From Alphaproteobacteria bacterium (lineage in GTDB: Bacteria > Bacteroidota > Bacteroidia > Bacteroidales > FEN-979): a stretch of 64,000 nucleotides of DNA. Under the pieces are notes generated by a model, which saw only the letters and a list, made by a program, of their open reading frames with translations, was not told where the DNA came from and searched no databases. A program made the position numbers and the translations under genes. Positions within the stretch are counted from its first letter, which is position 1. Every line of letters starts with the position of its first letter. Shown piece after piece: positions 1-64,000 of the stretch. The stretch lies in contig SACF01000002.1 of the NCBI GenBank assembly GCA_009928665.1, positions 62,001 through 126,000 on the forward strand. Reading direction: 5' to 3'.

Positions 1-165
1 GTAGGAACCCCGGCCGTTACCACGCGTGGGTTGAAAGAGAAGGATATGCCCAAGATCGTGAACCTGATCGATGAAGTAATCAGCGACATTGAAAACGAAG
101 CAAAGATCCTCAAAGTCAGGAAAAAAGTTAACGATATGATGGCTGATCTTCCGCTTTTTGCCTGA
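1..165 (+). CDS. glyA: Serine hydroxymethyltransferase, 3' end only
   Basis: This is the C-terminal 54 codons of a gene that begins before the window. The frame opens with [10 protein letters not shown], the glycine-rich segment near the C-terminus of serine hydroxymethyltransferases, and ends in a charged helix and PLFA before TGA at 163-165. The enzyme interconverts serine and glycine with tetrahydrofolate in the cytoplasm, using pyridoxal phosphate. The PLP lysine and the rest of the active site lie outside the window, so the call rests on the C-terminal motif. sixA begins 44 bases downstream on the same strand. Confidence 0.85.
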
Positions 166-208
166 TGTCTCATTAAATCCGACCGATCCCTGTAAAAGTC
201 TCCCAAAG

Positions 209-703
209 ATGAAAACGCTCTATCTGGTCCGACATGCCAAATCCTCGTGGGAAGAGCCAGGTATTCCGGATTCCGAACGAAATCTCACAACCAAGGGCAT
301 TGTGAAGACCGGTAAAATTGTCGGGTTTTTACGGCAGCGGAACACGTCCGTCGGGATCCTGGTGTCAAGTCCGGCACGCAGGGCACTCGAAACCGCCAGG
401 ATCCTGGCCGACGGACTGGGGTACCCGGTGTCGGGGATCAGGACGGAGCGCAGGATTTATGATGGATCGTACGACCGGATCCTCGACATTATCTATGGAA
501 CCCCGAATGACCTGTCGTCACTCATGATTGTAGGCCATAACCCCACGCTGACCAACCTGGCGAATCTGTTTCTCCATCCCGGGATCGAGAATATGCCCAC
601 CTCCTGTGTGATCGCCTTGTCGTTCAATGTTGACGCATGGGAGGAGATCCCTGCTGCTGAGGCGATCCGGGAATTTATCGTATTTCCCAAAATGCTGAAG
701 TAG
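209..703 (+). CDS. sixA: SixA-type histidine phosphatase
   Basis: A 164-residue member of the phosphoglycerate mutase-like (histidine phosphatase) superfamily. It starts MKTLYLVRHAKSSW with the catalytic His at residue 9 in the RHA motif, and the second catalytic His is in VGHNP at residue 110. Size and motifs fit SixA, which in E. coli removes phosphate from phosphohistidine of phosphotransfer proteins; the target here is unknown. The open frame extends back to a TTG at 158 inside glyA, but ATG 209 starts exactly where family homology begins. The stop at 701-703 is followed at once by the ATG of ppk1, so the two genes are probably cotranscribed and translationally coupled. Confidence 0.88.
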   Translation: MKTLYLVRHAKSSWEEPGIPDSERNLTTKGIVKTGKIVGFLRQRNTSVGILVSSPARRALETARILADGLGYPVSGIRTERRIYDGSYDRILDIIYGTPNDLSSLMIVGHNPTLTNLANLFLHPGIENMPTSCVIALSFNVDAWEEIPAAEAIREFIVFPKMLK

Positions 704-2782
704 ATGGCGTCAAAAGAGAAATTACCGATTCTGAACCGCGATCTCAACTGGCTTCACTTCAACGGAAGGGTATTGCAGGAGGCGGCAGATCCGAGGAATC
801 CGTTGCTTGAGCGGCTCAAGTTCCTGGGAATTTTCTCCAACAACCGGGATGAGTTTTTCAGGGTCCGCGTTGCCACCCTGAACAGGTTGCTGAAAGTGGA
901 ACGATCCCGTTACGACACGCCCGTAAATCCCAGGAAAGCCCTGAAAGAGATCGGCCAGGTTGTACAGGCCCAGGAAAAGGAATTTCAACAGATCTATGAA
1001 TCGATTGTAGGTGAACTGGCCTCTCACAATATTTTTATCATCAATGAACACCAGATCACCAGTACACAGGGAACATTCATCCGGAAATATTTCCAGGAAA
1101 AGATTCGTGTCTGCCTGTTCCCGATCATGATCAGCAGCCTGAGGGACATCTCCTCTCTGCGTGATAAATCCATCTACCTGGCGGTTGTTCTCGGGCGAAA
1201 GGATAAGGCTTTGAAGGAGGATCATGCACTGATCGAAGTGCCGACCAAGACCCTGTCGCGCTTCCTGATCCTGCCTCCCGAAGGATCCAAAAGATTCATC
1301 ATCCTGTTGGATGACATCATCCGGTACTGTCTGTCGGATATTTTTTCGGTGTTCGGATACGACACATTCAGCGCTTACACGGTAAAAGTGACCCGTGATG
1401 CTGAAATTGATATCGATACCGATGTCTCAAAGAGTTTTCTCGAAGTGATGACCGAGAGTCTGAAACAACGAAAAAGAGGCATACCGGTAAGATTTGTTTA
1501 CGACCAATCGATTCCCCAGGACCTGTTGCGGATCATCACCAAAAGGCTTGAAATCACGAAAGATGACCCCATCAGGGGCGGTGGGAGGTATCACAATTTC
1601 AAGGATTTCATGGGTTTCCCAAATCTCGATCACCGGGAACTGGAATACGAGCCACTCATCCCCCTTGGGCATAAAGATCTGCCTCAAAACAGGAGTATTC
1701 TTTCATCGATCCGGAAAAAAGATATCCTGCTCCACTACCCGTACCAGTCGTTCCAGTATATCATAGATCTTTTGCGGGAAGTCTCCATTGATCCCAGGGT
1801 GCGTTCGATCAAGATGACCATTTACAGGGCAGCCAGGAATTCAAGCGTGATCAATGCCTTGATTAATGCTGCGCGGAATGGCAAGTATGTTACGGTTTTC
1901 ATGGAACTTCAGGCCCGTTTCGATGAAGAAGCCAACATTTACTGGAGCGAGCGTTTGCGGGAAGAGGGCGTTAAGGTCATTCACAGTATCCCCGGATTCA
2001 AGGTACATTGCAAACTGATCCTGATCCGGCGCAAGGAAAACAACAGCAACGTCTATTTTTCATTTCTGGGAACGGGAAATTTTAACGAAGATACAGCCCG
2101 TGTTTACGCAGATGTCAGCCTCCTTACGACAAATCAGAAAATATGTGCCGATGTCGTGAATGCTTTTCACCTGATGGAAGAGAACTACCGGCCCTTTAAA
2201 TTCAAGACACTGGTGGTAGCCCCGTTCAACATGCGGAATTTCTACATCAAACTTTTGAACCGGGAGATCAAAAACGCCCTCGGAGGCAAGGAGGCCTGGG
2301 CCATCATCAAACTAAACAGCCTGGTCGACAGCATCATGGTGAAAAAACTCTACAAAGCAAGCCAGGCCGGTGTGAAAATCAAACTGATCATCCGGGGTAT
2401 ATGCACCCTCGTTCCCGGACTACCCGGGATCAGTGAGAACATTGAAGCCATCAGCATTGTTGACCGTTTTTTGGAACACGCCCGGGTGATTGTCTTCTGC
2501 AACGGAGGGAATCATCAATACTTTATCACATCCGCCGACTGGATGGTTCGAAATTTCGATAACCGGATCGAAGTGGCAACGCCGATTTTTGATCCCGGGA
2601 TCAGAGAACAATTGCGGACGATGCTGCAAATTCAGTTATCCGACAACGTAAAGGCACGCATCATCGGCCCCGGTGAGCCAAACATTTACAAAAAGAACGA
2701 CAGCCCGCCCTATCGTTCCCAGGTTGAAATTTACAACCATCTGAAAAAGGAGCTGGAATCCGCATCCGAATCAACGTTCTGA
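704..2782 (+). CDS. ppk1: Polyphosphate kinase 1
   Basis: This 692-residue protein matches PPK1 over its whole length (E. coli PPK1 is 688). PPK1 reversibly transfers the ATP gamma-phosphate onto inorganic polyphosphate at the inner face of the membrane. The N-terminal domain opens with LNRDLNWLHFNGRVLQEA. The autophosphorylated His falls at residue 435 in KVHCKL, and the second catalytic His at residue 592 in LEHARV, both at the numbering used for the E. coli enzyme. GTGNFNE and SADWMVRN of the two phospholipase D-like C-terminal domains are intact. It follows sixA with no intergenic base and precedes a DivIC-like gene by 15 bases. Confidence 0.97.
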   Translation: MASKEKLPILNRDLNWLHFNGRVLQEAADPRNPLLERLKFLGIFSNNRDEFFRVRVATLNRLLKVERSRYDTPVNPRKALKEIGQVVQAQEKEFQQIYESIVGELASHNIFIINEHQITSTQGTFIRKYFQEKIRVCLFPIMISSLRDISSLRDKSIYLAVVLGRKDKALKEDHALIEVPTKTLSRFLILPPEGSKRFIILLDDIIRYCLSDIFSVFGYDTFSAYTVKVTRDAEIDIDTDVSKSFLEVMTESLKQRKRGIPVRFVYDQSIPQDLLRIITKRLEITKDDPIRGGGRYHNFKDFMGFPNLDHRELEYEPLIPLGHKDLPQNRSILSSIRKKDILLHYPYQSFQYIIDLLREVSIDPRVRSIKMTIYRAARNSSVINALINAARNGKYVTVFMELQARFDEEANIYWSERLREEGVKVIHSIPGFKVHCKLILIRRKENNSNVYFSFLGTGNFNEDTARVYADVSLLTTNQKICADVVNAFHLMEENYRPFKFKTLVVAPFNMRNFYIKLLNREIKNALGGKEAWAIIKLNSLVDSIMVKKLYKASQAGVKIKLIIRGICTLVPGLPGISENIEAISIVDRFLEHARVIVFCNGGNHQYFITSADWMVRNFDNRIEVATPIFDPGIREQLRTMLQIQLSDNVKARIIGPGEPNIYKKNDSPPYRSQVEIYNHLKKELESASESTF

Positions 2783-2797
2783 TTGAGAAACTGAACC

Positions 2798-3115
2798 ATG
2801 GAAATCATAAAAAAAATCTTGCGGTTTCTTCTCAATAAATATTTTCTTACCACCACCGCCTTTATTGTGTGGCTGGTGTTTTTCGACAGCAACAATCTGG
2901 TCACCCGCAACAAATTGCAGCAAAAACTTGACGGGTTAAACCAGGAAAAACAATTTTATCTGCAGGAGATCCGAAAGGATTCCACGCTGACCCGTCAACT
3001 TCTTGAAGACAGTCTCCGCCTTGAAAAATTCGCGCGCGAGCAATTCCTGATGAAAAAGGAAGGGGAAGATCTTTACCTGGTCATTGATACTACTGAGGAT
3101 CCACATCCGGAATGA
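2798..3115 (+). CDS. DivIC/FtsB-like septum formation initiator
   Basis: A 105-residue bitopic membrane protein: a short basic cytoplasmic tail, one membrane segment at about residues 14-30 (TTTAFIVWLVFF), a coiled coil to about residue 75 and a C-terminal FAREQFLMKKEGED segment. This is the layout of the FtsB/DivIC family, which joins FtsL and FtsQ/DivIB in the divisome and helps activate septal peptidoglycan synthesis. KFAREQFLMKK resembles the conserved C-terminal motif of the Bacteroidetes members. It probably belongs to the sixA-ppk1 transcription unit. Its last 26 bases overlap the 3' end of priA on the other strand. Confidence 0.85.
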   Translation: MEIIKKILRFLLNKYFLTTTAFIVWLVFFDSNNLVTRNKLQQKLDGLNQEKQFYLQEIRKDSTLTRQLLEDSLRLEKFAREQFLMKKEGEDLYLVIDTTEDPHPE

Positions 3116-5588
3116 TCCGGACCGACCGGGCGGCCGGCCTCTTTTGAAAGTCACCCAATATCGTCATGAGCTTTTCTTTCATCATAACCAGTGATGGCTC
3201 CCGTTCGATCTTGAGCAGGATGTTCTTAATGTAGTAGTTCATGATGCGCGATACCATCGGAAATTCAGGACCCAGAACCCGTTTCCCGAATTGTTGCCTC
3301 AGCATCGTGGCCAGTTCATCGGCAGCCCTGTTGAGCGCACCGGCATCCCGGTGTTTCAATTTTATCTGGATCAGCCGGTAATAGGGTGGATAACGGAATT
3401 TCTGCCGCTCGGCGATCTGTTGGCGGAACATTGCCAGGTAGTTGTGGCTCACAACATCCCGAATGATCATGTGTTCCGGGTTATAGGATTGGATCACAAC
3501 CTTACCCTGCTTTCCTTTGCGCCCTGACCGGCCGCTTACCTGTGCCATCAACTGATAAGCCCGCTCGGCAGAACGGAAGTCGGGATAATTCAGCATGTTA
3601 TCGGCATTTAAGATACAAACGAGGCTCACATGGTCAAAGTCAAGCCCTTTGGTGACCATCTGGGTACCCACCAGAATATCCACTTTCCCCTCCTGAAAAT
3701 CTTCGATGATTTTCTGGTGTGAATTTTTGCTCCGGGTAGTGTCCAGATCCATCCGTGAGATCACAGCGTCGGGGAAAATCACGCCCAATTCTTCTTCCAC
3801 TTTTTCCGTGCCGAAGCCCCTCATCCTGATATTCGTCCCATGACAATCGGGACATTGTTCAGGGATTTTACTGACATACCCGCAGTAATGGCACCGCAAC
3901 TGGTTGATCTTTTTATGATAGACGAGGGTCACATCGCAGAATTTACAAGCAGGCATCCAATGGCAGAGATCACACTCGAGCCGAAGTGAAAATCCCCTTC
4001 TGTTCTGGAATATGATCACCTGCTCCTTCCGTGAGAGGGTTGCTTCGATTTCTTCAAGAAGAACCGTTGAGAAGTGGCTCTTCATCATTCCGATACGGTG
4101 CGCCTCCTTCAGATTGATAACCTGTACAGCAGGGAGTTCCAGTTTCCCGTATCGTTCGGTCAGTTCCACCAGGGCATATTTTCCCGAAAGGGCATTGAAA
4201 TAGCTCTCCACCGAAGGGGTGGCAGAGCCCAGCAATGCTTTTGCTCCATGTAAGCGGGCCAGGTAAAGGGCAGCGTCGCGGCCGTGGTACCTCGGTGCGG
4301 GATCGTACTGTTTGAAGGAGGAATCGTGCTCCTCATCAACGATGACCAGTCCCAGGTTCGAAAACGGCAAAAACAAAGCCGAGCGGGCGCCCAGCACGAT
4401 GTCGTACCTTTGTTCGCCCGGACGGGCTTCCGGTCCCTGGTGTAGTACCGAATGCCAGACTTCGACGCGTTCATGATGGTTAAACCGTGAATGGTAAATG
4501 CCAACCCGGGCTCCGAAATATTTACGCAGCCGGTTAATTATCTGAGCCGTGAGCGCTATTTCAGGCAGCATGAAGAGCACCTGTTTACCCTGGCTGATCG
4601 TTTCCTGGATCAGTTTAATATACAGTTCCGTTTTACCGCTCGAGGTAACACCGTGAAGAAGCACCACATCCCGGGTTTTAAATTCGGCCCGGATTGCATC
4701 CAGTGTTTTTTCCTGAACTTCTGAAAGCTCAATGGATTCCACAGGTTTTTCAGCCACTTCCGGAGCGAACCGGCTAACCATCCGGTGATACCGTTCGAGA
4801 ATCCCCTTCCCGATCAGCCCGTCGAGCGAGGTTTGTCCTCCCCCGGATTGTTTCAGCAGCTCTTTTTGGCTGACCTCCTTTAAATTGCCGGCTCCGAACC
4901 CGGAAATCCTCAGCAGCGTCATCAGAATATCCGATTGTTTGCGGGCGCTTTTTTCAAGCCGGGAGAAAAGACCGGTCAGCAAATCTTCCTGTTCCGAATA
5001 GGGAGGGCACAGCCTTAAAAAAGGTTCAAGCTTCGGTTTGTAAGGATCGGTAAGCTCTTCATCGGAAACGATGACTCCGAGGTCGATGAGTGATTTGATC
5101 ACCGGAATGGTTTTCTGAAGTTCCAGGATCTTCGAAACTTCGGATACCGCGATGACTTTTCGGTGATGCAACGCCTCCACGAGGATCACCTGACGTTCAT
5201 TCAGAACAGAGAGATCTGCATTAAAAGCCGGATTCAACGCGATCTTTGACTCGCTGGCCAGTTTCAGTGCGGCCGGTAATGCAGCATTCATGACTTCGCC
5301 GGCCGTGCACAAGTAATAATCGGCCAGCCATTTCCAGAAATCCATCTGAACAGGCCTGACAACCGGCTCCTGGTCGAGTATGGAGAGTATATACTTCGGC
5401 GTTCTTCCGGGAGGCTGATCATGCACCTTCAGGACAAGGGCTGTATAAATTTTTCGGCTCCCGAACTGGACAACCACACGGATCCCCGGACTGATCTGAT
5501 CGTTCAGTTCAAAAGGCACCCGGTAGGTAAAAGTGCCGCTTACCGGTAAGGGCAGCAGCACGTCAGCAAATAAAGTGATCCGTTCCAA
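3090..5588 (-). CDS. priA: Primosomal replication restart helicase PriA
   Basis: An 832-residue SF2 helicase that recognises abandoned replication forks and reloads the replicative helicase. The order is PriA-type: an N-terminal DNA-binding domain beginning ITLFADVLLPLPVSGTFTYRVP, Walker A GVTSSGKTELY near residue 315, the DEEH box, and a zinc-binding insertion with eight cysteines (CDLC, CKFC, CHYC, CPDC pairs) followed by a C-terminal helicase lobe containing VGTQMVTKGLDF and QVSGRSGR. It lies 17 bases downstream of pfkA on the same strand, so cotranscription is likely. The two converging genes share 26 bases at their 3' ends. Confidence 0.97.
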   Translation of the reverse strand: MERITLFADVLLPLPVSGTFTYRVPFELNDQISPGIRVVVQFGSRKIYTALVLKVHDQPPGRTPKYILSILDQEPVVRPVQMDFWKWLADYYLCTAGEVMNAALPAALKLASESKIALNPAFNADLSVLNERQVILVEALHHRKVIAVSEVSKILELQKTIPVIKSLIDLGVIVSDEELTDPYKPKLEPFLRLCPPYSEQEDLLTGLFSRLEKSARKQSDILMTLLRISGFGAGNLKEVSQKELLKQSGGGQTSLDGLIGKGILERYHRMVSRFAPEVAEKPVESIELSEVQEKTLDAIRAEFKTRDVVLLHGVTSSGKTELYIKLIQETISQGKQVLFMLPEIALTAQIINRLRKYFGARVGIYHSRFNHHERVEVWHSVLHQGPEARPGEQRYDIVLGARSALFLPFSNLGLVIVDEEHDSSFKQYDPAPRYHGRDAALYLARLHGAKALLGSATPSVESYFNALSGKYALVELTERYGKLELPAVQVINLKEAHRIGMMKSHFSTVLLEEIEATLSRKEQVIIFQNRRGFSLRLECDLCHWMPACKFCDVTLVYHKKINQLRCHYCGYVSKIPEQCPDCHGTNIRMRGFGTEKVEEELGVIFPDAVISRMDLDTTRSKNSHQKIIEDFQEGKVDILVGTQMVTKGLDFDHVSLVCILNADNMLNYPDFRSAERAYQLMAQVSGRSGRKGKQGKVVIQSYNPEHMIIRDVVSHNYLAMFRQQIAERQKFRYPPYYRLIQIKLKHRDAGALNRAADELATMLRQQFGKRVLGPEFPMVSRIMNYYIKNILLKIEREPSLVMMKEKLMTILGDFQKRPAARSVRIIPDVDPQ

Positions 5589-5605
5589 AGAAAAAGGAAT
5601 TGCTT

Positions 5606-6586
5606 TTACAGCGCCAGGATGCGCGACATCTCGAGCATCTCCTTGTTGATATCTTTCGTGTGTTTGATAGCCTTTTCAAAAGGTGTAAAAGTTACGACCT
5701 TATCGATAATCCCCGCCATCGCATCCCGATGTCCATCCAACAAACCTTTCACAGCCAGAAATCCCAGAGAACTGGCCAGAACCCGGTCATAGGCGCTGGG
5801 GGAACCTCCCCGCTGAATATGGCCCAGAATGGTAACCCGGGTGTCGATTTCCGGAATTTTCTCTTTGACCTTTTTAGCAACTTCATAGGCGCCACCCATG
5901 TCATCTCCTTCGGCAACAATCACGATTCCGGAGGTTTTGTTCTTTCTCCAGTCATGGCGCAGAAGCCGGGCAAGGTTATCGATGTAAGTCGTCGTCTCCG
6001 GTACCAGGATAAACTCTGCGCCGCAGGCGATACCACTCCGGAGGGCAATAAATCCCGCATCCCGTCCCATCACCTCCAGGAAAAAGAGGCGTTCGTGCGA
6101 AGTGGCAGTATCCCGGATCTTGTCGGCAGCCTCAACAACGGTGTTTATGGCCGTATCGTAACCGATTGTGGAGTCGGTCCCGAAGAGGTCGTTGTCGATG
6201 GTGCCGGGTAATCCGATGATCGGAAAATCAAATTCCTTGTTAAAGACCGAAGCCCCCGTGAAGGTACCATTCCCTCCGATTGCGACCAAAGCATCGATGT
6301 TATGCTCCTTTAGGTTGTTAAACGCCTGCAAACGGCCCTGGTATCCCATAAACCTTTTGCTGCGTGCGGTTTTCAGAATAGTTCCCCCCCGCTGGATGAT
6401 GTTGGAAACCGAATGGCTGTACATCTGCTCGATGTGGTTATCAATCAATCCTTCATAACCGCGGTAAATGCCGTAGACATCGAGGCCGCAGAAAATGGCC
6501 GTACGAACGACCGCCCTGATGGCGGCATTCATCCCCGGGGAGTCGCCCCCAGAAGTCATAACTCCGATTTTGGTGATGTGTGACAT
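5606..6586 (-). CDS. pfkA: 6-phosphofructokinase
   Basis: A 326-residue group A phosphofructokinase making fructose 1,6-bisphosphate in glycolysis. TSGGDSPGMNAAIRAV near the N-terminus, PGTIDNDLFGTDSTIGYDTA with the catalytic TIDND, and the substrate-binding MGRDAGF are all present. The two positions that usually separate ATP from pyrophosphate users (104 and 124 in E. coli numbering) are both Gly, which points to ATP. The residue equivalent to Asp103, which contacts Mg-ATP, is Asn here (IGGNGTFTGA, residue 106; the codon is AAT). Whether this lowers activity or is a lineage variant is unknown. A TACCTTTG -7 box lies just upstream. Confidence 0.95.
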   Translation of the reverse strand: MSHITKIGVMTSGGDSPGMNAAIRAVVRTAIFCGLDVYGIYRGYEGLIDNHIEQMYSHSVSNIIQRGGTILKTARSKRFMGYQGRLQAFNNLKEHNIDALVAIGGNGTFTGASVFNKEFDFPIIGLPGTIDNDLFGTDSTIGYDTAINTVVEAADKIRDTATSHERLFFLEVMGRDAGFIALRSGIACGAEFILVPETTTYIDNLARLLRHDWRKNKTSGIVIVAEGDDMGGAYEVAKKVKEKIPEIDTRVTILGHIQRGGSPSAYDRVLASSLGFLAVKGLLDGHRDAMAGIIDKVVTFTPFEKAIKHTKDINKEMLEMSRILAL

Positions 6587-6603
6587 GGGTTTTACTTAAA
6601 ATG

Positions 6604-6611
6604 CAAAGGTA
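6604..6611 (-). promoter_or_regulatory. -7 box upstream of pfkA
   Basis: On the minus strand this reads TACCTTTG, a full match to the Bacteroidetes TAnnTTTG -7 consensus. It would start transcription about 10 bases before the pfkA ATG. No TTTG -33 box stands at the usual 19-base spacing. It lies within the short gap after the THUMP methyltransferase gene, so pfkA-priA may be transcribed independently of that gene. Confidence 0.5.
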
Positions 6612-6617
6612 CTCATT

Positions 6618-7793
6618 TTATGGCAAGGTGCCTCCCCTTCCCGGGTTGTGACCTTTCTTACCCTCAAACAGATCGAACTTCATGAACCTGCATTCGAGCG
6701 GTCCGTTAAAGATGGTTATTTTCCGGGATGGGCGAAGCCCGACAAATTTCAGGGCTTCCAGGTCGGACGATATCAGCCAGGCCGTATACCCGGCATATTT
6801 CCGTTTCATCACATTACCGATCATCTTATAAAATGCCACGGAATCATCCAGTTTCAACCGTTCATCATAGGGCGGATTCGAGATGATGAACCCCTTTTCG
6901 AAGGGAGGCGCCGAATCTTCGAATGAAATTGTTTCCAACCTGATCTCCTCCTTCAAACCCGTGAGCTGCAGGTTTTCCGTCGCCGACATAATAGCCCGTG
7001 AAGCCCGGTCAAATCCGGCAATCTGAATACCCGTCGTCGTGATCCGGGCATCACTGGCTTTCCGGACCTCTTCCCACAGCGCGTTGTCGTAATCCCTCCA
7101 GGTCATAAAGCCATAGTCCTTCCGGAAATACCCGGCGGGAATCTGTTTTGCCAGCATCGCTGCTTCAATCAGGATGGTACCAGATCCGCACATCGGGTCC
7201 AGCAAGGGGAATTCGGGCGACCATCCCGACAACCTGATCAACCCTGCTGCCAGCACTTCATTGATCGGGGCCGGGCCGGCGCTCTTCCGGTAGCCCCGGC
7301 GGTGCAGCGACTGGCCTGATGAATCAACCGAAACGGTACAAAGATCCCTGAAAAGGTGCACGTTAATTTTTAAATCCGGATGATCCAGATCGACCGACGG
7401 CCGTTTTCCCCCGATTTGACGGAAACGGTCTGCAATGGCATCCTTCGCCCGCTGTGCAACAAACTGCGAATTGGTAAAAACCGTGTAAGAGATCACGGCA
7501 TCGATCGCAAAGGTTTGGCCGACATCCATGACTGCTTCCCACGGGTAAGCATTTATCTGCTCATAAAGCGTATCCTGATCCCCGATCTCGAAATGAAACA
7601 GGGGTTTCAATATCCGCAGCGCAGTCCGGCAAAGGTAGTTTACTCGATACATCGTCGCCTTGTCCCCTGTAAAGGATACTGCACGGTTCAACACCATCAC
7701 ATCCGGGACTCCCAGGAGGGTCAGTTCTTCGGCCAGCACCGGTTCAAGACCCGACACAGTCTTGGCAATCAGGGGAAAAGTCTTCTCATCCAT
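6618..7793 (-). CDS. THUMP-domain rRNA/tRNA guanine-N2 methyltransferase (RlmL N-terminal-like)
   Basis: A 391-residue class I S-adenosylmethionine-dependent RNA methyltransferase. An N-terminal THUMP RNA-binding domain covers about residues 5-165. The methyltransferase domain has LLDPMCGSGTILIEAAM (motif I, SAM binding) and the catalytic NPPY in FIISNPPYDERL. This architecture matches the N-terminal half of RlmL and the stand-alone YpsC/RlmL-like proteins that make m2G in rRNA. The exact target base cannot be read from the sequence. It stands first in a minus-strand series with pfkA and priA, although pfkA has its own -7 box. Confidence 0.9.
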   Translation of the reverse strand: MDEKTFPLIAKTVSGLEPVLAEELTLLGVPDVMVLNRAVSFTGDKATMYRVNYLCRTALRILKPLFHFEIGDQDTLYEQINAYPWEAVMDVGQTFAIDAVISYTVFTNSQFVAQRAKDAIADRFRQIGGKRPSVDLDHPDLKINVHLFRDLCTVSVDSSGQSLHRRGYRKSAGPAPINEVLAAGLIRLSGWSPEFPLLDPMCGSGTILIEAAMLAKQIPAGYFRKDYGFMTWRDYDNALWEEVRKASDARITTTGIQIAGFDRASRAIMSATENLQLTGLKEEIRLETISFEDSAPPFEKGFIISNPPYDERLKLDDSVAFYKMIGNVMKRKYAGYTAWLISSDLEALKFVGLRPSRKITIFNGPLECRFMKFDLFEGKKGHNPGRGGTLP

Positions 7794-7872
7794 CTATCCA
7801 TGTGTTTCGGGATCCAACAGATGCTGCCATCCCGGTTTTTCTGCGGAAAGGTACAAATATTTTCAGGGTCTT

Positions 7873-7902
7873 TTTGGATTCTTCAGAGGTTTCTTATCTT
7901 TG
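7873..7902 (+). promoter_or_regulatory. -33/-7 promoter of the DUF5686 gene
   Basis: TTTG at 7873-7876 and TATCTTTG at 7895-7902 are separated by 18 bases, close to the Bacteroidetes TTTG-N19-TAnnTTTG promoter. Transcription would start near 7909, about nine bases before ATG 7918. This supports 7918 as the start, because the longer open frame reaching back to 7660 runs through the promoter and into the opposing gene. Confidence 0.6.
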
Positions 7903-7917
7903 AAAAAATCAACTTCT

Positions 7918-10434
7918 ATGAATCTACGCTGGTACCTCCTGTTATCGGTTCTATTGTTCATTCCGCTCACAGCCGTCAACCAGGATCTTTACACGGTCTC
8001 AGGACGGGTGTTCGATTCCAAATCAAAAGCGCCTCTCGCTTTTGTCAATATCGTTATAAACAGCAGCAATACCGGCGGCACAACCGATATTGACGGAAAA
8101 TTCAGGATCCGCTCGGGCAAACCGGTTCAGACCCTCAGGCTCTCCTATGTTGGATACGAACCCAAAACCATAAAGGTCGGCAGCCGGACCAGCGACCTGG
8201 TGATTCTGATGACGGCAAAAGAGATCGATCTGCGGGAAGTGGAGATCCTTCCCGGGATCAATCCTGCCCACCGGATCATCCGCAATGTAATGGAAAACCG
8301 CGACCAGAACGATCCGGAAAAAGTGACCTCCTTTTCCTATACAGCTTACGACAAGACCATCTTTACATTGGATATCGATACGACGGTAATCAATGACTTC
8401 AGCGCGCTGACCGACACCACAGGCATCGCCTCTTCGACCGGTTTCGGCGTCGAATTACGGGTGGGAGACGATTCGGCGCGAATCGATCCGGCCCGGCACG
8501 ATTCTGCCTCGCGGTTGCTGGAAAACCTGATCGGGGATCAATACCTGTTTCTGATGGAAAACGTGACTAAAAGGAAATTCATGGCGCCTGACAAAAACTA
8601 CAATAAAGTCATTGCCACCAAAATGTCGGGCTTCAAGGATCCGATTTTCGTGCTGCTCACCACCCAGATCCAGTCGTTCTCTTTTTATAAGCCGGTCATT
8701 ACGATTTTTCAAAATAATTATGTCAATCCGATCGGAGCCGGGGGATTGAACAAGTATTTTTTTAAGATTGAGGATACCACCTATACGGGGAGGGATACGG
8801 TTTTCATCATCAGTTTCAGGCCCCGGAAAGGCACCAATTTTGACGGTCTGAAAGGGGTTTTGGCCATCAACACCTTTCATTGGGCGATTCAGAATGTAAG
8901 CGCCGAACCCAATACCTCCACCGGAGGGATGATGATCCGAATACACCAGATGTACGAGTTAATCGAGGGCAACCGGTGGTTCCCTGTTCAGCTCAATACC
9001 GACGTTGGTTTCAACAACCTGCGAATCGGCAAGTACAAAGCGATCGGCCGGGGCCGGAGTTATATCCGCGACCTGGTATTGAACCCGGAACTGGTCCGAC
9101 GGGAGTTCTCGCACCTGGATGTCGAAGTCGATCCCATGGCGACATCGCGGAACGAACTCTTCTGGGACCATTACCGCACCGACAGTCTGACCAACAAGGA
9201 TCGGCGGACCTACCAGGTTCTTGACAGCATCGGGAAAGAGAATAATTTTGATAAACTGGCCAAATCGGCACAAACACTCCTGACCGGAAAAATACCCTGG
9301 GGCCCCATTGATCTCGACATAAGCCGCTTTGCAAATTACAACACTTATGAAGGAATGGTTTTGGGTGCCGGGCTCCACACCAACGATAAACTCGCAAGGT
9401 GGTTCAGGGTTGGCGGGTTTTACCAGTACGCGTTTGCCATTGTAACTTCGAAATATGGAGGAGATATCCGGTTTTTGGTCAACCGCCGGCACGACATCAC
9501 CCTGGGCGGGTCTTATTCGTTCGATCTTACCGAATCGGGAGGTGTCAGTTTCCCAAGTGACCACGAATCAATCCTGTCGGGAAATTTCAGGCAGTTGTTA
9601 CTGAAAAAGATGGACCGCACCGAAAGTTTCAATTTTTCAGCCGGATTCAGGGCTTTGAAATTTGTACTCTTCAACTTCGGTCTTATCAGCGAACAAAAAC
9701 AGACCACTACCTACGATTTTGCAACTTCCGAAGGCGATGCTTTAATTCTGCAGGATCAGTTTCGGTTTACTACGCTCACGGCAGGTTTCAAATGGGCGTA
9801 TGGAGAAAAATTCATTCAGACCGTCAACAACAAGATCTCACTCGGCACCAGATACCCCGTGATTTGGCTTCAGTATACGCGGGGAATCAAAGGGTTTCTG
9901 AACGGCGAATTCGATTACGACCGGATCGACGTAAAAATTCGTAAAACATTTAATATCAAGTTTATAGGAAAATTTACCGTTCAATTCAACGGGGGGTACA
10001 TCGGACAGCCCATACCCGCGTGCAATTTGTATTACGCGCCAGGGAGTTACCGCTTCATCACGTTGTACGCTCCCAACAGTTTCGCCACCATGCGGAACAA
10101 TGAATTTTTATCGAATAAATATTTTTCGCTTTATCTTTATCATGACTTCGGATACCTGCTTTTCCGGGGTAAAAAATGGTTTCATCCTGAATTCGCCATC
10201 TCCCAGAATATCGGGTTCGGATGGTTGGATTACAAAGAACGGTATGCATACAATACCATAACCCCGAAAGAGATGAACCTGGGCTATTATGAATCGGGGC
10301 TTCTGATCAACAACCTGGTAAACCTCCAGCTTTATAAGATCGGCATTGGTGCGTATTACCGGTGGGGGCCCTATTCGTTCCTTTATGCCGGTGATAATTT
10401 TGCCTATAAGATCTCGATGATATTCCCGTTTTAG
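7918..10434 (+). CDS. DUF5686 / carboxypeptidase-regulatory-like outer membrane protein
   Basis: An 838-residue exported protein. Residues 1 to about 22 form a signal peptide. A carboxypeptidase-D regulatory-like beta-sandwich follows (VSGRVFDSKSKAPLAFVNIV ... LRLSYVGYEP), the module also found at the N-terminus of SusC-type receptors. The remainder is DUF5686, which ends in alternating hydrophobic strands and a terminal aromatic (ISMIFPF), as expected for an outer-membrane barrel. The family is common in Bacteroidota and its function is not established. Start ATG 7918 is chosen from the signal peptide and the promoter just upstream. No plug domain or TonB box was seen, so a SusC-type transporter is unlikely. 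Confidence 0.85.
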   Translation: MNLRWYLLLSVLLFIPLTAVNQDLYTVSGRVFDSKSKAPLAFVNIVINSSNTGGTTDIDGKFRIRSGKPVQTLRLSYVGYEPKTIKVGSRTSDLVILMTAKEIDLREVEILPGINPAHRIIRNVMENRDQNDPEKVTSFSYTAYDKTIFTLDIDTTVINDFSALTDTTGIASSTGFGVELRVGDDSARIDPARHDSASRLLENLIGDQYLFLMENVTKRKFMAPDKNYNKVIATKMSGFKDPIFVLLTTQIQSFSFYKPVITIFQNNYVNPIGAGGLNKYFFKIEDTTYTGRDTVFIISFRPRKGTNFDGLKGVLAINTFHWAIQNVSAEPNTSTGGMMIRIHQMYELIEGNRWFPVQLNTDVGFNNLRIGKYKAIGRGRSYIRDLVLNPELVRREFSHLDVEVDPMATSRNELFWDHYRTDSLTNKDRRTYQVLDSIGKENNFDKLAKSAQTLLTGKIPWGPIDLDISRFANYNTYEGMVLGAGLHTNDKLARWFRVGGFYQYAFAIVTSKYGGDIRFLVNRRHDITLGGSYSFDLTESGGVSFPSDHESILSGNFRQLLLKKMDRTESFNFSAGFRALKFVLFNFGLISEQKQTTTYDFATSEGDALILQDQFRFTTLTAGFKWAYGEKFIQTVNNKISLGTRYPVIWLQYTRGIKGFLNGEFDYDRIDVKIRKTFNIKFIGKFTVQFNGGYIGQPIPACNLYYAPGSYRFITLYAPNSFATMRNNEFLSNKYFSLYLYHDFGYLLFRGKKWFHPEFAISQNIGFGWLDYKERYAYNTITPKEMNLGYYESGLLINNLVNLQLYKIGIGAYYRWGPYSFLYAGDNFAYKISMIFPF

Positions 10435-10522
10435 GGCCCGGGAGCTGTCGCTTTTCGGGTTCCTGCAAAGGACTGATTATTTAGATTACATTCAAATTAA
10501 TATATGTTAGTACAGTGGAAGG

Positions 10523-10634
10523 ATAATTGACAATTGAAAATGGAAAATGGAAAACGAAAAATGGAAAACTTTTTTCCTTAATGGCTAATGACCAATGCAT
10601 AATGGCTAATTTGAATTTTGAATTAATTTTTCCC
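10523..10634 (+). repeat. Heptamer-word tract upstream of prenyltransferase gene
   Basis: Sixteen consecutive 7-base words stay in one register across 112 bases. Examples are AAAATGG at 10537, 10544 and 10558, TAATGGC at 10579 and 10600, AATTTTG at 10614 and TTTTCCC at 10628. The words differ but change gradually, so this is a degenerate heptameric array and not a perfect satellite. The tract fills most of the 219-base gap before the prenyltransferase gene and ends 19 bases before its ATG. No gene or clear promoter was seen in the gap. Confidence 0.8.
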
Positions 10635-10653
10635 GCTTTACAACATTTCGTTC

Positions 10654-11517
10654 ATGCACACTGCCGGTTTTAAAGATATATACACGCTGATCCGCTTCCC
10701 CGTCTCCCTTGCCGTGACTCTTTCCTCGCTTACCGCCATGGTGATGGCTACGGGGGAGATCAATTCCCGGATGATATGGCCGCTTCTTGCCATTTTCCTG
10801 CTGGCCTCAGGAGCCTCCGCCTTCAACCAATACCAGGAGTGGCCCCGCGATGAAAAGATGGACCGCACCCGAAGCAGGCCGATCCCATCGCGCAGAATCA
10901 GTCCGGCCGAAGGGTTGCGTATCGCCATGATCGCCCTGGTCGGTGGTTTGATCATTCTGATGTACCAGGTCAACTGGAATACGTTGGTATTGGGACTGAT
11001 CAACCTTTTTTGGTATAATGGCCTGTACACCTGGCTGAAACGAAAAACAGCATTCGCAGTGTTTCCCGGGGCGCTGACCTGCGTTATCCCCGTCATGATG
11101 GGCTTCGCCTCCATGGAACACGATTACCTCTCTCCCACCGCCCTTTTCCTCTCGTTCTTTATCTTCATCTGGCAGATGCCACATTTCTGGCTACTCATGC
11201 TGAAATACGGGGATGACTACCGCAAGGCCGGATTCCCGGTACTGAACGACATCTTTCCCGAGTTCCGCATCAGGATCATTGTGATGGTATGGGTAATTGC
11301 ATCAACAGCCGTCTCCATCATGCTGGTCTTTTTCAGGATCATTCATCACCCGTTGATTGGTTACACGATCATGGCCCTCAACATCATCCTGTTATTGATC
11401 CTCGCCTGGCAGCTTTTCCTGGCATCTTCTCTCCGCTACCGGCTGGTTTTTGCAAGCGCCAACCTCTTCCTCTTCCTCGTTCTGACCGCACTAACGGCCG
11501 ATTCCCTGCTCTCCTGA
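10654..11517 (+). CDS. UbiA-family prenyltransferase, heme O synthase (CtaB/CyoE)-like
   Basis: A 287-residue polytopic membrane protein of the UbiA superfamily with about eight or nine membrane segments. The Mg-diphosphate motif starts near residue 58 as NQYQEWPRDEKMDRTRSRP, close to the NxxxxxxxDxxMxRTxxRP form of protoheme IX farnesyltransferases. The second conserved stretch, IWQMPHFWLLMLKYGDDY, matches the heme O synthase signature rather than the quinone prenyltransferases. The inferred reaction is farnesylation of heme B to heme O for terminal oxidases. No oxidase or ctaA gene is in the window. A heptamer-word tract lies immediately upstream. Confidence 0.8.
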   Translation: MHTAGFKDIYTLIRFPVSLAVTLSSLTAMVMATGEINSRMIWPLLAIFLLASGASAFNQYQEWPRDEKMDRTRSRPIPSRRISPAEGLRIAMIALVGGLIILMYQVNWNTLVLGLINLFWYNGLYTWLKRKTAFAVFPGALTCVIPVMMGFASMEHDYLSPTALFLSFFIFIWQMPHFWLLMLKYGDDYRKAGFPVLNDIFPEFRIRIIVMVWVIASTAVSIMLVFFRIIHHPLIGYTIMALNIILLLILAWQLFLASSLRYRLVFASANLFLFLVLTALTADSLLS

Positions 11518-11732
11518 TTTGCTAAGGGTCATGGGGTTTCAGCAAAAATTTCCGGTAAAAAATGTTCACCGGAGCATTGAGAAGGCAGGAATATTTCGAT
11601 TACATTTGTAGAAGCACTCTGGTGTCGCGTGTTCATAATTTTTTATAACCAACCGAAACCGGTTTGCGATGTGAGAAATCCTGTTTCACTTGATATCACC
11701 GGGCATTCCGGTTCTTAACATGCACCCCTCTT

Positions 11733-12836
11733 ATGCGTGAACTCTATCAGAAAAACAAACTTTTCTTCCTCATCCTCCTGGTGGCTGGCGCCGGATTTTT
11801 AGTCTGGTATTTCAGCGAAATCGTGATCTTCATCATCGTTGCAGGAGTCATCACCATCATTGGTTCACCCCTGGTCGACCTGCTTGACCGGATCCGGATC
11901 GGAAGGCTTCATTTTCCTCATGTTTTGAGCGTCATCATAACCCTGGTACTGATCCTCGCGCTGTTCCTGGGAATTTTTGCAACAATTATCCCACTGGTAA
12001 TCAATGAGGTACAACTGATAAGCAACATCGATAGTTCGGAATTGCTAAAGTTTTACCAGAAAGAGATGGCCAGCCTCCAGCAAATGATCAATCGCTACGG
12101 GCTGATGCCCAAGGGAGTCACGATTGAAAAAAGCATCAAACAATCCATAGTCCAATTCCTGGACCTGACCTTTCTTTCCGGTGTTTTCACCTCTATTATT
12201 TCGTTCACCGGAACTTTTTTTATAAACCTGTTCGCTATCGCTTTCCTCTCCTTCTTTTTCCTTTCAGATCCCACGCTCCTCTCGCATGGAATTCTGGTAT
12301 TCACCCCCAGGGCGTATGAAGAACGGGTAAAAAACATCATGGCAAAAAGCAAAAAGCTTTTATCCCGTTATATGGTCGGTCTCATTCTTCAGATATTTGC
12401 CAACATCACCACCTATACGCTTGCGCTATACATCGTCGGCGTTCCCAGTGCGCTGGTAATTGGTTTTTTTGCCGGTGTCGTCATCATCATCCCTTACATC
12501 GGGGGTATCATCTCCATGATCATGGGAGTGCTTATCGGAGTGACGGGGGTGGTCGCCCTGGGCGACTACACGCTCATCATGCCTACGGTTATCAGGATTC
12601 TCGCTGCCATGTTCATCGTGCAAATGATCGATAACAATATTTTTGCTCCCATCATTCAGGGAAAAAGCGTAAAAGCACATCCGGTCGAGGTTTTTCTGGT
12701 GGTCATCGCCGCTGCAAGTTTCGGGGGAATCATCGGAATGGTTGTTGCGGTTCCGGCATACGGCCTCCTGAAGATCGTCATTCATGAATTCAGAGCCAGC
12801 TTCAGAGGAACCCCGTTACTGCCCGGTCGGGGCTGA
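11733..12836 (+). CDS. AI-2E family (PerM-type) transporter
   Basis: A 367-residue integral membrane protein with about seven or eight hydrophobic segments and the AI-2E/PerM layout: two N-terminal helices, a soluble amphipathic region (about residues 90-130), then a helical bundle containing GFFAGVVIIIPYIGGIISM and DNNIFAPIIQGKSVKAHP, typical family motifs. Members include TqsA and several Na+/H+ antiporters, so the substrate cannot be assigned. The 215-base gap before it holds no gene. The YtxH gene follows after 87 bases. Confidence 0.88.
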   Translation: MRELYQKNKLFFLILLVAGAGFLVWYFSEIVIFIIVAGVITIIGSPLVDLLDRIRIGRLHFPHVLSVIITLVLILALFLGIFATIIPLVINEVQLISNIDSSELLKFYQKEMASLQQMINRYGLMPKGVTIEKSIKQSIVQFLDLTFLSGVFTSIISFTGTFFINLFAIAFLSFFFLSDPTLLSHGILVFTPRAYEERVKNIMAKSKKLLSRYMVGLILQIFANITTYTLALYIVGVPSALVIGFFAGVVIIIPYIGGIISMIMGVLIGVTGVVALGDYTLIMPTVIRILAAMFIVQMIDNNIFAPIIQGKSVKAHPVEVFLVVIAAASFGGIIGMVVAVPAYGLLKIVIHEFRASFRGTPLLPGRG

Positions 12837-12923
12837 CAGAAAATCACCGGATTCCGGAAGTTGTCGGACCTACATAACAGATATGCAATTCTTAACGTTG
12901 TAATAAACATAAAACCAACAGAT

Positions 12924-13178
12924 ATGGCTAAAACAGGATCAAATGCATTGCTGGCGGGAATTTTCGGACTGGCCGCGGGAATCGGAATCGGGATGCTGAT
13001 CGCCCCTGCCAAGGGTTCAAAGACCCGGAAAAGATTAAAGAAAAGGATCATGGGATTCGCCGATTTCGTCGAGGACGGGCTCTCCGAGAAGCTAAGTGCC
13101 ATGAAATCGGCTCTGGGCGGAGAAGAAACCGGTCCTGAAACGGATCAGGAAGAATCTGATAAAGAGGAGGTAAGTTAA
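12924..13178 (+). CDS. YtxH-domain envelope protein
   Basis: An 84-residue protein with a glycine-rich membrane segment (LLAGIFGLAAGIGIGMLIAPAKGSKTRK) followed by a basic stretch and an acidic tail. This is the YtxH pattern, a family often linked to general stress and of unknown biochemistry. ATG 12924 is preferred to the longer frame from 12861 because the domain begins there. The stop overlaps the next start (TAATG, 13176-13180), and GAGGAGG at 13164-13170 is a genuine Shine-Dalgarno site, which is uncommon in this genome, so the next gene is probably translationally coupled. Confidence 0.8.
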   Translation: MAKTGSNALLAGIFGLAAGIGIGMLIAPAKGSKTRKRLKKRIMGFADFVEDGLSEKLSAMKSALGGEETGPETDQEESDKEEVS

Positions 13179-13543
13179 TGGAAACGGGCCCTATTTCCGA
13201 CAATATCTCGTCGCTTACCGAGAATGTCAAAGACTACATAAATCTGCGGATCGACCTGTTCAAACTGGTGATCACCGAAAAAATATCGCGGGTAGTCTCC
13301 GCTTTTCTGATCGCGGTGGTGTTTTTTATACTGGCGATGTTCATGCTGCTCTTTCTTTCGCTGGCATTCATGTTCTGGTTCGGCGAGGTCGTGGGGCCGA
13401 CCTGGGCCGGAGCGCTGATTGTAACCGCACTGTATGTTATTGCCGGACTGATTATTTATCGGAAACGCCATCAGATATTCCTCAATCCCCTGGTCACTCA
13501 GATCACTAAAGTTTTAATGGAGGAGGATGCGTCGCATGAGTAA
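13178..13543 (+). CDS. Phage-holin superfamily III / YqjE-like membrane protein
   Basis: A 121-residue protein with a short amphipathic N-terminal region, two long membrane helices (about residues 42-70 and 78-100) and a cytoplasmic tail. It fits the Phage_holin_3_6/YqjE family. Despite the name these are usually chromosomal envelope proteins, and nothing nearby suggests a prophage. It is coupled to the YtxH gene upstream through TAATG and overlaps the next gene by eight bases. The order resembles the enterobacterial yqjD-yqjE-yqjK cluster, so a shared membrane-associated stress role is possible but inferred. Confidence 0.78.
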   Translation: METGPISDNISSLTENVKDYINLRIDLFKLVITEKISRVVSAFLIAVVFFILAMFMLLFLSLAFMFWFGEVVGPTWAGALIVTALYVIAGLIIYRKRHQIFLNPLVTQITKVLMEEDASHE

Positions 13544-13832
13544 ACGATATACCATAAAACCGGGAAGCATTACATCCCTGAAAGATCTGGAATTGGAGCG
13601 GCAGCGGCTCAAACTTGAAATCCTCAGGACGGAAGAGCACATTCACCGGGACTACCGGAAAATCCTGGATGCATTTACACTCAGGAATCTTTCGACAAGC
13701 CTGCTGGGCGAAGTCACACACAGTGCAACATTTTTAGGCAAAGCATTTACCTTCGGAAAAGCCCTCATGTCGAAGCGGAAGAAAAAGAAGAAAAGGGAGA
13801 AGGAGCATCCGGAATCAGCGAATGAAGATTAG
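13536..13832 (+). CDS. Small basic protein, third gene of the YtxH/holin-like cluster
   Basis: A protein of about 98 residues with no family I recognise. Residues 10-50 look like a charged coiled coil (LKDLELERQRLKLEILRTEE), the middle is mildly hydrophobic (LGEVTHSATFLGKAFTFG), and the C-terminus is strongly basic (SKRKKKKKREKE). ATG 13536 is preferred over ATG 13527, since a GGAGGAGG ribosome site at 13519-13526 sits at a workable distance from 13536 only. The last few codons and the TAG stop lie in the heptamer-word tract that begins at 13820. It resembles YqjK in position and size; sequence homology is unproven. Confidence 0.65.
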   Translation: MSKRYTIKPGSITSLKDLELERQRLKLEILRTEEHIHRDYRKILDAFTLRNLSTSLLGEVTHSATFLGKAFTFGKALMSKRKKKKKREKEHPESANED

Positions 13833-13966
13833 CGAATAGCGAACGGGGATTAGCGAATAGCGAACGGGGATTAGCGAATAGTGAAAAGGCGATTAGGAAT
13901 CAGCGAATAGACATTTCTCGTTTTCAATTTTCCATTGTCAATTTTCCATTGTCAATTGTCCATTGT
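13820..13966. repeat. Double heptamer-word tract between convergent genes
   Basis: From 13820 to 13882 there are nine 7-base words in register, all starting with GA (for example GATTAGC at 13827, 13848 and 13869, GAATAGC at 13834 and 13855, GAACGGG at 13841 and 13862). Three words make a 21-base higher-order unit that repeats. After one 8-base word three more heptamers follow to 13911. A second array at 13925-13966 has six words alternating CAATTTT or CAATTGT with CCATTGT. The first array contains the stop of the gene on +; the second encodes the C-terminal tail and stop of the gene on -. Confidence 0.85.
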
Positions 13967-15081
13967 TTCACCCAACACCTGCGTCTGATGTTGACTCTGC
14001 CGTCATAATTTTTCCAGATTGATACCACCCTCTGATTATTTTCGAGCAAGGCATGGGTCCGGGCAAACCTGATTCCCTTCTCGATATAGGTTTTGGTAAG
14101 TTCATGATAAACAAGGGCCAGCACACCTTTCTCCTGGTAATCGGGGCGAACTCCCACAAGGTACATATGCACGGTGTCGTTGATTTTCATGGCCTTCATC
14201 AGGTGAATAAATCCAAATGGGAAGAGGGAACCATTAGCCCGCTGGAGCGCCCTGCTTAAATCCGGCATGGTAATCCCGAAACCCACCACATCATCCCGGT
14301 CGTCAAGCACCAGGGCAACAAAATCGGGATGGATGAAACTGAAATACTGATCCGTATAAAACGAAATTTGTCGTTCCGAAAGCGGGATGAATCCGTACAA
14401 ATACCTGAAGGCTTCATTATACATCCGGAACAGTTTCATGGCGTATGGGTGCAGCGCCTTTGAACTCCGCACCTTCAGAATATGGAGTGGATATTTTTCG
14501 AGAACTAACCGATGCATCCGCTCTATTTTTTCCGGGACTTTGACGGGCACCTGAATTTCGAGCTGGATCCAATCGGCTGCCTTACGAAAGCCCAGCGCAT
14601 TCATGTGGGAAGGATAATAGGAATGGTTGTAAATAGCGGCCATACTGGACAGTTCTTCAAATCCTTCGATCAGCATTCCCTCCGGATCCATATCGTTAAA
14701 ACCCAGCGGACCGTGGATCCCGGTCATCCCCTTCGACCTTAACCATTCTGTTACGGCGGTGATCAATGCCTGCGAAACTTCCGGATCATCAATAAAGTCG
14801 AACCAGCCAAACCTGACAAGCTTTACATTCCAGATTTCCGCTTCCCGCTGGTTGATAATACCTGCAATCCGCCCCACCGGCACTCCGTTTTGATAAGCCA
14901 TCCAGTAAGCAGCTTCACAAAATTCGAAGGCCGGATTCTTCTCTTTCGAAAGTGTCTGCAACTCATCCGATTTCAACGGCGGACACCAGTACCGGTTTCG
15001 TTTATATAACTTAAAGGGAAAGGCAATAAACTGGTCCAGGTCAGGCCGCGTGACGACTGCTCTGATTTCGGTATAGGCCAT
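13924..15081 (-). CDS. Acyltransferase-like (GNAT superfamily) protein
   Basis: A 385-residue cytoplasmic protein resembling large two-domain GNAT-like proteins common in Bacteroidota. Residues 85-115 (AAYWMAYQNGVPVGRIAGIINQ) look like a GNAT central strand region, and the C-terminal part (MYLVGVRPDYQEKGVLALVYHEL) resembles the acetyl-CoA binding loop with Q-x-K-G-V in place of Q-x-x-G-x-G/A. Substrate unknown. The last 13 or so residues (QWTIDNGKLTMEN) are translated from six heptamer words at 13925-13966, and the TGA stop is part of the last word. The native C-terminus probably ended near RRRCWVK, so the tail is likely acquired. Confidence 0.7.
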   Translation of the reverse strand: MAYTEIRAVVTRPDLDQFIAFPFKLYKRNRYWCPPLKSDELQTLSKEKNPAFEFCEAAYWMAYQNGVPVGRIAGIINQREAEIWNVKLVRFGWFDFIDDPEVSQALITAVTEWLRSKGMTGIHGPLGFNDMDPEGMLIEGFEELSSMAAIYNHSYYPSHMNALGFRKAADWIQLEIQVPVKVPEKIERMHRLVLEKYPLHILKVRSSKALHPYAMKLFRMYNEAFRYLYGFIPLSERQISFYTDQYFSFIHPDFVALVLDDRDDVVGFGITMPDLSRALQRANGSLFPFGFIHLMKAMKINDTVHMYLVGVRPDYQEKGVLALVYHELTKTYIEKGIRFARTHALLENNQRVVSIWKNYDGRVNIRRRCWVKQWTIDNGKLTMEN

Positions 15082-15126
15082 TAAGGTAGAATTGGATAAG
15101 GGGTGTAAAGGTATTCGTTTTTGTTT

Positions 15127-15342
15127 TCAAATATTATTGCTATCCGGTTTTTCATCCCCGCGATACTTTTGGCGTTTTGCAATGACAGCATCCTGTTGCT
15201 CTTTCATTAAACGGAAGATCCGGTCAGATCGGAGGGTATTACCACCCCTATCATTGACAACGTCTTTGCTTACGATCCGAAGGTTACGGAGATCCAGAAA
15301 TAAAAGTTGATTTTCCAGGAGGGATTGTTTTTTAATTGCCAT
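15127..15342 (-). CDS. Possible small protein overlapping the upstream gene
   Basis: A 71-codon frame whose ATG lies inside the last codons of the gene ending at 15332, an 11-base overlap typical of translational coupling. The product is charged, with no signal peptide or membrane segment (LLFLDLRNLRIVSKDVVND, then RIFRLMKEQQDAVIAK). No family is recognised. It could be a real accessory protein to its neighbour or a chance frame. No other gene was seen in this interval. Confidence 0.4.
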   Translation of the reverse strand: MAIKKQSLLENQLLFLDLRNLRIVSKDVVNDRGGNTLRSDRIFRLMKEQQDAVIAKRQKYRGDEKPDSNNI

Positions 15343-15706
15343 TCATCAGCCAGTCCATGGCAGAATCTCTTTCCGAAAATATCTTCTGCGTATAATTTGT
15401 GAAATCTGATTTATTGACCACAATCTCGGAATAGGCTGTTCCCCTTGCATGCGAATGTACTACTGCAATTCGAACACGGATGAACCGCCGGCAAAGATCC
15501 CCGATGGCCTGGTATGACTGGTCAAGTTGATCTATCCCAAATTTGTAATCAACCCCCGAAGCATCGGAAAGCAATTTAAAATCCTGCACCTTAAAACGTT
15601 CCGGTGTTAGGGTGGTAAACCAACCAAGTATTTCCGTCATCGTGATCTCACCTGTCAGCAAAGCCTCAGCAATGCCTGTTTCTTCATTGAAATTATCAGT
15701 AATCAT
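15332..15706 (-). CDS. Small STAS/SpoIIAA-like protein of unknown function
   Basis: A 124-residue soluble protein. The layout suggests an alpha/beta fold of the SpoIIAA-like/STAS type: an early strand pair (GIAEALLTGEITMTEILGWF), a strand with polar turn (DFKLLSDASGVDYKF), then RIAVVHSHARGTAYSEIV and a C-terminal helix (SERDSAMDWLM). Such small proteins occur alone in many Bacteroidota and have no assigned role. The fold assignment is a weak pattern judgement. It has its own upstream gap of 209 bases toward cutC. Confidence 0.6.
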   Translation of the reverse strand: MITDNFNEETGIAEALLTGEITMTEILGWFTTLTPERFKVQDFKLLSDASGVDYKFGIDQLDQSYQAIGDLCRRFIRVRIAVVHSHARGTAYSEIVVNKSDFTNYTQKIFSERDSAMDWLMNGN

Positions 15707-15816
15707 AAGAGGAGAAGAGTAATATTATCCTATACAAATATATTTAAATATTCATCGTTATATACCCTAACAAAAAAACTTTTCCGGCGCCATTCCGCTC
15801 AGATCTATTCTTCCGT

Positions 15817-15844
15817 TTTGTCTCCCATTTTCCCCGTATCTTCG
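15817..15844 (+). promoter_or_regulatory. Possible promoter ahead of the cutC leader tract
   Basis: TTTG at 15817-15820 and TATCTTCG at 15837-15844 (one mismatch to TAnnTTTG) are separated by 16 bases, somewhat short of the usual 19. If used, transcription would begin near 15851 and the heptamer-word tract would form nearly the whole cutC 5' leader. Confidence 0.4.
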
Positions 15845-15915
15845 CATTTTACTATTTTGCATTTTGATTTTTGACTTTTCATTTTGAATTTTGACATTTG
15901 AATTTTAATAATCCT
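15845..15915 (+). repeat. Heptamer-word tract reaching the cutC start codon
   Basis: From 15860 to 15915 eight 7-base words run in unbroken register and end directly against the cutC ATG at 15916. Words are variants of ATTTTGA (15881, 15888), CATTTTG (15860), ATTTTTG (15867) and ATTTTAA (15902). One further heptamer (15845) and one 8-base word (15852) precede them. The upstream part of the 191-base gap (15707-15844) holds no gene. Confidence 0.75.
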
Positions 15916-16647
15916 ATGCTCCTTGAAGCCTGCGTTAACTCTGCCATGTCGGCCATTGAAGCCCAGAAGGGCAGCGCCGACCGGGTGGAACTGTGTGAAA
16001 ACCTGCATGACGGCGGCACCACACCCAGCGCCGGAGCCATCAGATTTGCACGGGAAAAACTTCACATCGGACTGTTCGTGATGATCAGGCCACGGGGCGG
16101 CGATTTCCTTTATTCGCAGGACGAATTCCGGATTATGACCGAAGATATCAGCATCGCGAAAGAATCGGGAGTCGACGGCGTGGTGCTGGGCATACTGAAC
16201 CCCGACGGCACCATCGACCGGGAACGTATGCGTATGCTGGTTGATCTTGCCCACCCGTTGCAGGTTACCTGTCACCGGGCCTTCGACATGACCCCCGACC
16301 CTTTTCTGGCTATGGAGGATCTGATCGACATCGGTATCGACCGCATCCTTACCTCCGGTCAAAAACCCACAGCTCCTGTTGGGGCAGATCTTATCAGAAA
16401 AATGATCCTGAAAGCCAACGGAAGGATCAGGATCATGCCGGGAAGCGGAGTCAAAGAGCACAATATTGTCGATTTACGTGATATGACCGGTGCCACAGAA
16501 TTCCATATTCATTTGGAGAAGCAGGAACCCAGCCGCATGTTTTTCAGGCAACCCTCCGTGTATATGGGTAACCCCGGACAGTCGGAATTTGAACATGTAT
16601 TAACCGACTGGAAACGGATCCGTAAGATCAGAAAATTGCTGGAATAA
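15916..16647 (+). CDS. cutC: CutC family protein
   Basis: A 243-residue TIM-barrel protein with all the usual CutC blocks: MLLEACVNS, ADRVELCENLHDGGTTPSAG, MIRPRGGDFLYS, VDGVVLGILNPDG, VTCHRAFDMTPDP and DRILTSGQ. CutC was first linked to copper tolerance in E. coli; the biochemical role remains uncertain and copper binding is disputed. The open frame extends six codons to a TTG at 15898 inside the repeat tract, but the family begins at the ATG 15916. No copper transporter or regulator lies nearby. Confidence 0.93.
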   Translation: MLLEACVNSAMSAIEAQKGSADRVELCENLHDGGTTPSAGAIRFAREKLHIGLFVMIRPRGGDFLYSQDEFRIMTEDISIAKESGVDGVVLGILNPDGTIDRERMRMLVDLAHPLQVTCHRAFDMTPDPFLAMEDLIDIGIDRILTSGQKPTAPVGADLIRKMILKANGRIRIMPGSGVKEHNIVDLRDMTGATEFHIHLEKQEPSRMFFRQPSVYMGNPGQSEFEHVLTDWKRIRKIRKLLE

Positions 16648-16763
16648 GAGAACCCGGTATCCCGGTTACAGTCCAAAGCGAAAGCAACAAATCGGTTGGG
16701 AAAAGTTCACAAAAAGCGATAGCAGATGCGCTGCTTATTGTTCAGGATGCGATCATTTGATTT

Positions 16764-17054
16764 TCAGGAAGAGGCCGATGAAAATGGCAAACCGAAATTG
16801 CCGGCCATCCGCCGGTGAAGGTAGCCAATGATAATCGCAAATGCTTTCCTGACCCGTATCCTGGTATAACGGACCAAAATCCTTCCTCTTCGCTTCAGGA
16901 AATCGATGGTTGAAAACAAGCCTGCCAATAATAACAACGCTCCGGCAACCACCATCATGAATGCCAGTCCGTCATTCGCATAGCCTTTAGCGGCATACGA
17001 CTGGGTCGATAACCCAATCATCAGAAAAGAGATTAGAAATATTCCTTTTTTCAT
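16764..17054 (-). CDS. Small exported or membrane protein, unknown
   Basis: A 96-residue protein. MKKGIFLISFLMIGLSTQSYA looks like a cleavable signal peptide; then comes one clear membrane segment (LAFMMVVAGALLLLAGLFSTIDFL) and a very basic tail (KRRGRILVRYTRIRVRK). No family is recognised. The upstream TATCTTTA (minus strand) at about 17083-17090 is one base from the -7 consensus. It may be a small inner-membrane protein with a cytoplasmic basic tail. Confidence 0.55.
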   Translation of the reverse strand: MKKGIFLISFLMIGLSTQSYAAKGYANDGLAFMMVVAGALLLLAGLFSTIDFLKRRGRILVRYTRIRVRKAFAIIIGYLHRRMAGNFGLPFSSASS

Positions 17055-17134
17055 ACACTGTAAATTTTCATTACGCCAATAAAGATACGATTTTTCCCCG
17101 CTCTTACCATCCAGCCCAAATATTTCGAAAATTT

Positions 17135-20922
<3,788 letters not shown>

Positions 20923-20937
20923 TGCTTAACCTGCATC

Positions 20938-22395
20938 TTATTCGTCTCTCAGGCATCTGACTGAAGAACCCGTTGTTTTTGGCTCCCATGACCGGAAGAT
21001 TGTGCCATCATTACAGTTGAACCTTCTGAATCTGGCACTCAGTTCATAGGTGGTTGTAGCGGTCCAGAAAACCCCGAAATAAGGAAGGCTGTGAAACGTC
21101 CCTGTTTCATGACGCTGACCACAGGGCAGGGCAGTGAAACCGCTTGAATTGGTAGCCCCGGTATTGGGTGGCGACCAGTGCGCCGTTCCCGCCTCTTTCA
21201 TCTTATCCCCTACATCGGTTCCGGTCGTGTTGAACACGGAACAATCGACTGTCGGATCCAACGTCTGGGCCACGGTGCACCACTCATCCTCATTGGCTAT
21301 ATGCCATCCGGGAGGACACACACCCGTTACCGGCCCGGTCGGCTCCGGAATCCAGTTGGTTGTATTGGACGTGCCATTCAGGTACTGAACCATTTCGCCC
21401 CATTGATAAAGGCCACCGTAAATATTGCACATAGAGTCAGCGTCGTTATAACAATACTTCTCTATGATCTGATTGTCGGTCTGTTCTGCCGTCCCGTTAA
21501 TCCGGGTTCCGATGTCCATGTTTTCCCTGAACCAGCATTGGTTCCCGATTGCAATGGTATGATAAACCTTCCCATCTCTGGTGTCGGTAACGGTACCGCC
21601 GCATTCAATACACGACAGGGTCGATTCAGTTAAAGTTGTCACCGGTGAATGGGAACAAACATTGTATGCCCATACAAACCGCTTATATTCCGTATTACAA
21701 ACCAGTTGTGATTCGGTATAGGTAAGGGCATTCCCAAGGTCGGTCGCTGATCCGTAATCATCAACGGCATTCCATTTATACCCAGTTGCTCCTTTGGCAG
21801 GAAGCCATTTCCACTGAATTGCCGACTTGGCGGGCACATGCACACCCGTTTGGGACGCCTCAGGCGCCCCGACATAGACCTCAAGCCGTTTCACCGGGCT
21901 TTTCCAGCAATCATTGAAAGCATAAACACAGATATATCCACCGGTGGTGTCAAAGTCCACAACAAGAACACTAGAACCCTGACCATATTCGATTACTGCT
22001 CCATCGGGTATGAGCCAGTTGTAACCGGTAGCACCAGCAACAGCCGAAGCAACGTACATAACACCTGTAACATGAGGGCAAACAAGGGTACTGCCATTGA
22101 TGGAACCGGGTTCATTAAGGATCCCTGCATTCCCCAGAGGAACCCATGCTCCCCCGTTGAAGAATTGAAGATCATTACAATCGGTATTGTAAACAACAAG
22201 ACCCTTTTCCGGAGTTGGAACTGCATCCCGTTGCGAGGTTGTCATCCGGGGTGGTAAAAATCCCTTACTGGTCGATTTCACATCGAGCATTGCCGACGAT
22301 GCCGGTTGACTTCCGTCGGAGCTGATCCCGACCTGAGCGTTTGTTACCACAGAAAAAAGCAGAACAAATGCAGTGAGTACAAATAACTTTACCAT
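20938..22395 (-). CDS. Secreted FISUMP-domain protein
   Basis: A 485-residue exported protein. After the signal peptide, a module beginning GISSDGSQPASSAMLDVKST and including KGFLPPRMT occurs; this module is shared with the next gene and is widespread in Bacteroidota surface proteins. Two Ig/PKD-like stretches follow (about residues 100-260). The C-terminal 220 residues are a Fibrobacter succinogenes major paralogous (FISUMP) domain with YHTIAIGNQCWFRENMDIGT, YGGLYQW, CPPGWHIANEDEW and GSSVRCLRDE. The function of the family is unknown. No T9SS C-terminal domain is seen. It converges on lacZ with 15 bases between. Confidence 0.85.
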   Translation of the reverse strand: MVKLFVLTAFVLLFSVVTNAQVGISSDGSQPASSAMLDVKSTSKGFLPPRMTTSQRDAVPTPEKGLVVYNTDCNDLQFFNGGAWVPLGNAGILNEPGSINGSTLVCPHVTGVMYVASAVAGATGYNWLIPDGAVIEYGQGSSVLVVDFDTTGGYICVYAFNDCWKSPVKRLEVYVGAPEASQTGVHVPAKSAIQWKWLPAKGATGYKWNAVDDYGSATDLGNALTYTESQLVCNTEYKRFVWAYNVCSHSPVTTLTESTLSCIECGGTVTDTRDGKVYHTIAIGNQCWFRENMDIGTRINGTAEQTDNQIIEKYCYNDADSMCNIYGGLYQWGEMVQYLNGTSNTTNWIPEPTGPVTGVCPPGWHIANEDEWCTVAQTLDPTVDCSVFNTTGTDVGDKMKEAGTAHWSPPNTGATNSSGFTALPCGQRHETGTFHSLPYFGVFWTATTTYELSARFRRFNCNDGTIFRSWEPKTTGSSVRCLRDE

Positions 22396-22521
22396 GACTT
22401 CAAAATTTAAATCCCGGTAAAATTAGAACAAAGAAAGTTCAATGTCAAGTAAATAACATATGAAAAACTGCCTGTCCGCCATTCTTGGACGACTCCACAG
22501 GCTCAACGCCCGGTGTGGCAG

Positions 22522-22624
22522 AATAGTGAAATGGTGGGATGGTGAGATGGTGAAATAGTGGAATGGCGGAAACAATTACCAGTCCGTTCTCCGTCCAACT
22601 CTCCGTCCAACTCTTCGTCCGCTA
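22522..22624. repeat. Octamer- and dodecamer-word tract at a gene end
   Basis: From 22522 to 22569 six 8-base words of the form RATRGYGR stand in register (GATGGTGA occurs at 22538 and 22546). After a short spacer, a 12-base word CTCCGTCCAACT occurs at 22589 and 22601 and a degenerate third copy at 22613-22624. The last three bases are the TAG stop (minus strand) of the giant FISUMP gene. The tract occupies most of the gap between the two FISUMP genes. Confidence 0.8.
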
Positions 22625-25600
22625 GTCCCCCTTCAGACAACGCACGGAGAATCCTTTTGTTTTATCGTAATTTCCATCACGCCAGAGTGATTCAGACCAA
22701 TGCCCCAAGGCCCTGCTCCAGGAAAATAAAGCACTGTTCTCGGTCGATGACCAGAAGTTGGTATATTGGTCTAAAACAATAAATGTCGCATCAGGCTCCC
22801 GGATGCCACTCCCGAAAGCAGTAAACCCACTTGAATTCGAGGCCAAATTGGGATCCCACCAGTGCAATAAACCTGTTTCCTTCATCTTCCCGCCTGCAAT
22901 GGATTCTCCGCCTAAATTATTGGATAGAATTACCCATTCATCATCCGAAGGGATGTGCCATCCGGAGGGACATAAACCCTGGACATTGCCGGATGGAACC
23001 GGCGACCACGAGGTTGTATTGGTAGCGCCGTTCATGTATTGTACCAATTCAGCCCACTGATACAAACCTCCGTAAACTGAGCAATCGGTTTCCAGGTCAT
23101 CATAGCAATACTTTTCAACAATACCGTTATTGGTTTGTTCAATGGTCGGATGAACTTTAACCCCGATGTTCAGGTTTTCTTTAAACCAACATTGTTGGCC
23201 GATCTGAACAGTGTTGTAGGTTTGTCCCCCGTGGATAACCGAAGGTGTTCCCGGACAGGGGCCTCCCGGCGCCGCAACCTGCATGGTGATGGCATTGGAA
23301 GTAGCCGGATTGCCTGTCACACAGATCATGGAGGAAGTAAGCTCACAGGTCACGACATCATTGTTTAACGGAATATAGGTATACGAAGAGGCTCCGGAGA
23401 AGGTATTGTTCCCGTTTACCTTCCATTGGTAAACCGGATTGGCGCCACCGTTAACTTCGTTCGCTGTGAATGCAACCTGTGTTCCTGAACCAACCGGATT
23501 GGCTGAAGCCGATATCGTTAGACTTACCGGAAATGGTTGTACTACAACCGTGATTCTTTTGTTGGAAGTGGCCGGATTTCCCGAGATGCAAGCCTGGTTG
23601 GAGGTCAGAACGCATACGACCTGATCGCCGTCGGCCGGGGTATAGGTATATGTCGGACTGTTTGTTCCGACGCTGAGGTTATTCACCTTCCATTGGTATG
23701 TTGGTGCATTTCCTCCGTTCACCGGTATAGCCGTAAAAGTAACCAGCGTACCTGCACAAACCTGTTCTGCAGAGGTGTTGATCGACACGCTGACCGGGTC
23801 CAATGAAGGGCAGTTATCCTTGAGACAACGTACGGAGAACCCTTTTGTTTTATCGTAATTTCCATCACGCCAAAGTGATTCAGACAAATGCCCCAAGGCC
23901 CTGCTCCAGGAAAATAACGCACTGTTCTCGGTTGATGACCAGAAGTTGGTATATTGGTTTAAAACATTAAATGTCGCATCAGGCTCCCGGATGCCACTCC
24001 CGAGAGCAGTAAACCCACTTGAATTCGAGGCCAAATTGGGATCCCACCAGTGCAATAAACCTGTTTCCTTCATCTTCCCACCTGCCACCAATTCTCCTCC
24101 GAGATTATTGGTAAGTATGGTCCACTCCGCATCCGACGGGATGTGCCAGCCTGGTGGACAGATACCGGTCGCGCTTGAAGTCACATATTGCATCATCTCA
24201 TTCCATTGGTACATCCCGCCATAGACGGCACAGTTTGATTCCTGATCGTTGTAACAGTACTTTTCAAGAATACCATTGTCGGATTGTTCAATCGTACCGT
24301 TGATCCTGATCCCGATATCGAGATTCTCACGGAGCCAGCATTGGGCGCCGATCTGGACCGTATTATAAGTCTTTCCACCATAGTTTACGGTTGGGATCCC
24401 GGGGCAAGGATCCACGACTGGGTTGACCACCATGGTGATTGCATTCGATACAGCCGGATTACCGGTGATACAGGTTGCATTTGACGTAACCACACAGGTG
24501 ATCACATCGCCATTGACCGGCGTAAAAGTATAATTAGAACTGTTGGAACCGGCATCGATGCCATTTACTTTCCATTGGTAATCGGGTGAAGTGCCGCCAT
24601 TAACAGGTGTTGCAGTGAAATTAACCGCAGTTCCGAAAGCAACCGGATTAGCAGATGCCGTAATTGTCACACTGACTGGTGATGGAGCTGTTACACCTAT
24701 AGCAATTATATTGGAAGTCGCCGGATTACCTGTTACACAGCTTTGGTCGGAGGTTACAATACAAACAACCTGATCCCCGTTGGCCGGGTCATAGGTAAAA
24801 GTAGGACTGTTTGTACCTGCGTTTGTTCCGTTCACGTTCCACTGGTAGGAAGGAGCGGTTCCCCCATTAACCGGTGTAGCGGTCAGGGTGACCTGTTCGC
24901 CTGAGCAGACCTGGATGGAAGAGCTGTTGATTGATACGCTAACCGGGACATAAGAGGTGCAATTATCTTTGATGCATCGTACCGAATGACCATACGTTTT
25001 AACGATTTCACTGGTTACTATATCATCATCATTATTAATGAGGCGTGTAAACTTTGAAGCTGCTGGCGTAGCCTCATCGCGGGTCCAGAATCTTGCCAGA
25101 TAGTAGATACTATGAACTGTTCCGCCAAAAAAGCGATACCCACCCGGCATGGCCGTGAAACCCGAGCTGTTTGTTGCCCCTGTATTCGGAAGAGCCCAGT
25201 ACGAAATCCCTGATTCCTTCAACTTCCCTCCTGCTACTTCCTGCCCTCCTAAGAAGGTGATCATGGTATTCCAGTCATCGACAGAGGGGATTACCCAACC
25301 ATCAGGGCAAATCCCCCTGTTCCCTGCCGTCAGGTACTGCATCATTTCATCCCACTCATAAAGCCCTCCATAAACGGCACATTTTGTCTCCTGGTTATTA
25401 AAACAAAATTTTTCAATGATCCCGTTATTTGTTTGTTCCTGAGTAACCGGAATTAGTGTTCCGATGTCGAGGTTCTCCTTCAGCCAGCACTGTGTTCCTA
25501 TCTGAATAGTGTTATAGGTCTTACCTCCGTAACTTACTGTCGGAATCCCCGAACACGGTTGAACCGCCGGATTTACGACCATGACGATTGCATTGGAGAC

Positions 25601-27487
25601 GGCCGGATTACCTGTAATACAGCTTGCGTTCGAAGTAACCACACAGGTGATCACATCGCCATCGGCCGGATTGTAGGTATAATTTGAACTATTGGAACCG
25701 GCATTGATGCCATTAACTTTCCATTGGTAATCAGGCGAAGCACCACCATTGACCGGTGTCGCGGTAAAAGTGACTGCTGTACCTGCAGTGACGGGGTTTG
25801 CTGATGCGGCAATTGTTACGCTTATTGTTGCAGGAACAGCTACTGTTATTGCGACTGTATTAGAGGTTGCCGGGTTACCCGAAACACACGACAGGTTGGA
25901 AGTTAACATGCAAACCACCTGATCGCCGTTGGTTGGTGTGTATGTGTAAGTCGGGCTGCTGGTTCCGACAATGATGTTGTTTACTTTCCACTGGAACGAT
26001 GGTGCAGTTCCTCCATTGACGGGAGTCGCCGTAAGGCTGACCGGTTCCCCTGCGCAGAGGGTTCCTACGGGAGCCGTAATGGTCACGCTGACCGGAACTG
26101 TTGAAGTACAGGAGTCTTTAAAACACCGTACCGAATATCCATATGTCTTGTAATGATCTGTCGATCCCAGGTTGGCGAATGCTGCCCTGAGATATTTGAC
26201 GTATGCGCTGCGGTCTGACCACTCGGTAGCGGTCCAGAAACTGCCATTCAGCATAATTTCACTGAAATAACCATCCATGTGCTTCCACCCGCCGGGAAGC
26301 CCGGTAAACCCGGTGGTATTGGATGCCCCTGTGTTGGGAATGGACCAGTGTGTCGTTCCGGTCTCTTTCATTTTGCCGCCGGCAATCACCTCTCCCTCGA
26401 GATAGGTTGCCAATTGTACCCAATCGCTGTTTGCAGGAATGCTCCAACCCGGGGGGCATATACCTATAACCGGGCCCGACGGGGCCGGATCCCACGAGGA
26501 AATATTGGTGGCGCCGTTCAGGTATTGAACCATCTCAGCCCACTGGTAGAGCCCTCCATAAACATCGCAATTCGACTCCAGATTGTCGTAACAGTATTTT
26601 TCCAGGGTGCCGTTATTGGTTTGGTGAACCGTGTTGGCAATCCTGGTTCCTATATTCAGATTTTCCTTCAGCCAGCATTGGGCGCCAATCAGGATGGTAT
26701 GGTAGGTCTTTCCGCCATAGTTGACTGTCGGGACACCGGGACAGGTAGGAGGAGGTGTAAGTGTTGTGAAGGAGACTTCATTTCCATAAACAACACCAAC
26801 CGACGTTTTGGCGTAAGCTCTGACATAGTATGTTGTCCCGCCGGTGAGTCCGGTCAACGTATAGTCAAAATTCCCGGTCCCGCTGCCACAAATGATCACG
26901 CTATCTGTAACATCTGGAACTGGTTCGATGCCAAAACAGATACCTCTTTCGGTAACCGGCGCTCCCCCGTCGGAAGTGATCGATCCTCCGACCATGGCTC
27001 CTTCAGCGTTAACCGCCACGGGATCGGAGGTCGAAATCAATGCAAAGGAATTTCCAACCCAGGTAGGTACCCAGGATTGCGATAACTGAAGGAACTGACC
27101 GGGCTGCCCTTGTGGTACAACACCCCATTGGGTTCCATTCCAGTATAGAAGATCGCCCGGGTGACTACCTGCCGATAATACTGCCGGGATCCAGCTTTGG
27201 CCGTTCCAGTAATAGAAACCGGGAATAACATTGTAAGGCGCCGTTCCGGCCGTGGCCGTGTTGTAAATCAGCAATCCCGCTGCCGGTGAGACTACCGGGT
27301 CAGCCAGATTGGATGCGGTTAAAGCAATGCGGGGAGGTAGAAAACCTTTGCTATCAGATTTCACCTCGAGCATAGCCGAGTTGTGGGGGAGGCTACCATC
27401 GTTTGAAATGGCTACCTGGGCCGGGAGTTCAATCCCGGTGGCCAACAGCAACACCAGGATAAAAGGGATCCAAAAAAGAGGTCTCAT
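22622..27487 (-). CDS. Giant secreted protein with four FISUMP modules and Ig-like pairs
   Basis: A 1621-residue exported protein. Order: signal peptide; SAMLEVKSDSKGFLPPR N-terminal module; a fibronectin III-like domain (about 150-245, GTTYYVRAYAKTSVG); FISUMP 1 (247-458), 2 (643-841), 3 (1027-1224) and 4 (1412-1621). The three intervals hold paired Ig-like domains with a repeated TATPVNGG, QWKVN and SGNPATSN pattern. Each FISUMP module keeps QIGxQCWxxENLxIG, CPxGW and SVRCxKD. Regular Cys pairs suggest disulphides. It may be a long surface fibre or adhesin; that is inference, because the FISUMP fold has no assigned activity. A 263-base segment of module 4 is nearly identical in module 3. 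Confidence 0.88.
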   Translation of the reverse strand: MRPLFWIPFILVLLLATGIELPAQVAISNDGSLPHNSAMLEVKSDSKGFLPPRIALTASNLADPVVSPAAGLLIYNTATAGTAPYNVIPGFYYWNGQSWIPAVLSAGSHPGDLLYWNGTQWGVVPQGQPGQFLQLSQSWVPTWVGNSFALISTSDPVAVNAEGAMVGGSITSDGGAPVTERGICFGIEPVPDVTDSVIICGSGTGNFDYTLTGLTGGTTYYVRAYAKTSVGVVYGNEVSFTTLTPPPTCPGVPTVNYGGKTYHTILIGAQCWLKENLNIGTRIANTVHQTNNGTLEKYCYDNLESNCDVYGGLYQWAEMVQYLNGATNISSWDPAPSGPVIGICPPGWSIPANSDWVQLATYLEGEVIAGGKMKETGTTHWSIPNTGASNTTGFTGLPGGWKHMDGYFSEIMLNGSFWTATEWSDRSAYVKYLRAAFANLGSTDHYKTYGYSVRCFKDSCTSTVPVSVTITAPVGTLCAGEPVSLTATPVNGGTAPSFQWKVNNIIVGTSSPTYTYTPTNGDQVVCMLTSNLSCVSGNPATSNTVAITVAVPATISVTIAASANPVTAGTAVTFTATPVNGGASPDYQWKVNGINAGSNSSNYTYNPADGDVITCVVTSNASCITGNPAVSNAIVMVVNPAVQPCSGIPTVSYGGKTYNTIQIGTQCWLKENLDIGTLIPVTQEQTNNGIIEKFCFNNQETKCAVYGGLYEWDEMMQYLTAGNRGICPDGWVIPSVDDWNTMITFLGGQEVAGGKLKESGISYWALPNTGATNSSGFTAMPGGYRFFGGTVHSIYYLARFWTRDEATPAASKFTRLINNDDDIVTSEIVKTYGHSVRCIKDNCTSYVPVSVSINSSSIQVCSGEQVTLTATPVNGGTAPSYQWNVNGTNAGTNSPTFTYDPANGDQVVCIVTSDQSCVTGNPATSNIIAIGVTAPSPVSVTITASANPVAFGTAVNFTATPVNGGTSPDYQWKVNGIDAGSNSSNYTFTPVNGDVITCVVTSNATCITGNPAVSNAITMVVNPVVDPCPGIPTVNYGGKTYNTVQIGAQCWLRENLDIGIRINGTIEQSDNGILEKYCYNDQESNCAVYGGMYQWNEMMQYVTSSATGICPPGWHIPSDAEWTILTNNLGGELVAGGKMKETGLLHWWDPNLASNSSGFTALGSGIREPDATFNVLNQYTNFWSSTENSALFSWSRALGHLSESLWRDGNYDKTKGFSVRCLKDNCPSLDPVSVSINTSAEQVCAGTLVTFTAIPVNGGNAPTYQWKVNNLSVGTNSPTYTYTPADGDQVVCVLTSNQACISGNPATSNKRITVVVQPFPVSLTISASANPVGSGTQVAFTANEVNGGANPVYQWKVNGNNTFSGASSYTYIPLNNDVVTCELTSSMICVTGNPATSNAITMQVAAPGGPCPGTPSVIHGGQTYNTVQIGQQCWFKENLNIGVKVHPTIEQTNNGIVEKYCYDDLETDCSVYGGLYQWAELVQYMNGATNTTSWSPVPSGNVQGLCPSGWHIPSDDEWVILSNNLGGESIAGGKMKETGLLHWWDPNLASNSSGFTAFGSGIREPDATFIVLDQYTNFWSSTENSALFSWSRALGHWSESLWRDGNYDKTKGFSVRCLKGD
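22635..22897. repeat. Long near-identical repeat, copy A (FISUMP module 4)
   Basis: This segment encodes the C-terminal part of FISUMP module 4. It matches 23823-24085 with no gap and about ten mismatches by hand count over 263 bases. The offset is 1188 bases, which is 396 codons, so the reading frame is kept. Flanking module sequence is clearly more diverged, which points to recent duplication or gene conversion of this segment alone. Confidence 0.9.
23823..24085. repeat. Long near-identical repeat, copy B (FISUMP module 3)
   Basis: Partner of copy A. Both copies encode GIREPDATF, YTNFWSSTENSALFSWSRAL and DGNYDKTKGFSVRCLK. Recombination between the copies would delete or duplicate exactly one FISUMP-plus-Ig unit in frame. 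Confidence 0.9.
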
Positions 27488-27572
27488 AGTAATAGTTTAT
27501 AGTATAGATTCATTTCATAATAGTTCCAGTGTGTTGTAACCAGGAAAATCAGCGATGAAAAGAGAGGATTCC

Positions 27573-28409
27573 CTACTCTTTTTTGAACAGCCGTTCCATG
27601 ACTTCCCGTATCATGCCGCGATCGATAGGTTTCTGAACATAATCGGTAAAACCTTCGCGGAGGAAGCGTCCACGATCGCCATAAGAGGCATAGGCGGTGA
27701 CGGCAATAATGGGAATATTTTCGTTGCCCGGAATTTTCCTGATCTGATGCATGGCCTCGATCCCGTTCATACCGGCACCCAGGTGGATATCCATGAGAAT
27801 GGCATCGAATTTTTGACGGCCCGCTAAATCGACCGCTGCTTTCGCATTACGGACAGAGAAGATGTTGCAATATTTTCGGATATAAATCATCAGGAGTTGA
27901 ATGTTCATCATATTATCCTCCACAATCAGTACATCTGGCAGCTTCCGGCCTTTACTTTTTGGTGTCTTTTTAATGTTTTCAAGGGCCGGTATCATTTCAG
28001 CAGGGTATGGCAAATCAGGGGTTTCCTCTTCGGTAATATCGAGATTATCCGATTGAAGACCAATATCAAATTCCTTGGTGATATGGTTCAGTATTTCCAT
28101 TACCTTCCGGGCTGATTGGAGAACCTGTTCGGCATTGGTCTTCTGTGCGGGATCTTCCAGCTCCTCGGTAAGCAATTCAGCGAATCCAACAATCCCGCAC
28201 ATGGGGGTTCGCAGGTCATGATCAAAACGTAGCAAGGTTTCTCTGGGAATCAAATCTCCTTTCAGAGCCGAATCCTTGCATTTTCCCATCATATCCATGA
28301 TGATCTCCTGAATGGCCGAAAAAAGCGCATTCAGATCTGTTTGTCCGTGAACACGCTCCAGGATGCGGAATACCGCCTGATTTACAAGTTGGGCAGGGTT
28401 ACTATCCAT
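27573..28409 (-). CDS. HisKA-REC protein lacking a kinase ATPase domain
   Basis: A 278-residue cytoplasmic signalling protein. Residues 60-115 form a histidine kinase dimerisation and phosphoacceptor region with the H box FDHDLRTPMCGIVGFAELL (His64). A linker with acidic residues follows, then a receiver domain from about residue 155 (VLIVEDNMMNIQLL) with the phospho-acceptor Asp207 in ILMDIHLG and the conserved T/K positions in VTAYA and VQKPID. The N, G1, F and G2 boxes of the ATP-binding domain are absent; the gap between the H box and REC is too short to hold one. It may act as a phosphotransfer partner of another kinase. No DNA-binding output domain is present. Confidence 0.82.
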   Translation of the reverse strand: MDSNPAQLVNQAVFRILERVHGQTDLNALFSAIQEIIMDMMGKCKDSALKGDLIPRETLLRFDHDLRTPMCGIVGFAELLTEELEDPAQKTNAEQVLQSARKVMEILNHITKEFDIGLQSDNLDITEEETPDLPYPAEMIPALENIKKTPKSKGRKLPDVLIVEDNMMNIQLLMIYIRKYCNIFSVRNAKAAVDLAGRQKFDAILMDIHLGAGMNGIEAMHQIRKIPGNENIPIIAVTAYASYGDRGRFLREGFTDYVQKPIDRGMIREVMERLFKKE

Positions 28410-28430
28410 TTGAAAAGTTCAAGTTTAATG

Positions 28431-28438
28431 CAAAGATA
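28431..28438 (-). promoter_or_regulatory. -7 box of the HisKA-REC gene
   Basis: Reads TATCTTTG on the minus strand, a full TAnnTTTG match, 21 bases before the start codon. No clear TTTG -33 box is at the expected spacing. Confidence 0.45.
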
Positions 28439-28458
28439 AAAAATTACAGTCATGAATT

Positions 28459-29733
28459 TCACCTGTTTTTGGGCGCCAGAAAATGGTTATATAACAACAA
28501 TCCGATGATGGTGAGTACGCCGATCATGCTGAAGGTAAGCCACAGCAGTTGCGGCATGTTCATTTTATCGACATACTGAACATACAGCCAGGCGCCTAAA
28601 ATTCCCCCAACCCCGCTGCCGATCACGCCGTAAAGAAAGGAATATCCCTGGTACAAGGCCTTTTTATCATCCGGTGCGATCAGACTTACATACGATATGA
28701 ATTTCGGATGCGCGGTCATCTCCCCAAGTGTGAATATGAACATCGAAGCGAGAAAAATCCAGCCGCTGGGTGCGATTGCCAACATTCCCATCCCCAGAGA
28801 CCCAAGCGCTATTCCGAAGATCATCGTCGGTAGGGGCTTAAAATTCCTGACTATTCCCGAAACCACCAGTTGAAGAAGAATAATGGCTCCGGCATTCATC
28901 ACCGTCACATGTTCAGCATCGAAGTTCCATGACGGGTTATCCAGAAAAAGAGAGAGTACCCGATTGATCAGGTTGTTGAAGCCCGACATATCAACACGCT
29001 CCTTAAGGTACCAGAGGACTGAATCATAGACCTGAAAGTACATGATCCAGAATCCGGCATAGATCACGATCATCAGGATGAACTTTAAATCGCCTAAAAC
29101 GCTCAGCATCTCCTTAAAAACCTGCCCGATAGGCTTCACAACCCTATTTACAGCGGGTTCCCGGAACAGGAAATAGTTGAGAAAGATCAATAAGCCGGTT
29201 CCAACTGCAGCCATATAAAAGATGTAATGATAGGCTATTGATTTCAGCGCCGGTACCAGGATCAACGGAAACAGAAAGGCGCCCAGGTTTATCGACCAAT
29301 AGTAGATCCCAAAACCCAGCGAGCCGTTCGACTCATCGGTGACCCGTGAAATGGTGCCTGCGATCATGGGCTTGAAAAAACCTGCGCCCAGGGCCATCAG
29401 GATCAGGCTTCCAAAGACCGTAACATAAGTTGATGAAAGTCCAGCGAAGAGATAACCAAGGCTCATGGTAAAACACGCGAAAAAAAGCACTTTGCGATAA
29501 CCAAAACGGTCGCCGATAGCTCCGGACAGGATAGGCAAAAAATAGAGCAGTGGTGTAATGACGCTTTTTATGGCCCCCACGCTTTCCTTTGAAAATCCCA
29601 TTCCTCCTTCATCCCTTGATAAAACGAGGTAGACCGACAACACCGACATTACGCCATAATAGGATCCCCGCTCAAAAAATTCCATAGAGATGGCAGTCCA
29701 GAAGTTCCGGGAAAAAGAGAAGACGTTTTTCAT
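28459..29733 (-). CDS. POT-like major facilitator transporter
   Basis: A 424-residue membrane protein with about twelve hydrophobic segments. The first helix carries MEFFERGSYYGVMSVL, matching the ExxERFxYYG motif of proton-coupled oligopeptide transporters (POT/PTR), and the MFS loop motif appears as GDRFGYRKVL. The substrate may be peptides or, given the neighbours, amino-sugar compounds; neither can be proved from the sequence. It is transcribed away from the N-acetylhexosamine kinase-like and GH20 genes, with 270 bases between. Confidence 0.82.
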   Translation of the reverse strand: MKNVFSFSRNFWTAISMEFFERGSYYGVMSVLSVYLVLSRDEGGMGFSKESVGAIKSVITPLLYFLPILSGAIGDRFGYRKVLFFACFTMSLGYLFAGLSSTYVTVFGSLILMALGAGFFKPMIAGTISRVTDESNGSLGFGIYYWSINLGAFLFPLILVPALKSIAYHYIFYMAAVGTGLLIFLNYFLFREPAVNRVVKPIGQVFKEMLSVLGDLKFILMIVIYAGFWIMYFQVYDSVLWYLKERVDMSGFNNLINRVLSLFLDNPSWNFDAEHVTVMNAGAIILLQLVVSGIVRNFKPLPTMIFGIALGSLGMGMLAIAPSGWIFLASMFIFTLGEMTAHPKFISYVSLIAPDDKKALYQGYSFLYGVIGSGVGGILGAWLYVQYVDKMNMPQLLWLTFSMIGVLTIIGLLLYNHFLAPKNR

Positions 29734-29853
29734 AAATCAGGTAAGCTTTACGGTTCGAAAATACAAAAAAGATCAATAATCCTGTTTCTTAAAACCATGA
29801 CAACTGCCCGGTCTTCCTGCGGTTTTCAACCAATCATTAACTGTTGACAATTG

Positions 29854-29952
29854 ATTCGGAAGGTTTTGAACTTTAAAAAATTTTTCGCTATTTCGCACCT
29901 GGATCCGCACGGCCCCACCCCCTTCCTTCCATTTTGTTTCGGAAGGTTCTGA
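29854..29952. repeat. Spaced direct repeat in the divergent control region
   Basis: The 15-base motif TTCGGAAGGTTYTGA occurs at 29855-29869 and again at 29938-29952, 83 bases apart. The second copy is also part of a CCTTCC/GGAAGG inverted repeat (29925-29930 and 29941-29946). It lies in the 270-base gap between the POT-like transporter and the kinase genes and could be a regulator site. No other gene is credible in this gap; a weak minus-strand frame over it looks random. Confidence 0.4.
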
Positions 29953-30003
29953 TGTTGCCTGGCTGACCCTAATACTGCACCACACCTTTTCTAATCCCTG
30001 ATC

Positions 30004-31095
30004 ATGAACGGAAATCTGAATACTCTTGCTGCAAACTTTCAAATCGAAGGCAGCCCGGCTGCTGTTTCACCCATTGGCTCAGGGCACATCCACGATTCTT
30101 ACCAGGTCAGCACCCTTCCTCCGGAAACGCCGGACTATTTACTGCAACGCATCAACCATAAGATTTTCACGAATATCGAAGACCTGACCGGGAATATCCT
30201 CAAAGTGACTTCCCACCTGCAACATAAACTCAGTTTCGACACCGGGCAGCCCTTTCAAGTGATCCGGCTGATCCCTGCAACCGGAGGCGGATGGTGGTTC
30301 AACGATCCTGACGGTAACTACTGGAGAATGTACGAGTATATAGCTGGAAGCCACTGTTACGACCGGTTGGAGAATCCTGACCGTGCATTTCAGGCAGGTT
30401 TTGCCTTCGGAAATTTTCAAGCCCTTACCGCTGATATGGATTCCCGTTCACTCGTCGAAATCCTTCCCGATTTCCACCAAATCGGCAAAAGACTCCGGAT
30501 GTTCCGGGAGGCTGTCGCACACGACCGGGTCAGGCGAGCCGGCCGGGTCGAACAGGAGATCCGCTTCGTGGAAGCGCGGGCCGACGAAATGCACCGGGTG
30601 ATCCGTCTGATTGCATCGGGACAAATTCCCGTCAGGGTGACCCATAATGACACCAAATGCAATAATGTACTTTTTGATTCACACGATCGGGCTATCGCGG
30701 TCATTGACCTTGATACCGTGATGCCCGGTACTGTGCTCTATGACTTTGGAGATGCTATCCGGACAGGAGCAAGTACCGCGGCTGAAGATGAAGCCGATAC
30801 CGCCAGGATCGGGATCGACCTCGGGCTTTTTCAGGCCTATGCGGAAGGATATCTGAATGCAGCCAAAGAATTTCTAATCCCGGAAGAGATCGGAACGCTT
30901 GCATTCTCAGCCCGGTTGATGACCTATATCATCGGTTTGCGTTTTCTGACCGATTACCTTGACGGTGACAGATATTACAAAATCGCGGATCCTGATCACA
31001 ACCTGCAACGTGCCCGCGCCCAGTTCAAACTCCTTCAAAGTATGGAAAAGCAAGCTGCCAGAATGGATGCCATTATCCGGAAAGCTGCCGGTTGA
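30004..31095 (+). CDS. nahK: N-acetylhexosamine 1-kinase-like phosphotransferase
   Basis: A 363-residue member of the APH (aminoglycoside/choline kinase-like) fold. Blocks along the length resemble bifidobacterial NahK: GSGHIHDSYQV near residue 27, YLLQRINHKIF, the Brenner motif VTHNDTKCNNVLFD (catalytic region near 214-216), IDLDTVMPGTVLYDFGDAIR (metal-binding Asp235) and a C-terminal LRFLTDYLDGDRYYKI. NahK phosphorylates GlcNAc or GalNAc at C1, feeding UDP-sugar formation without deamination. The next gene is a GH20 hexosaminidase, which would supply the sugar. The assignment to NahK rather than another APH relative is by remembered motif similarity. Confidence 0.82.
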   Translation: MNGNLNTLAANFQIEGSPAAVSPIGSGHIHDSYQVSTLPPETPDYLLQRINHKIFTNIEDLTGNILKVTSHLQHKLSFDTGQPFQVIRLIPATGGGWWFNDPDGNYWRMYEYIAGSHCYDRLENPDRAFQAGFAFGNFQALTADMDSRSLVEILPDFHQIGKRLRMFREAVAHDRVRRAGRVEQEIRFVEARADEMHRVIRLIASGQIPVRVTHNDTKCNNVLFDSHDRAIAVIDLDTVMPGTVLYDFGDAIRTGASTAAEDEADTARIGIDLGLFQAYAEGYLNAAKEFLIPEEIGTLAFSARLMTYIIGLRFLTDYLDGDRYYKIADPDHNLQRARAQFKLLQSMEKQAARMDAIIRKAAG

Positions 31096-31162
31096 AATCC
31101 GATGGAAATGGTTCACAAATTCTTGCTTACTTTGCACATTCAATCCTTAAATCAATTATGGT

Positions 31163-33526
31163 ATGCGACCCATCCTGCCTTTCATTCTGCTTCTGTTTAC
31201 GCTGATCGGTACATCCGCAGCCGGCCCGCTCGATTCAACCGGTTTGAGCATCGTACCGAAACCGGTATCTTTCAAAGTGTTGCAGGATACCTTTACCATC
31301 AGCCACCTGACGGTCATTGCGATACCTCCCGGTGACCCTGAACTCAGAACGCTGGCCACCCTTCTGCTCGAAAGGATCCGTTGGGCCGGAGGTCCCTTAC
31401 TGACCATCCGGGAACTTACCACAGGGGAAAAAGACTTTCAGGGTATTCTTTTAAAAAAACATGCTACACGATCGACCAAAGAGGATGAAGGTTACCGGCT
31501 TCAGATAAGCAGGAAAAGTCTGGTGCTTTCGGCGAAGAGCGGCCACGGACTTTTTTATGGAATCCAGACCATTTTTCAGTTGATGGGCGCCGAGATCTGC
31601 CGCTACAACCACCCGATGACCTATACGGAATGGGAAATACCCTGTGTAGATATCCGTGATTATCCGCGTTATTCCTACCGCGGTATGCATCTGGATATCT
31701 GCCGTCATTTCTTCCCGGTATCATTTATTAAGAAATACATCGACCTGCTCGCCATGTACAAGATGAATACCTTTCACTGGCACCTTACCGATGATCAGGG
31801 CTGGCGCATAGAGATCAAAAAATACCCCGGGCTGACCGCTACCGGAGCCTGGCGGGTCGATCATGAAGACCTGCCGTGGAATGAACGTCCACCGCAAAAA
31901 CCGGGAGAAAAAGCCACTTATGGGGGATTCTACACCCAGGATGAAATCCGCGACGTGGTCCGTTACGCTGCTGCACGATATATCAACATTATCCCGGAAA
32001 TCGAGATGCCTGCCCACTGTGTGTCAGCGCTGGCTGCCTATCCGCAACTATCCTGTACCGGCGGTCCCTTTACCGTTCCTACCGGTTCTTACTGGCCGAA
32101 TATTGATATTTTCTGTGCCGGCAACGATTCGGTATTCACCTTTCTCCAGGATGTCCTTACCGAAGTGATGGAAATGTTTCCATCAAGCTACATTCATGTG
32201 GGTGGCGACGAGGCTGACAAAACCAACTGGAAAACATGTCAGAAATGCCAGGAACGAATGCGAAACGAAGGCCTTAAAGATGAACAAGAGCTCCAGAGTT
32301 ATTTTATTAAAAGGATTGAAAAGTTTATCATCTCCAAGAACAGGAAACTGATCGGTTGGGATGAAATTTTAGAAGGGGGACTGGCTCCCGAGGCAACCGT
32401 GATGTCGTGGCGTGGGATTGAAGGCGGTATCGCAGCCGCCCGCCAGGGACACGATGCCATCATGACCCCTACATCACATTGTTACCTGGATTATTACCAG
32501 GCTGATCCCGCTTTTGAACCCAAAGCTATTGGTGGTTTTGTCACCCTGCGAAAGGTCTATTCCTATGATCCCACTCCGGAAGAACTCAGCAAACAGGAGG
32601 CCCGACATATCCTGGGAGTTCAGGGCAATCTGTGGACAGAATTCATCAGCGATCCCTCACATGCCGAATACATGGTTCTGCCACGCATGATCGCCCTTGC
32701 TGAAGTAGGCTGGAGTCAAAAGAGTGCAAGGGACTGGAATGATTTCCGGGTTCGTTTGCGGGGACAATACCTGCGGTTAGATAAAATGAATATGAATTTC
32801 AGCCAGGGATCCTATAAGGTGGATGTCCATACGAAATGGGATACTGAAAGCCGTTCCATGAAGCTGATCCTCGGATCCGAGCAATTGGATGCGCCGATCC
32901 ACTATACGCTGGACGGGAATGACGTTACAGCCACATCGCCGGTCTATACGATGCCATTGGATTTGAACCGCAATGGCGTGATCCGTGCGGGAATGTTTGT
33001 CGGTGGCACACTGAAGGAGAAACCCGTCGAAATGCCGTTTCTGTATCACCATGCCATCGGGCGACCTGTGAAATATTACACCTGTTACTCTTACCGATAT
33101 CCGGGCGACGGGGCGGGCTCGCTGACCGACGGGCTCCGCGGCTCTTCAAATCACCGTGACGGGCTCTGGCAGGGTTTCCTGGGTGATGATCTCGACGTAG
33201 TCATCGACATGGGTTCCGAAATGTCCGTTAATTCAGTGCAGGTAAACTTCCTCCAGGCCAGCCGGAGCTGGATATTTTTACCTGTAGTGGTGGAATATTC
33301 CCTGTCATCGGATGGAAAGAAGTATCATTCGTTCAACGAAGTGACCCACAATGTTTCCCAGCAGGAAAAAGAGGCTGTTATTCAACCCTTCAACTTTCAG
33401 TTTATGGCCGGTACCAAAGCCCGGTATCTCCATGTAAAAGCCAAAAATGTAAAGGTTTGTCCCGCGTGGCACGAAGGTGCCGGGCAATCCTGCTGGATGT
33501 TCGTGGATGAGATCGTGTTATTTTAG
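31163..33526 (+). CDS. Beta-N-acetylhexosaminidase, glycoside hydrolase family 20
   Basis: A 787-residue exported enzyme that releases terminal GlcNAc or GalNAc. After the signal peptide (MRPILPFILLLFTLIGTSAAG) comes the GH20b domain, then the catalytic barrel with MYKMNTFHWHLTDDQGWRIEI and the catalytic Asp349-Glu350 pair in HVGGDEADK, which supports substrate-assisted catalysis. The C-terminal 230 residues hold a chitobiase-type domain and an F5/8 type C-like beta-sandwich. It follows the kinase gene by 67 bases on the same strand, so a hydrolase-kinase amino-sugar unit is likely. The substrate could be chitin fragments, peptidoglycan or glycans. Confidence 0.95.
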   Translation: MRPILPFILLLFTLIGTSAAGPLDSTGLSIVPKPVSFKVLQDTFTISHLTVIAIPPGDPELRTLATLLLERIRWAGGPLLTIRELTTGEKDFQGILLKKHATRSTKEDEGYRLQISRKSLVLSAKSGHGLFYGIQTIFQLMGAEICRYNHPMTYTEWEIPCVDIRDYPRYSYRGMHLDICRHFFPVSFIKKYIDLLAMYKMNTFHWHLTDDQGWRIEIKKYPGLTATGAWRVDHEDLPWNERPPQKPGEKATYGGFYTQDEIRDVVRYAAARYINIIPEIEMPAHCVSALAAYPQLSCTGGPFTVPTGSYWPNIDIFCAGNDSVFTFLQDVLTEVMEMFPSSYIHVGGDEADKTNWKTCQKCQERMRNEGLKDEQELQSYFIKRIEKFIISKNRKLIGWDEILEGGLAPEATVMSWRGIEGGIAAARQGHDAIMTPTSHCYLDYYQADPAFEPKAIGGFVTLRKVYSYDPTPEELSKQEARHILGVQGNLWTEFISDPSHAEYMVLPRMIALAEVGWSQKSARDWNDFRVRLRGQYLRLDKMNMNFSQGSYKVDVHTKWDTESRSMKLILGSEQLDAPIHYTLDGNDVTATSPVYTMPLDLNRNGVIRAGMFVGGTLKEKPVEMPFLYHHAIGRPVKYYTCYSYRYPGDGAGSLTDGLRGSSNHRDGLWQGFLGDDLDVVIDMGSEMSVNSVQVNFLQASRSWIFLPVVVEYSLSSDGKKYHSFNEVTHNVSQQEKEAVIQPFNFQFMAGTKARYLHVKAKNVKVCPAWHEGAGQSCWMFVDEIVLF

Positions 33527-33608
33527 TAGTACCCTGATTGTGTGAAGCCTGTGCCCGTCAAGGGGAGATCACGACCCGTTTTTCGCGCACCGGATCCTGA
33601 ATAAGAGA

Positions 33609-34172
33609 TCAGACCGTCATAATATCCCGTTCCTTGACCTCAAGGATTTTTTCAACCCGGGCAATATTTTCGTCTGTAATTTTTTGAATGATGGTTTCCA
33701 GTTTTTCGACCTCATCTTCGGGGATACCGTCCTTTTTCATCTTTTTTGCAGATTCATTGGCAGTGCGCCGGATGTTCCGGATCCCGATGCGGGCATTTTC
33801 AGCTTCGTTCTTTGCTTTTTTCACCAGATCACGACGTCGTTCCTCGGTCAGCGGCGGAACCATGATCCTGAGGATCTCACCTTCATTTTTTGGGTTGAAT
33901 CCCAGGTTAGCGGCCTGTATGGCTTTATCGATCAATCCAAGGACACTTTTATCCCAGGGCTGGACAATGATCTGGCGGGCATCAGGAGTGCTGATGTTGG
34001 CAGTTTGTTCAATCGGGGTCATCACGCCGTAATAATCGATCCTGACCCCCTCGAGCATCTGTGCACTGGCTTTCCCTGCCCGGAGTTTCTGGAACTCCTT
34101 TTCGAGGTGCTGAATGGTCAACTGCATCCCTTCCTGGGCCTCTTCGATGGTGAACTCTATTTCTTCATGCAT
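33609..34172 (-). CDS. frr: Ribosome recycling factor
   Basis: A 187-residue protein with the usual RRF sequence blocks: LRAGKASAQMLEGVRIDYYG, QIIVQPWDKSV, IQAANLGFNPKNEGEILRIMVPPLTEERRRDLVKKA. It splits post-termination ribosomes together with EF-G. Length is as expected (E. coli 185). It follows pyrH on the same strand, the usual gene order. A full TTTG-N19-TAATTTTG promoter lies directly upstream, so frr can be transcribed on its own. Confidence 0.97.
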   Translation of the reverse strand: MHEEIEFTIEEAQEGMQLTIQHLEKEFQKLRAGKASAQMLEGVRIDYYGVMTPIEQTANISTPDARQIIVQPWDKSVLGLIDKAIQAANLGFNPKNEGEILRIMVPPLTEERRRDLVKKAKNEAENARIGIRNIRRTANESAKKMKKDGIPEDEVEKLETIIQKITDENIARVEKILEVKERDIMTV

Positions 34173-34203
34173 GGAGTTTCAGGTTTTGTTCTTTTAGCGA
34201 ATA

Positions 34204-34234
34204 CAAAATTAACAGGCCAATGTCAAAAATCAAA
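34204..34234 (-). promoter_or_regulatory. Consensus promoter of frr
   Basis: On the minus strand TTTG (34231-34234) and TAATTTTG (34204-34211) are exactly 19 bases apart, a complete match to the Bacteroidetes TTTG-N19-TAnnTTTG promoter. Transcription would begin near 34197, about 25 bases before the frr ATG. Confidence 0.7.
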
Positions 34235-34285
34235 AAAAAACGATCAGCTTCAACCACGCTGAGGATGATCCGGCCTTCCCGCTCC

Positions 34286-34993
34286 TTAGTTTGTCACAAG
34301 CGTTCCGACCATTTCACCCTTTATCAACCTTTGCAATCCGCCTTTTTCGTTCATGTTGAAAACCACGACCGGCAGGTTATTTTCCCTGCACAGGGTGAAG
34401 GCAGTGAGATCCATAATTTTCAGTCCTTTCGAATAAGCTTCCTCAAAGGTCAGCTTTTCATATCTGACGGCTGCCGGGTCTTTTTCAGGATCGGCCGTGT
34501 AAATCCCGTCGACCCGGGTTCCCTTCAGAATAACATCTGCTTTGATCTCAATCGCACGCAATGCTGCGGCGCTGTCGGTGGTAAAATAAGGATTCCCGGT
34601 CCCACCTGCAATAATCACCAGGTAACCCTGTTCAAGGTAATCGATGGCTTTTCTGCGGCTCATGGATTCACAAACAGGATCAATCGAAAGGCCCGACAGT
34701 ACCTTTACCTTCAAACCGGCCATTTCAATTGCGGCCTGCAACGCCAGGCTGTTGATGACCGTCGCGAGCATTCCCATATAATCTCCCTGTACCCGGTCCA
34801 TTCCTTTCCCGGTGCCTGCAAGACCTCTGAAAATATTCCCGCCACCGATCACAATCGCAACTTCGACGCCCGCTTTTACGACCGATACGATCTCCGCAGC
34901 ATAATCATTTAACCTGACCGGGTCAATTCCGTAACCCTGTGATCCTTCCAGGGATTCCCCGGATAACTTTAACAATACACGTCTCAGTTTCAT
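34286..34993 (-). CDS. pyrH: UMP kinase
   Basis: A 235-residue bacterial UMP kinase of the amino acid kinase fold, forming UDP from UMP and ATP. The phosphate-binding LKLSGESLEG stands at residues 8-17, VIGGGNIFRG follows, and DYMGMLATVINSLALQ, GTGNPYFTTDSAAALRA and LKGTRVDGIYTADPEKDPAAV are typical blocks. Family length is about 235-245. It lies between secA and frr, both on the same strand; the pyrH-frr pair is widely conserved. Confidence 0.97.
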   Translation of the reverse strand: MKLRRVLLKLSGESLEGSQGYGIDPVRLNDYAAEIVSVVKAGVEVAIVIGGGNIFRGLAGTGKGMDRVQGDYMGMLATVINSLALQAAIEMAGLKVKVLSGLSIDPVCESMSRRKAIDYLEQGYLVIIAGGTGNPYFTTDSAAALRAIEIKADVILKGTRVDGIYTADPEKDPAAVRYEKLTFEEAYSKGLKIMDLTAFTLCRENNLPVVVFNMNEKGGLQRLIKGEMVGTLVTN

Positions 34994-35074
34994 ATTATTG
35001 CTACCGTTAAAGAAAAAGATTACTCATCATCTGGATTTAAAGACCGTGTGAAGGGTAAGCAGACCTTCATTCCG

Positions 35075-38000
35075 TTATTCGTTTCCTCCTGCACCATGGC
35101 AATTCTTGTATTTTTTACCACTTCCGCATGGACAAGGGTCGTTACGTCCGACTTTCTTTTCCACCTTTACCGGCTGCGGCTTGGATTTTTCCTGCGTATT
35201 TGAATTGGCCTGCGATAAAAGATCAGACCGTTCCTCCTTCATTCTCGAACGGTCGAGCCTGCGCGGCGCCTGGGCCTCCCGCACATTCTCAGCCTGGATC
35301 GGAACATCGGCCTTGATCAGGAATGAGGTAATCTCCTTGTTTGTTTTCTGAACCATGGTTTTGAACAGCTCAAAAGATTCAAATTTGTAGATCAACAAAG
35401 GATCTTTCTGTTCGTAGGCTGCATTCTGTACAGATTGTTTCAGATCATCCATCTCCCGGAGATGCTCTTTCCAGGCATTGTCGATCATTCCCAATACAAT
35501 CCCTTTCTCAATGCTGAGCACCACTTCCCGGCCTTTGTCTTCAAAAGCTTTCTTCAGATTCGCAACGGCCTGCATGGTCTTCAGTCCATCGGTCACCGGG
35601 ATGGCAATATTCTCGTACCGGGTGTCATTCTCAAAAATATTCCGGATGACCGGATAGGTCTTCATCGCAATATTTTCACATTTGGCCTTATACCGCTTAT
35701 ATATGTAATCGTACAGTCTGGTGGCCAGTTCTCCGCTGTTCGACGATTCAAAATCATCCGGTTTGAAAGGAGAATCGGCAGCGAATTCCTTTAGGAGATC
35801 CATCTTAAAGGCCTCAAAATCGCGCTGCTCCTGAGCGTCCATGACGATGGTCTCGCTGACATCGAAGATCATGTTGGAAATATCGACTGCCAGCCGGTCT
35901 CCGAAGAGTGCATGATGCCGTTTTTTGTAAATTACCTCACGCTGGATGTTCATCACATCATCATATTCCAGCAACCGTTTGCGGATTCCGAAATTGTTCT
36001 CCTCCACCTTTTTTTGTGCACGCTCTATCGATTTTGTGATCATGGAGTGCTGGATCACCTCTCCGTCCTGAATCCCCATCCGGTCCATGATCCGGGCAAT
36101 CCGGTCGGATCCGAACATCCGCATCAGGTCATCTTCAAGGGAAACAAAGAACTGCGAACTCCCGGGATCTCCCTGACGACCGGAACGGCCCCGGAGCTGA
36201 CGGTCGACCCTTCGAGATTCGTGACGTTCGGTGCCAATGATGGCCAATCCGCCTGCATCCCGCACACCCGGACCAAGTTTGATGTCGGTACCACGACCTG
36301 CCATGTTGGTCGCGATGGTTACGGTACCCGCGCGTCCCGCTTCTGCCACGATATCGGCCTCCTTAGCGTGGAGTTTTGCATTGAGGACATTGTGCGGGAT
36401 GTTTTTTCTTTTGAGCATCCGGCTTAGTAATTCCGAGGTCTCCACCGAGGTGGTTCCCACCAGCACCGGCCTTCCGCCCTCGACCAGCGATTCGATATTA
36501 TCAATAACCGCGTTGAATTTTTCACGCTTGGTCTTATAAACCATATCTTCACGATCATCGCGGGTTACCGGCTTATTGGTCGGGATCACCACCACATCGA
36601 GTTTGTAAATATCCCAGAACTCGCCTGCTTCCGTCTCCGCGGTACCCGTCATCCCGGCCAGCTTCTTGTACATCCTGAAGTAATTCTGCAGGGTGATGGT
36701 GGCGTAAGTCTGGGTGGCGGCTTCAATCTTCACGTTCTCCTTGGCTTCGATGGCCTGGTGCAAACCGTCGGAATACCTGCGCCCTTCGAGGATACGCCCG
36801 GTCTGCTCATCTACGATCTTCACCTTGTTATCCATCACCACATATTCGATGTCCTTCTCAAACAGCGCATATGCCTTCAGAAGCTGGTTTACGGTATGGA
36901 CGCGTTCGGCCTTTATCGAGTAATCACGCATCAGGGCATCTTTCCGGTCCAGTTTCTCAAGTTCGGTCAGGTTCTGCCGTTCGAGATCCGCAATCACCGA
37001 ACCGATATCGGGAAGAATGTAGAAGGTCGGATCCTCATACGACTCGGTGAGCAGATCGATTCCCATGTCGCGAAGCTCGACCGTGTTGTTTTTTTCATCG
37101 ATCACGAAGTACAGCTCATCATCGATGATGTGCATGTTCTTCGACTGTTCCGCCATATAAAAATTTTCTGTTTTCAACAAGAGGGCCTTCATGCCGGGTT
37201 CGCTCAGGAATTTGATCAGGGCCTTGTTCTTTGGAAGTCCGTGATGCGCCCGCAGCAACTGCTCGCCCGCTCTTTTCATGTTCTCATCGTTCTTCTGATC
37301 TTCAGCCAATTGCTTGGCTTCGGCGAGCAATTTGGTGACCAGGTTTCGCTGGGCATTGTAAAGCTTGGTGACATTGGGTTTCAGATCCTCAAAAAGTTGA
37401 TTTTCACCCTTGGGCGTAGGGCCGGAAATGATGAGTGGGGTCCTGGCATCATCAATCAACACGGAGTCAACCTCATCGACGATGGCATAATTGTGAGGGC
37501 GCTGAACCAGCTCCTCCGGGTTGCTCGTCATGTTATCACGGAGATAATCAAATCCGAACTCATTGTTGGTGCCATAGGTAATATCGGCGAGATAAGCATT
37601 TCGACGGGCCTGCGAATTGGGTTCATGCCGGTCGATGCAATCAACCTTGAGTCCGTGAAACTCGAAGAGCGGTCCCATCCATTCGGAGTCGCGTTTGGCC
37701 AGGTAATCGTTTACCGTAACGATGTGAACCCCTTTTCCGGGAAGGGCATTCAGAAACATGGGCAGGGTCGCAACGAGGGTTTTACCTTCACCAGTTGCCA
37801 TTTCAGCGATCTTACCCTGGTGAAGCACCACCCCCCCGATGAGCTGGCAATCGTAATGCACCATATCCCACCGGAGCATGTTACCTCCGGCTATCCAACT
37901 ACTCTTATACCTGGCTTTATCATCCACGATCTCGACATTTGCCTTTTTCGCCGCCAAATCGCGGTCATGCTGGGTTGCCGTGACTTCGATATATTCATTT

Positions 38001-38368
38001 TCGAAAAACCTGCGGGCTGTATCTTTGACCACACAAAAAGCTTCCGGTAAAATCTGCAGCAGGACCTCCTGGGTCAGATCATACATCTCCTTCTCGAGCC
38101 TGTCAAGTACCCCGTAAAGCTTTTCCTTCTCATCAATCTCGGTCTCCTCGGCATTGATCTGCACCTTCAGGTCGGCAATTTCCTGTTCTTTGCCGGCAAT
38201 ATGTTCCTGAATACGTCTTTTAAAATCGAGGGTGCGCTCACGCAGTTCATCATTCGAAAGGTTTTTGATCTCCTCATAAACCGCATGTGCCTGGTCAACA
38301 AACGGGTCGATTACCCTGATATCGCGCTGAGATTTGTTTCCCAGCATCTTTTTAAAAAAATCGAACAT
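35075..38368 (-). CDS. secA: Preprotein translocase ATPase SecA
   Basis: A 1097-residue SecA, long as in other Bacteroidota (E. coli 901). It drives export through SecYEG with ATP. Walker A is [14 protein letters not shown] near residue 195, [19 protein letters not shown] is the DEAD-box region, and [12 protein letters not shown] and [15 protein letters not shown] are in the second nucleotide-binding domain. Insertions around residues 320-380 explain the length. The C-terminus carries the zinc motif [14 protein letters not shown], used for SecB or phospholipid contact. It lies eight bases downstream of the TlpA-like gene. Confidence 0.98.
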
Positions 38369-38376
38369 AGATTGAG

Positions 38377-39819
38377 TTATTCAACAATAAATTTTTGTAA
38401 TTCCGTCTCAAGTCCGCTCCCGGGAAATTTTGCCGGGTACTGGTAGATGTTTCCGTCCTTGTCGAGGATCAGGAACAATGGATAGGACCTGACATCATAA
38501 TCCTTCAGAATCTCAGTCTGGTCTTCCGTGCAAAGGAAATTCCACTGATAATCTTTCTTGAGATTGATAAAAAACTTCATTTTGGAGAACGACTTATCCG
38601 CCGAAATGCTGATAAATGAGATCCGGTCTTTGTATCGGTCATAGATCGGCTTAAGAAGATCCATCTCATTCAGGCATTCTTCGCAGTAGGTGGTCCAGAA
38701 ATTCATCACGACCGGTTTCCCTTTGAAGGAACGGAGCGATTGCATCTTTTGGTCGCGGTTCTTCAGGTTAAAATCAGGAGCAGGGGTGCCGGGTCGCAGC
38801 TTTGTTAGAAATTTGTAAAGGTTATCTGCTACCAGCCTGTTCCCGTCATATTTCGAGGTCACCGAAGCGCTCTTAACCACCGTCAAAACCTGATCCTGAT
38901 TGTAGGTCGGGGTATGATAAAGCTCCATCATGCCTTTCAGCAGTACCAATTCCCTGAGTTGTTCATTTTTCAAAAGGGTATCGGCTACCATGGCTTTCAG
39001 AATGGTTTTATACGGATCGGCATTTTTTAACAGTGACTGATAGTCCACTTTCCTTAGAATGTTGGAGGTAACGGTGATGTATTTTGTGAAGAAGTTGTTG
39101 AAAAAATCCATGTACTCCACATTAAAATAACTGACGGGTTGTTCGATGAAGTACTTGCGTGCGATCTGCCACTGGCTCCGGGTCTGGGTAAGCAGCTCGA
39201 GGGAGGCGATCTTATAGGTAAAATATACCTTGAAGTATGGATCGGTCACATCACCAAACTCACGTTCCAGCCTTATTTTAAAGGTATCAAGCACGGTTTT
39301 GTTACGGTCGTTATACAACTCCTTGAACTTATCCATCAGAAAGTCGCTGTATTGACCATTTAACCTTTCGATAACGGCATTCAGTTCTTGGGGCCCTGCG
39401 CCCAGGATCTTGCAGGAGAGATTCTGTGACTGCAGGAATGGGTTAATCTCGGTAAGATCATCGTAACTCATCGGTGCGATCTGAAGGGAATAGTTCCCGG
39501 AGGGCTCGAGGAAAAGTTCAGTCTTATGAAAATCGATGGAGAGGACGACTAAAAGGGTATGGTCTGATTGGAACGACAGGTTAAAATTTCCGGCCGAATC
39601 GACGGTCGAAACGGCAAGGGGCTTTTCGAGAAAAGTGATCAGGTCACCGGGGGTGCCAATCCGGATCATCTTGCGTTCTGCCCCGGGTGCGGTGCCCCTG
39701 ATGGTTATTTTCTGTGCGAAGGATTCCGGGAGGTAACATCCCAGTACCAGGAAAACAAGGAAATATCGAATTGCTGAATGCACCCTGAACGGTTTGAATG
39801 CAAAGTTAACAAAAAGCAT
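38377..39819 (-). CDS. TlpA-like thioredoxin-fold exported protein
   Basis: A protein of up to 480 residues: signal peptide ([22 protein letters not shown]), an N-terminal beta-rich domain resembling DUF4369-type regions ([20 protein letters not shown]), a long helical middle, and a C-terminal TlpA/ResA-like thioredoxin domain (about 345-480) with the redox motif C379-EE-C382 in [13 protein letters not shown]. It is probably a periplasmic disulphide reductase or relay. The ATG at 39819 lies upstream of a TAACTTTG -7 box at 39801-39808, so the true start may be GTG at 39783, which keeps the whole signal peptide. secA follows after eight bases. Confidence 0.82.
39801..39808 (-). promoter_or_regulatory. 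-7 box that bears on the TlpA-like gene start
   Basis: TAACTTTG on the minus strand, a full -7 match. Transcription would start near 39794, downstream of ATG 39819 and 11 bases upstream of GTG 39783. If real, it excludes the ATG start. Confidence 0.45.
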
Positions 39820-39867
39820 GCATTACCTGTTGAAATTTCACAGATGAACTGCGGGCACGACAGTTTG

Positions 39868-40335
39868 TCAGGGTTTCGCGATCACAATCCCCGACGGAAT
39901 AAACGGGGTTACGTCTCCTCCATTTCGGATGATATCCCTGATGATGGTAGAGCTCAGCGCTGAAAACTCCGGGGCACAAAGCAGGAAAACCGTCTCAATG
40001 GTTGGGACCATCAGTTTATTCATCTGTCCTGTTCCCCGTTCAAATTCAAAATCAGCGACTGAACGGAGGCCGCGTAAAATATATCCGGCGCTGGATTTCA
40101 GGCAGAAATCAACCGTCAGCCCCGTGTAGGAGGCAACCGCTACCGATGCTTCATCAGCAAAAACCGACCGGAGCCATGACAGCCGCTGTTCTGTTGTGAA
40201 GAGCGATTTCTTTGCTGCATTTTCACCTACCGCTACGATGATTTTATCGAAAAGCTTAACAGCCCGGCGCACGATATCCTCGTGTCCTCTGGTCACCGGA
40301 TCGAACGATCCCGGGAAAACGGCAATTCGTGCCAT
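39868..40335 (-). CDS. coaD: Phosphopantetheine adenylyltransferase
   Basis: A 155-residue nucleotidyltransferase making dephospho-CoA from 4'-phosphopantetheine and ATP. It begins MARIAVFPGSFDPVTRGHEDI; the (T/H)xGH motif is TRGH. GLRSVADFEFERGTGQMNK and LSSTIIRDIIRNGGD (the ISSTxxR motif) complete the signature. Eleven further in-frame codons upstream to 40368 are rejected because the family starts at MARI and a TATATTTG -7 box lies between the two starts. Confidence 0.96.
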   Translation of the reverse strand: MARIAVFPGSFDPVTRGHEDIVRRAVKLFDKIIVAVGENAAKKSLFTTEQRLSWLRSVFADEASVAVASYTGLTVDFCLKSSAGYILRGLRSVADFEFERGTGQMNKLMVPTIETVFLLCAPEFSALSSTIIRDIIRNGGDVTPFIPSGIVIAKP

Positions 40336-40354
40336 GGTTGACGGTTTAGGCTGA

Positions 40355-40362
40355 CAAATATA
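40355..40362 (-). promoter_or_regulatory. -7 box of coaD
   Basis: Reads TATATTTG on the minus strand, matching TAnnTTTG, 19 bases before the coaD ATG. No good -33 box is at the standard distance. Confidence 0.45.
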
Positions 40363-40384
40363 ACACAACTGAAAGGAATCCGGT

Positions 40385-41200
40385 CTATTCGAAGGTCAGT
40401 GAAAGCTGGAAAATTTTGGAATTGAGCTTTTCGATGGATTCGGTGTAGATATTATTTTCGTGTTTCAGAACATCGAGAAAGCCGTACATCATCTTCAGTT
40501 CCACCCCGAATTTAAACCATTCGTTATAAAAATCAAAGCCCACTCCCGCTTCGGCATAGAAATCGGAAGCATTGAATTTCACGATCTTTTCATCGCGGTT
40601 TTTTGCCTCCCTTTTTTTGGCATTGGAGGCCAGATCGAGAGAATACTGGGCCCCGACGAGAAGGTAGGGTCTGAAATTGTTGTACCGGAAAGCTTTGTAT
40701 CTGATTTCGAGCGGAAAACTGATATAGGTCGATGGAACTTTTTTCGTCTTTGTAAACAGGGCAGAGTCGGTACCGCCCGGGATGGCGGTGAAGGTTTTGA
40801 TGTTGTATTCGAGTGTCCGGTCGCCAAAAGCCAGTGACGGGAGGAAGCGAAGGTCGAAATGGTCACCCATCCGCATGTTGGCAAGAATGCTGATCACAAA
40901 TCCGGGGATGGATCTTGCGGACACCGAGAGAACGCGCGCAGAATCGGGTGTCGGAAGAATATCTTCAGGCATATAACTTCTTGTGAAGGTATAGGAGTTC
41001 AGATTGGCGATAGGCCGGATGGTGACAAAACTCTGGTTGACTCCTAAAACGAAACCGAAATGGAACAATTCCTGATCGTAATTCGGCATGTTCAGCACTA
41101 TGTTTCGCTGGCTTTCCGCCTGTTTTGGGAAAAATAAGATGACCAGCGCCAGGATCAGGGCGCCGGTTCCGCCGGCTTTCAACAAAAGATTTTTATTCAT
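40385..41200 (-). CDS. porT: PorT/SprT-type T9SS outer membrane protein
   Basis: A 271-residue exported beta-barrel protein. The signal peptide is MNKNLLLKAGGTGALILALVILFFPKQAESQ. NMPNYDQELFHFGFVLGVN, at the mature N-terminus, resembles the opening of PorT proteins, and the rest alternates aromatic and polar residues and ends in LSLTFE, as barrels do. PorT is needed for type IX secretion in Porphyromonas and gliding bacteria. ubiE/menG is directly upstream, an arrangement I recall from other Bacteroidota. The longer frame to 41263 is rejected because it would place 21 extra residues before the signal peptide. Two T9SS-type cargo genes lie at 55.8-58.3 kb. Confidence 0.8.
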   Translation of the reverse strand: MNKNLLLKAGGTGALILALVILFFPKQAESQRNIVLNMPNYDQELFHFGFVLGVNQSFVTIRPIANLNSYTFTRSYMPEDILPTPDSARVLSVSARSIPGFVISILANMRMGDHFDLRFLPSLAFGDRTLEYNIKTFTAIPGGTDSALFTKTKKVPSTYISFPLEIRYKAFRYNNFRPYLLVGAQYSLDLASNAKKREAKNRDEKIVKFNASDFYAEAGVGFDFYNEWFKFGVELKMMYGFLDVLKHENNIYTESIEKLNSKIFQLSLTFE

Positions 41201-41228
41201 TGAAAGGTTTAACGCAGGATTGCAGTTT

Positions 41229-41930
41229 TTATTTTTCTCCGGTATATACTGAGGCAATTCCACCGGTAAGGCTTATTTGATTTACGCGAACCAGTCCGCG
41301 CTGGTCGAGAATTTCCAGAAAATCTTTTCCGGATGGGAATGCATCCACCGATTGAGGCAGGTAAGTATAGGCAGTGCTGCTGCCTGAGATGAGCCTTCCC
41401 ACCGCCGGAATGACCGTATGCGAATAAAATCCGTACAGCTGTTTCATGGGAAATGCCGCCGGGTGTGAAAATTCGAGGATGAGCATGCACCCCCCCGGCC
41501 TTAGAACGCGGCGCATCTCTGATAAACCCAGCCCGAGATCATCAAAGTTCCGCACCCCAAAGGCGACCGTGACTGCATCAAAGGTGTTATCAGGAAAAGG
41601 AATATGCTCCGCATCGCCTTGTTGCAGGCGGATGACCGGTTCCTTACCCTTCCGGGAGATCTTTTGCCTGCCGATTTCAAGCATCTTTTCCGAAATATCT
41701 ATTCCCACGATCCTTTGCGGTCGGAGCCGTGCCAGCGAGAGGGCCAGGTCGCCTGTACCGCAGGCAACATCAAGGATCGATAAAGGTTTGGAGGGCGCCA
41801 GCAACCGCACCAGTTTTTTCCGCCAGAGATGATCAATGCCAAAAGAAAAAAAATGATTCAGAAAATCATATTTTCCGGAGATGTCGTCGAACATCCTGCG
41901 TACAGTTTCCTTTTTCGGTGCGGAACCCAT
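41229..41930 (-). CDS. ubiE: Demethylmenaquinone methyltransferase
   Basis: A 233-residue class I methyltransferase that performs the last step of menaquinone synthesis (MenG; UbiE in ubiquinone makers). SAM-binding motif I is ILDVACGTGDLALSLA; FDAVTVAFGVRNFDDLGLGLSEM and RVLRPGGCMLILEFSHP are family signatures, and RLISGSSTAYTYLPQSVDAFP is the usual C-terminal block. Bacteroidota use menaquinone, so MenG is the likely activity. porT follows 28 bases later on the same strand. Confidence 0.95.
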   Translation of the reverse strand: MGSAPKKETVRRMFDDISGKYDFLNHFFSFGIDHLWRKKLVRLLAPSKPLSILDVACGTGDLALSLARLRPQRIVGIDISEKMLEIGRQKISRKGKEPVIRLQQGDAEHIPFPDNTFDAVTVAFGVRNFDDLGLGLSEMRRVLRPGGCMLILEFSHPAAFPMKQLYGFYSHTVIPAVGRLISGSSTAYTYLPQSVDAFPSGKDFLEILDQRGLVRVNQISLTGGIASVYTGEK

Positions 41931-41984
41931 TGGGTAAAGAGTTTTTAGGAAAATCCTGAAATCAGATTTATGGGTGAAAAGAAA

Positions 41985-42012
41985 AAGGGATTATCCGGTA
42001 AGATAATCCCTT
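41985..42012 (-). terminator. Intrinsic terminator after tsf
   Basis: AAGGGATTATC and GATAATCCCTT form a perfect 11-base stem with a six-base loop. On the minus strand the stem is followed by a T-rich run. It ends the rplM-rpsI-rpsB-tsf transcript and separates it from ubiE. Confidence 0.85.
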
Positions 42013-42031
42013 ATTTCTCCTTGAGATATTT

Positions 42032-42865
42032 TTACGCTCCCAATTGGAGTCTTTTGAATCCCGTGACCATCAACTCTTTGTCATGATCGGCAATGTACTG
42101 ACGGACGGTTTTTTTGGTATCCTTCACAAAATCCTGGTTCAGAAGGGTCATTTCTTTAAAGAATTTCTGAAGTTTCCCGGTTGCAATCTTGTCGAGCATC
42201 TCCTCGGGTTTTCCTTCCTGGCGGGCCTGTTCCTTTCCAATCTCTATTTCCCGGTCGATGACCTCCTGGGTCACATTTTCCTTATCAACGGCAACAGGAC
42301 TCATGGCGGCGACCTGCATGGCCAGTTCGTGACCAATTTCCATCACGTTTTTCCCGTCTTTTTTATTCAACCCGATCACTGTAGCGAGGCGGTTACCGAA
42401 ATGGTTGTAAGCAAAAACAACAGGAGCCTCGATGGCTTCGAAGTGCGCAATCTGAATTTTTTCACCCGTTTTCCCGAGCATTTCATTCAGCCGTTCTTCG
42501 ACGGTAGAGGTTCCAAGAGTCAAGGGAAGGAGTTCTGCGGCGGTTTTGATACGTTTGTTGATGCCCAGATCAAGCAGTTCCCTGGAGAAATTGATGAAGT
42601 CTTCGGTTTTGCCAACAAAATCGGTTTCACAGTTGACCATGATGACGGCCCCGAAAGTCTGATCGGCAGTAGTTTTGGCATAGACGAAACCCTGGTTGGC
42701 ATCGCGGTCGGCGCGTTTGCCAGCCACTTTCTGACCTTTTTTTCTGAGATAATCGATGGCTTTATCGAAATCGCCTTCTGATTCCTGCAGGGCTTTTTTA
42801 CAGTCCATCATCCCTGCACCGGTCATCTGGCGCAATTTATTAACATCGGCTGCGGTAATTGTCAT
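42032..42865 (-). CDS. tsf: Elongation factor Ts
   Basis: A 277-residue guanine nucleotide exchange factor for EF-Tu. The N-terminal UBA-like module reads VNKLRQMTGAGMMDCKKAL, followed by YLRKKGQKVA and VNCETDFVGKTEDF, all standard EF-Ts motifs. It follows rpsB by 30 bases on the same strand, the classic rpsB-tsf pair, and is followed by a strong terminator. Confidence 0.98.
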   Translation of the reverse strand: MTITAADVNKLRQMTGAGMMDCKKALQESEGDFDKAIDYLRKKGQKVAGKRADRDANQGFVYAKTTADQTFGAVIMVNCETDFVGKTEDFINFSRELLDLGINKRIKTAAELLPLTLGTSTVEERLNEMLGKTGEKIQIAHFEAIEAPVVFAYNHFGNRLATVIGLNKKDGKNVMEIGHELAMQVAAMSPVAVDKENVTQEVIDREIEIGKEQARQEGKPEEMLDKIATGKLQKFFKEMTLLNQDFVKDTKKTVRQYIADHDKELMVTGFKRLQLGA

Positions 42866-42895
42866 ACGTAAAATATTAAAGTTTTAGGATATAAT

Positions 42896-43834
42896 TCATT
42901 TTTTGCTTCTTCCGGGAGCCGGTTTACTGATCCTTTTCCGGGCCGGTTTCGATTTATCTTCGGGTTCTGGAGTAAGGCCTTTCATCTTTGCCACTTTGGT
43001 ATCGACAAAATCTTTCTTCACGATCTTGATACCATCCTCATCGGTTTCCTCCTCATCCTCATCAGCCAGACCCTGCGATTGCAATCTCATTTCGAGATCT
43101 TCACCCTCTCCCCGTTCTTCATCGGCTGCCTTTTTGTCTCGGTCAAGCTTACGTTCAACGAGTCCCTCTTCGATGGCTTCCATCATGGTGCCTAAGATCA
43201 GCGATATCGACTTGGAGGCATCGTCGTTGGCCGGAATCGGGAAGTCGACCATACGCGGGTCGGAATTGGTATCGACGATTGCAAAAGTCGGGATATTCAG
43301 TTTTTTCGCCTCAGCAAGGGCAATGTGCTCCTTCAAAATGTCGACGATGAAAATAGCCGAAGGGAGCCGGTTCAGATCGGCGATAGAGCCGAGGTTCTTC
43401 TCCAGTTTGGCCCGTTCACGGGTCAGGGTGAGCCGTTCTTTTTTCGAAAGATTGGTATAGGAAGGGCTTGCCATCAGTTTATCGATCGACATCATTTTGC
43501 GCACCGCCTTGCGGATGGTGGCGAAGTTGGTAAGCATCCCGCCGGGCCAGCGTTCTGTAACGTAAGGCATATTCACCCTGCGGACATGCTCGGCGACAAT
43601 CTCCTTGGCCTGTTTCTTGGTTGCTACGAAGAGCACCTTTTTCCCTGATTTGGCAATCTGTTTCAACGCGGCGGCAGCCTCATCGATTTTTGCCATGGTT
43701 TTATAAAGGTCGATTATGTGGATCCCGTTCCGCTCCATAAAAATATAAGGGGCCATTGCAGGATTCCATTTGCGGCGCAGGTGACCAAAATGTACACCCG
43801 CATCCAGTAATGCATCAAAGTTGGTTCGTGACAT
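42896..43834 (-). CDS. rpsB: 30S ribosomal protein S2 with extended tail
   Basis: A 312-residue uS2. Residues 1 to about 225 are the normal domain (LLDAGVHFGHLRRKWNP, FVATKKQAKEIV, RWPGGMLTNFATIR). The last 85 or so residues form a low-complexity tail, first acidic (DEDEEETDEDG) and then basic (KPARKRISKPAPGRSKK). Most uS2 proteins are about 225-260 residues; Bacteroidota members are longer. The tail may lie on the ribosome surface near S1 and bS21; that is inference. It is cotranscribed with rpsI upstream and tsf downstream. Confidence 0.97.
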   Translation of the reverse strand: MSRTNFDALLDAGVHFGHLRRKWNPAMAPYIFMERNGIHIIDLYKTMAKIDEAAAALKQIAKSGKKVLFVATKKQAKEIVAEHVRRVNMPYVTERWPGGMLTNFATIRKAVRKMMSIDKLMASPSYTNLSKKERLTLTRERAKLEKNLGSIADLNRLPSAIFIVDILKEHIALAEAKKLNIPTFAIVDTNSDPRMVDFPIPANDDASKSISLILGTMMEAIEEGLVERKLDRDKKAADEERGEGEDLEMRLQSQGLADEDEEETDEDGIKIVKKDFVDTKVAKMKGLTPEPEDKSKPARKRISKPAPGRSKK

Positions 43835-43860
43835 ATAATGGATCTATGAATTCTGAAATT

Positions 43861-44247
43861 TTAACGTTTACTAAACTGGAATCTTTTACGGGCTTTCTTC
43901 TGTCCGTACTTTTTACGCTCCACCATACGGGGGTCGCGCATCATCAGTCCTTTCGCCTTGAGGGCCGGACGGTGTTCCTCGTTGATTTCACACAGTGCAC
44001 GGGCAATTGCCAATGCAAGGGCTTCGGCCTGACCCCGGATGCCTCCGCCGTCGAGCGTTACCTTGACATCGTACTTTCCCTGATTGGCCGTCACTTCGAA
44101 AGGTTCGGTCACCTTGAACTGAAGAATCGGAGTGGGAAAATAGTCTTTATAATCGCGGCCATTCACGGTGATGGTGCCCTGGCCATCCTTCAGATATATT
44201 CTGGCAACGGCAGTCTTCCTTCTGCCAAGGGTGTTGATTACTTCCAT
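43861..44247 (-). CDS. rpsI: 30S ribosomal protein S9
   Basis: A 128-residue uS9 with GRRKTAVARIYLKDGQG near the N-terminus and the conserved C-terminus KYGQKKARKRFQFSKR, whose basic tail reaches the P-site tRNA. Its ATG is one base after the rplM stop, so the two genes are coupled, as in most bacteria. Confidence 0.98.
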   Translation of the reverse strand: MEVINTLGRRKTAVARIYLKDGQGTITVNGRDYKDYFPTPILQFKVTEPFEVTANQGKYDVKVTLDGGGIRGQAEALALAIARALCEINEEHRPALKAKGLMMRDPRMVERKKYGQKKARKRFQFSKR

Positions 44248-44248
44248 A

Positions 44249-44704
44249 TTACTTGATTGAGGTTAATTTCATGGGTTTTGGTTGCTGTGCCTGATGCGGA
44301 TGATCGGGCCCGGGATAGACGTACAGGTTGCGGAAAAGGTCACGACCCAGCCGGTTCTTGGGTAACATCCCTTTAATGGCTTTTTCCACAACAGCCGTCG
44401 GTTTCGAGACAAGAAGCTTTCCCGGATTGATCTCTTTCTGACCACCCGGATAACCTGAATGCGACAGGTAAACCTTGTCCTGAATCTTTTTGCCCGTCAG
44501 CTTTACCTTAGCAGCATTGATGATAATCACATTGTCGCCACAGTCCACATGCGGCGTGTAGTTGGTCTTGGTCTTGCCTTTCAGAAGCATGGCCACCTTT
44601 GCAGCCAAACGTCCCAGTATCTGGTCTTCGGCGTCAATAAGCACCCAATCCTTGGTCACTGTAGCCGCATTGGCGCTTATGGTCTTGTAACTTAACGTAT
44701 TCAT
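44249..44704 (-). CDS. rplM: 50S ribosomal protein L13
   Basis: A 151-residue uL13 (WVLIDAEDQILGRLAAKVAMLLKGK, NYTPHVDCGDNVIIINAAKVKLTG, KGMLPKNRLGRDLFRNLYVYPG). The start ATG 44704 is chosen over a longer frame to 44806 because a TATCTTTG promoter box at 44754-44761 lies between them and family homology begins with NTLSYKT. It is first in the rplM-rpsI-rpsB-tsf operon. Confidence 0.97.
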   Translation of the reverse strand: MNTLSYKTISANAATVTKDWVLIDAEDQILGRLAAKVAMLLKGKTKTNYTPHVDCGDNVIIINAAKVKLTGKKIQDKVYLSHSGYPGGQKEINPGKLLVSKPTAVVEKAIKGMLPKNRLGRDLFRNLYVYPGPDHPHQAQQPKPMKLTSIK

Positions 44705-44753
44705 GCGTTTCTTATCGTTTTTAAATGAATCCTTTCTCATTGAAAAGGGGTGC

Positions 44754-44761
44754 AAAGATAG
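44754..44761 (-). promoter_or_regulatory. -7 box of the ribosomal protein operon
   Basis: TATCTTTG on the minus strand, a full -7 match, 50 bases before the rplM ATG. The implied leader is about 43 bases. The -33 element is not evident. Confidence 0.55.
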
Positions 44762-44870
44762 AACTAATTTCCATACCACCCTGAATATCCATGGTATTAA
44801 TTTCATATTTTTTAATTATCCTTTATTTTGTTACATTTTTTTGTAATTTTATGCCTTATTTTATGTATAT

Positions 44871-46292
44871 ATGTTCCGTGTTCTGAACGCGCTCCTGCCA
44901 CGTCACAAGCCTTTCTGCCTTTTCGGCGCCGCCGGTGTTGGCAAGACCTCCCTGATTCATCAGTTCGCCGGCAGATTCAGCAACCACATCCATGTCGACC
45001 TCGATACCCCTTCCGACCGGGTTCTCTTCGAACAAGAGTCCGATCCCCGGGAGATCATTCCGGCCCTTAGTTTCATTAAAGAAAAAGAGATCAGGGGGAC
45101 GGGAACACTCATCATCCTCGACGAAATAGCACGGTGCCCGGCCGCCATTCGCTGGTTCTTTAACCAACCTGAACCCGTCCGGTCAAAACCAACCCGGACA
45201 GGGGGTCCCCTCATCATAGCCATCTCTTCGGTCATCACCGATGAAATGACCACTTTGATGGAAAAAAGTACCTCATCCATCCAACCCCTTTATCTGCCCC
45301 CCCTCACGTTCGAAGAGTTCCTGATCGAAACCGATGACCTGCCTGCCCTGGAGGCATTCCGCCAGATCCCGATTCCCAATTATGCCTATGAACGGCTCCT
45401 GAACTATTTTCACCTTTTCACCCTGATCGGAGGTATGCCCGAAATCGCCGCACGCTACCTTGCAACACGAAGTTTTTCAGGTCTGAAAACGATTTATGAA
45501 AACATAGGACAACGAATTTCCGACTCCATTAACCTGGTCCTGAACGGGAAAAAAAGCAGGGATCTGGCTCTTGATGTCATGCAAAACAGTTACCCCTTTG
45601 CAGCTTCACGGATCAGTTTTAGCCGTTTCGGGAACATCGACAAAGGAAGCAGGGAAATTAAAAGATCGTTCCATGCCCTGGAACAGTCATTCCTGCTCCG
45701 GTTGGTGTATCCGCTGACCGATTCCTGTTTACCGGTAAAACCAGATCTGAAAAAATTCCCCCGGCTCCACATGATCGATACCGGATTGGTGAATTTTTTT
45801 TCAGGAATTCAGCGACCACTATTCAAAGTGACTGATATGAACTCCTTGTTCGAAGGTCAGATCGCCCGGCAGGTTGCGGGCCAGGAAATAACAGCCTCAG
45901 GATTATACCAATCCGGCTCCGGGTCGGAAAAGCCACCACCTGATCAAAAACCTGCCGGCCTGTTTTCAGGGTACGGTTTTCCTCCGGCGCCTCTTTATTG
46001 GACCCGGGAAAAAGCACAATCATCCGCTGCTGTCGATTTCGTGATCCAGTTCGAAGGACTGCTGATCCCGGTCATGGTCAGATCGGGGGAACCCGGGCGG
46101 TTGCGGGCTTTGCACCAGTTTGTCGATTCAGCACCCCATAGTTTTGCCGTCAGGCTCTCCTCCGAAAAACCCGGCATCAGGCAATGTAAAACTTTGCGGA
46201 ACAAGACTTATTACCTGCTGAATCTTCCCTATTTCCTGGCGGGGAAAATCCCGGGACACCTGTCAGGATTTATAAAATACGTGGGTACCTGA
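44871..46292 (+). CDS. AAA ATPase with DUF4143-like C-terminal domain
   Basis: A 473-residue P-loop protein. Walker A GAAGVGKTS is near residue 20 and Walker B LIILDEIARCP near residue 82; sensor-like LIIAISSVITDE follows. A winged-helix region sits in the middle, and the C-terminal domain (LYWTREKAQSSAAVDFVIQFEGLLIPVMVRSG) matches DUF4143, a PD-(D/E)xK-like fold. The usual ExK part of that site is MVR here, so nuclease activity looks unlikely. The family is widespread, often stand-alone, and its role is not settled. It is divergent from rplM; no toxin or partner gene is adjacent. Confidence 0.85.
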   Translation: MFRVLNALLPRHKPFCLFGAAGVGKTSLIHQFAGRFSNHIHVDLDTPSDRVLFEQESDPREIIPALSFIKEKEIRGTGTLIILDEIARCPAAIRWFFNQPEPVRSKPTRTGGPLIIAISSVITDEMTTLMEKSTSSIQPLYLPPLTFEEFLIETDDLPALEAFRQIPIPNYAYERLLNYFHLFTLIGGMPEIAARYLATRSFSGLKTIYENIGQRISDSINLVLNGKKSRDLALDVMQNSYPFAASRISFSRFGNIDKGSREIKRSFHALEQSFLLRLVYPLTDSCLPVKPDLKKFPRLHMIDTGLVNFFSGIQRPLFKVTDMNSLFEGQIARQVAGQEITASGLYQSGSGSEKPPPDQKPAGLFSGYGFPPAPLYWTREKAQSSAAVDFVIQFEGLLIPVMVRSGEPGRLRALHQFVDSAPHSFAVRLSSEKPGIRQCKTLRNKTYYLLNLPYFLAGKIPGHLSGFIKYVGT

Positions 46293-46393
46293 TCGCTCTT
46301 TCATGCTGAAATTTCGGGAAATCATCACCTGTCCGGTATAGGAACCCGACTTTTTACATTATCTTTAACTAATTTTTGTATCATCCCGTTATC

Positions 46394-47134
46394 ATGAAAC
46401 AAACCTTTTATAAACCCGGATTTATTTTATTGTGGATCGGAATCTTCGCCGTCGCCATGGGTTACCTCGAAAGCGCCGTGGTCATCTATCTCCGTACGGT
46501 ATTTTATCCTGAAGGCTTTGCCTTTCCAATAAAAGCGCTGGGATTCCGGCTGACTATCACCGAACTGCTCCGGGAAACCGCTACCATCATTATGTTGATC
46601 ACCCTCGGAATTGTCGCGGTTAAAAAGCCTTTGGTCAGGTTCGCAGCTTTTATCTATGCCTTTGCTATCTGGGATATCTGCTATTACCTCTTTCTTTTTC
46701 TCCTGGTCGGATGGCCCGGTTCATTCTTTACATGGGATCTTCTCTTTCTGATCCCCTGTCTCTGGACCGGACCGGTCGCCGCCCCCCTGATCAACTCCGT
46801 CACGATGATTGTTCTTGCAGTCCTGATCACCGTTTTTAACAGCAGGCAACACAAAGCGCCCCTCCGCACCTCCGAATGGTTCCTGCTGATCGCCGGTTCC
46901 GTAATCACAATCATCGCCTATACCAGTGATTATCTCATTTTTATGCTTCAAAAATTTCCTCTGGTTAAGATTATAGCCATCTCCCCTGAAGTTGTTGTAC
47001 AGGAATATGCTTCCGGCTACTTTCCGGACCATTTTAACTGGATCCTCTTTTCGGTAGCAGAAATATTATTCATCGCGGCATTGATGACCTATTTTCTCAG
47101 ATACCGGAAAAAGAAACGATCCCTGCTGAAATGA
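46394..47134 (+). CDS. Polytopic membrane protein of unknown function
   Basis: A 246-residue protein with about six or seven membrane segments and a basic C-terminus (RYRKKKRSLLK). The stretch AMGYLESAVVIYLRTVFYPEGFAFP near residue 20 contains charged and polar residues within the first membrane segment, and I recall similar proteins in other phyla, but no function. No catalytic motif is evident. ATG 46394 is preferred over the frame start at 46376; TATCTTTA at 46360-46367 is one base from a -7 consensus. Confidence 0.7.
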   Translation: MKQTFYKPGFILLWIGIFAVAMGYLESAVVIYLRTVFYPEGFAFPIKALGFRLTITELLRETATIIMLITLGIVAVKKPLVRFAAFIYAFAIWDICYYLFLFLLVGWPGSFFTWDLLFLIPCLWTGPVAAPLINSVTMIVLAVLITVFNSRQHKAPLRTSEWFLLIAGSVITIIAYTSDYLIFMLQKFPLVKIIAISPEVVVQEYASGYFPDHFNWILFSVAEILFIAALMTYFLRYRKKKRSLLK

Positions 47135-47279
47135 TTTGTTGATGCTGCATCTTGTTGAGAATGTAAAGCAGGTTCGCATTAAATCGAATTATTTTGCGAG
47201 GAACATCAAGTCACCATTTGTAAACCCGCTCATTTTCGGTATCGCCTAACCAGAGACCAAAGGGTCAATAATTTTTCCC

Positions 47280-47287
47280 TACCTTTG
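47280..47287 (+). promoter_or_regulatory. -7 box at the head of the GldA-like leader
   Basis: TACCTTTG matches TAnnTTTG. It would start a transcript near 47294, giving a leader of about 320 bases that runs through the repeat tract to the start codon at 47616. There is no clear -33 box at the expected spacing. Confidence 0.4.
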
Positions 47288-47340
47288 CAACAGATTCGAA
47301 AATCCGGACATCTGCCCGAAAATTGACCAGCGGATCAGCT

Positions 47341-47615
47341 ATTGACTGATTGATTGATTTACTGATTTATTGAGTGAATGAGTGAATGAGAGATTGAGTG
47401 ATTGAAAATATGCTAATATGCTGATGTGCTGATGTGTCAATTTGTTGATCTGAGAATGTGAAAATTTTAAATTATTGCTTTTTTTCACTATTGCATATTC
47501 CCTATTGCTTGGCGTCAAATGGTCAATGCCTAATGCCTGATTTGAACTTTAAACTTTTTTCCCTAATGCCTAATGGCCAATGCCTAATACCTGATTTTGA
47601 ATTTTAACTTTCCCC
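47341..47615 (+). repeat. Octamer then heptamer word tract before the GldA-like gene
   Basis: From 47341 to 47460 there are fifteen 8-base words in unbroken register, every one ending in TG (for example AGTGAATG at 47373 and 47381, CTGATGTG at 47421 and 47429). From 47488 to 47613 the spacing changes to 7 bases with small phase breaks; words include CTATTGC at 47488 and 47502, TAATGCC at 47564, TAATGGC at 47571 and CAATGCC at 47578. Two C residues then precede the ATG at 47616. The 480-base interval after 47134 holds no gene; its first 145 bases hold nothing further that I can identify except the -7 box. Confidence 0.85.
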
Positions 47616-48563
47616 ATGTCCATCTCCGTACAAAATATCACCAAGATCTACAGCAGGCAGAAAGCGCTTGACCAAATCTCCCTTGAGGTTAAACCAGGCG
47701 AGATTGTCGGGCTTCTGGGCCCGAATGGAGCAGGTAAAAGCACCCTGATGAAAATTTTGACCTGCTTTATCCCTCCCACCTCGGGGGATGCGTCTGTTTG
47801 TGGATTCGACATCCTTGAGCAATCCATGGAGGTACGCAAAAAGGTTGGCTATCTTCCGGAGAACAATCCACTTTACCTGGATTTGTATGTCCGCGAGTTT
47901 TTAAATTTCTGCGCCGGGACACACCGGATTAAAAGTAATATTAATGGCCGGATCGCCGAGATGATAGAACTCACGGGACTTGAAACTGAACAACATAAAC
48001 GCATCGGTTCCTTATCGAAAGGATACCGTCAGCGCGTGGGCCTGGCTCAGGCGCTGTTGCACGATCCGGAGGTATTGATCCTCGACGAACCGACCTCCGG
48101 ACTTGATCCCAATCAACTCCTTGAAATCAGGAACCTGATCCGGGAGATCGGTAAAAAAAAGACGGTCATGATGTCGACCCATATCATGCAGGAAGTTGAG
48201 GCTATCTGCAACCGGGTCATCATCATTCACAAAGGACATATTGTTGCTGACGACACGACACAGAACCTGCAACACCTCTCTGCCTCCCGGCCGGTTATCC
48301 GGGTTGAATTCAGCTCGCCGGTCGCTTCCGAACTGATCCTGGCGATTCCCGGCGTGCTAAAGGCCAGCTCCATACTTTTGGTTCGTTCCGGAGCAAATGA
48401 TCAAGCCGGCGCATCACCTGCATGGATGCTCACCCCGGAAGCGGATCGCGACATCCGGGCCAACGTGTTCCAGTTTGCCGTCGACCATCAGTTGACCGTT
48501 CTTTCGTTACACCAGGAAGAGCAAAGGTTGGAAGAGGTCTTTCAGGAACTTACCCGAAACTGA
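47616..48563 (+). CDS. GldA-like ABC transporter ATPase, orphan
   Basis: A 315-residue ABC ATPase. Walker A GLLGPNGAGKST, the signature in LSKGYRQRVGLAQALL, Walker B VLILDEPTSGLDPNQ and the H-loop MMSTHIMQEVEAICNRV are intact. The sequence (VGYLPENNPLYLDLYVREFLNFCAG) resembles GldA of Bacteroidota, which with GldF and GldG forms an ABC complex needed for gliding or related surface functions. Neither gldF nor gldG is adjacent: the next gene is a different ABC ATPase 233 bases on. About 70 C-terminal residues beyond the ATPase core fit the GldA length. Confidence 0.85.
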   Translation: MSISVQNITKIYSRQKALDQISLEVKPGEIVGLLGPNGAGKSTLMKILTCFIPPTSGDASVCGFDILEQSMEVRKKVGYLPENNPLYLDLYVREFLNFCAGTHRIKSNINGRIAEMIELTGLETEQHKRIGSLSKGYRQRVGLAQALLHDPEVLILDEPTSGLDPNQLLEIRNLIREIGKKKTVMMSTHIMQEVEAICNRVIIIHKGHIVADDTTQNLQHLSASRPVIRVEFSSPVASELILAIPGVLKASSILLVRSGANDQAGASPAWMLTPEADRDIRANVFQFAVDHQLTVLSLHQEEQRLEEVFQELTRN

Positions 48564-48796
48564 GTTCCCGGGTACAGTTTTTATTTCCCGTATTCCCGGT
48601 AACCACACCAGGTAGAAAAAACATCCGACCGGACTGCGCTCATCCTGTAGTGGCTCTCGTTCAGCGTTTCTTTGTGGTTGTTTATCGATTTTATCTCTTC
48701 CGACAGGCGAAAAATGAACAATTTGCGTTTAAATTGTAACATTTTACCAGCCCTATTGTCTTATGTCACAATAACTAAAAACTCATTTTATAATTT

Positions 48797-49471
48797 ATGA
48801 TCAGGATCCGAAACATTCATAAATCCTACACTACCGGTCAGAACAGCCTTCATGTTCTGAAAGGTATCGACCTCAATGTCGAACAGGGGGATATGATCTC
48901 CGTGATGGGGGCTTCCGGCAGCGGGAAATCGACGCTGCTAAACATTCTCGGAATCCTCGACACCTACGACCAGGGAGAATATCTGCTTAATGGACTGAAA
49001 ATGAATAAATTAAGTGAGAAAAAAGCCGCACAATTAAGGAATAAAATGCTGGGATTCGTCTTCCAGTCCTTTAACCTGATCTCTTTCAAGAATGCCATGG
49101 AAAATGTGGCCATGCCCCTGTATTATCAGAATGTCAAACGTAAAAAGCGCAACCTGATCGCGATGGAGTATCTCGACCGGATGGGGATCGGGGATTGGGC
49201 CCACCATTTGCCCTCGGAATTGTCGGGAGGACAAAAGCAGCGGGTTGCAATAGCGCGGGCCATGATCACGAATCCCAAGGTGATCCTGGCCGACGAGCCC
49301 ACAGGAGCGCTCGATTCAGTGACTTCGCTCGAAGTAATGGATCAGCTTCAGGAGATCAACAAAGAAGGAATAACCATGATCATCGTGACCCACGAGCATG
49401 ATATTGCGGCGCGTACGCGGAAAACAATCCGTATCACCGACGGAATGATAACCGACATCGTTAACAATTAA
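48797..49471 (+). CDS. MacB/LolD-type ABC ATPase
   Basis: A 224-residue ATPase of the MacB/LolD/FtsE-type family. Walker A is [13 protein letters not shown], signature [16 protein letters not shown], Walker [15 protein letters not shown]-loop IVTHEHDIA. It serves the two permeases that follow at 10-base and 2-base spacing. The 233-base gap before it (48564-48796) holds no gene; I see nothing identifiable there except AT-rich DNA close to the start. Confidence 0.92.
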
Positions 49472-49481
49472 AAAACAGACT

Positions 49482-50720
49482 GTGTTCGAACTCGATAAGT
49501 GGCAGGAGATTTACAGTACGGTGAAAAAAAACAAGCTCCGTACTTTTCTGACCGGGTTCAGTGTTGCCTGGGGGATTTTCATGCTGATCATATTGCTGGG
49601 TTCGGGGAACGGGCTTGAAAACGGTGTCCGTGAGAATTTCCGGGGTGGAGCAATTAACGGTGTCTGGATCAGCAGCGGGCTGACCAATATGACCTACAAA
49701 GGAATGAAGGTGGGCCGTCAGATCAGGTTCACGAATGAAGACTATAAGGCGCTTAAGCAGACGGTACCCGGCTATGATCGTATATCGGCCCGTTTGTTCA
49801 TGGGGAATAGACTCACCTCCTATAAAAACAATTATGGGACTTTCTTTCTTTCTCCCTGTCATCCCGATTATGGCATAATCAAGGAAGTGACGGTTATCCA
49901 GGGAAGGTTCCTGAACAACATCGACATCGTTGATTTCCGTAAGGTGGCTGTTATCGGTGAAAAGGTGAAAGACGCGCTGTTTAAAGCGCCCGACACGGTT
50001 GCCATTGGAAAATATGTCAACATCAATGGTGTCTTATTCCAGGTAGTCGGTGTTTTCAGGGATTTCAGCCGCAACGATCATGAGCAGCAACGGATTTATA
50101 TACCGATTTCCACGGCGCAAAGGGTTTTCAGCGGGAATACGGTAATCAACCAGATTTCATTTACCACAGGCAATGCAACCCAGCTGGATGCGGACGCGAT
50201 GGTTCGGATCGCACGGACCACACTTTCGACCAAACATATGGTGGACCCTGATGATAGCCGTGCAATTGAGATCTGGAACAAAAGTGAGGATGTACGGAGG
50301 TTCAACGCGCTTTTTGCCGGGATCCGGCTCTTCATCTGGATCATCGGGATCGGCACCATCATCGCCGGTGTCGTGGGGGTAAGCAACATCATGATGATCT
50401 CGGTCAACGAACGAACCAAGGAGATCGGGATCCGGAAAGCGCTCGGGGCAACCCCGGCATCCATCGTATTTCTGATCGTACAGGAATCGATCGTGATCAC
50501 TGCTTTCGCAGGATATATAGGGCTTGTGCTGGGTATCGGGTTGCTTGAGCTGGTTTCGAAAAACCTGCCTCCTTCCGAATTTTTCAGAAATCCGGAAGCC
50601 AGTCTGGCCATTGCCGCAGGCGCCACGATCCTATTAATCATTGCCGGCACCATTGCGGGATTGATACCGGGGTCCAAGGCCGCACGAATCAAACCAATTG
50701 AAGCATTAAAAGACGAATAG
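49482..50720 (+). CDS. MacB-like ABC permease 1
   Basis: A 412-residue permease starting at GTG 49482. Layout is MacB-like: a first membrane helix (TFLTGFSVAWGIFMLIILLGSGNGLENG), a large periplasmic domain to about residue 280, and three C-terminal helices with the cytoplasmic EIGIRKALGATPASI motif and the family end PGSKAARIKPIEALKDE. MacB permeases act by mechanotransmission, moving substrates from the periplasm outward through an adaptor and an outer-membrane duct. It is paired with a paralogue that begins two bases downstream. Confidence 0.9.
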   Translation: MFELDKWQEIYSTVKKNKLRTFLTGFSVAWGIFMLIILLGSGNGLENGVRENFRGGAINGVWISSGLTNMTYKGMKVGRQIRFTNEDYKALKQTVPGYDRISARLFMGNRLTSYKNNYGTFFLSPCHPDYGIIKEVTVIQGRFLNNIDIVDFRKVAVIGEKVKDALFKAPDTVAIGKYVNINGVLFQVVGVFRDFSRNDHEQQRIYIPISTAQRVFSGNTVINQISFTTGNATQLDADAMVRIARTTLSTKHMVDPDDSRAIEIWNKSEDVRRFNALFAGIRLFIWIIGIGTIIAGVVGVSNIMMISVNERTKEIGIRKALGATPASIVFLIVQESIVITAFAGYIGLVLGIGLLELVSKNLPPSEFFRNPEASLAIAAGATILLIIAGTIAGLIPGSKAARIKPIEALKDE

Positions 50721-50722
50721 CG

Positions 50723-51988
50723 ATGTTTGACCTGGACCGATGGCTCGAGATATATCACGTATTGCGTTCGAACAAGCTTCGAACCTTCCTGACGGCTTTC
50801 GGCGTATTCTGGGGGATTTTCATGCTCGTCATCATGCTGGGTTCCGGCAACGGTCTGCAAAATGGTATCTCGCAGAATTTCGGTGACATGGCTACCAACT
50901 CGGTATTTTTCTGGGCAGAGCGGACTACTATTCCTTACAAAGGATTTACCCGCGGTCGTTCGTTCGAGTATGAGAACAGCGATATCAAAGCCCTGAGCGA
51001 CGGCATACCCGAGATCAAATATTTAGCTCCGCGTACCAATGTCGGCGGATATGACGGTAGCAGTACTGTGATCAGAAACCTGAAATCAGGGCAATTTCCC
51101 ATTTTTGGCGATTACCCGGTTTTCAACAACATTGATCCGGTAAACATGGTTTCCGGTAGATTTCTCAATGATTTTGATCTGAAAGAGAAACGAAAAGTGA
51201 TTGTTGTCGGCCAACGGGTGGTGGATATTTTATTTGAAAAGGGAGATGATCCGATCAATCAGTACATCCAGATCAACGGGGTATATTTCAAGGTGATCGG
51301 TGTCTTTCGTTCGAAGCGTAACGGGGAGGCCGCCGCCCAGGATAACCAAAGGATACACATGCCATTTACGACGCTGCAGCAAACTTTTAACATGGGAAAT
51401 GCCATCGGCTTTTTCGTCCTCACTTCACGTGATGGTGTGCCGGTTGCCGTCGTAGAGAACAAAGCGGTAGAAATCCTTAAAAAACGTCACTCAGTTTCGC
51501 CCGACGACAACCGGGCTATCGGCCATTTCAACCTCGAGGTCGAATTCCGTAAAATGGTCGGTTTGTTCTTCGGCATCAGATTGCTGATATGGATTGTCGG
51601 TACCGGAACGCTGATTGCCGGGATCATTGGCGTAAGCAATATCATGCTGGTTGTCGTAAAGGAACGGACCCGTGAAATAGGCATTCAACGCGCCCTGGGA
51701 GCAACACCCCGGATGGTGATCACGCAGATCATCACGGAATCGGTCGTTTTGACAACCTTTGCTGGCTACTTCGGGTTGGTTCTGGGTGTGGGGCTTTTGG
51801 AATTGATCAACTACCTGCTCGATAGTTCCGGGGCCGCAACCGAGATGTTTCTCCATCCGGGAGTCAACTTCAACGTAGCGGTCTCAGCGCTGACCATACT
51901 TGTGATTTCAGGGGTTCTGGCAGGTCTGATCCCCGCTAAAAGGGCAGTTTCGGTGAAACCTATCGACGCCCTGAGATATGAATTGTGA
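50723..51988 (+). CDS. MacB-like ABC permease 2
   Basis: A 421-residue paralogue of the preceding permease; the openings are alike (LDRWLEIYHVLRSNKLRTFL against LDKWQEIYSTVKKNKLRTFL). It has the same four-helix layout, EIGIQRALGATPRMV and the terminal PAKRAVSVKPIDALRYE. The pair probably forms a heterodimer served by the upstream ATPase, since one ATPase gene and two separate permease genes are present. The adaptor gene follows after 43 bases. Confidence 0.9.
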   Translation: MFDLDRWLEIYHVLRSNKLRTFLTAFGVFWGIFMLVIMLGSGNGLQNGISQNFGDMATNSVFFWAERTTIPYKGFTRGRSFEYENSDIKALSDGIPEIKYLAPRTNVGGYDGSSTVIRNLKSGQFPIFGDYPVFNNIDPVNMVSGRFLNDFDLKEKRKVIVVGQRVVDILFEKGDDPINQYIQINGVYFKVIGVFRSKRNGEAAAQDNQRIHMPFTTLQQTFNMGNAIGFFVLTSRDGVPVAVVENKAVEILKKRHSVSPDDNRAIGHFNLEVEFRKMVGLFFGIRLLIWIVGTGTLIAGIIGVSNIMLVVVKERTREIGIQRALGATPRMVITQIITESVVLTTFAGYFGLVLGVGLLELINYLLDSSGAATEMFLHPGVNFNVAVSALTILVISGVLAGLIPAKRAVSVKPIDALRYEL

Positions 51989-52031
51989 TGAATAAACTTT
52001 ATATACTCAAGGAAAAAACAATCTGTAACAA

Positions 52032-53126
52032 ATGAAGAAAATCATTAAAATATCGGTTCTTGTATTAATCCTGGCACTGTTTGCTGCAACCATAATATAC
52101 CTGTACAATAAATCAAAGGAGAAGCCTGTTGTTTTCCAGACGGAGACCCCGTTTAAAACCAATATCATCAAGAAAACAGTGGCAACAGGTTCGGTGATCC
52201 CCCGCAAAGAGATTGAGATCAAACCGCAGGTTTCAGGAATTGTTGAAGAGATCTATGTTGAGGCTGGCGAAAAGGTGCACAGCGGCGATGTGATCGCGAA
52301 AGTACGGATCATCCCCGATCTGGTCAACCTCAACAATGCCGAAGGAAGGCTGGAGCGTGCAAAAATAGCCTATGACGATGCCAAACTGAATTTCGACCGG
52401 CAGGAGAGGCTGTTTAAGCAGGGTGTCATCGCCGAAACGGAATTCCAGCAAAGCCAGGTAACATTTAAAAATGCCCGCCAGGAAATGGATGCCGCTGAAG
52501 CAAACCTGGAGTTGATCCGCGAAGGAGTCAACAAACGGTCGGGTAAGGCCACCAATACCCTGATCCGTTCCACCATCAACGGAATGATCCTCGATATTCC
52601 CATCAAAGTGGGAAGCTCAGTCATTGAGACCAATAACTTCAATGCCGGAACCACCATTGCAAGCGTTGCCGATATCGGTGATATGATTTTCCAGGGTAAA
52701 GTCGATGAAACCGAAGTGGGAAAGATCAAGCCCGGAATGCCCCTCCTGCTGACCGTGGGCGCCATTGAAAACGACACCTTCATGGCCACTCTGAAATACA
52801 TTGCCCCCAAGGGTGTGCTGGAGAACGGCGCCGTTCAGTTTGAGATCAAAGCCGATGTGCTTCTGAAAAATGACCAGTTCGTGAGAGCCGGTTACAGCGC
52901 CAATGCCGATATTGTGCTGCAGCGCGCCGACAGTGTAATGGCCATAAAAGAAAGTCTGTTGCAGTTTGACAAGGACTCAGCCTTTGTGGAAGTTGAAACC
53001 GGACCACAGACTTTCGAGAAACGATTCATAAAAACCGGCCTCTCCGACGGTCTGAATATCCAGGTACTTTCCGGACTGACCCTCAAGGACAAGATCAAGA
53101 TTCCACAGAACACTGCGATAAAATAG
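52032..53126 (+). CDS. MacA-type periplasmic adaptor
   Basis: A 364-residue membrane fusion protein: an N-terminal anchor (MKKIIKISVLVLILALFAATIIYLY), a lipoyl-type barrel (VIPRKEIEIKPQVSGIVEEIYVEAGEKVHSGDVIAKV), a short coiled-coil hairpin (about 95-165) and beta-barrel and membrane-proximal domains to the end. It would bridge the two permeases to an outer-membrane channel. No TolC-like gene is present in the window. With the three genes upstream it makes a complete inner-membrane MacAB-like export unit. Confidence 0.88.
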   Translation: MKKIIKISVLVLILALFAATIIYLYNKSKEKPVVFQTETPFKTNIIKKTVATGSVIPRKEIEIKPQVSGIVEEIYVEAGEKVHSGDVIAKVRIIPDLVNLNNAEGRLERAKIAYDDAKLNFDRQERLFKQGVIAETEFQQSQVTFKNARQEMDAAEANLELIREGVNKRSGKATNTLIRSTINGMILDIPIKVGSSVIETNNFNAGTTIASVADIGDMIFQGKVDETEVGKIKPGMPLLLTVGAIENDTFMATLKYIAPKGVLENGAVQFEIKADVLLKNDQFVRAGYSANADIVLQRADSVMAIKESLLQFDKDSAFVEVETGPQTFEKRFIKTGLSDGLNIQVLSGLTLKDKIKIPQNTAIK

Positions 53127-53143
53127 GCGCTGACTGACCAGAA

Positions 53144-53165
53144 CCTGAAAATTCAGGAATTTTTC
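53144..53165 (+). terminator. Possible terminator after the export cassette
   Basis: CCTGA and TCAGG form a five-base stem with a four-base loop, followed by AATTTTT. The stem is short, so this is a weak call; it also adjoins the metK promoter candidate. Confidence 0.3.
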
Positions 53166-53191
53166 CAAATAAAAAAAAATTCATAATTTTG
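53161..53191 (+). promoter_or_regulatory. Promoter candidate of metK
   Basis: TTTT at 53161-53164 (one base from TTTG) and TAATTTTG at 53184-53191 are 19 bases apart. Transcription would start near 53198, giving a leader of about 207 bases before metK. I recognise no SAM riboswitch class in that leader. Confidence 0.5.
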
Positions 53192-53357
53192 CCCACAAAT
53201 GGTGGACAGATTTGATTGATTGCAACCACTGGAAAAAAATGCTAAAACAATTTTCCCTCTTTCAATCATCTTCCATTTTTTAGGTATCAGCGCCAATCTT
53301 CGGCCCCGGGTCTGTGAGACTGTCTTTCAACCCTTGCCTGGATGGTAATGATCCCGT

Positions 53358-53399
53358 CAAAAATTAAATCGTAAATCGTAAAAAATAAATCTAAAATCA
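53358..53399 (+). repeat. Heptamer-word tract before metK
   Basis: Six 7-base words stand in register, including TAAATCG at 53365 and 53372, TAAATCT at 53386 and AAAATCA at 53393. The tract ends five bases before the metK ATG and would lie at the 3' end of the leader. Confidence 0.7.
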
Positions 53400-53404
53400 A
53401 CATT

Positions 53405-54751
53405 ATGGCTTATCTATTTACTTCGGAATCTGTCTCAGAGGGACATCCCGATAAAGTTGCCGATCAGATATCGGATGCATTGCTGGATGAATTCATGCGT
53501 TGGGATCCTGAATCCAAGGTCGCCTGTGAAACATTTGTCACCACCGGCCTGGTGGTTTGCGGCGGGGAAGTCCGCACCCAGGGCTATGTCGACGTGCAGG
53601 AGAGTGTGCGCCGTGTTATCCGCGAAATAGGATATACCAAGGCAGAGTACCGTTTCGATTGTGATTCCTGCGGAGTCGTCTCAACCATTCATGAACAATC
53701 AGCCGATATCAACCAGGGAGTGGTCCGTGAAAAGAAAGAGGACCAGGGAGCCGGCGATCAGGGAATGATGTTTGGTTATGCCTGCCGTGAAATGGACAAT
53801 TTCATGCCCATGTCGAGTGAACTTGCACACATTCTGCTCCAGGAGTTAGCCGCTATCCGGCGGGAAGGCCGGCAGATGAAATACCTGAGACCCGACAGCA
53901 AATCACAGGTAACCATCGAATACAATGATGAGGGTCAGCCTGTCCGAATCGATACCATCGTTGTTAGCACCCAGCACGACGATTTCATCCGGCCAAAGGC
54001 AGCCGGAATTAAAGCTGAGAAAGAGGCGGAACGGGCCATGCAGGACAAGATCCGTGAAGATGTACTTAAAATCCTTATCCCAAGGGTAAAAAAAGTGATT
54101 CCCGCCAGAGTCAAAAATCTGTTTCACAACGACTTTAAACTCCACGTTAATCCCACCGGGAAATTCGTGATCGGCGGCCCCCATGGCGATACCGGACTTA
54201 CCGGTCGCAAGATCATTGTCGATACTTATGGAGGCCACGGCGCACATGGTGGTGGCGCATTTTCAGGAAAGGACCCCTCTAAAGTCGACCGCTCGGCTGC
54301 TTACGCAGCCAGGCACATTGCGAAAAACATGGTGGCTGCCGGAGTAGCTGATCAGGTATTGATCCAGGTAGCCTATGCCATCGGGGTTGCCCAACCGGTC
54401 GGATTGTTTGTCAACACGTACGGTACGGCTAATGTTAAAGATAAAAAAGGAAAGATCCTCCACGACGGAATCATCGCCGAGAAGATTCAAAAAATATTCG
54501 ATATGCGACCGTATGCCATCGTGGAGCGGTTCGGCCTGAAGAATCCGATCTTCCTGCGTACGGCTTCTTACGGACATTTCGGACGGGACTCTTATGAGGC
54601 TGAAGTCGAAGTATTTTACCCGGTCAAGGGGCAAAAACCAAAAACCGTCAACGGGAACGGCAAAGAGGTCTACCGGAAGAAGGTCACCTTCTTTGCCTGG
54701 GAAAAACTCGATTACATGAATGTCATCAAAAAAGAATTCGGAATCAAATAA
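53405..54751 (+). CDS. metK: S-adenosylmethionine synthetase
   Basis: A 448-residue enzyme forming SAM from methionine and [23 protein letters not shown] is the N-terminal methionine/ATP site, [10 protein letters not shown] and [10 protein letters not shown] follow, and [24 protein letters not shown] and [22 protein letters not shown] are the signature loops. It is longer than E. coli MetK (384), with insertions typical of Bacteroidota. Its 3' end overlaps one possible start of the next gene. Confidence 0.98.
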
Positions 54752-54755
54752 ACCC

Positions 54756-55667
54756 TTGGAAACAAGTATCAAATACCGGCTGTTGGCCCTTCTGTTCCTG
54801 GGTTTGTTTACAGGAGGGCTTTACGGTCAGATACCCATTAAAACCTATACAACCGCGACGGATACCTTTTACTGGAAACGGTATGTCCATATTCCGCGGC
54901 CTGAGAAGATTCATCTGAAGAGGATCTCTGAAAGCGGTTACAAAAAGGAAATCGACCGGTTTATCACGCAAAACACCGATGATTTTCAACAATTTACAAA
55001 TGATTCCCTGTCAAACAGGACTCTGAAAGATCTCCGGAAGTCCCTCTATCCCGTGGAGATCGACGGTGATGGCAAGATCGATCTGATCTTCAGTGGTTTC
55101 AGTGGTGGATTGCCGGACATTACCCGGATTTATCTGAACCGGGGAGACTCTTTTGAACTGGTTTTCGAGGATTATCAGTATCTCACCAAATTCATGAGAA
55201 AGAACGGCCTTTTAACCTATCTGCAAACCGGGGATCCGGGGTGTGGGGAGGATTACCTTTATTTTACCCGTGACTATGAAGTGAAATGGGAGGAATCGGT
55301 TCCGGTTTTCATCAAAGGGAAGCAAACCGTCGCCTATAAGTACACCGAGGAACCCCGGGAATACTGGGATAAAGCCATATCATTCAGATCGGTTTCCGAC
55401 ACGATGATGGTGCGGGCTTCGGCAGCAAGGCTGAACGAACCTTTCATTCCAAGGCTTGAAACTTTCGGTAACATCATTGCAAAATACCGCCAGAAGACCC
55501 GTGGTGCAGTACTGGCTGTTAAGAACCTGGGAAAAGGAAACACGTGGTATTTTGTGGAGTTGTTTCCCGGTGTCGCTCCCGCGGCTTCCATCTTGTACGA
55601 AGCTGATAAAGTGCCTACCTTCCTGCGTGGGTGGGTTTCGGGACAATCGATTATACTGGATCGATAA
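54756..55667 (+). CDS. Exported protein of unknown function
   Basis: The product is about 303 residues from TTG 54756, which gives a clean signal peptide (ETSIKYRLLALLFLGLFTGGLYG). An ATG at 54720 would overlap metK by 32 bases and add 12 polar residues, so the start is uncertain. The mature part includes EIDGDGKIDLIFSG, an FG-GAP/calcium-loop-like Asp-rich element, and otherwise beta-strand-rich sequence. No family is recognised. It is followed by a hairpin terminator shared with the convergent T9SS cargo gene. Confidence 0.65.
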   Translation: METSIKYRLLALLFLGLFTGGLYGQIPIKTYTTATDTFYWKRYVHIPRPEKIHLKRISESGYKKEIDRFITQNTDDFQQFTNDSLSNRTLKDLRKSLYPVEIDGDGKIDLIFSGFSGGLPDITRIYLNRGDSFELVFEDYQYLTKFMRKNGLLTYLQTGDPGCGEDYLYFTRDYEVKWEESVPVFIKGKQTVAYKYTEEPREYWDKAISFRSVSDTMMVRASAARLNEPFIPRLETFGNIIAKYRQKTRGAVLAVKNLGKGNTWYFVELFPGVAPAASILYEADKVPTFLRGWVSGQSIILDR

Positions 55668-55711
55668 TGAGTGGAATAAATTATGCTTCTGATTCAGTTT
55701 CACCAATAAAA

Positions 55712-55746
55712 AACCCTGCCTCCTGAATGTCATGGAAAGCAGGGTT
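55712..55746. terminator. Bidirectional terminator hairpin
   Basis: AACCCTGC (55712-55719) and GCAGGGTT (55739-55746) pair, with A-rich sequence before and T-rich sequence after. It lies between two convergent genes and could serve both. The loop is 19 bases, so strength is moderate. Confidence 0.6.
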
Positions 55747-55778
55747 ATTTTATCTTCCCGAAACGGAGAAAATCCTTA

Positions 55779-56525
55779 TTAGTGTCGCACCACCAGCTTT
55801 TTACTTTGGGCAGTCTTTCCGTTCACTTCCAGTGAATAAAAATAGATACCGGAGCCAAGGTCTGAAGTGTTGATGCTCACCTTACCCGAAGCCTCTTCAA
55901 GGCCGACGGTTTTCTTTGCGGATCCTAAAACATCGCGGATCACGATTGCGCCGTCGGTTCCCGTCGGGATTGAATATCCGATGGTCACCTGGCTGTTAGC
56001 AGGGTTGGGATAGCTGTTGGATAAGGCAGTCGGGCCGATTCCGGATTCTGCAAGGCCTGCTCCATAGGTGGTATAGTAAACGGTGAGGCTTACCGAATCG
56101 GCCATATCAAAGGAATTGTAAAAAACCCAGCGGATCACCGATTCGCCGGAGGTAAATCCCAGATTCTTGCCGATCCATACATAGTGACCGCTGAATTCAG
56201 AGACCGTTTCGCCGGGCTCAATGGTTCTGGCTGAAGGAGAGACGGTGACCCAGGAAGGATAGCATCCGTCGGCCCAGCACATAACCGATTCGGTCGAATC
56301 CATCACAGAGAGGACTGATTTCTTGCAGAAAATGTTAATCGGTTCGGTGGTAACGTTTTTCACGTCCACATAGGTGATCAGTTCGGAACTATCGGGAGTT
56401 CCGGCCTGGATAAGGGTGGTATTCTGACCGAGGATCCCGGCTTTAGAGATGAGCGTGACACTTTGAGCGATGCCATAGAAGGTAAGGCTGGTCAGGATCA
56501 GGGTAAAGAGGTAGATTTTTTTCAT
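55779..56525 (-). CDS. Secreted protein with T9SS C-terminal sorting domain
   Basis: A 248-residue protein with a signal peptide (MKKIYLFTLILTSLTFYGIAQS), a beta-rich domain with CKKS and MCWADGCYPSW that may bear disulphides, and a C-terminal type A sorting domain: NSYPNPANSQVTIGYSIP ... SGIYFYSLEVNGKTAQSKKLVVRH. Such domains direct transport across the outer membrane by the Por secretion system. ATG 56525 is chosen because the 46 extra residues of the open frame would precede the signal peptide. Molecular function unknown. It is divergent from another T9SS cargo gene. Confidence 0.85.
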   Translation of the reverse strand: MKKIYLFTLILTSLTFYGIAQSVTLISKAGILGQNTTLIQAGTPDSSELITYVDVKNVTTEPINIFCKKSVLSVMDSTESVMCWADGCYPSWVTVSPSARTIEPGETVSEFSGHYVWIGKNLGFTSGESVIRWVFYNSFDMADSVSLTVYYTTYGAGLAESGIGPTALSNSYPNPANSQVTIGYSIPTGTDGAIVIRDVLGSAKKTVGLEEASGKVSINTSDLGSGIYFYSLEVNGKTAQSKKLVVRH

Positions 56526-56579
56526 ATACACGAATGGTTCTTGGTTCTTTGCAAAAATACAAAAAATGGATAAACCGGC

Positions 56580-56610
56580 TTTCCTGTTTTTGTAATATTT
56601 CTTACATTTG
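56580..56610 (+). promoter_or_regulatory. Promoter of the Omp28-like gene
   Basis: TTTC at 56580-56583 and TACATTTG at 56603-56610 are 19 bases apart; the -7 box is a full match and the -33 box differs by one base. The start codon is 25 bases downstream. A TATTTTTG box for the divergent gene lies on the minus strand at 56552-56559. Confidence 0.55.
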
Positions 56611-56635
56611 TTGAAAATTATCAAATCCTGATTCC

Positions 56636-58327
56636 ATGAAAAAATTTTACCTCCTTTTTTCAATCCTGTGGATAGTCGTTGCCGGGTTCAGCCAGTCGCA
56701 GCGTTTTATCCTTTTTGAAGAGTTTACCAATGCAAGCTGTTCACCCTGTGCGGCACAGAATCCGGGGTTTGATGCGTTACTGAACGCGAATGCTTCCAAG
56801 TGCACCTCCATAAAATATCATACCAACTGGCCGGGCACCGACCCGATGAATGCACAAAATCCGGCCGATGTCGGTACCCGGGTTACCTATTACAATGTCA
56901 ACGGAGTTCCGCACGCGCTGATGGATGGCGTTCCGCAAACCGGCTCATCGTATCTGGGGGCGCCGGCCAATGTGACCCAGGGCAAGATCGACGCCCGTTA
57001 TGCAATACAATCGCCTTTTTCGATGCAAATGCAACATTTGTTATCGACTGCCCAGGATTCGGTTTATTCGACCATGCTGATAACCTGTACGGAGGGAATC
57101 GCCGAGAACCTGGTTGCTCACAATGTGATCATCGAAAAGTGGATTCATTTTAACAACTCCCCGGGATCAAACGGAGAGAAGGATTTTTACAATGTGATGA
57201 AAAAAATGCTCCCGGGCGCCAACGGTACCTCCCTGCCTTCACAAATGGAAGCCGGTGATTATGTAATCCTCGAGGGCGCCTGGAAATTTGCGAACGTTTA
57301 TGACAAAACCCAGATTGCCGCGGTAGGATTTGTCCAGAACAAGGTCTCCAAGGAAGTTCATCAGGCGGCTCTCAGCGCTACAAGCCCGCTGACGCTGCCT
57401 TATGATCTTGATGCCCAGGTTATGGAGGTCATTGATGTGCTTCCAAAAACCTGTATCGGCAAATTAACCCCGTCGATCCGGATCCGGAACAACGGGAATT
57501 CGATGCTCCAGAATCTCACCTTCAAATATCGTGTCAACGACGGGCCGGAACAATCTTATACCTGGATCGGAGGACTGGAAAGCCTGAAAAAGACAGTCGT
57601 TGTTCTGCCCGAATACTCCTTTGCCATCCGCGAACAGAACGAACTCCTTGTTTATTCAACAATGCCGAACACCGGGACCGACCAGTACCCCAAGAACGAT
57701 ACGCTCCATTTTACTTTTACCAATGCCCCGGTTTCGACCAACCAGGTAAAGGTGGTCATCCGTACCGACAACGCTCCGGAACAGACGACGTGGGCGTTTA
57801 AGAACTCGCTCGGTGAAACCGTTGCCTTCGGAGGTCCCTATACCCAGCCAAACAAGATCCACCAGCAGACCATCACCCTGCCAAAACCGGATTGTTATCG
57901 TTTTACCCTCTACGATTCAGGAGGAGACGGGATCTGCTGCACCAACGGTAACGGTGTATATGAACTTTCGTCAAGCGGCACCATCATCAAACAGGGCGGC
58001 CAGTTCGGATATTACGAATCCAGTGATATGTGGTATGAGGCACCGGTATCGGTGACAGAATCTGAGGCTGCCGGAAGGTTTACAGTCCGGCCGAATCCAA
58101 TGAACAATACCTCCAAAGTATCATTCTACCTTCCAAATGACGCGCCGGTTTCCCTGCAGCTCTATTCTTCGCTCGGGCAACCCGTGTTAAATCTTTTTAA
58201 CGGGGCGCTCCAGGCCGGGAAGCATGAATTAACGCTCGAGGGTAATGACCTGAAATCCGGAATCTATATTCTGCGTTTGAACACCGGGACGAATGTTTAT
58301 TCCCGAAAAGTGACCGTTGTAAAGTAA
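56636..58327 (+). CDS. Omp28-like secreted protein with T9SS sorting domain
   Basis: A 563-residue exported protein. After the signal peptide, FEEFTNASCSPCAAQNPGFD with a CxxC motif opens a thioredoxin-like Omp28-type domain (to about residue 240, GVPHALMDGV). A middle beta-rich region has CCTNGNGVYEL. The C-terminus is a T9SS type A domain (FTVRPNPMNNTSKVSFYLP ... SGIYILRLNTGTNVYSRKVTVVK). Omp28-like proteins are surface proteins of Bacteroidota; the redox role of the CxxC is not proven. It is divergent from the T9SS cargo gene at 55779-56525. Confidence 0.88.
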   Translation: MKKFYLLFSILWIVVAGFSQSQRFILFEEFTNASCSPCAAQNPGFDALLNANASKCTSIKYHTNWPGTDPMNAQNPADVGTRVTYYNVNGVPHALMDGVPQTGSSYLGAPANVTQGKIDARYAIQSPFSMQMQHLLSTAQDSVYSTMLITCTEGIAENLVAHNVIIEKWIHFNNSPGSNGEKDFYNVMKKMLPGANGTSLPSQMEAGDYVILEGAWKFANVYDKTQIAAVGFVQNKVSKEVHQAALSATSPLTLPYDLDAQVMEVIDVLPKTCIGKLTPSIRIRNNGNSMLQNLTFKYRVNDGPEQSYTWIGGLESLKKTVVVLPEYSFAIREQNELLVYSTMPNTGTDQYPKNDTLHFTFTNAPVSTNQVKVVIRTDNAPEQTTWAFKNSLGETVAFGGPYTQPNKIHQQTITLPKPDCYRFTLYDSGGDGICCTNGNGVYELSSSGTIIKQGGQFGYYESSDMWYEAPVSVTESEAAGRFTVRPNPMNNTSKVSFYLPNDAPVSLQLYSSLGQPVLNLFNGALQAGKHELTLEGNDLKSGIYILRLNTGTNVYSRKVTVVK

Positions 58328-58348
58328 CTTTTACCTGTTATACGGTAA

Positions 58349-59413
58349 TCATCTGTTATACAGCAACCTCACTTCCAGCGCACCCACTCCGTACTGAACC
58401 ATCGGAGCGTCGAAGTATTCTACCCCTTCGGTAGCCGACAACCGCTGCAAGATCTGGTCACGCAACACCCCGTTACCAACCCCGTGAATAAAGGTAATCC
58501 GTTTGAAATGACGCATCCTGGCGCTGTCGAGACATTTCAGAAAATAACGAATCTGAAAATCAAGGATCTCCGATTGTTCCATGTTCGACGGATCATCGAT
58601 CAGCTCATGAATATGGAGATCGACAACAGCTTCACCTGTTGAAGTAACATGGTTCATGATAGCCGGAACCTCTTCGGCAGATTTTTCGTCCTGCTTTTTT
58701 GAAGGATCTTTTTCGGTGGAAGGTTCCCCGAGGTAGGAGCTCAGCGACAGAATTCTTGCTACAATTCCTTTGCCCTGGATAAGAGGATGTTCCCTGTAAT
58801 TCCCCTCTTTAAAAAACCGCTTGCCTTCGATCCTGAATTCGGAATTGAAAGGGGGAAGCACATTTCCCGATTGCTGTTTGTGAAACAGAAACTGAATGCA
58901 GCCTTCGGTCCAGCGTGTCAGTTGCTCCCGGTTAACGGTGTCGAGAAGCACCAGGGTGTCAGGTAACATGCTGCCGTAATCAATGCCGTCATAATGTCCC
59001 AGATGTGTTCTGCCAAAGATGTTGTACAGCACATCATAGCTGGTGTTATTTATGATCATTATGTCAACAGCGCCGGTAATGAGCCATTTCTGGTCATGCG
59101 GAACAAAGGCTAAAAAAATATCCTCCGACTTCCGTCCTTTCCTGTGGTGTGCAGGCAGGGAAATCATCCGGTCATCAAAGGTTTCTGTCGCCTCACCGGG
59201 ATCTGATTTCAGTTCGACCTGGTAATCCTCGTTGAAAAAACGGGCTGCAGGAATATTCGTCTCAATTTTAATTACCTCACTGACCATGGTTGGAATTTCG
59301 AAACCATCTTCGATCAGAATGCTGACCGTGCGGCTGTCGATAAGTTTCGCCACGACACCACCGCCCGATGCATTCAGAAATTTAACTTTGTCTCCGATTT
59401 TCAATTCTGACAT
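58349..59413 (-). CDS. DUF2027-Smr domain protein
   Basis: A 354-residue cytoplasmic protein. The N-terminal SH3-like stretch LKIGDKVKFLNASGGGVVAKLIDSRTV resembles the MutS2 KOW-like region; the middle matches DUF2027; the C-terminal Smr domain has VDLHIHEL and ITFIHGVGNGVLRDQI, the DLHxH and HGxG motifs of Smr nucleases. MutS2-type ATPase domains are absent. Smr proteins act in recombination control or ribosome rescue, and the function of this Bacteroidota-type architecture is unknown. Confidence 0.87.
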   Translation of the reverse strand: MSELKIGDKVKFLNASGGGVVAKLIDSRTVSILIEDGFEIPTMVSEVIKIETNIPAARFFNEDYQVELKSDPGEATETFDDRMISLPAHHRKGRKSEDIFLAFVPHDQKWLITGAVDIMIINNTSYDVLYNIFGRTHLGHYDGIDYGSMLPDTLVLLDTVNREQLTRWTEGCIQFLFHKQQSGNVLPPFNSEFRIEGKRFFKEGNYREHPLIQGKGIVARILSLSSYLGEPSTEKDPSKKQDEKSAEEVPAIMNHVTSTGEAVVDLHIHELIDDPSNMEQSEILDFQIRYFLKCLDSARMRHFKRITFIHGVGNGVLRDQILQRLSATEGVEYFDAPMVQYGVGALEVRLLYNR

Positions 59414-59550
59414 AACACCCTATTTAAACAGCTGCAAATATACGGATGTTATGCCCATCATCATAAGACCGGAAGCGCTGTCACACCAGGTCAAATTTCG
59501 AAAACGCTTATTATTAAAAGGGTTTCAAATGATATAAGGGTCTTAACATA

Positions 59551-59588
59551 ACATGGCAATTTTTATAAATTATTTTCAGTAGCCATGT
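59551..59588. repeat. Inverted repeat upstream of the FadL-like gene
   Basis: ACATGGC (59551-59557) and GCCATGT (59582-59588) form a seven-base inverted repeat with a 24-base AT-rich centre. It lies in the 256-base gap between the divergent DUF2027 and FadL-like genes and could be an operator. The rest of the gap is AT-rich with a weak TATCTTG -7-like element at 59634. Confidence 0.3.
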
Positions 59589-59669
59589 AATCAATGTTTT
59601 ATAATTAAAAACAATCTGATAAAAAATTATTATTATCTTGCGCCCATTATTAACCCAAAAACAACCATT

Positions 59670-60899
59670 ATGAGGAGAATTACGATTCTGCTGTTATTCA
59701 TTGGTATAACAGTATCCACATCGTTTGGAGGTGGTTATCAGGTAGGTCTTCACAGCATGCGGAACATCGGCATGGGGCTTATCGGAACATCCCTCACTTA
59801 CGATGCGAGTAGTCTTTTTTACAACCCCGGTGGTGCTGCCTTTGTAAAGGAAACCTGGAGTTTCTCGGGAGGTGTAAGTTTCCTGATGGCCCGGACCACT
59901 TTTCAGCCGAAGGATGTAATGGAACAATTCAAATTTGAGCACAAGATCAACATGCCGCTCTATTTTTATGCTGCTTTCAAGCCAACCAAGAACCTCAGTG
60001 TCGGTCTGGCAGTTAATACGCCATACGGTAACGGGCTTTCATGGGGTAAAGAGTGGATCGGAAAATATCTGATTCAGGATATAACCTTCAGAGCATTTAC
60101 TTTTCAGCCAACCGTTTCTTATAAATTCAAAGACATCATCGGGATCGGGGTCGGACTGGTATACTCTTACGGCTCTGTCGATTTGAACAAAGCCATACCG
60201 TTGCAGGGTTCGAACGGCGATGGAACCCTGAACATTCAGGGAAGTACCGGAAATTTCGGGTTCAATGCCGGGATCATGGTTAAGCCGGTCAAAGGGCTCA
60301 GTCTGGGAATTGATTATCGTTCCAAAATCGAAATGAAAGTCAAGGGCGCAGATGCTACTTTCACGGTACCAACTTCACTCAGTGCACAGTTCCCGAATAA
60401 CAAGGTGGATGTCATGCTCCCCCTTCCGGCAAATCTCGATTTCGGCGCTTCTTATGAATTCGGTAAGAATAACCAGTGGATGATCGGTTTGAACTTGTGT
60501 TATGTTTTCTGGAATACCTATGATTCGCTCGTTTTCGACTTTGAGACGAAGACTTCTGCCGTCGGCCGGACTGCCAATCCGACCCTGTATGAGAATAAAC
60601 TGATTCCCCGTATCGGCGCCCAGTACCGGATGAATGACCTGCTGACCTTCAGAATCGGCGGTTATTATGACCCATCGCCGGTTAAGGATGACTACCTCAA
60701 TCCCCAGACTCCGAGTCTCGACCAGATCGGGTTGACCTGCGGCCTTTCCATTCAGCCTGTGAAAGGACTCAGCATCGACGCTGCATTCCTGTATATCATG
60801 GGATTGGAAAGAAGTGGCACTTACAGTCCCGACAATTTTGCCGGAACATACAGCAACGCGGTTTTCACTCCCGGGATTGGTTTGACATACAATTTTTAA
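59670..60899 (+). CDS. OmpP1/FadL-type outer membrane transporter
   Basis: A 409-residue exported barrel. The signal peptide is MRRITILLLFIGITVSTSFGG. NIGMGLIGTSLTYDASSLFYNPGGAAF resembles the FadL N-terminal hatch region (NPAG-like block), and VNTPYGNGLSWGKEWIGKY matches the family block seen in TodX/FadL. It ends in GLTYNF as outer-membrane barrels do. FadL proteins carry hydrophobic substrates through lateral diffusion. The SGNH lipoprotein gene follows 18 bases later, so a lipase-transporter pair is likely. Confidence 0.9.
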   Translation: MRRITILLLFIGITVSTSFGGGYQVGLHSMRNIGMGLIGTSLTYDASSLFYNPGGAAFVKETWSFSGGVSFLMARTTFQPKDVMEQFKFEHKINMPLYFYAAFKPTKNLSVGLAVNTPYGNGLSWGKEWIGKYLIQDITFRAFTFQPTVSYKFKDIIGIGVGLVYSYGSVDLNKAIPLQGSNGDGTLNIQGSTGNFGFNAGIMVKPVKGLSLGIDYRSKIEMKVKGADATFTVPTSLSAQFPNNKVDVMLPLPANLDFGASYEFGKNNQWMIGLNLCYVFWNTYDSLVFDFETKTSAVGRTANPTLYENKLIPRIGAQYRMNDLLTFRIGGYYDPSPVKDDYLNPQTPSLDQIGLTCGLSIQPVKGLSIDAAFLYIMGLERSGTYSPDNFAGTYSNAVFTPGIGLTYNF

Positions 60900-60917
60900 C
60901 CTAAAAAAATTCATCCT

Positions 60918-62330
60918 ATGAAAAAACTTCTTTTCATCATATTATCAGTCGCATTCCTGGCCGGTTGTGATAAAAAAATCGATGAATATCCTGCATCTTC
61001 CAATGGTGTCGATTTTTCCAACTATGTTGCTGTCGGCAATTCCCTGACATCGGGACACAGCGATAATGCACTCTATCTTTCAGGTCAACAGAACTCCTAC
61101 CCGAACATCCTGGCCTCCCAGTTTCAAACCGTCGGCGGGGGCGCCTTCAGGCAGCCCTTGATCGGTACCGAGGATGGCGTCGGATTTACTCCCATCCCAG
61201 GCGGACTCTTTTACTATACAAAGTTGGCCCTCAAAATTGTTCCCGACAAAGACTGCCAGGGAAATCCGACGGGAACCGCTTCCCTTAAACCGGCTGTCGT
61301 TATTGACAACCCGGATCAGAACACCTTGAAACAGCAACTCTTCTCGCCCCCTACCGTTGCAGGTCCCTATAACAATATGGGAGTTACCGGCGCGACGGTA
61401 CAGAGCATCTTCTACAACCGTCTCGGCGATCCCACCCCCGACGGCCATCCGTTCAATCCCTATTATGTCAGGTTCGCATCCTCCGTCAATGCTTCAATTC
61501 TTCAGGATGCCATCACCCAACAGCCGACATTTTTCTCGATGTGGATCGGGAATTTTGACATCCTTCAGTCAGCCGTTGCCGGAACCGACCAGTTGCTGAC
61601 ACCCGCCGATACCTTTGCAAAATATTATCCTTTGGCCGTTGGCGCCCTTGCAACTTCAGCAAAAAAACCCAAAGGAGTCCTGGCGAATGTTCCCGATATC
61701 ACGAGCATTCCTTATTTCACGACCATTTCAGCTTCCCTGCCTTATAACAGTGTGATACTCGATTCGGCACAGGCCGCGGGACTGAACATTCTCTACACCA
61801 TGTACGGGCATCCCGATATTCACTGGCAGGTTGGCCAGAATCCCTTTGTTTATGTAAAGGGTGATGGTTCCTGGGCACAGATGAAACCGGGGGATCTTCT
61901 CCTGCTTACCATTCCGACGGACTCGATTAAATGCAAAGGAATGGGGGTCGCCGATCCGACGGCGGTACCGCTTCCGAAGCCCTACCCCATCGCAGGACAT
62001 TATATCCTCGATACGGATGAGCAACAGGTTATACAGGCCCGGATTGCCGCTTACAACGCGGTTATTGCCAATGTTGCCGGAACATTCAACCTCGCGCTGG
62101 TCGACATGAATGGCTATCTGAAACTCTTTAAGACCGGGATGGTATTCGACGGGGTCAAGTTCACCACGAGCTTCATCACCGGCGGACTCTTCTCAACCGA
62201 TGGCGTACATCTGAATCCCAGAGGAAATGCACTGACAGCCAATTATTTTATTCAGGCTATCAATGCCAAATACGGGTGTTCGATCCCCCAGGCCGATATC
62301 ACGAAATTCAAAGGCGTGATTTTCCCCTGA
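60918..62330 (+). CDS. SGNH/GDSL-type lipoprotein hydrolase
   Basis: A 470-residue lipoprotein: signal ending LAGC lipobox (MKKLLFIILSVAFLAGC). The GDSL block is AVGNSLTSGHSDN (Ser near residue 43), the mid-region contains GNFDILQSA as a possible block III Asn, and the C-terminal catalytic DGVHLNPRGN provides the Asp-His pair. This fits an SGNH esterase or lipase. The gene follows a FadL-type porin on the same strand, so it probably releases acyl chains for import, although the substrate is unknown. A strong hairpin follows. Confidence 0.87.
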   Translation: MKKLLFIILSVAFLAGCDKKIDEYPASSNGVDFSNYVAVGNSLTSGHSDNALYLSGQQNSYPNILASQFQTVGGGAFRQPLIGTEDGVGFTPIPGGLFYYTKLALKIVPDKDCQGNPTGTASLKPAVVIDNPDQNTLKQQLFSPPTVAGPYNNMGVTGATVQSIFYNRLGDPTPDGHPFNPYYVRFASSVNASILQDAITQQPTFFSMWIGNFDILQSAVAGTDQLLTPADTFAKYYPLAVGALATSAKKPKGVLANVPDITSIPYFTTISASLPYNSVILDSAQAAGLNILYTMYGHPDIHWQVGQNPFVYVKGDGSWAQMKPGDLLLLTIPTDSIKCKGMGVADPTAVPLPKPYPIAGHYILDTDEQQVIQARIAAYNAVIANVAGTFNLALVDMNGYLKLFKTGMVFDGVKFTTSFITGGLFSTDGVHLNPRGNALTANYFIQAINAKYGCSIPQADITKFKGVIFP

Positions 62331-62371
62331 GTGCGATGATCCTGCATCAATATGAATGCTTAATATATGGC

Positions 62372-62402
62372 AAAGAGGGTGGCTTAAAAGGCCACCCTCT
62401 TT
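62372..62402. terminator. Strong bidirectional terminator
   Basis: AAAGAGGGTGGC (62372-62383) and GCCACCCTCTTT (62391-62402) form a perfect 12-base stem with a seven-base loop, with a T-rich run after it on +. It separates the FadL-SGNH unit from the convergent ddl-rdgB pair. Confidence 0.85.
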
Positions 62403-62428
62403 CTTTCTCCACAATCAGTCTTTCTGAC

Positions 62429-63013
62429 TTACCGGTTTCTGTTTTTCAGGAAATGTTCCATGGCTGTGGCGGCCCGGCCCCGGTGGCTGATCCCGTTTTT
62501 AAGGTACGGTGGCATTTCGGCAAAGGACTGCCGGTAGCCATCGGGTAAAAATACCGGATCATAGCCAAAGCCTTCGGTTCCGCTTCTCGCGGTGAGAATT
62601 TTGCCGTTCACCACTCCCTCAAAGGTATGTTCAACGCCCTCCAGGATCAGGGAGAACACACATCTGAAACGGGCTGTACGGTCGGTAACATCTTTCATTT
62701 CCAGAAGAACCTTCTCGATATTGTCATCGAAGGAGCAGCCGGGGCCGGCATAGCGCGCTGAAAACACGCCGGGTCGTCCGGCGAGCGCGTCGATCTCCAA
62801 CCCGGTATCATCGGCAAAACAATTCATCCCGGTCTTTTCATGGATGAACCATGCTTTTTGTGATGCGTTCCCTTCAAGGGTATCACAAGTCTCGGGAATT
62901 TCGATATCAAGGCCAACCTCTTTCAGGCATTTAATGGAACAGACCGTTCCGAGGATATCCCGGATTTCGCGCAGTTTGTGCAGGTTATTGGTTGCAAAAA
63001 GGAGTTCAGTCAT
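62429..63013 (-). CDS. rdgB: XTP/dITP pyrophosphatase (RdgB/HAM1)
   Basis: A 194-residue house-cleaning nucleotide pyrophosphatase that removes deaminated purine triphosphates. LLFATNNLHKLREIRDIL (the conserved TxNxxKxxE-type N-terminus), CFADDTGLEIDALAGRPGVFSARYAG and GFGYDPVFLPDGYRQSFAEM are all present. It follows ddl by 18 bases on the same strand. Confidence 0.96.
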   Translation of the reverse strand: MTELLFATNNLHKLREIRDILGTVCSIKCLKEVGLDIEIPETCDTLEGNASQKAWFIHEKTGMNCFADDTGLEIDALAGRPGVFSARYAGPGCSFDDNIEKVLLEMKDVTDRTARFRCVFSLILEGVEHTFEGVVNGKILTARSGTEGFGYDPVFLPDGYRQSFAEMPPYLKNGISHRGRAATAMEHFLKNRNR

Positions 63014-63031
63014 GGTGAGAATCTTTCTTCA

Positions 63032-64000
63032 TCATGTTTGAGGGATTGCCTCCCGGATCAGTCGTGTTATCAGTTCCGTGAAGCTCCAGCCGTGGGCGCG
63101 GGCCATCTTGGGGACAATGCTGGCGGCCGAAAGTCCGGGTACGGTGTTGACTTCGAGAAAGTGAAAATCGACGCCGTTCCAGATATAGTCGAAACGCACC
63201 ACACCCCTGCAGTCCAGTTCCCGGTAGAGTTTTGCCGATATTTCCCGGCATAAATCGCTGACCTTAGCAGGTATCGTTGCCGGAACCACTTCATCCGACA
63301 TGCCTTTTTTATATTTGGCCTCGAAATCAAAATATTCGTTTTTAGGAATGATCTCCGTAACGGGCAGCGCCACAATTTTCCCTTCACTCCTCAGAACACC
63401 ACAAGTAAGTTCCCGCCCGGAAATATATTCCTCGATCAGGATTTCTCTGTCCTCCCGAAAAGCCTTTACTATGGCCAGTTCCAGACCATCCCTGTGGCTC
63501 ACCTTCGACATGCCGACACTGGAGCCTCCATTATTGGGTTTCACGAAAAAGGGAAGTGCGAGCTTTTTTAAAATATCATCGGGATCGGGGAATTGTTCGC
63601 GAAACAGGTGCATGGACCGTGCAGTCGTAATCCCGCAGGCTGCCACTACATCTTTGCAGTAACTTTTGTTGAAGGTCAGCGCCGCGGTGGTAACGCCGGA
63701 TGAGGTACAGGGAATATGCAGCATGTCGAAATAACCTTGCAGTATCCCGTTTTCACCCGGGGTTCCGTGGATGGCGTTAAAAACAACGTCAAACTTTATC
63801 TTTCTCTTTCCAAGACGGATCGAGAAATCATTTTTATCGACCGGGAACCGTTTCATACCAATCCGATAGCTCCAATCATTCCCCCTGACTCTGATGAGAA
63901 AGGGGTTAAACAGCCCGTGATCCATGTTCAGTTCTACCTGTCGGCCGCTGTTCATGGAGATCCTGTATTCGCCAGAATCTCCGCCGGCCACAATGGCAAC
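63032..64000 (-). CDS. ddl: D-alanine--D-alanine ligase, 5' end cut by window
   Basis: At least 322 codons of an ATP-grasp ligase that makes D-Ala-D-Ala for peptidoglycan. The frame is open to the window edge, starting VAIVAGGDSGEYRISMNSGR, the N-terminal block that normally lies a few residues after the start. FNAIHGTPGENGILQGYFDM, FVKPNNGGSSVGMSKV, EEYISGRELTCGVL and EVNTVPGLS are Ddl signatures. Little is missing, probably fewer than ten residues. A GTG at 63991 could be mistaken for the start but lies within the conserved region. Confidence 0.96.
   Translation of the reverse strand, partial: VAIVAGGDSGEYRISMNSGRQVELNMDHGLFNPFLIRVRGNDWSYRIGMKRFPVDKNDFSIRLGKRKIKFDVVFNAIHGTPGENGILQGYFDMLHIPCTSSGVTTAALTFNKSYCKDVVAACGITTARSMHLFREQFPDPDDILKKLALPFFVKPNNGGSSVGMSKVSHRDGLELAIVKAFREDREILIEEYISGRELTCGVLRSEGKIVALPVTEIIPKNEYFDFEAKYKKGMSDEVVPATIPAKVSDLCREISAKLYRELDCRGVVRFDYIWNGVDFHFLEVNTVPGLSAASIVPKMARAHGWSFTELITRLIREAIPQT

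Follow-up and report, generated by a model that had tools for sequence, protein, structure and literature searches.

Heptamer repeat blocks at gene ends in a Bacteroidales genome, with a protein tail translated from the repeat

Why do two convergent genes both find their stop codons inside short tandem repeats, and does the repeat do anything for either of them? The question is raised by a block in the window (the whole stretch of 64,000 nucleotides analysed here), in which a plus-strand and a minus-strand gene run towards each other into facing heptamer arrays. Heptameric repeats are over-represented in many bacteria, and we know of no agreed explanation for this. The heptamer rule can be tested here, where orientation, stop-codon placement, and frame arithmetic are tied together. 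The features are, in window coordinates:

13527..13832, plus strand: plus ORF, 101 aa (98 aa from the second ATG, at 13536)
~13812..13910, plus strand: array S, AGCGAAT/GGGGATT/AGCGAAC-type heptamers and also 21-mer repeats, detected by TRF
13911..13923, no strand: short centre of the block between the facing arrays
13924..13965, minus strand: array A, six heptamers (CAATGGA, CAATTGA, CAATGGA, AAATTGA, CAATGGA, AAATTGA)
13924..15081, minus strand: gene of a GNAT-family protein, 385 aa (PF00583)

The first-pass annotation had placed the TGA of the minus-strand gene (13926-13924) at the far edge of a heptamer array and had read the last 13 or so residues of its product as the translation of six heptamers. 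Both statements hold exactly: the stop forms the far edge of the tandem array that TRF delimits at 13924-13966, and the 42 nt of array A (13965-13924, minus strand) translate into precisely QWTIDNGKLTMEN followed by the TGA stop. Genus homologues of the GNAT-family protein run only a little past RRRCWI(R/K) and stop near residue 373 of the 385, which is where array A starts. Among 24 aligned homologues, the QWTIDNGKLTMEN tail is found only in a 94 %-identical sister species (G010, JAQWBQ01, a Bacteroidales MAG), in which the six words, the stop, and the tail length are all retained and one residue is substituted (K to Q). A comparison of orthologue C-termini had been proposed as a check, and homologues without the tract indeed lack the tail residues. 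Since homology ends at about residue 373 and the tail is confined to the sister species, this new, repeat-encoded segment was acquired from the repeat. The predicted structure of the protein is confident overall (mean pLDDT 90), while the tail is of low confidence (about 70, then 51). Tails such as QWTIDNGKLTMEN are a warning to annotators, being translated repeat rather than protein domain.

The plus-strand gene was likewise correctly said to end (TAG, 13830-13832) inside a heptamer array, namely array S, which has stop codons in all three plus-strand frames. However, array S codes for just the final six residues, ESANED, so that the broader claim, that the tract supplies the C-termini and stops of both genes, stands for the minus tail and for both stops but covers the plus gene only over ESANED. 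The plus ORF is the final gene of a run of AI-2E transporter, YtxH, and holin-like (PF07332) genes; it matched no Pfam family and is conserved in the genus, with last residues that vary in all members. Counted from the second ATG, it is 98 aa long, much like its relatives (~91-100 aa), and its tail has therefore been rewritten rather than extended. Alignment with the sister species shows array S to be 28 bp (four words) longer in the present genome, the change in length lying beyond the stop of the plus gene. In the centre of the block, a terminator scan and an inverted-repeat search at the locus revealed neither a terminator-like site nor a hairpin, and the latter search found no inverted repeat in the block as a whole.

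As 7 mod 3 equals 1, successive stop-bearing words place stops in successive frames, and an array can therefore take in a gene's own stop codon and still terminate the product a few words later. Array A has its TGAs in words 2, 4, and 6, which fall into frames 2, 1, and 0, respectively. Simulated changes by a single word altered tail and stop, as had been predicted: loss of any of words 1-3 leaves a tail of 6 residues and loss of any of words 4-6 a tail of 21, whereas gain of one word gives 6, 33, or 13, so that the longest tail obtained is 33 residues. With its three TGAs occupying three frames, array A mostly closes itself, and any shifted frame soon meets a stop in the array or close by.

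The 14-mer CAATTGACAATGGA occurs 6 times in the window with at most two mismatches (0.98 expected) and 221 times in the genome, compared to 2 for a reversed control; for AGCGAATAGCGAAT, the genome holds 67 occurrences and the control none. Sampling covered ~806 kb of this genome (an assembly of 389 contigs with a contamination estimate of 6.9 %) and ~1.05 Mb of the sister, with genes called by a simple home-made coding score. The 806 kb contain 67 period-7 arrays (0 in a Markov control), and arrays of periods 7 and 8 exceed those of neighbouring periods. These word counts and the enrichment of both periods exclude chance as the source of the repeats. Recurring words belong to a family A (CAATTGA/CAATGGA/AAATGGA/AAACGGA) and a family S (AGCGAAT, AGGGATT), and the recurring octamers include GATTTGAG and TGAGTGAA. 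The locus is thus ordinary for its genome, one among dozens of similar repeat blocks. Among 60 relatives, CAATTGACAATGGA is strongly enriched only in this genome, its sister, and one further relative (G017), and weakly in two others, while other species of the genus carry period 7 or 8 arrays with different words; the vocabulary thus varies from one species to the next, with the period of 7 or 8 retained. That CAATTGACAATGGA might be a word general to Bacteroidota was rejected, as among 395 sampled genomes of the phylum only the present one and G407, from another family, have more than 3 exact matches.

Further tracts are present in the window itself. An A-type array (TAATTGACAATTGAAAATGGAAAATGG...) at 10524-10569 lies ~85 bases upstream of the ORF 10654-11517, and TTTTGAA/TTTTGCA-type arrays at 15844-15906 lie directly upstream of, or overlap, the start of the plus ORF 15898-16647. 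At 22522-22620, an octamer-type tract (AATAGTGAAATGGTGA) is followed by a 12-mer array (TCTCCGTCCAAC), and at 47341-47436 an octamer array (ATTGATTG/ATTGACTG) is followed by AATATGCT octamers. Elsewhere, the A word occurs twice, 270 bases apart, within a gene with PKD-like and Fib_succ_major regions (G000 C178:58613, 58883; L239), a spacing that recurs in C232.

The period 7/8 arrays form polar blocks in the gaps between genes, with a stop-bearing array directly past the upstream stop codon and a reverse array nearer the next gene. All 13 blocks in the 806 kb that hold both A and S words have the order A> ... S<. The word lists were drawn up after seeing the data, which makes a word-free test, with orientation defined as the strand carrying more stops, the safer one; taking gaps as independent, like all orientation counts here, it found arrays facing each other in 18 mixed gaps and facing away in 1 (p = 8e-5). 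Of 51 codirectional gaps, 37 open with a stop-bearing array (p = 0.002), whereas the last array shows no orientation bias (25/51). Orientation also goes with position (Fisher p = 0.002): stop-bearing arrays sit closer to the upstream stop, at a median of 42 nt past it, and reverse ones closer to the downstream start, at a median of 41.5 nt ahead of it. A arrays in codirectional gaps run with transcription by 22:4, many of them beginning at most 15 nt from the stop; for the word families S, O, T, and K, each taken alone, orientation to genes was not significant. Polarity also holds for A arrays that do not overlap coding sequence (17:4), and protection of the frame alone can therefore not explain it. 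Nor does the downstream reverse array of a codirectional gap face a gene end, which leaves its orientation without a known coding reason. How many stops a word carries and how rich it is in purines are confounded. The locus is no special convergent pair but one case among genome-wide polar blocks, which mostly occupy codirectional gaps.

Other genes end in such arrays as well. Long open frames enter 15 of the 57 A arrays in the sampled genome, and about nine of these frames are likely real genes, judged from reading their ends. They include what we take to be nuoC and uvrA, named by sequence recognition rather than by family search. The nuoC stop and the ATG start of nuoD both lie inside a single A array (G000 C207:32137-32185; L218), of which the sister lacks 14 bp and yet retains a stop. 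Across 26 array loci aligned with the sister species, a few of them poorly, the arrays turn over mostly by whole words, with indels of 7, 14, 28, 35, and 42 bp, or of 24 and 40 bp in octamer arrays. Between the two species, the tail of nuoC changes from DNGQLTIEN to DNGQLTMDN with the 14-bp indel, that of a gene on contig C182 from RTIEN to RTMDK with a 28-bp indel, and that of a gene on C235 from AWQWTINN to AWRWTMDN; all three still end in the array, and tail length is equal in all six comparable orthologous array-ended genes.

A second family offers a related arrangement. In G407 (genus g34), all 11 close array pairs, by our count, consist of two facing arms built from one shared word, and they are therefore true inverted repeats. 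Some of these facing arrays lie inside open frames, including MetH and CarB (L362, L364, L368), and the MetH array occupies a variable linker site at which relatives have a linker of similar length. Word matches in other species of genus g34 range from 1 to 264. The repeats thus visibly rewrite protein ends and, in this other family, linkers.

We consider it probable (about 0.78) that blocks of 7/8-mer repeats, grown by slippage, expanded in the lineage comprising the present species and its sister, overwrote gene ends, and were tolerated there. The gap between the convergent genes would then be one of many composite blocks of tandem heptamers (elsewhere also octamers), in which purine-rich words bearing TAA, TAG, or TGA face inwards from both sides, so that ribosomes coming out of the gene on either side meet the strand with the stops. 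Array A would have overwritten the GNAT-family gene at its end, and array S would have done so with the plus gene. Growth by replication slippage is suggested by the whole-word differences, and the array-coded tails are presumably functionless; the repeats would be tolerated at gene ends because they bring stops in every frame. Selection against read-through may help to set block polarity. A more ambitious view, which we regard as improbable, would make the blocks maintained, genome-wide brackets of gene borders, written in species-specific vocabularies of 7 or 8 bases, actively copied among loci, and shutting translation from both directions; the facing orientation would be kept because both sides close any frame.

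Other origins and roles have to be weighed against blocks expanded by slippage. The notion that they are debris of a small mobile or palindromic (REP/RPE-like) element inserting near stop codons and in protein linkers draws on the identical module order that recurs at many loci and on the inverted same-word arrays of g34, some of them inside MetH and CarB. Yet no fixed ends or length were seen, in MetH the array takes the place of a similarly long linker instead of being cleanly inserted, and the window block is devoid of an inverted repeat, which leaves this origin unlikely. Anchoring just past stop codons with a preferred polarity would also suit a functional 3' element, that is, a bidirectional terminator or RNA-stability element retained for the RNA, and the heptamers of Xanthomonas and Nostoc, which share the placement rule, are mostly transcribed (PMC4692102). 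However, 39 blocks showed no excess folding over dinucleotide shuffles (mean z +0.35 sense, 0.01 antisense), neither a terminator-like site (hairpin, then U tract) nor an inverted repeat was detected at the window locus, and the words differ among species of the genus; such a role is quite unlikely.

It is very improbable that the tract acts as a phase-variable contingency locus, in which heptamer number would switch the C-terminus and hence the activity of the GNAT-family protein. Gain or loss of a word would alter the tail in simulation, and arrays do change by whole words between the sister species, but in the sister the GNAT tail is equally long and almost identical in sequence, and the repeat number inside the frame does not vary between the two. 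The instability of the minus tail that the first-pass annotation implied was thus not borne out, as the sister keeps all six words and the stop, and the 28-bp change lies in the other array. The retained tail length of the six array-ended orthologues, the low-confidence position of the tail at the end of an otherwise confident predicted fold, and the presence of arrays at the ends of housekeeping genes such as nuoC and uvrA speak against a switch, and comparison with the one sister species gave no evidence of phase variation. An artefact of assembly or binning, finally, is barely credible: the genome is fragmented (389 contigs) and contigs of a relative end within such arrays, but the sister, a separately assembled MAG, carries this tail too, with the array at the same place. 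The contig ends in question, which are those of G017 (C88:7-111, C143:5-109), fall within long CAATGGA arrays and suggest that these may break assemblies.

Compared with known repeat systems, the blocks share traits with several. Rickettsia palindromic elements and REPs are tolerated inside proteins, in linkers and tails; in contrast, the window block contains no palindrome and the arrays lack fixed element ends. Among the heptamers of cyanobacterial STRRs, period 7 is dominant and slippage has been proposed. The same holds for long simple sequence repeats (LSSRs; Mrazek 2007, as cited in PMC4679880), in which period 7 dominates and slippage is likewise proposed. Traits of the LSSR/STRR type found here are tandem 7-bp units far above chance and whole-unit length differences between close relatives, the latter at the window locus only in array S (28 bp). 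Unlike LSSRs and STRRs, the present arrays form polar, two-sided blocks with a module order shared across the genome.

The G-rich heptamers of Xanthomonas (GGGAATC) and Nostoc (GGGGAYT) are mostly intergenic, lie between codirectional genes, with the sense strand at most 50 bp after a stop or the antisense strand at most 50 bp upstream of an ORF, and vary in length between close relatives (PMC4692102). The present arrays also run sense after stops and antisense before starts, though as a statistical preference rather than a strict rule. They differ in that, as read from the sequence, the window arrays hold no quadruplex-forming run of G-tracts: the CAATTGA/CAATGGA and AGCGAAT words have none, and the two occurrences of a CGGGGA variant do not amount to four consecutive G-tracts. 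They further combine several word families and octamers within one polar block, and some enter coding sequence. The TAACTGA direct repeats of marine Beggiatoaceae, as described in the cited portion of PMC4679880, are heptamers that place stops in each of the three forward frames. Some of these repeats extend across the upstream gene's stop codon, and their spread is patchy and includes some Bacteroidetes. The present arrays resemble them in all these structural respects but use other words and lie just downstream of stops, whereas that portion of the report places TAACTGA repeats mostly just upstream of starts; the octamers and facing pairs seen here do not appear in it. All in all, the arrays are best filed as a variant of the known heptameric simple-sequence repeats.
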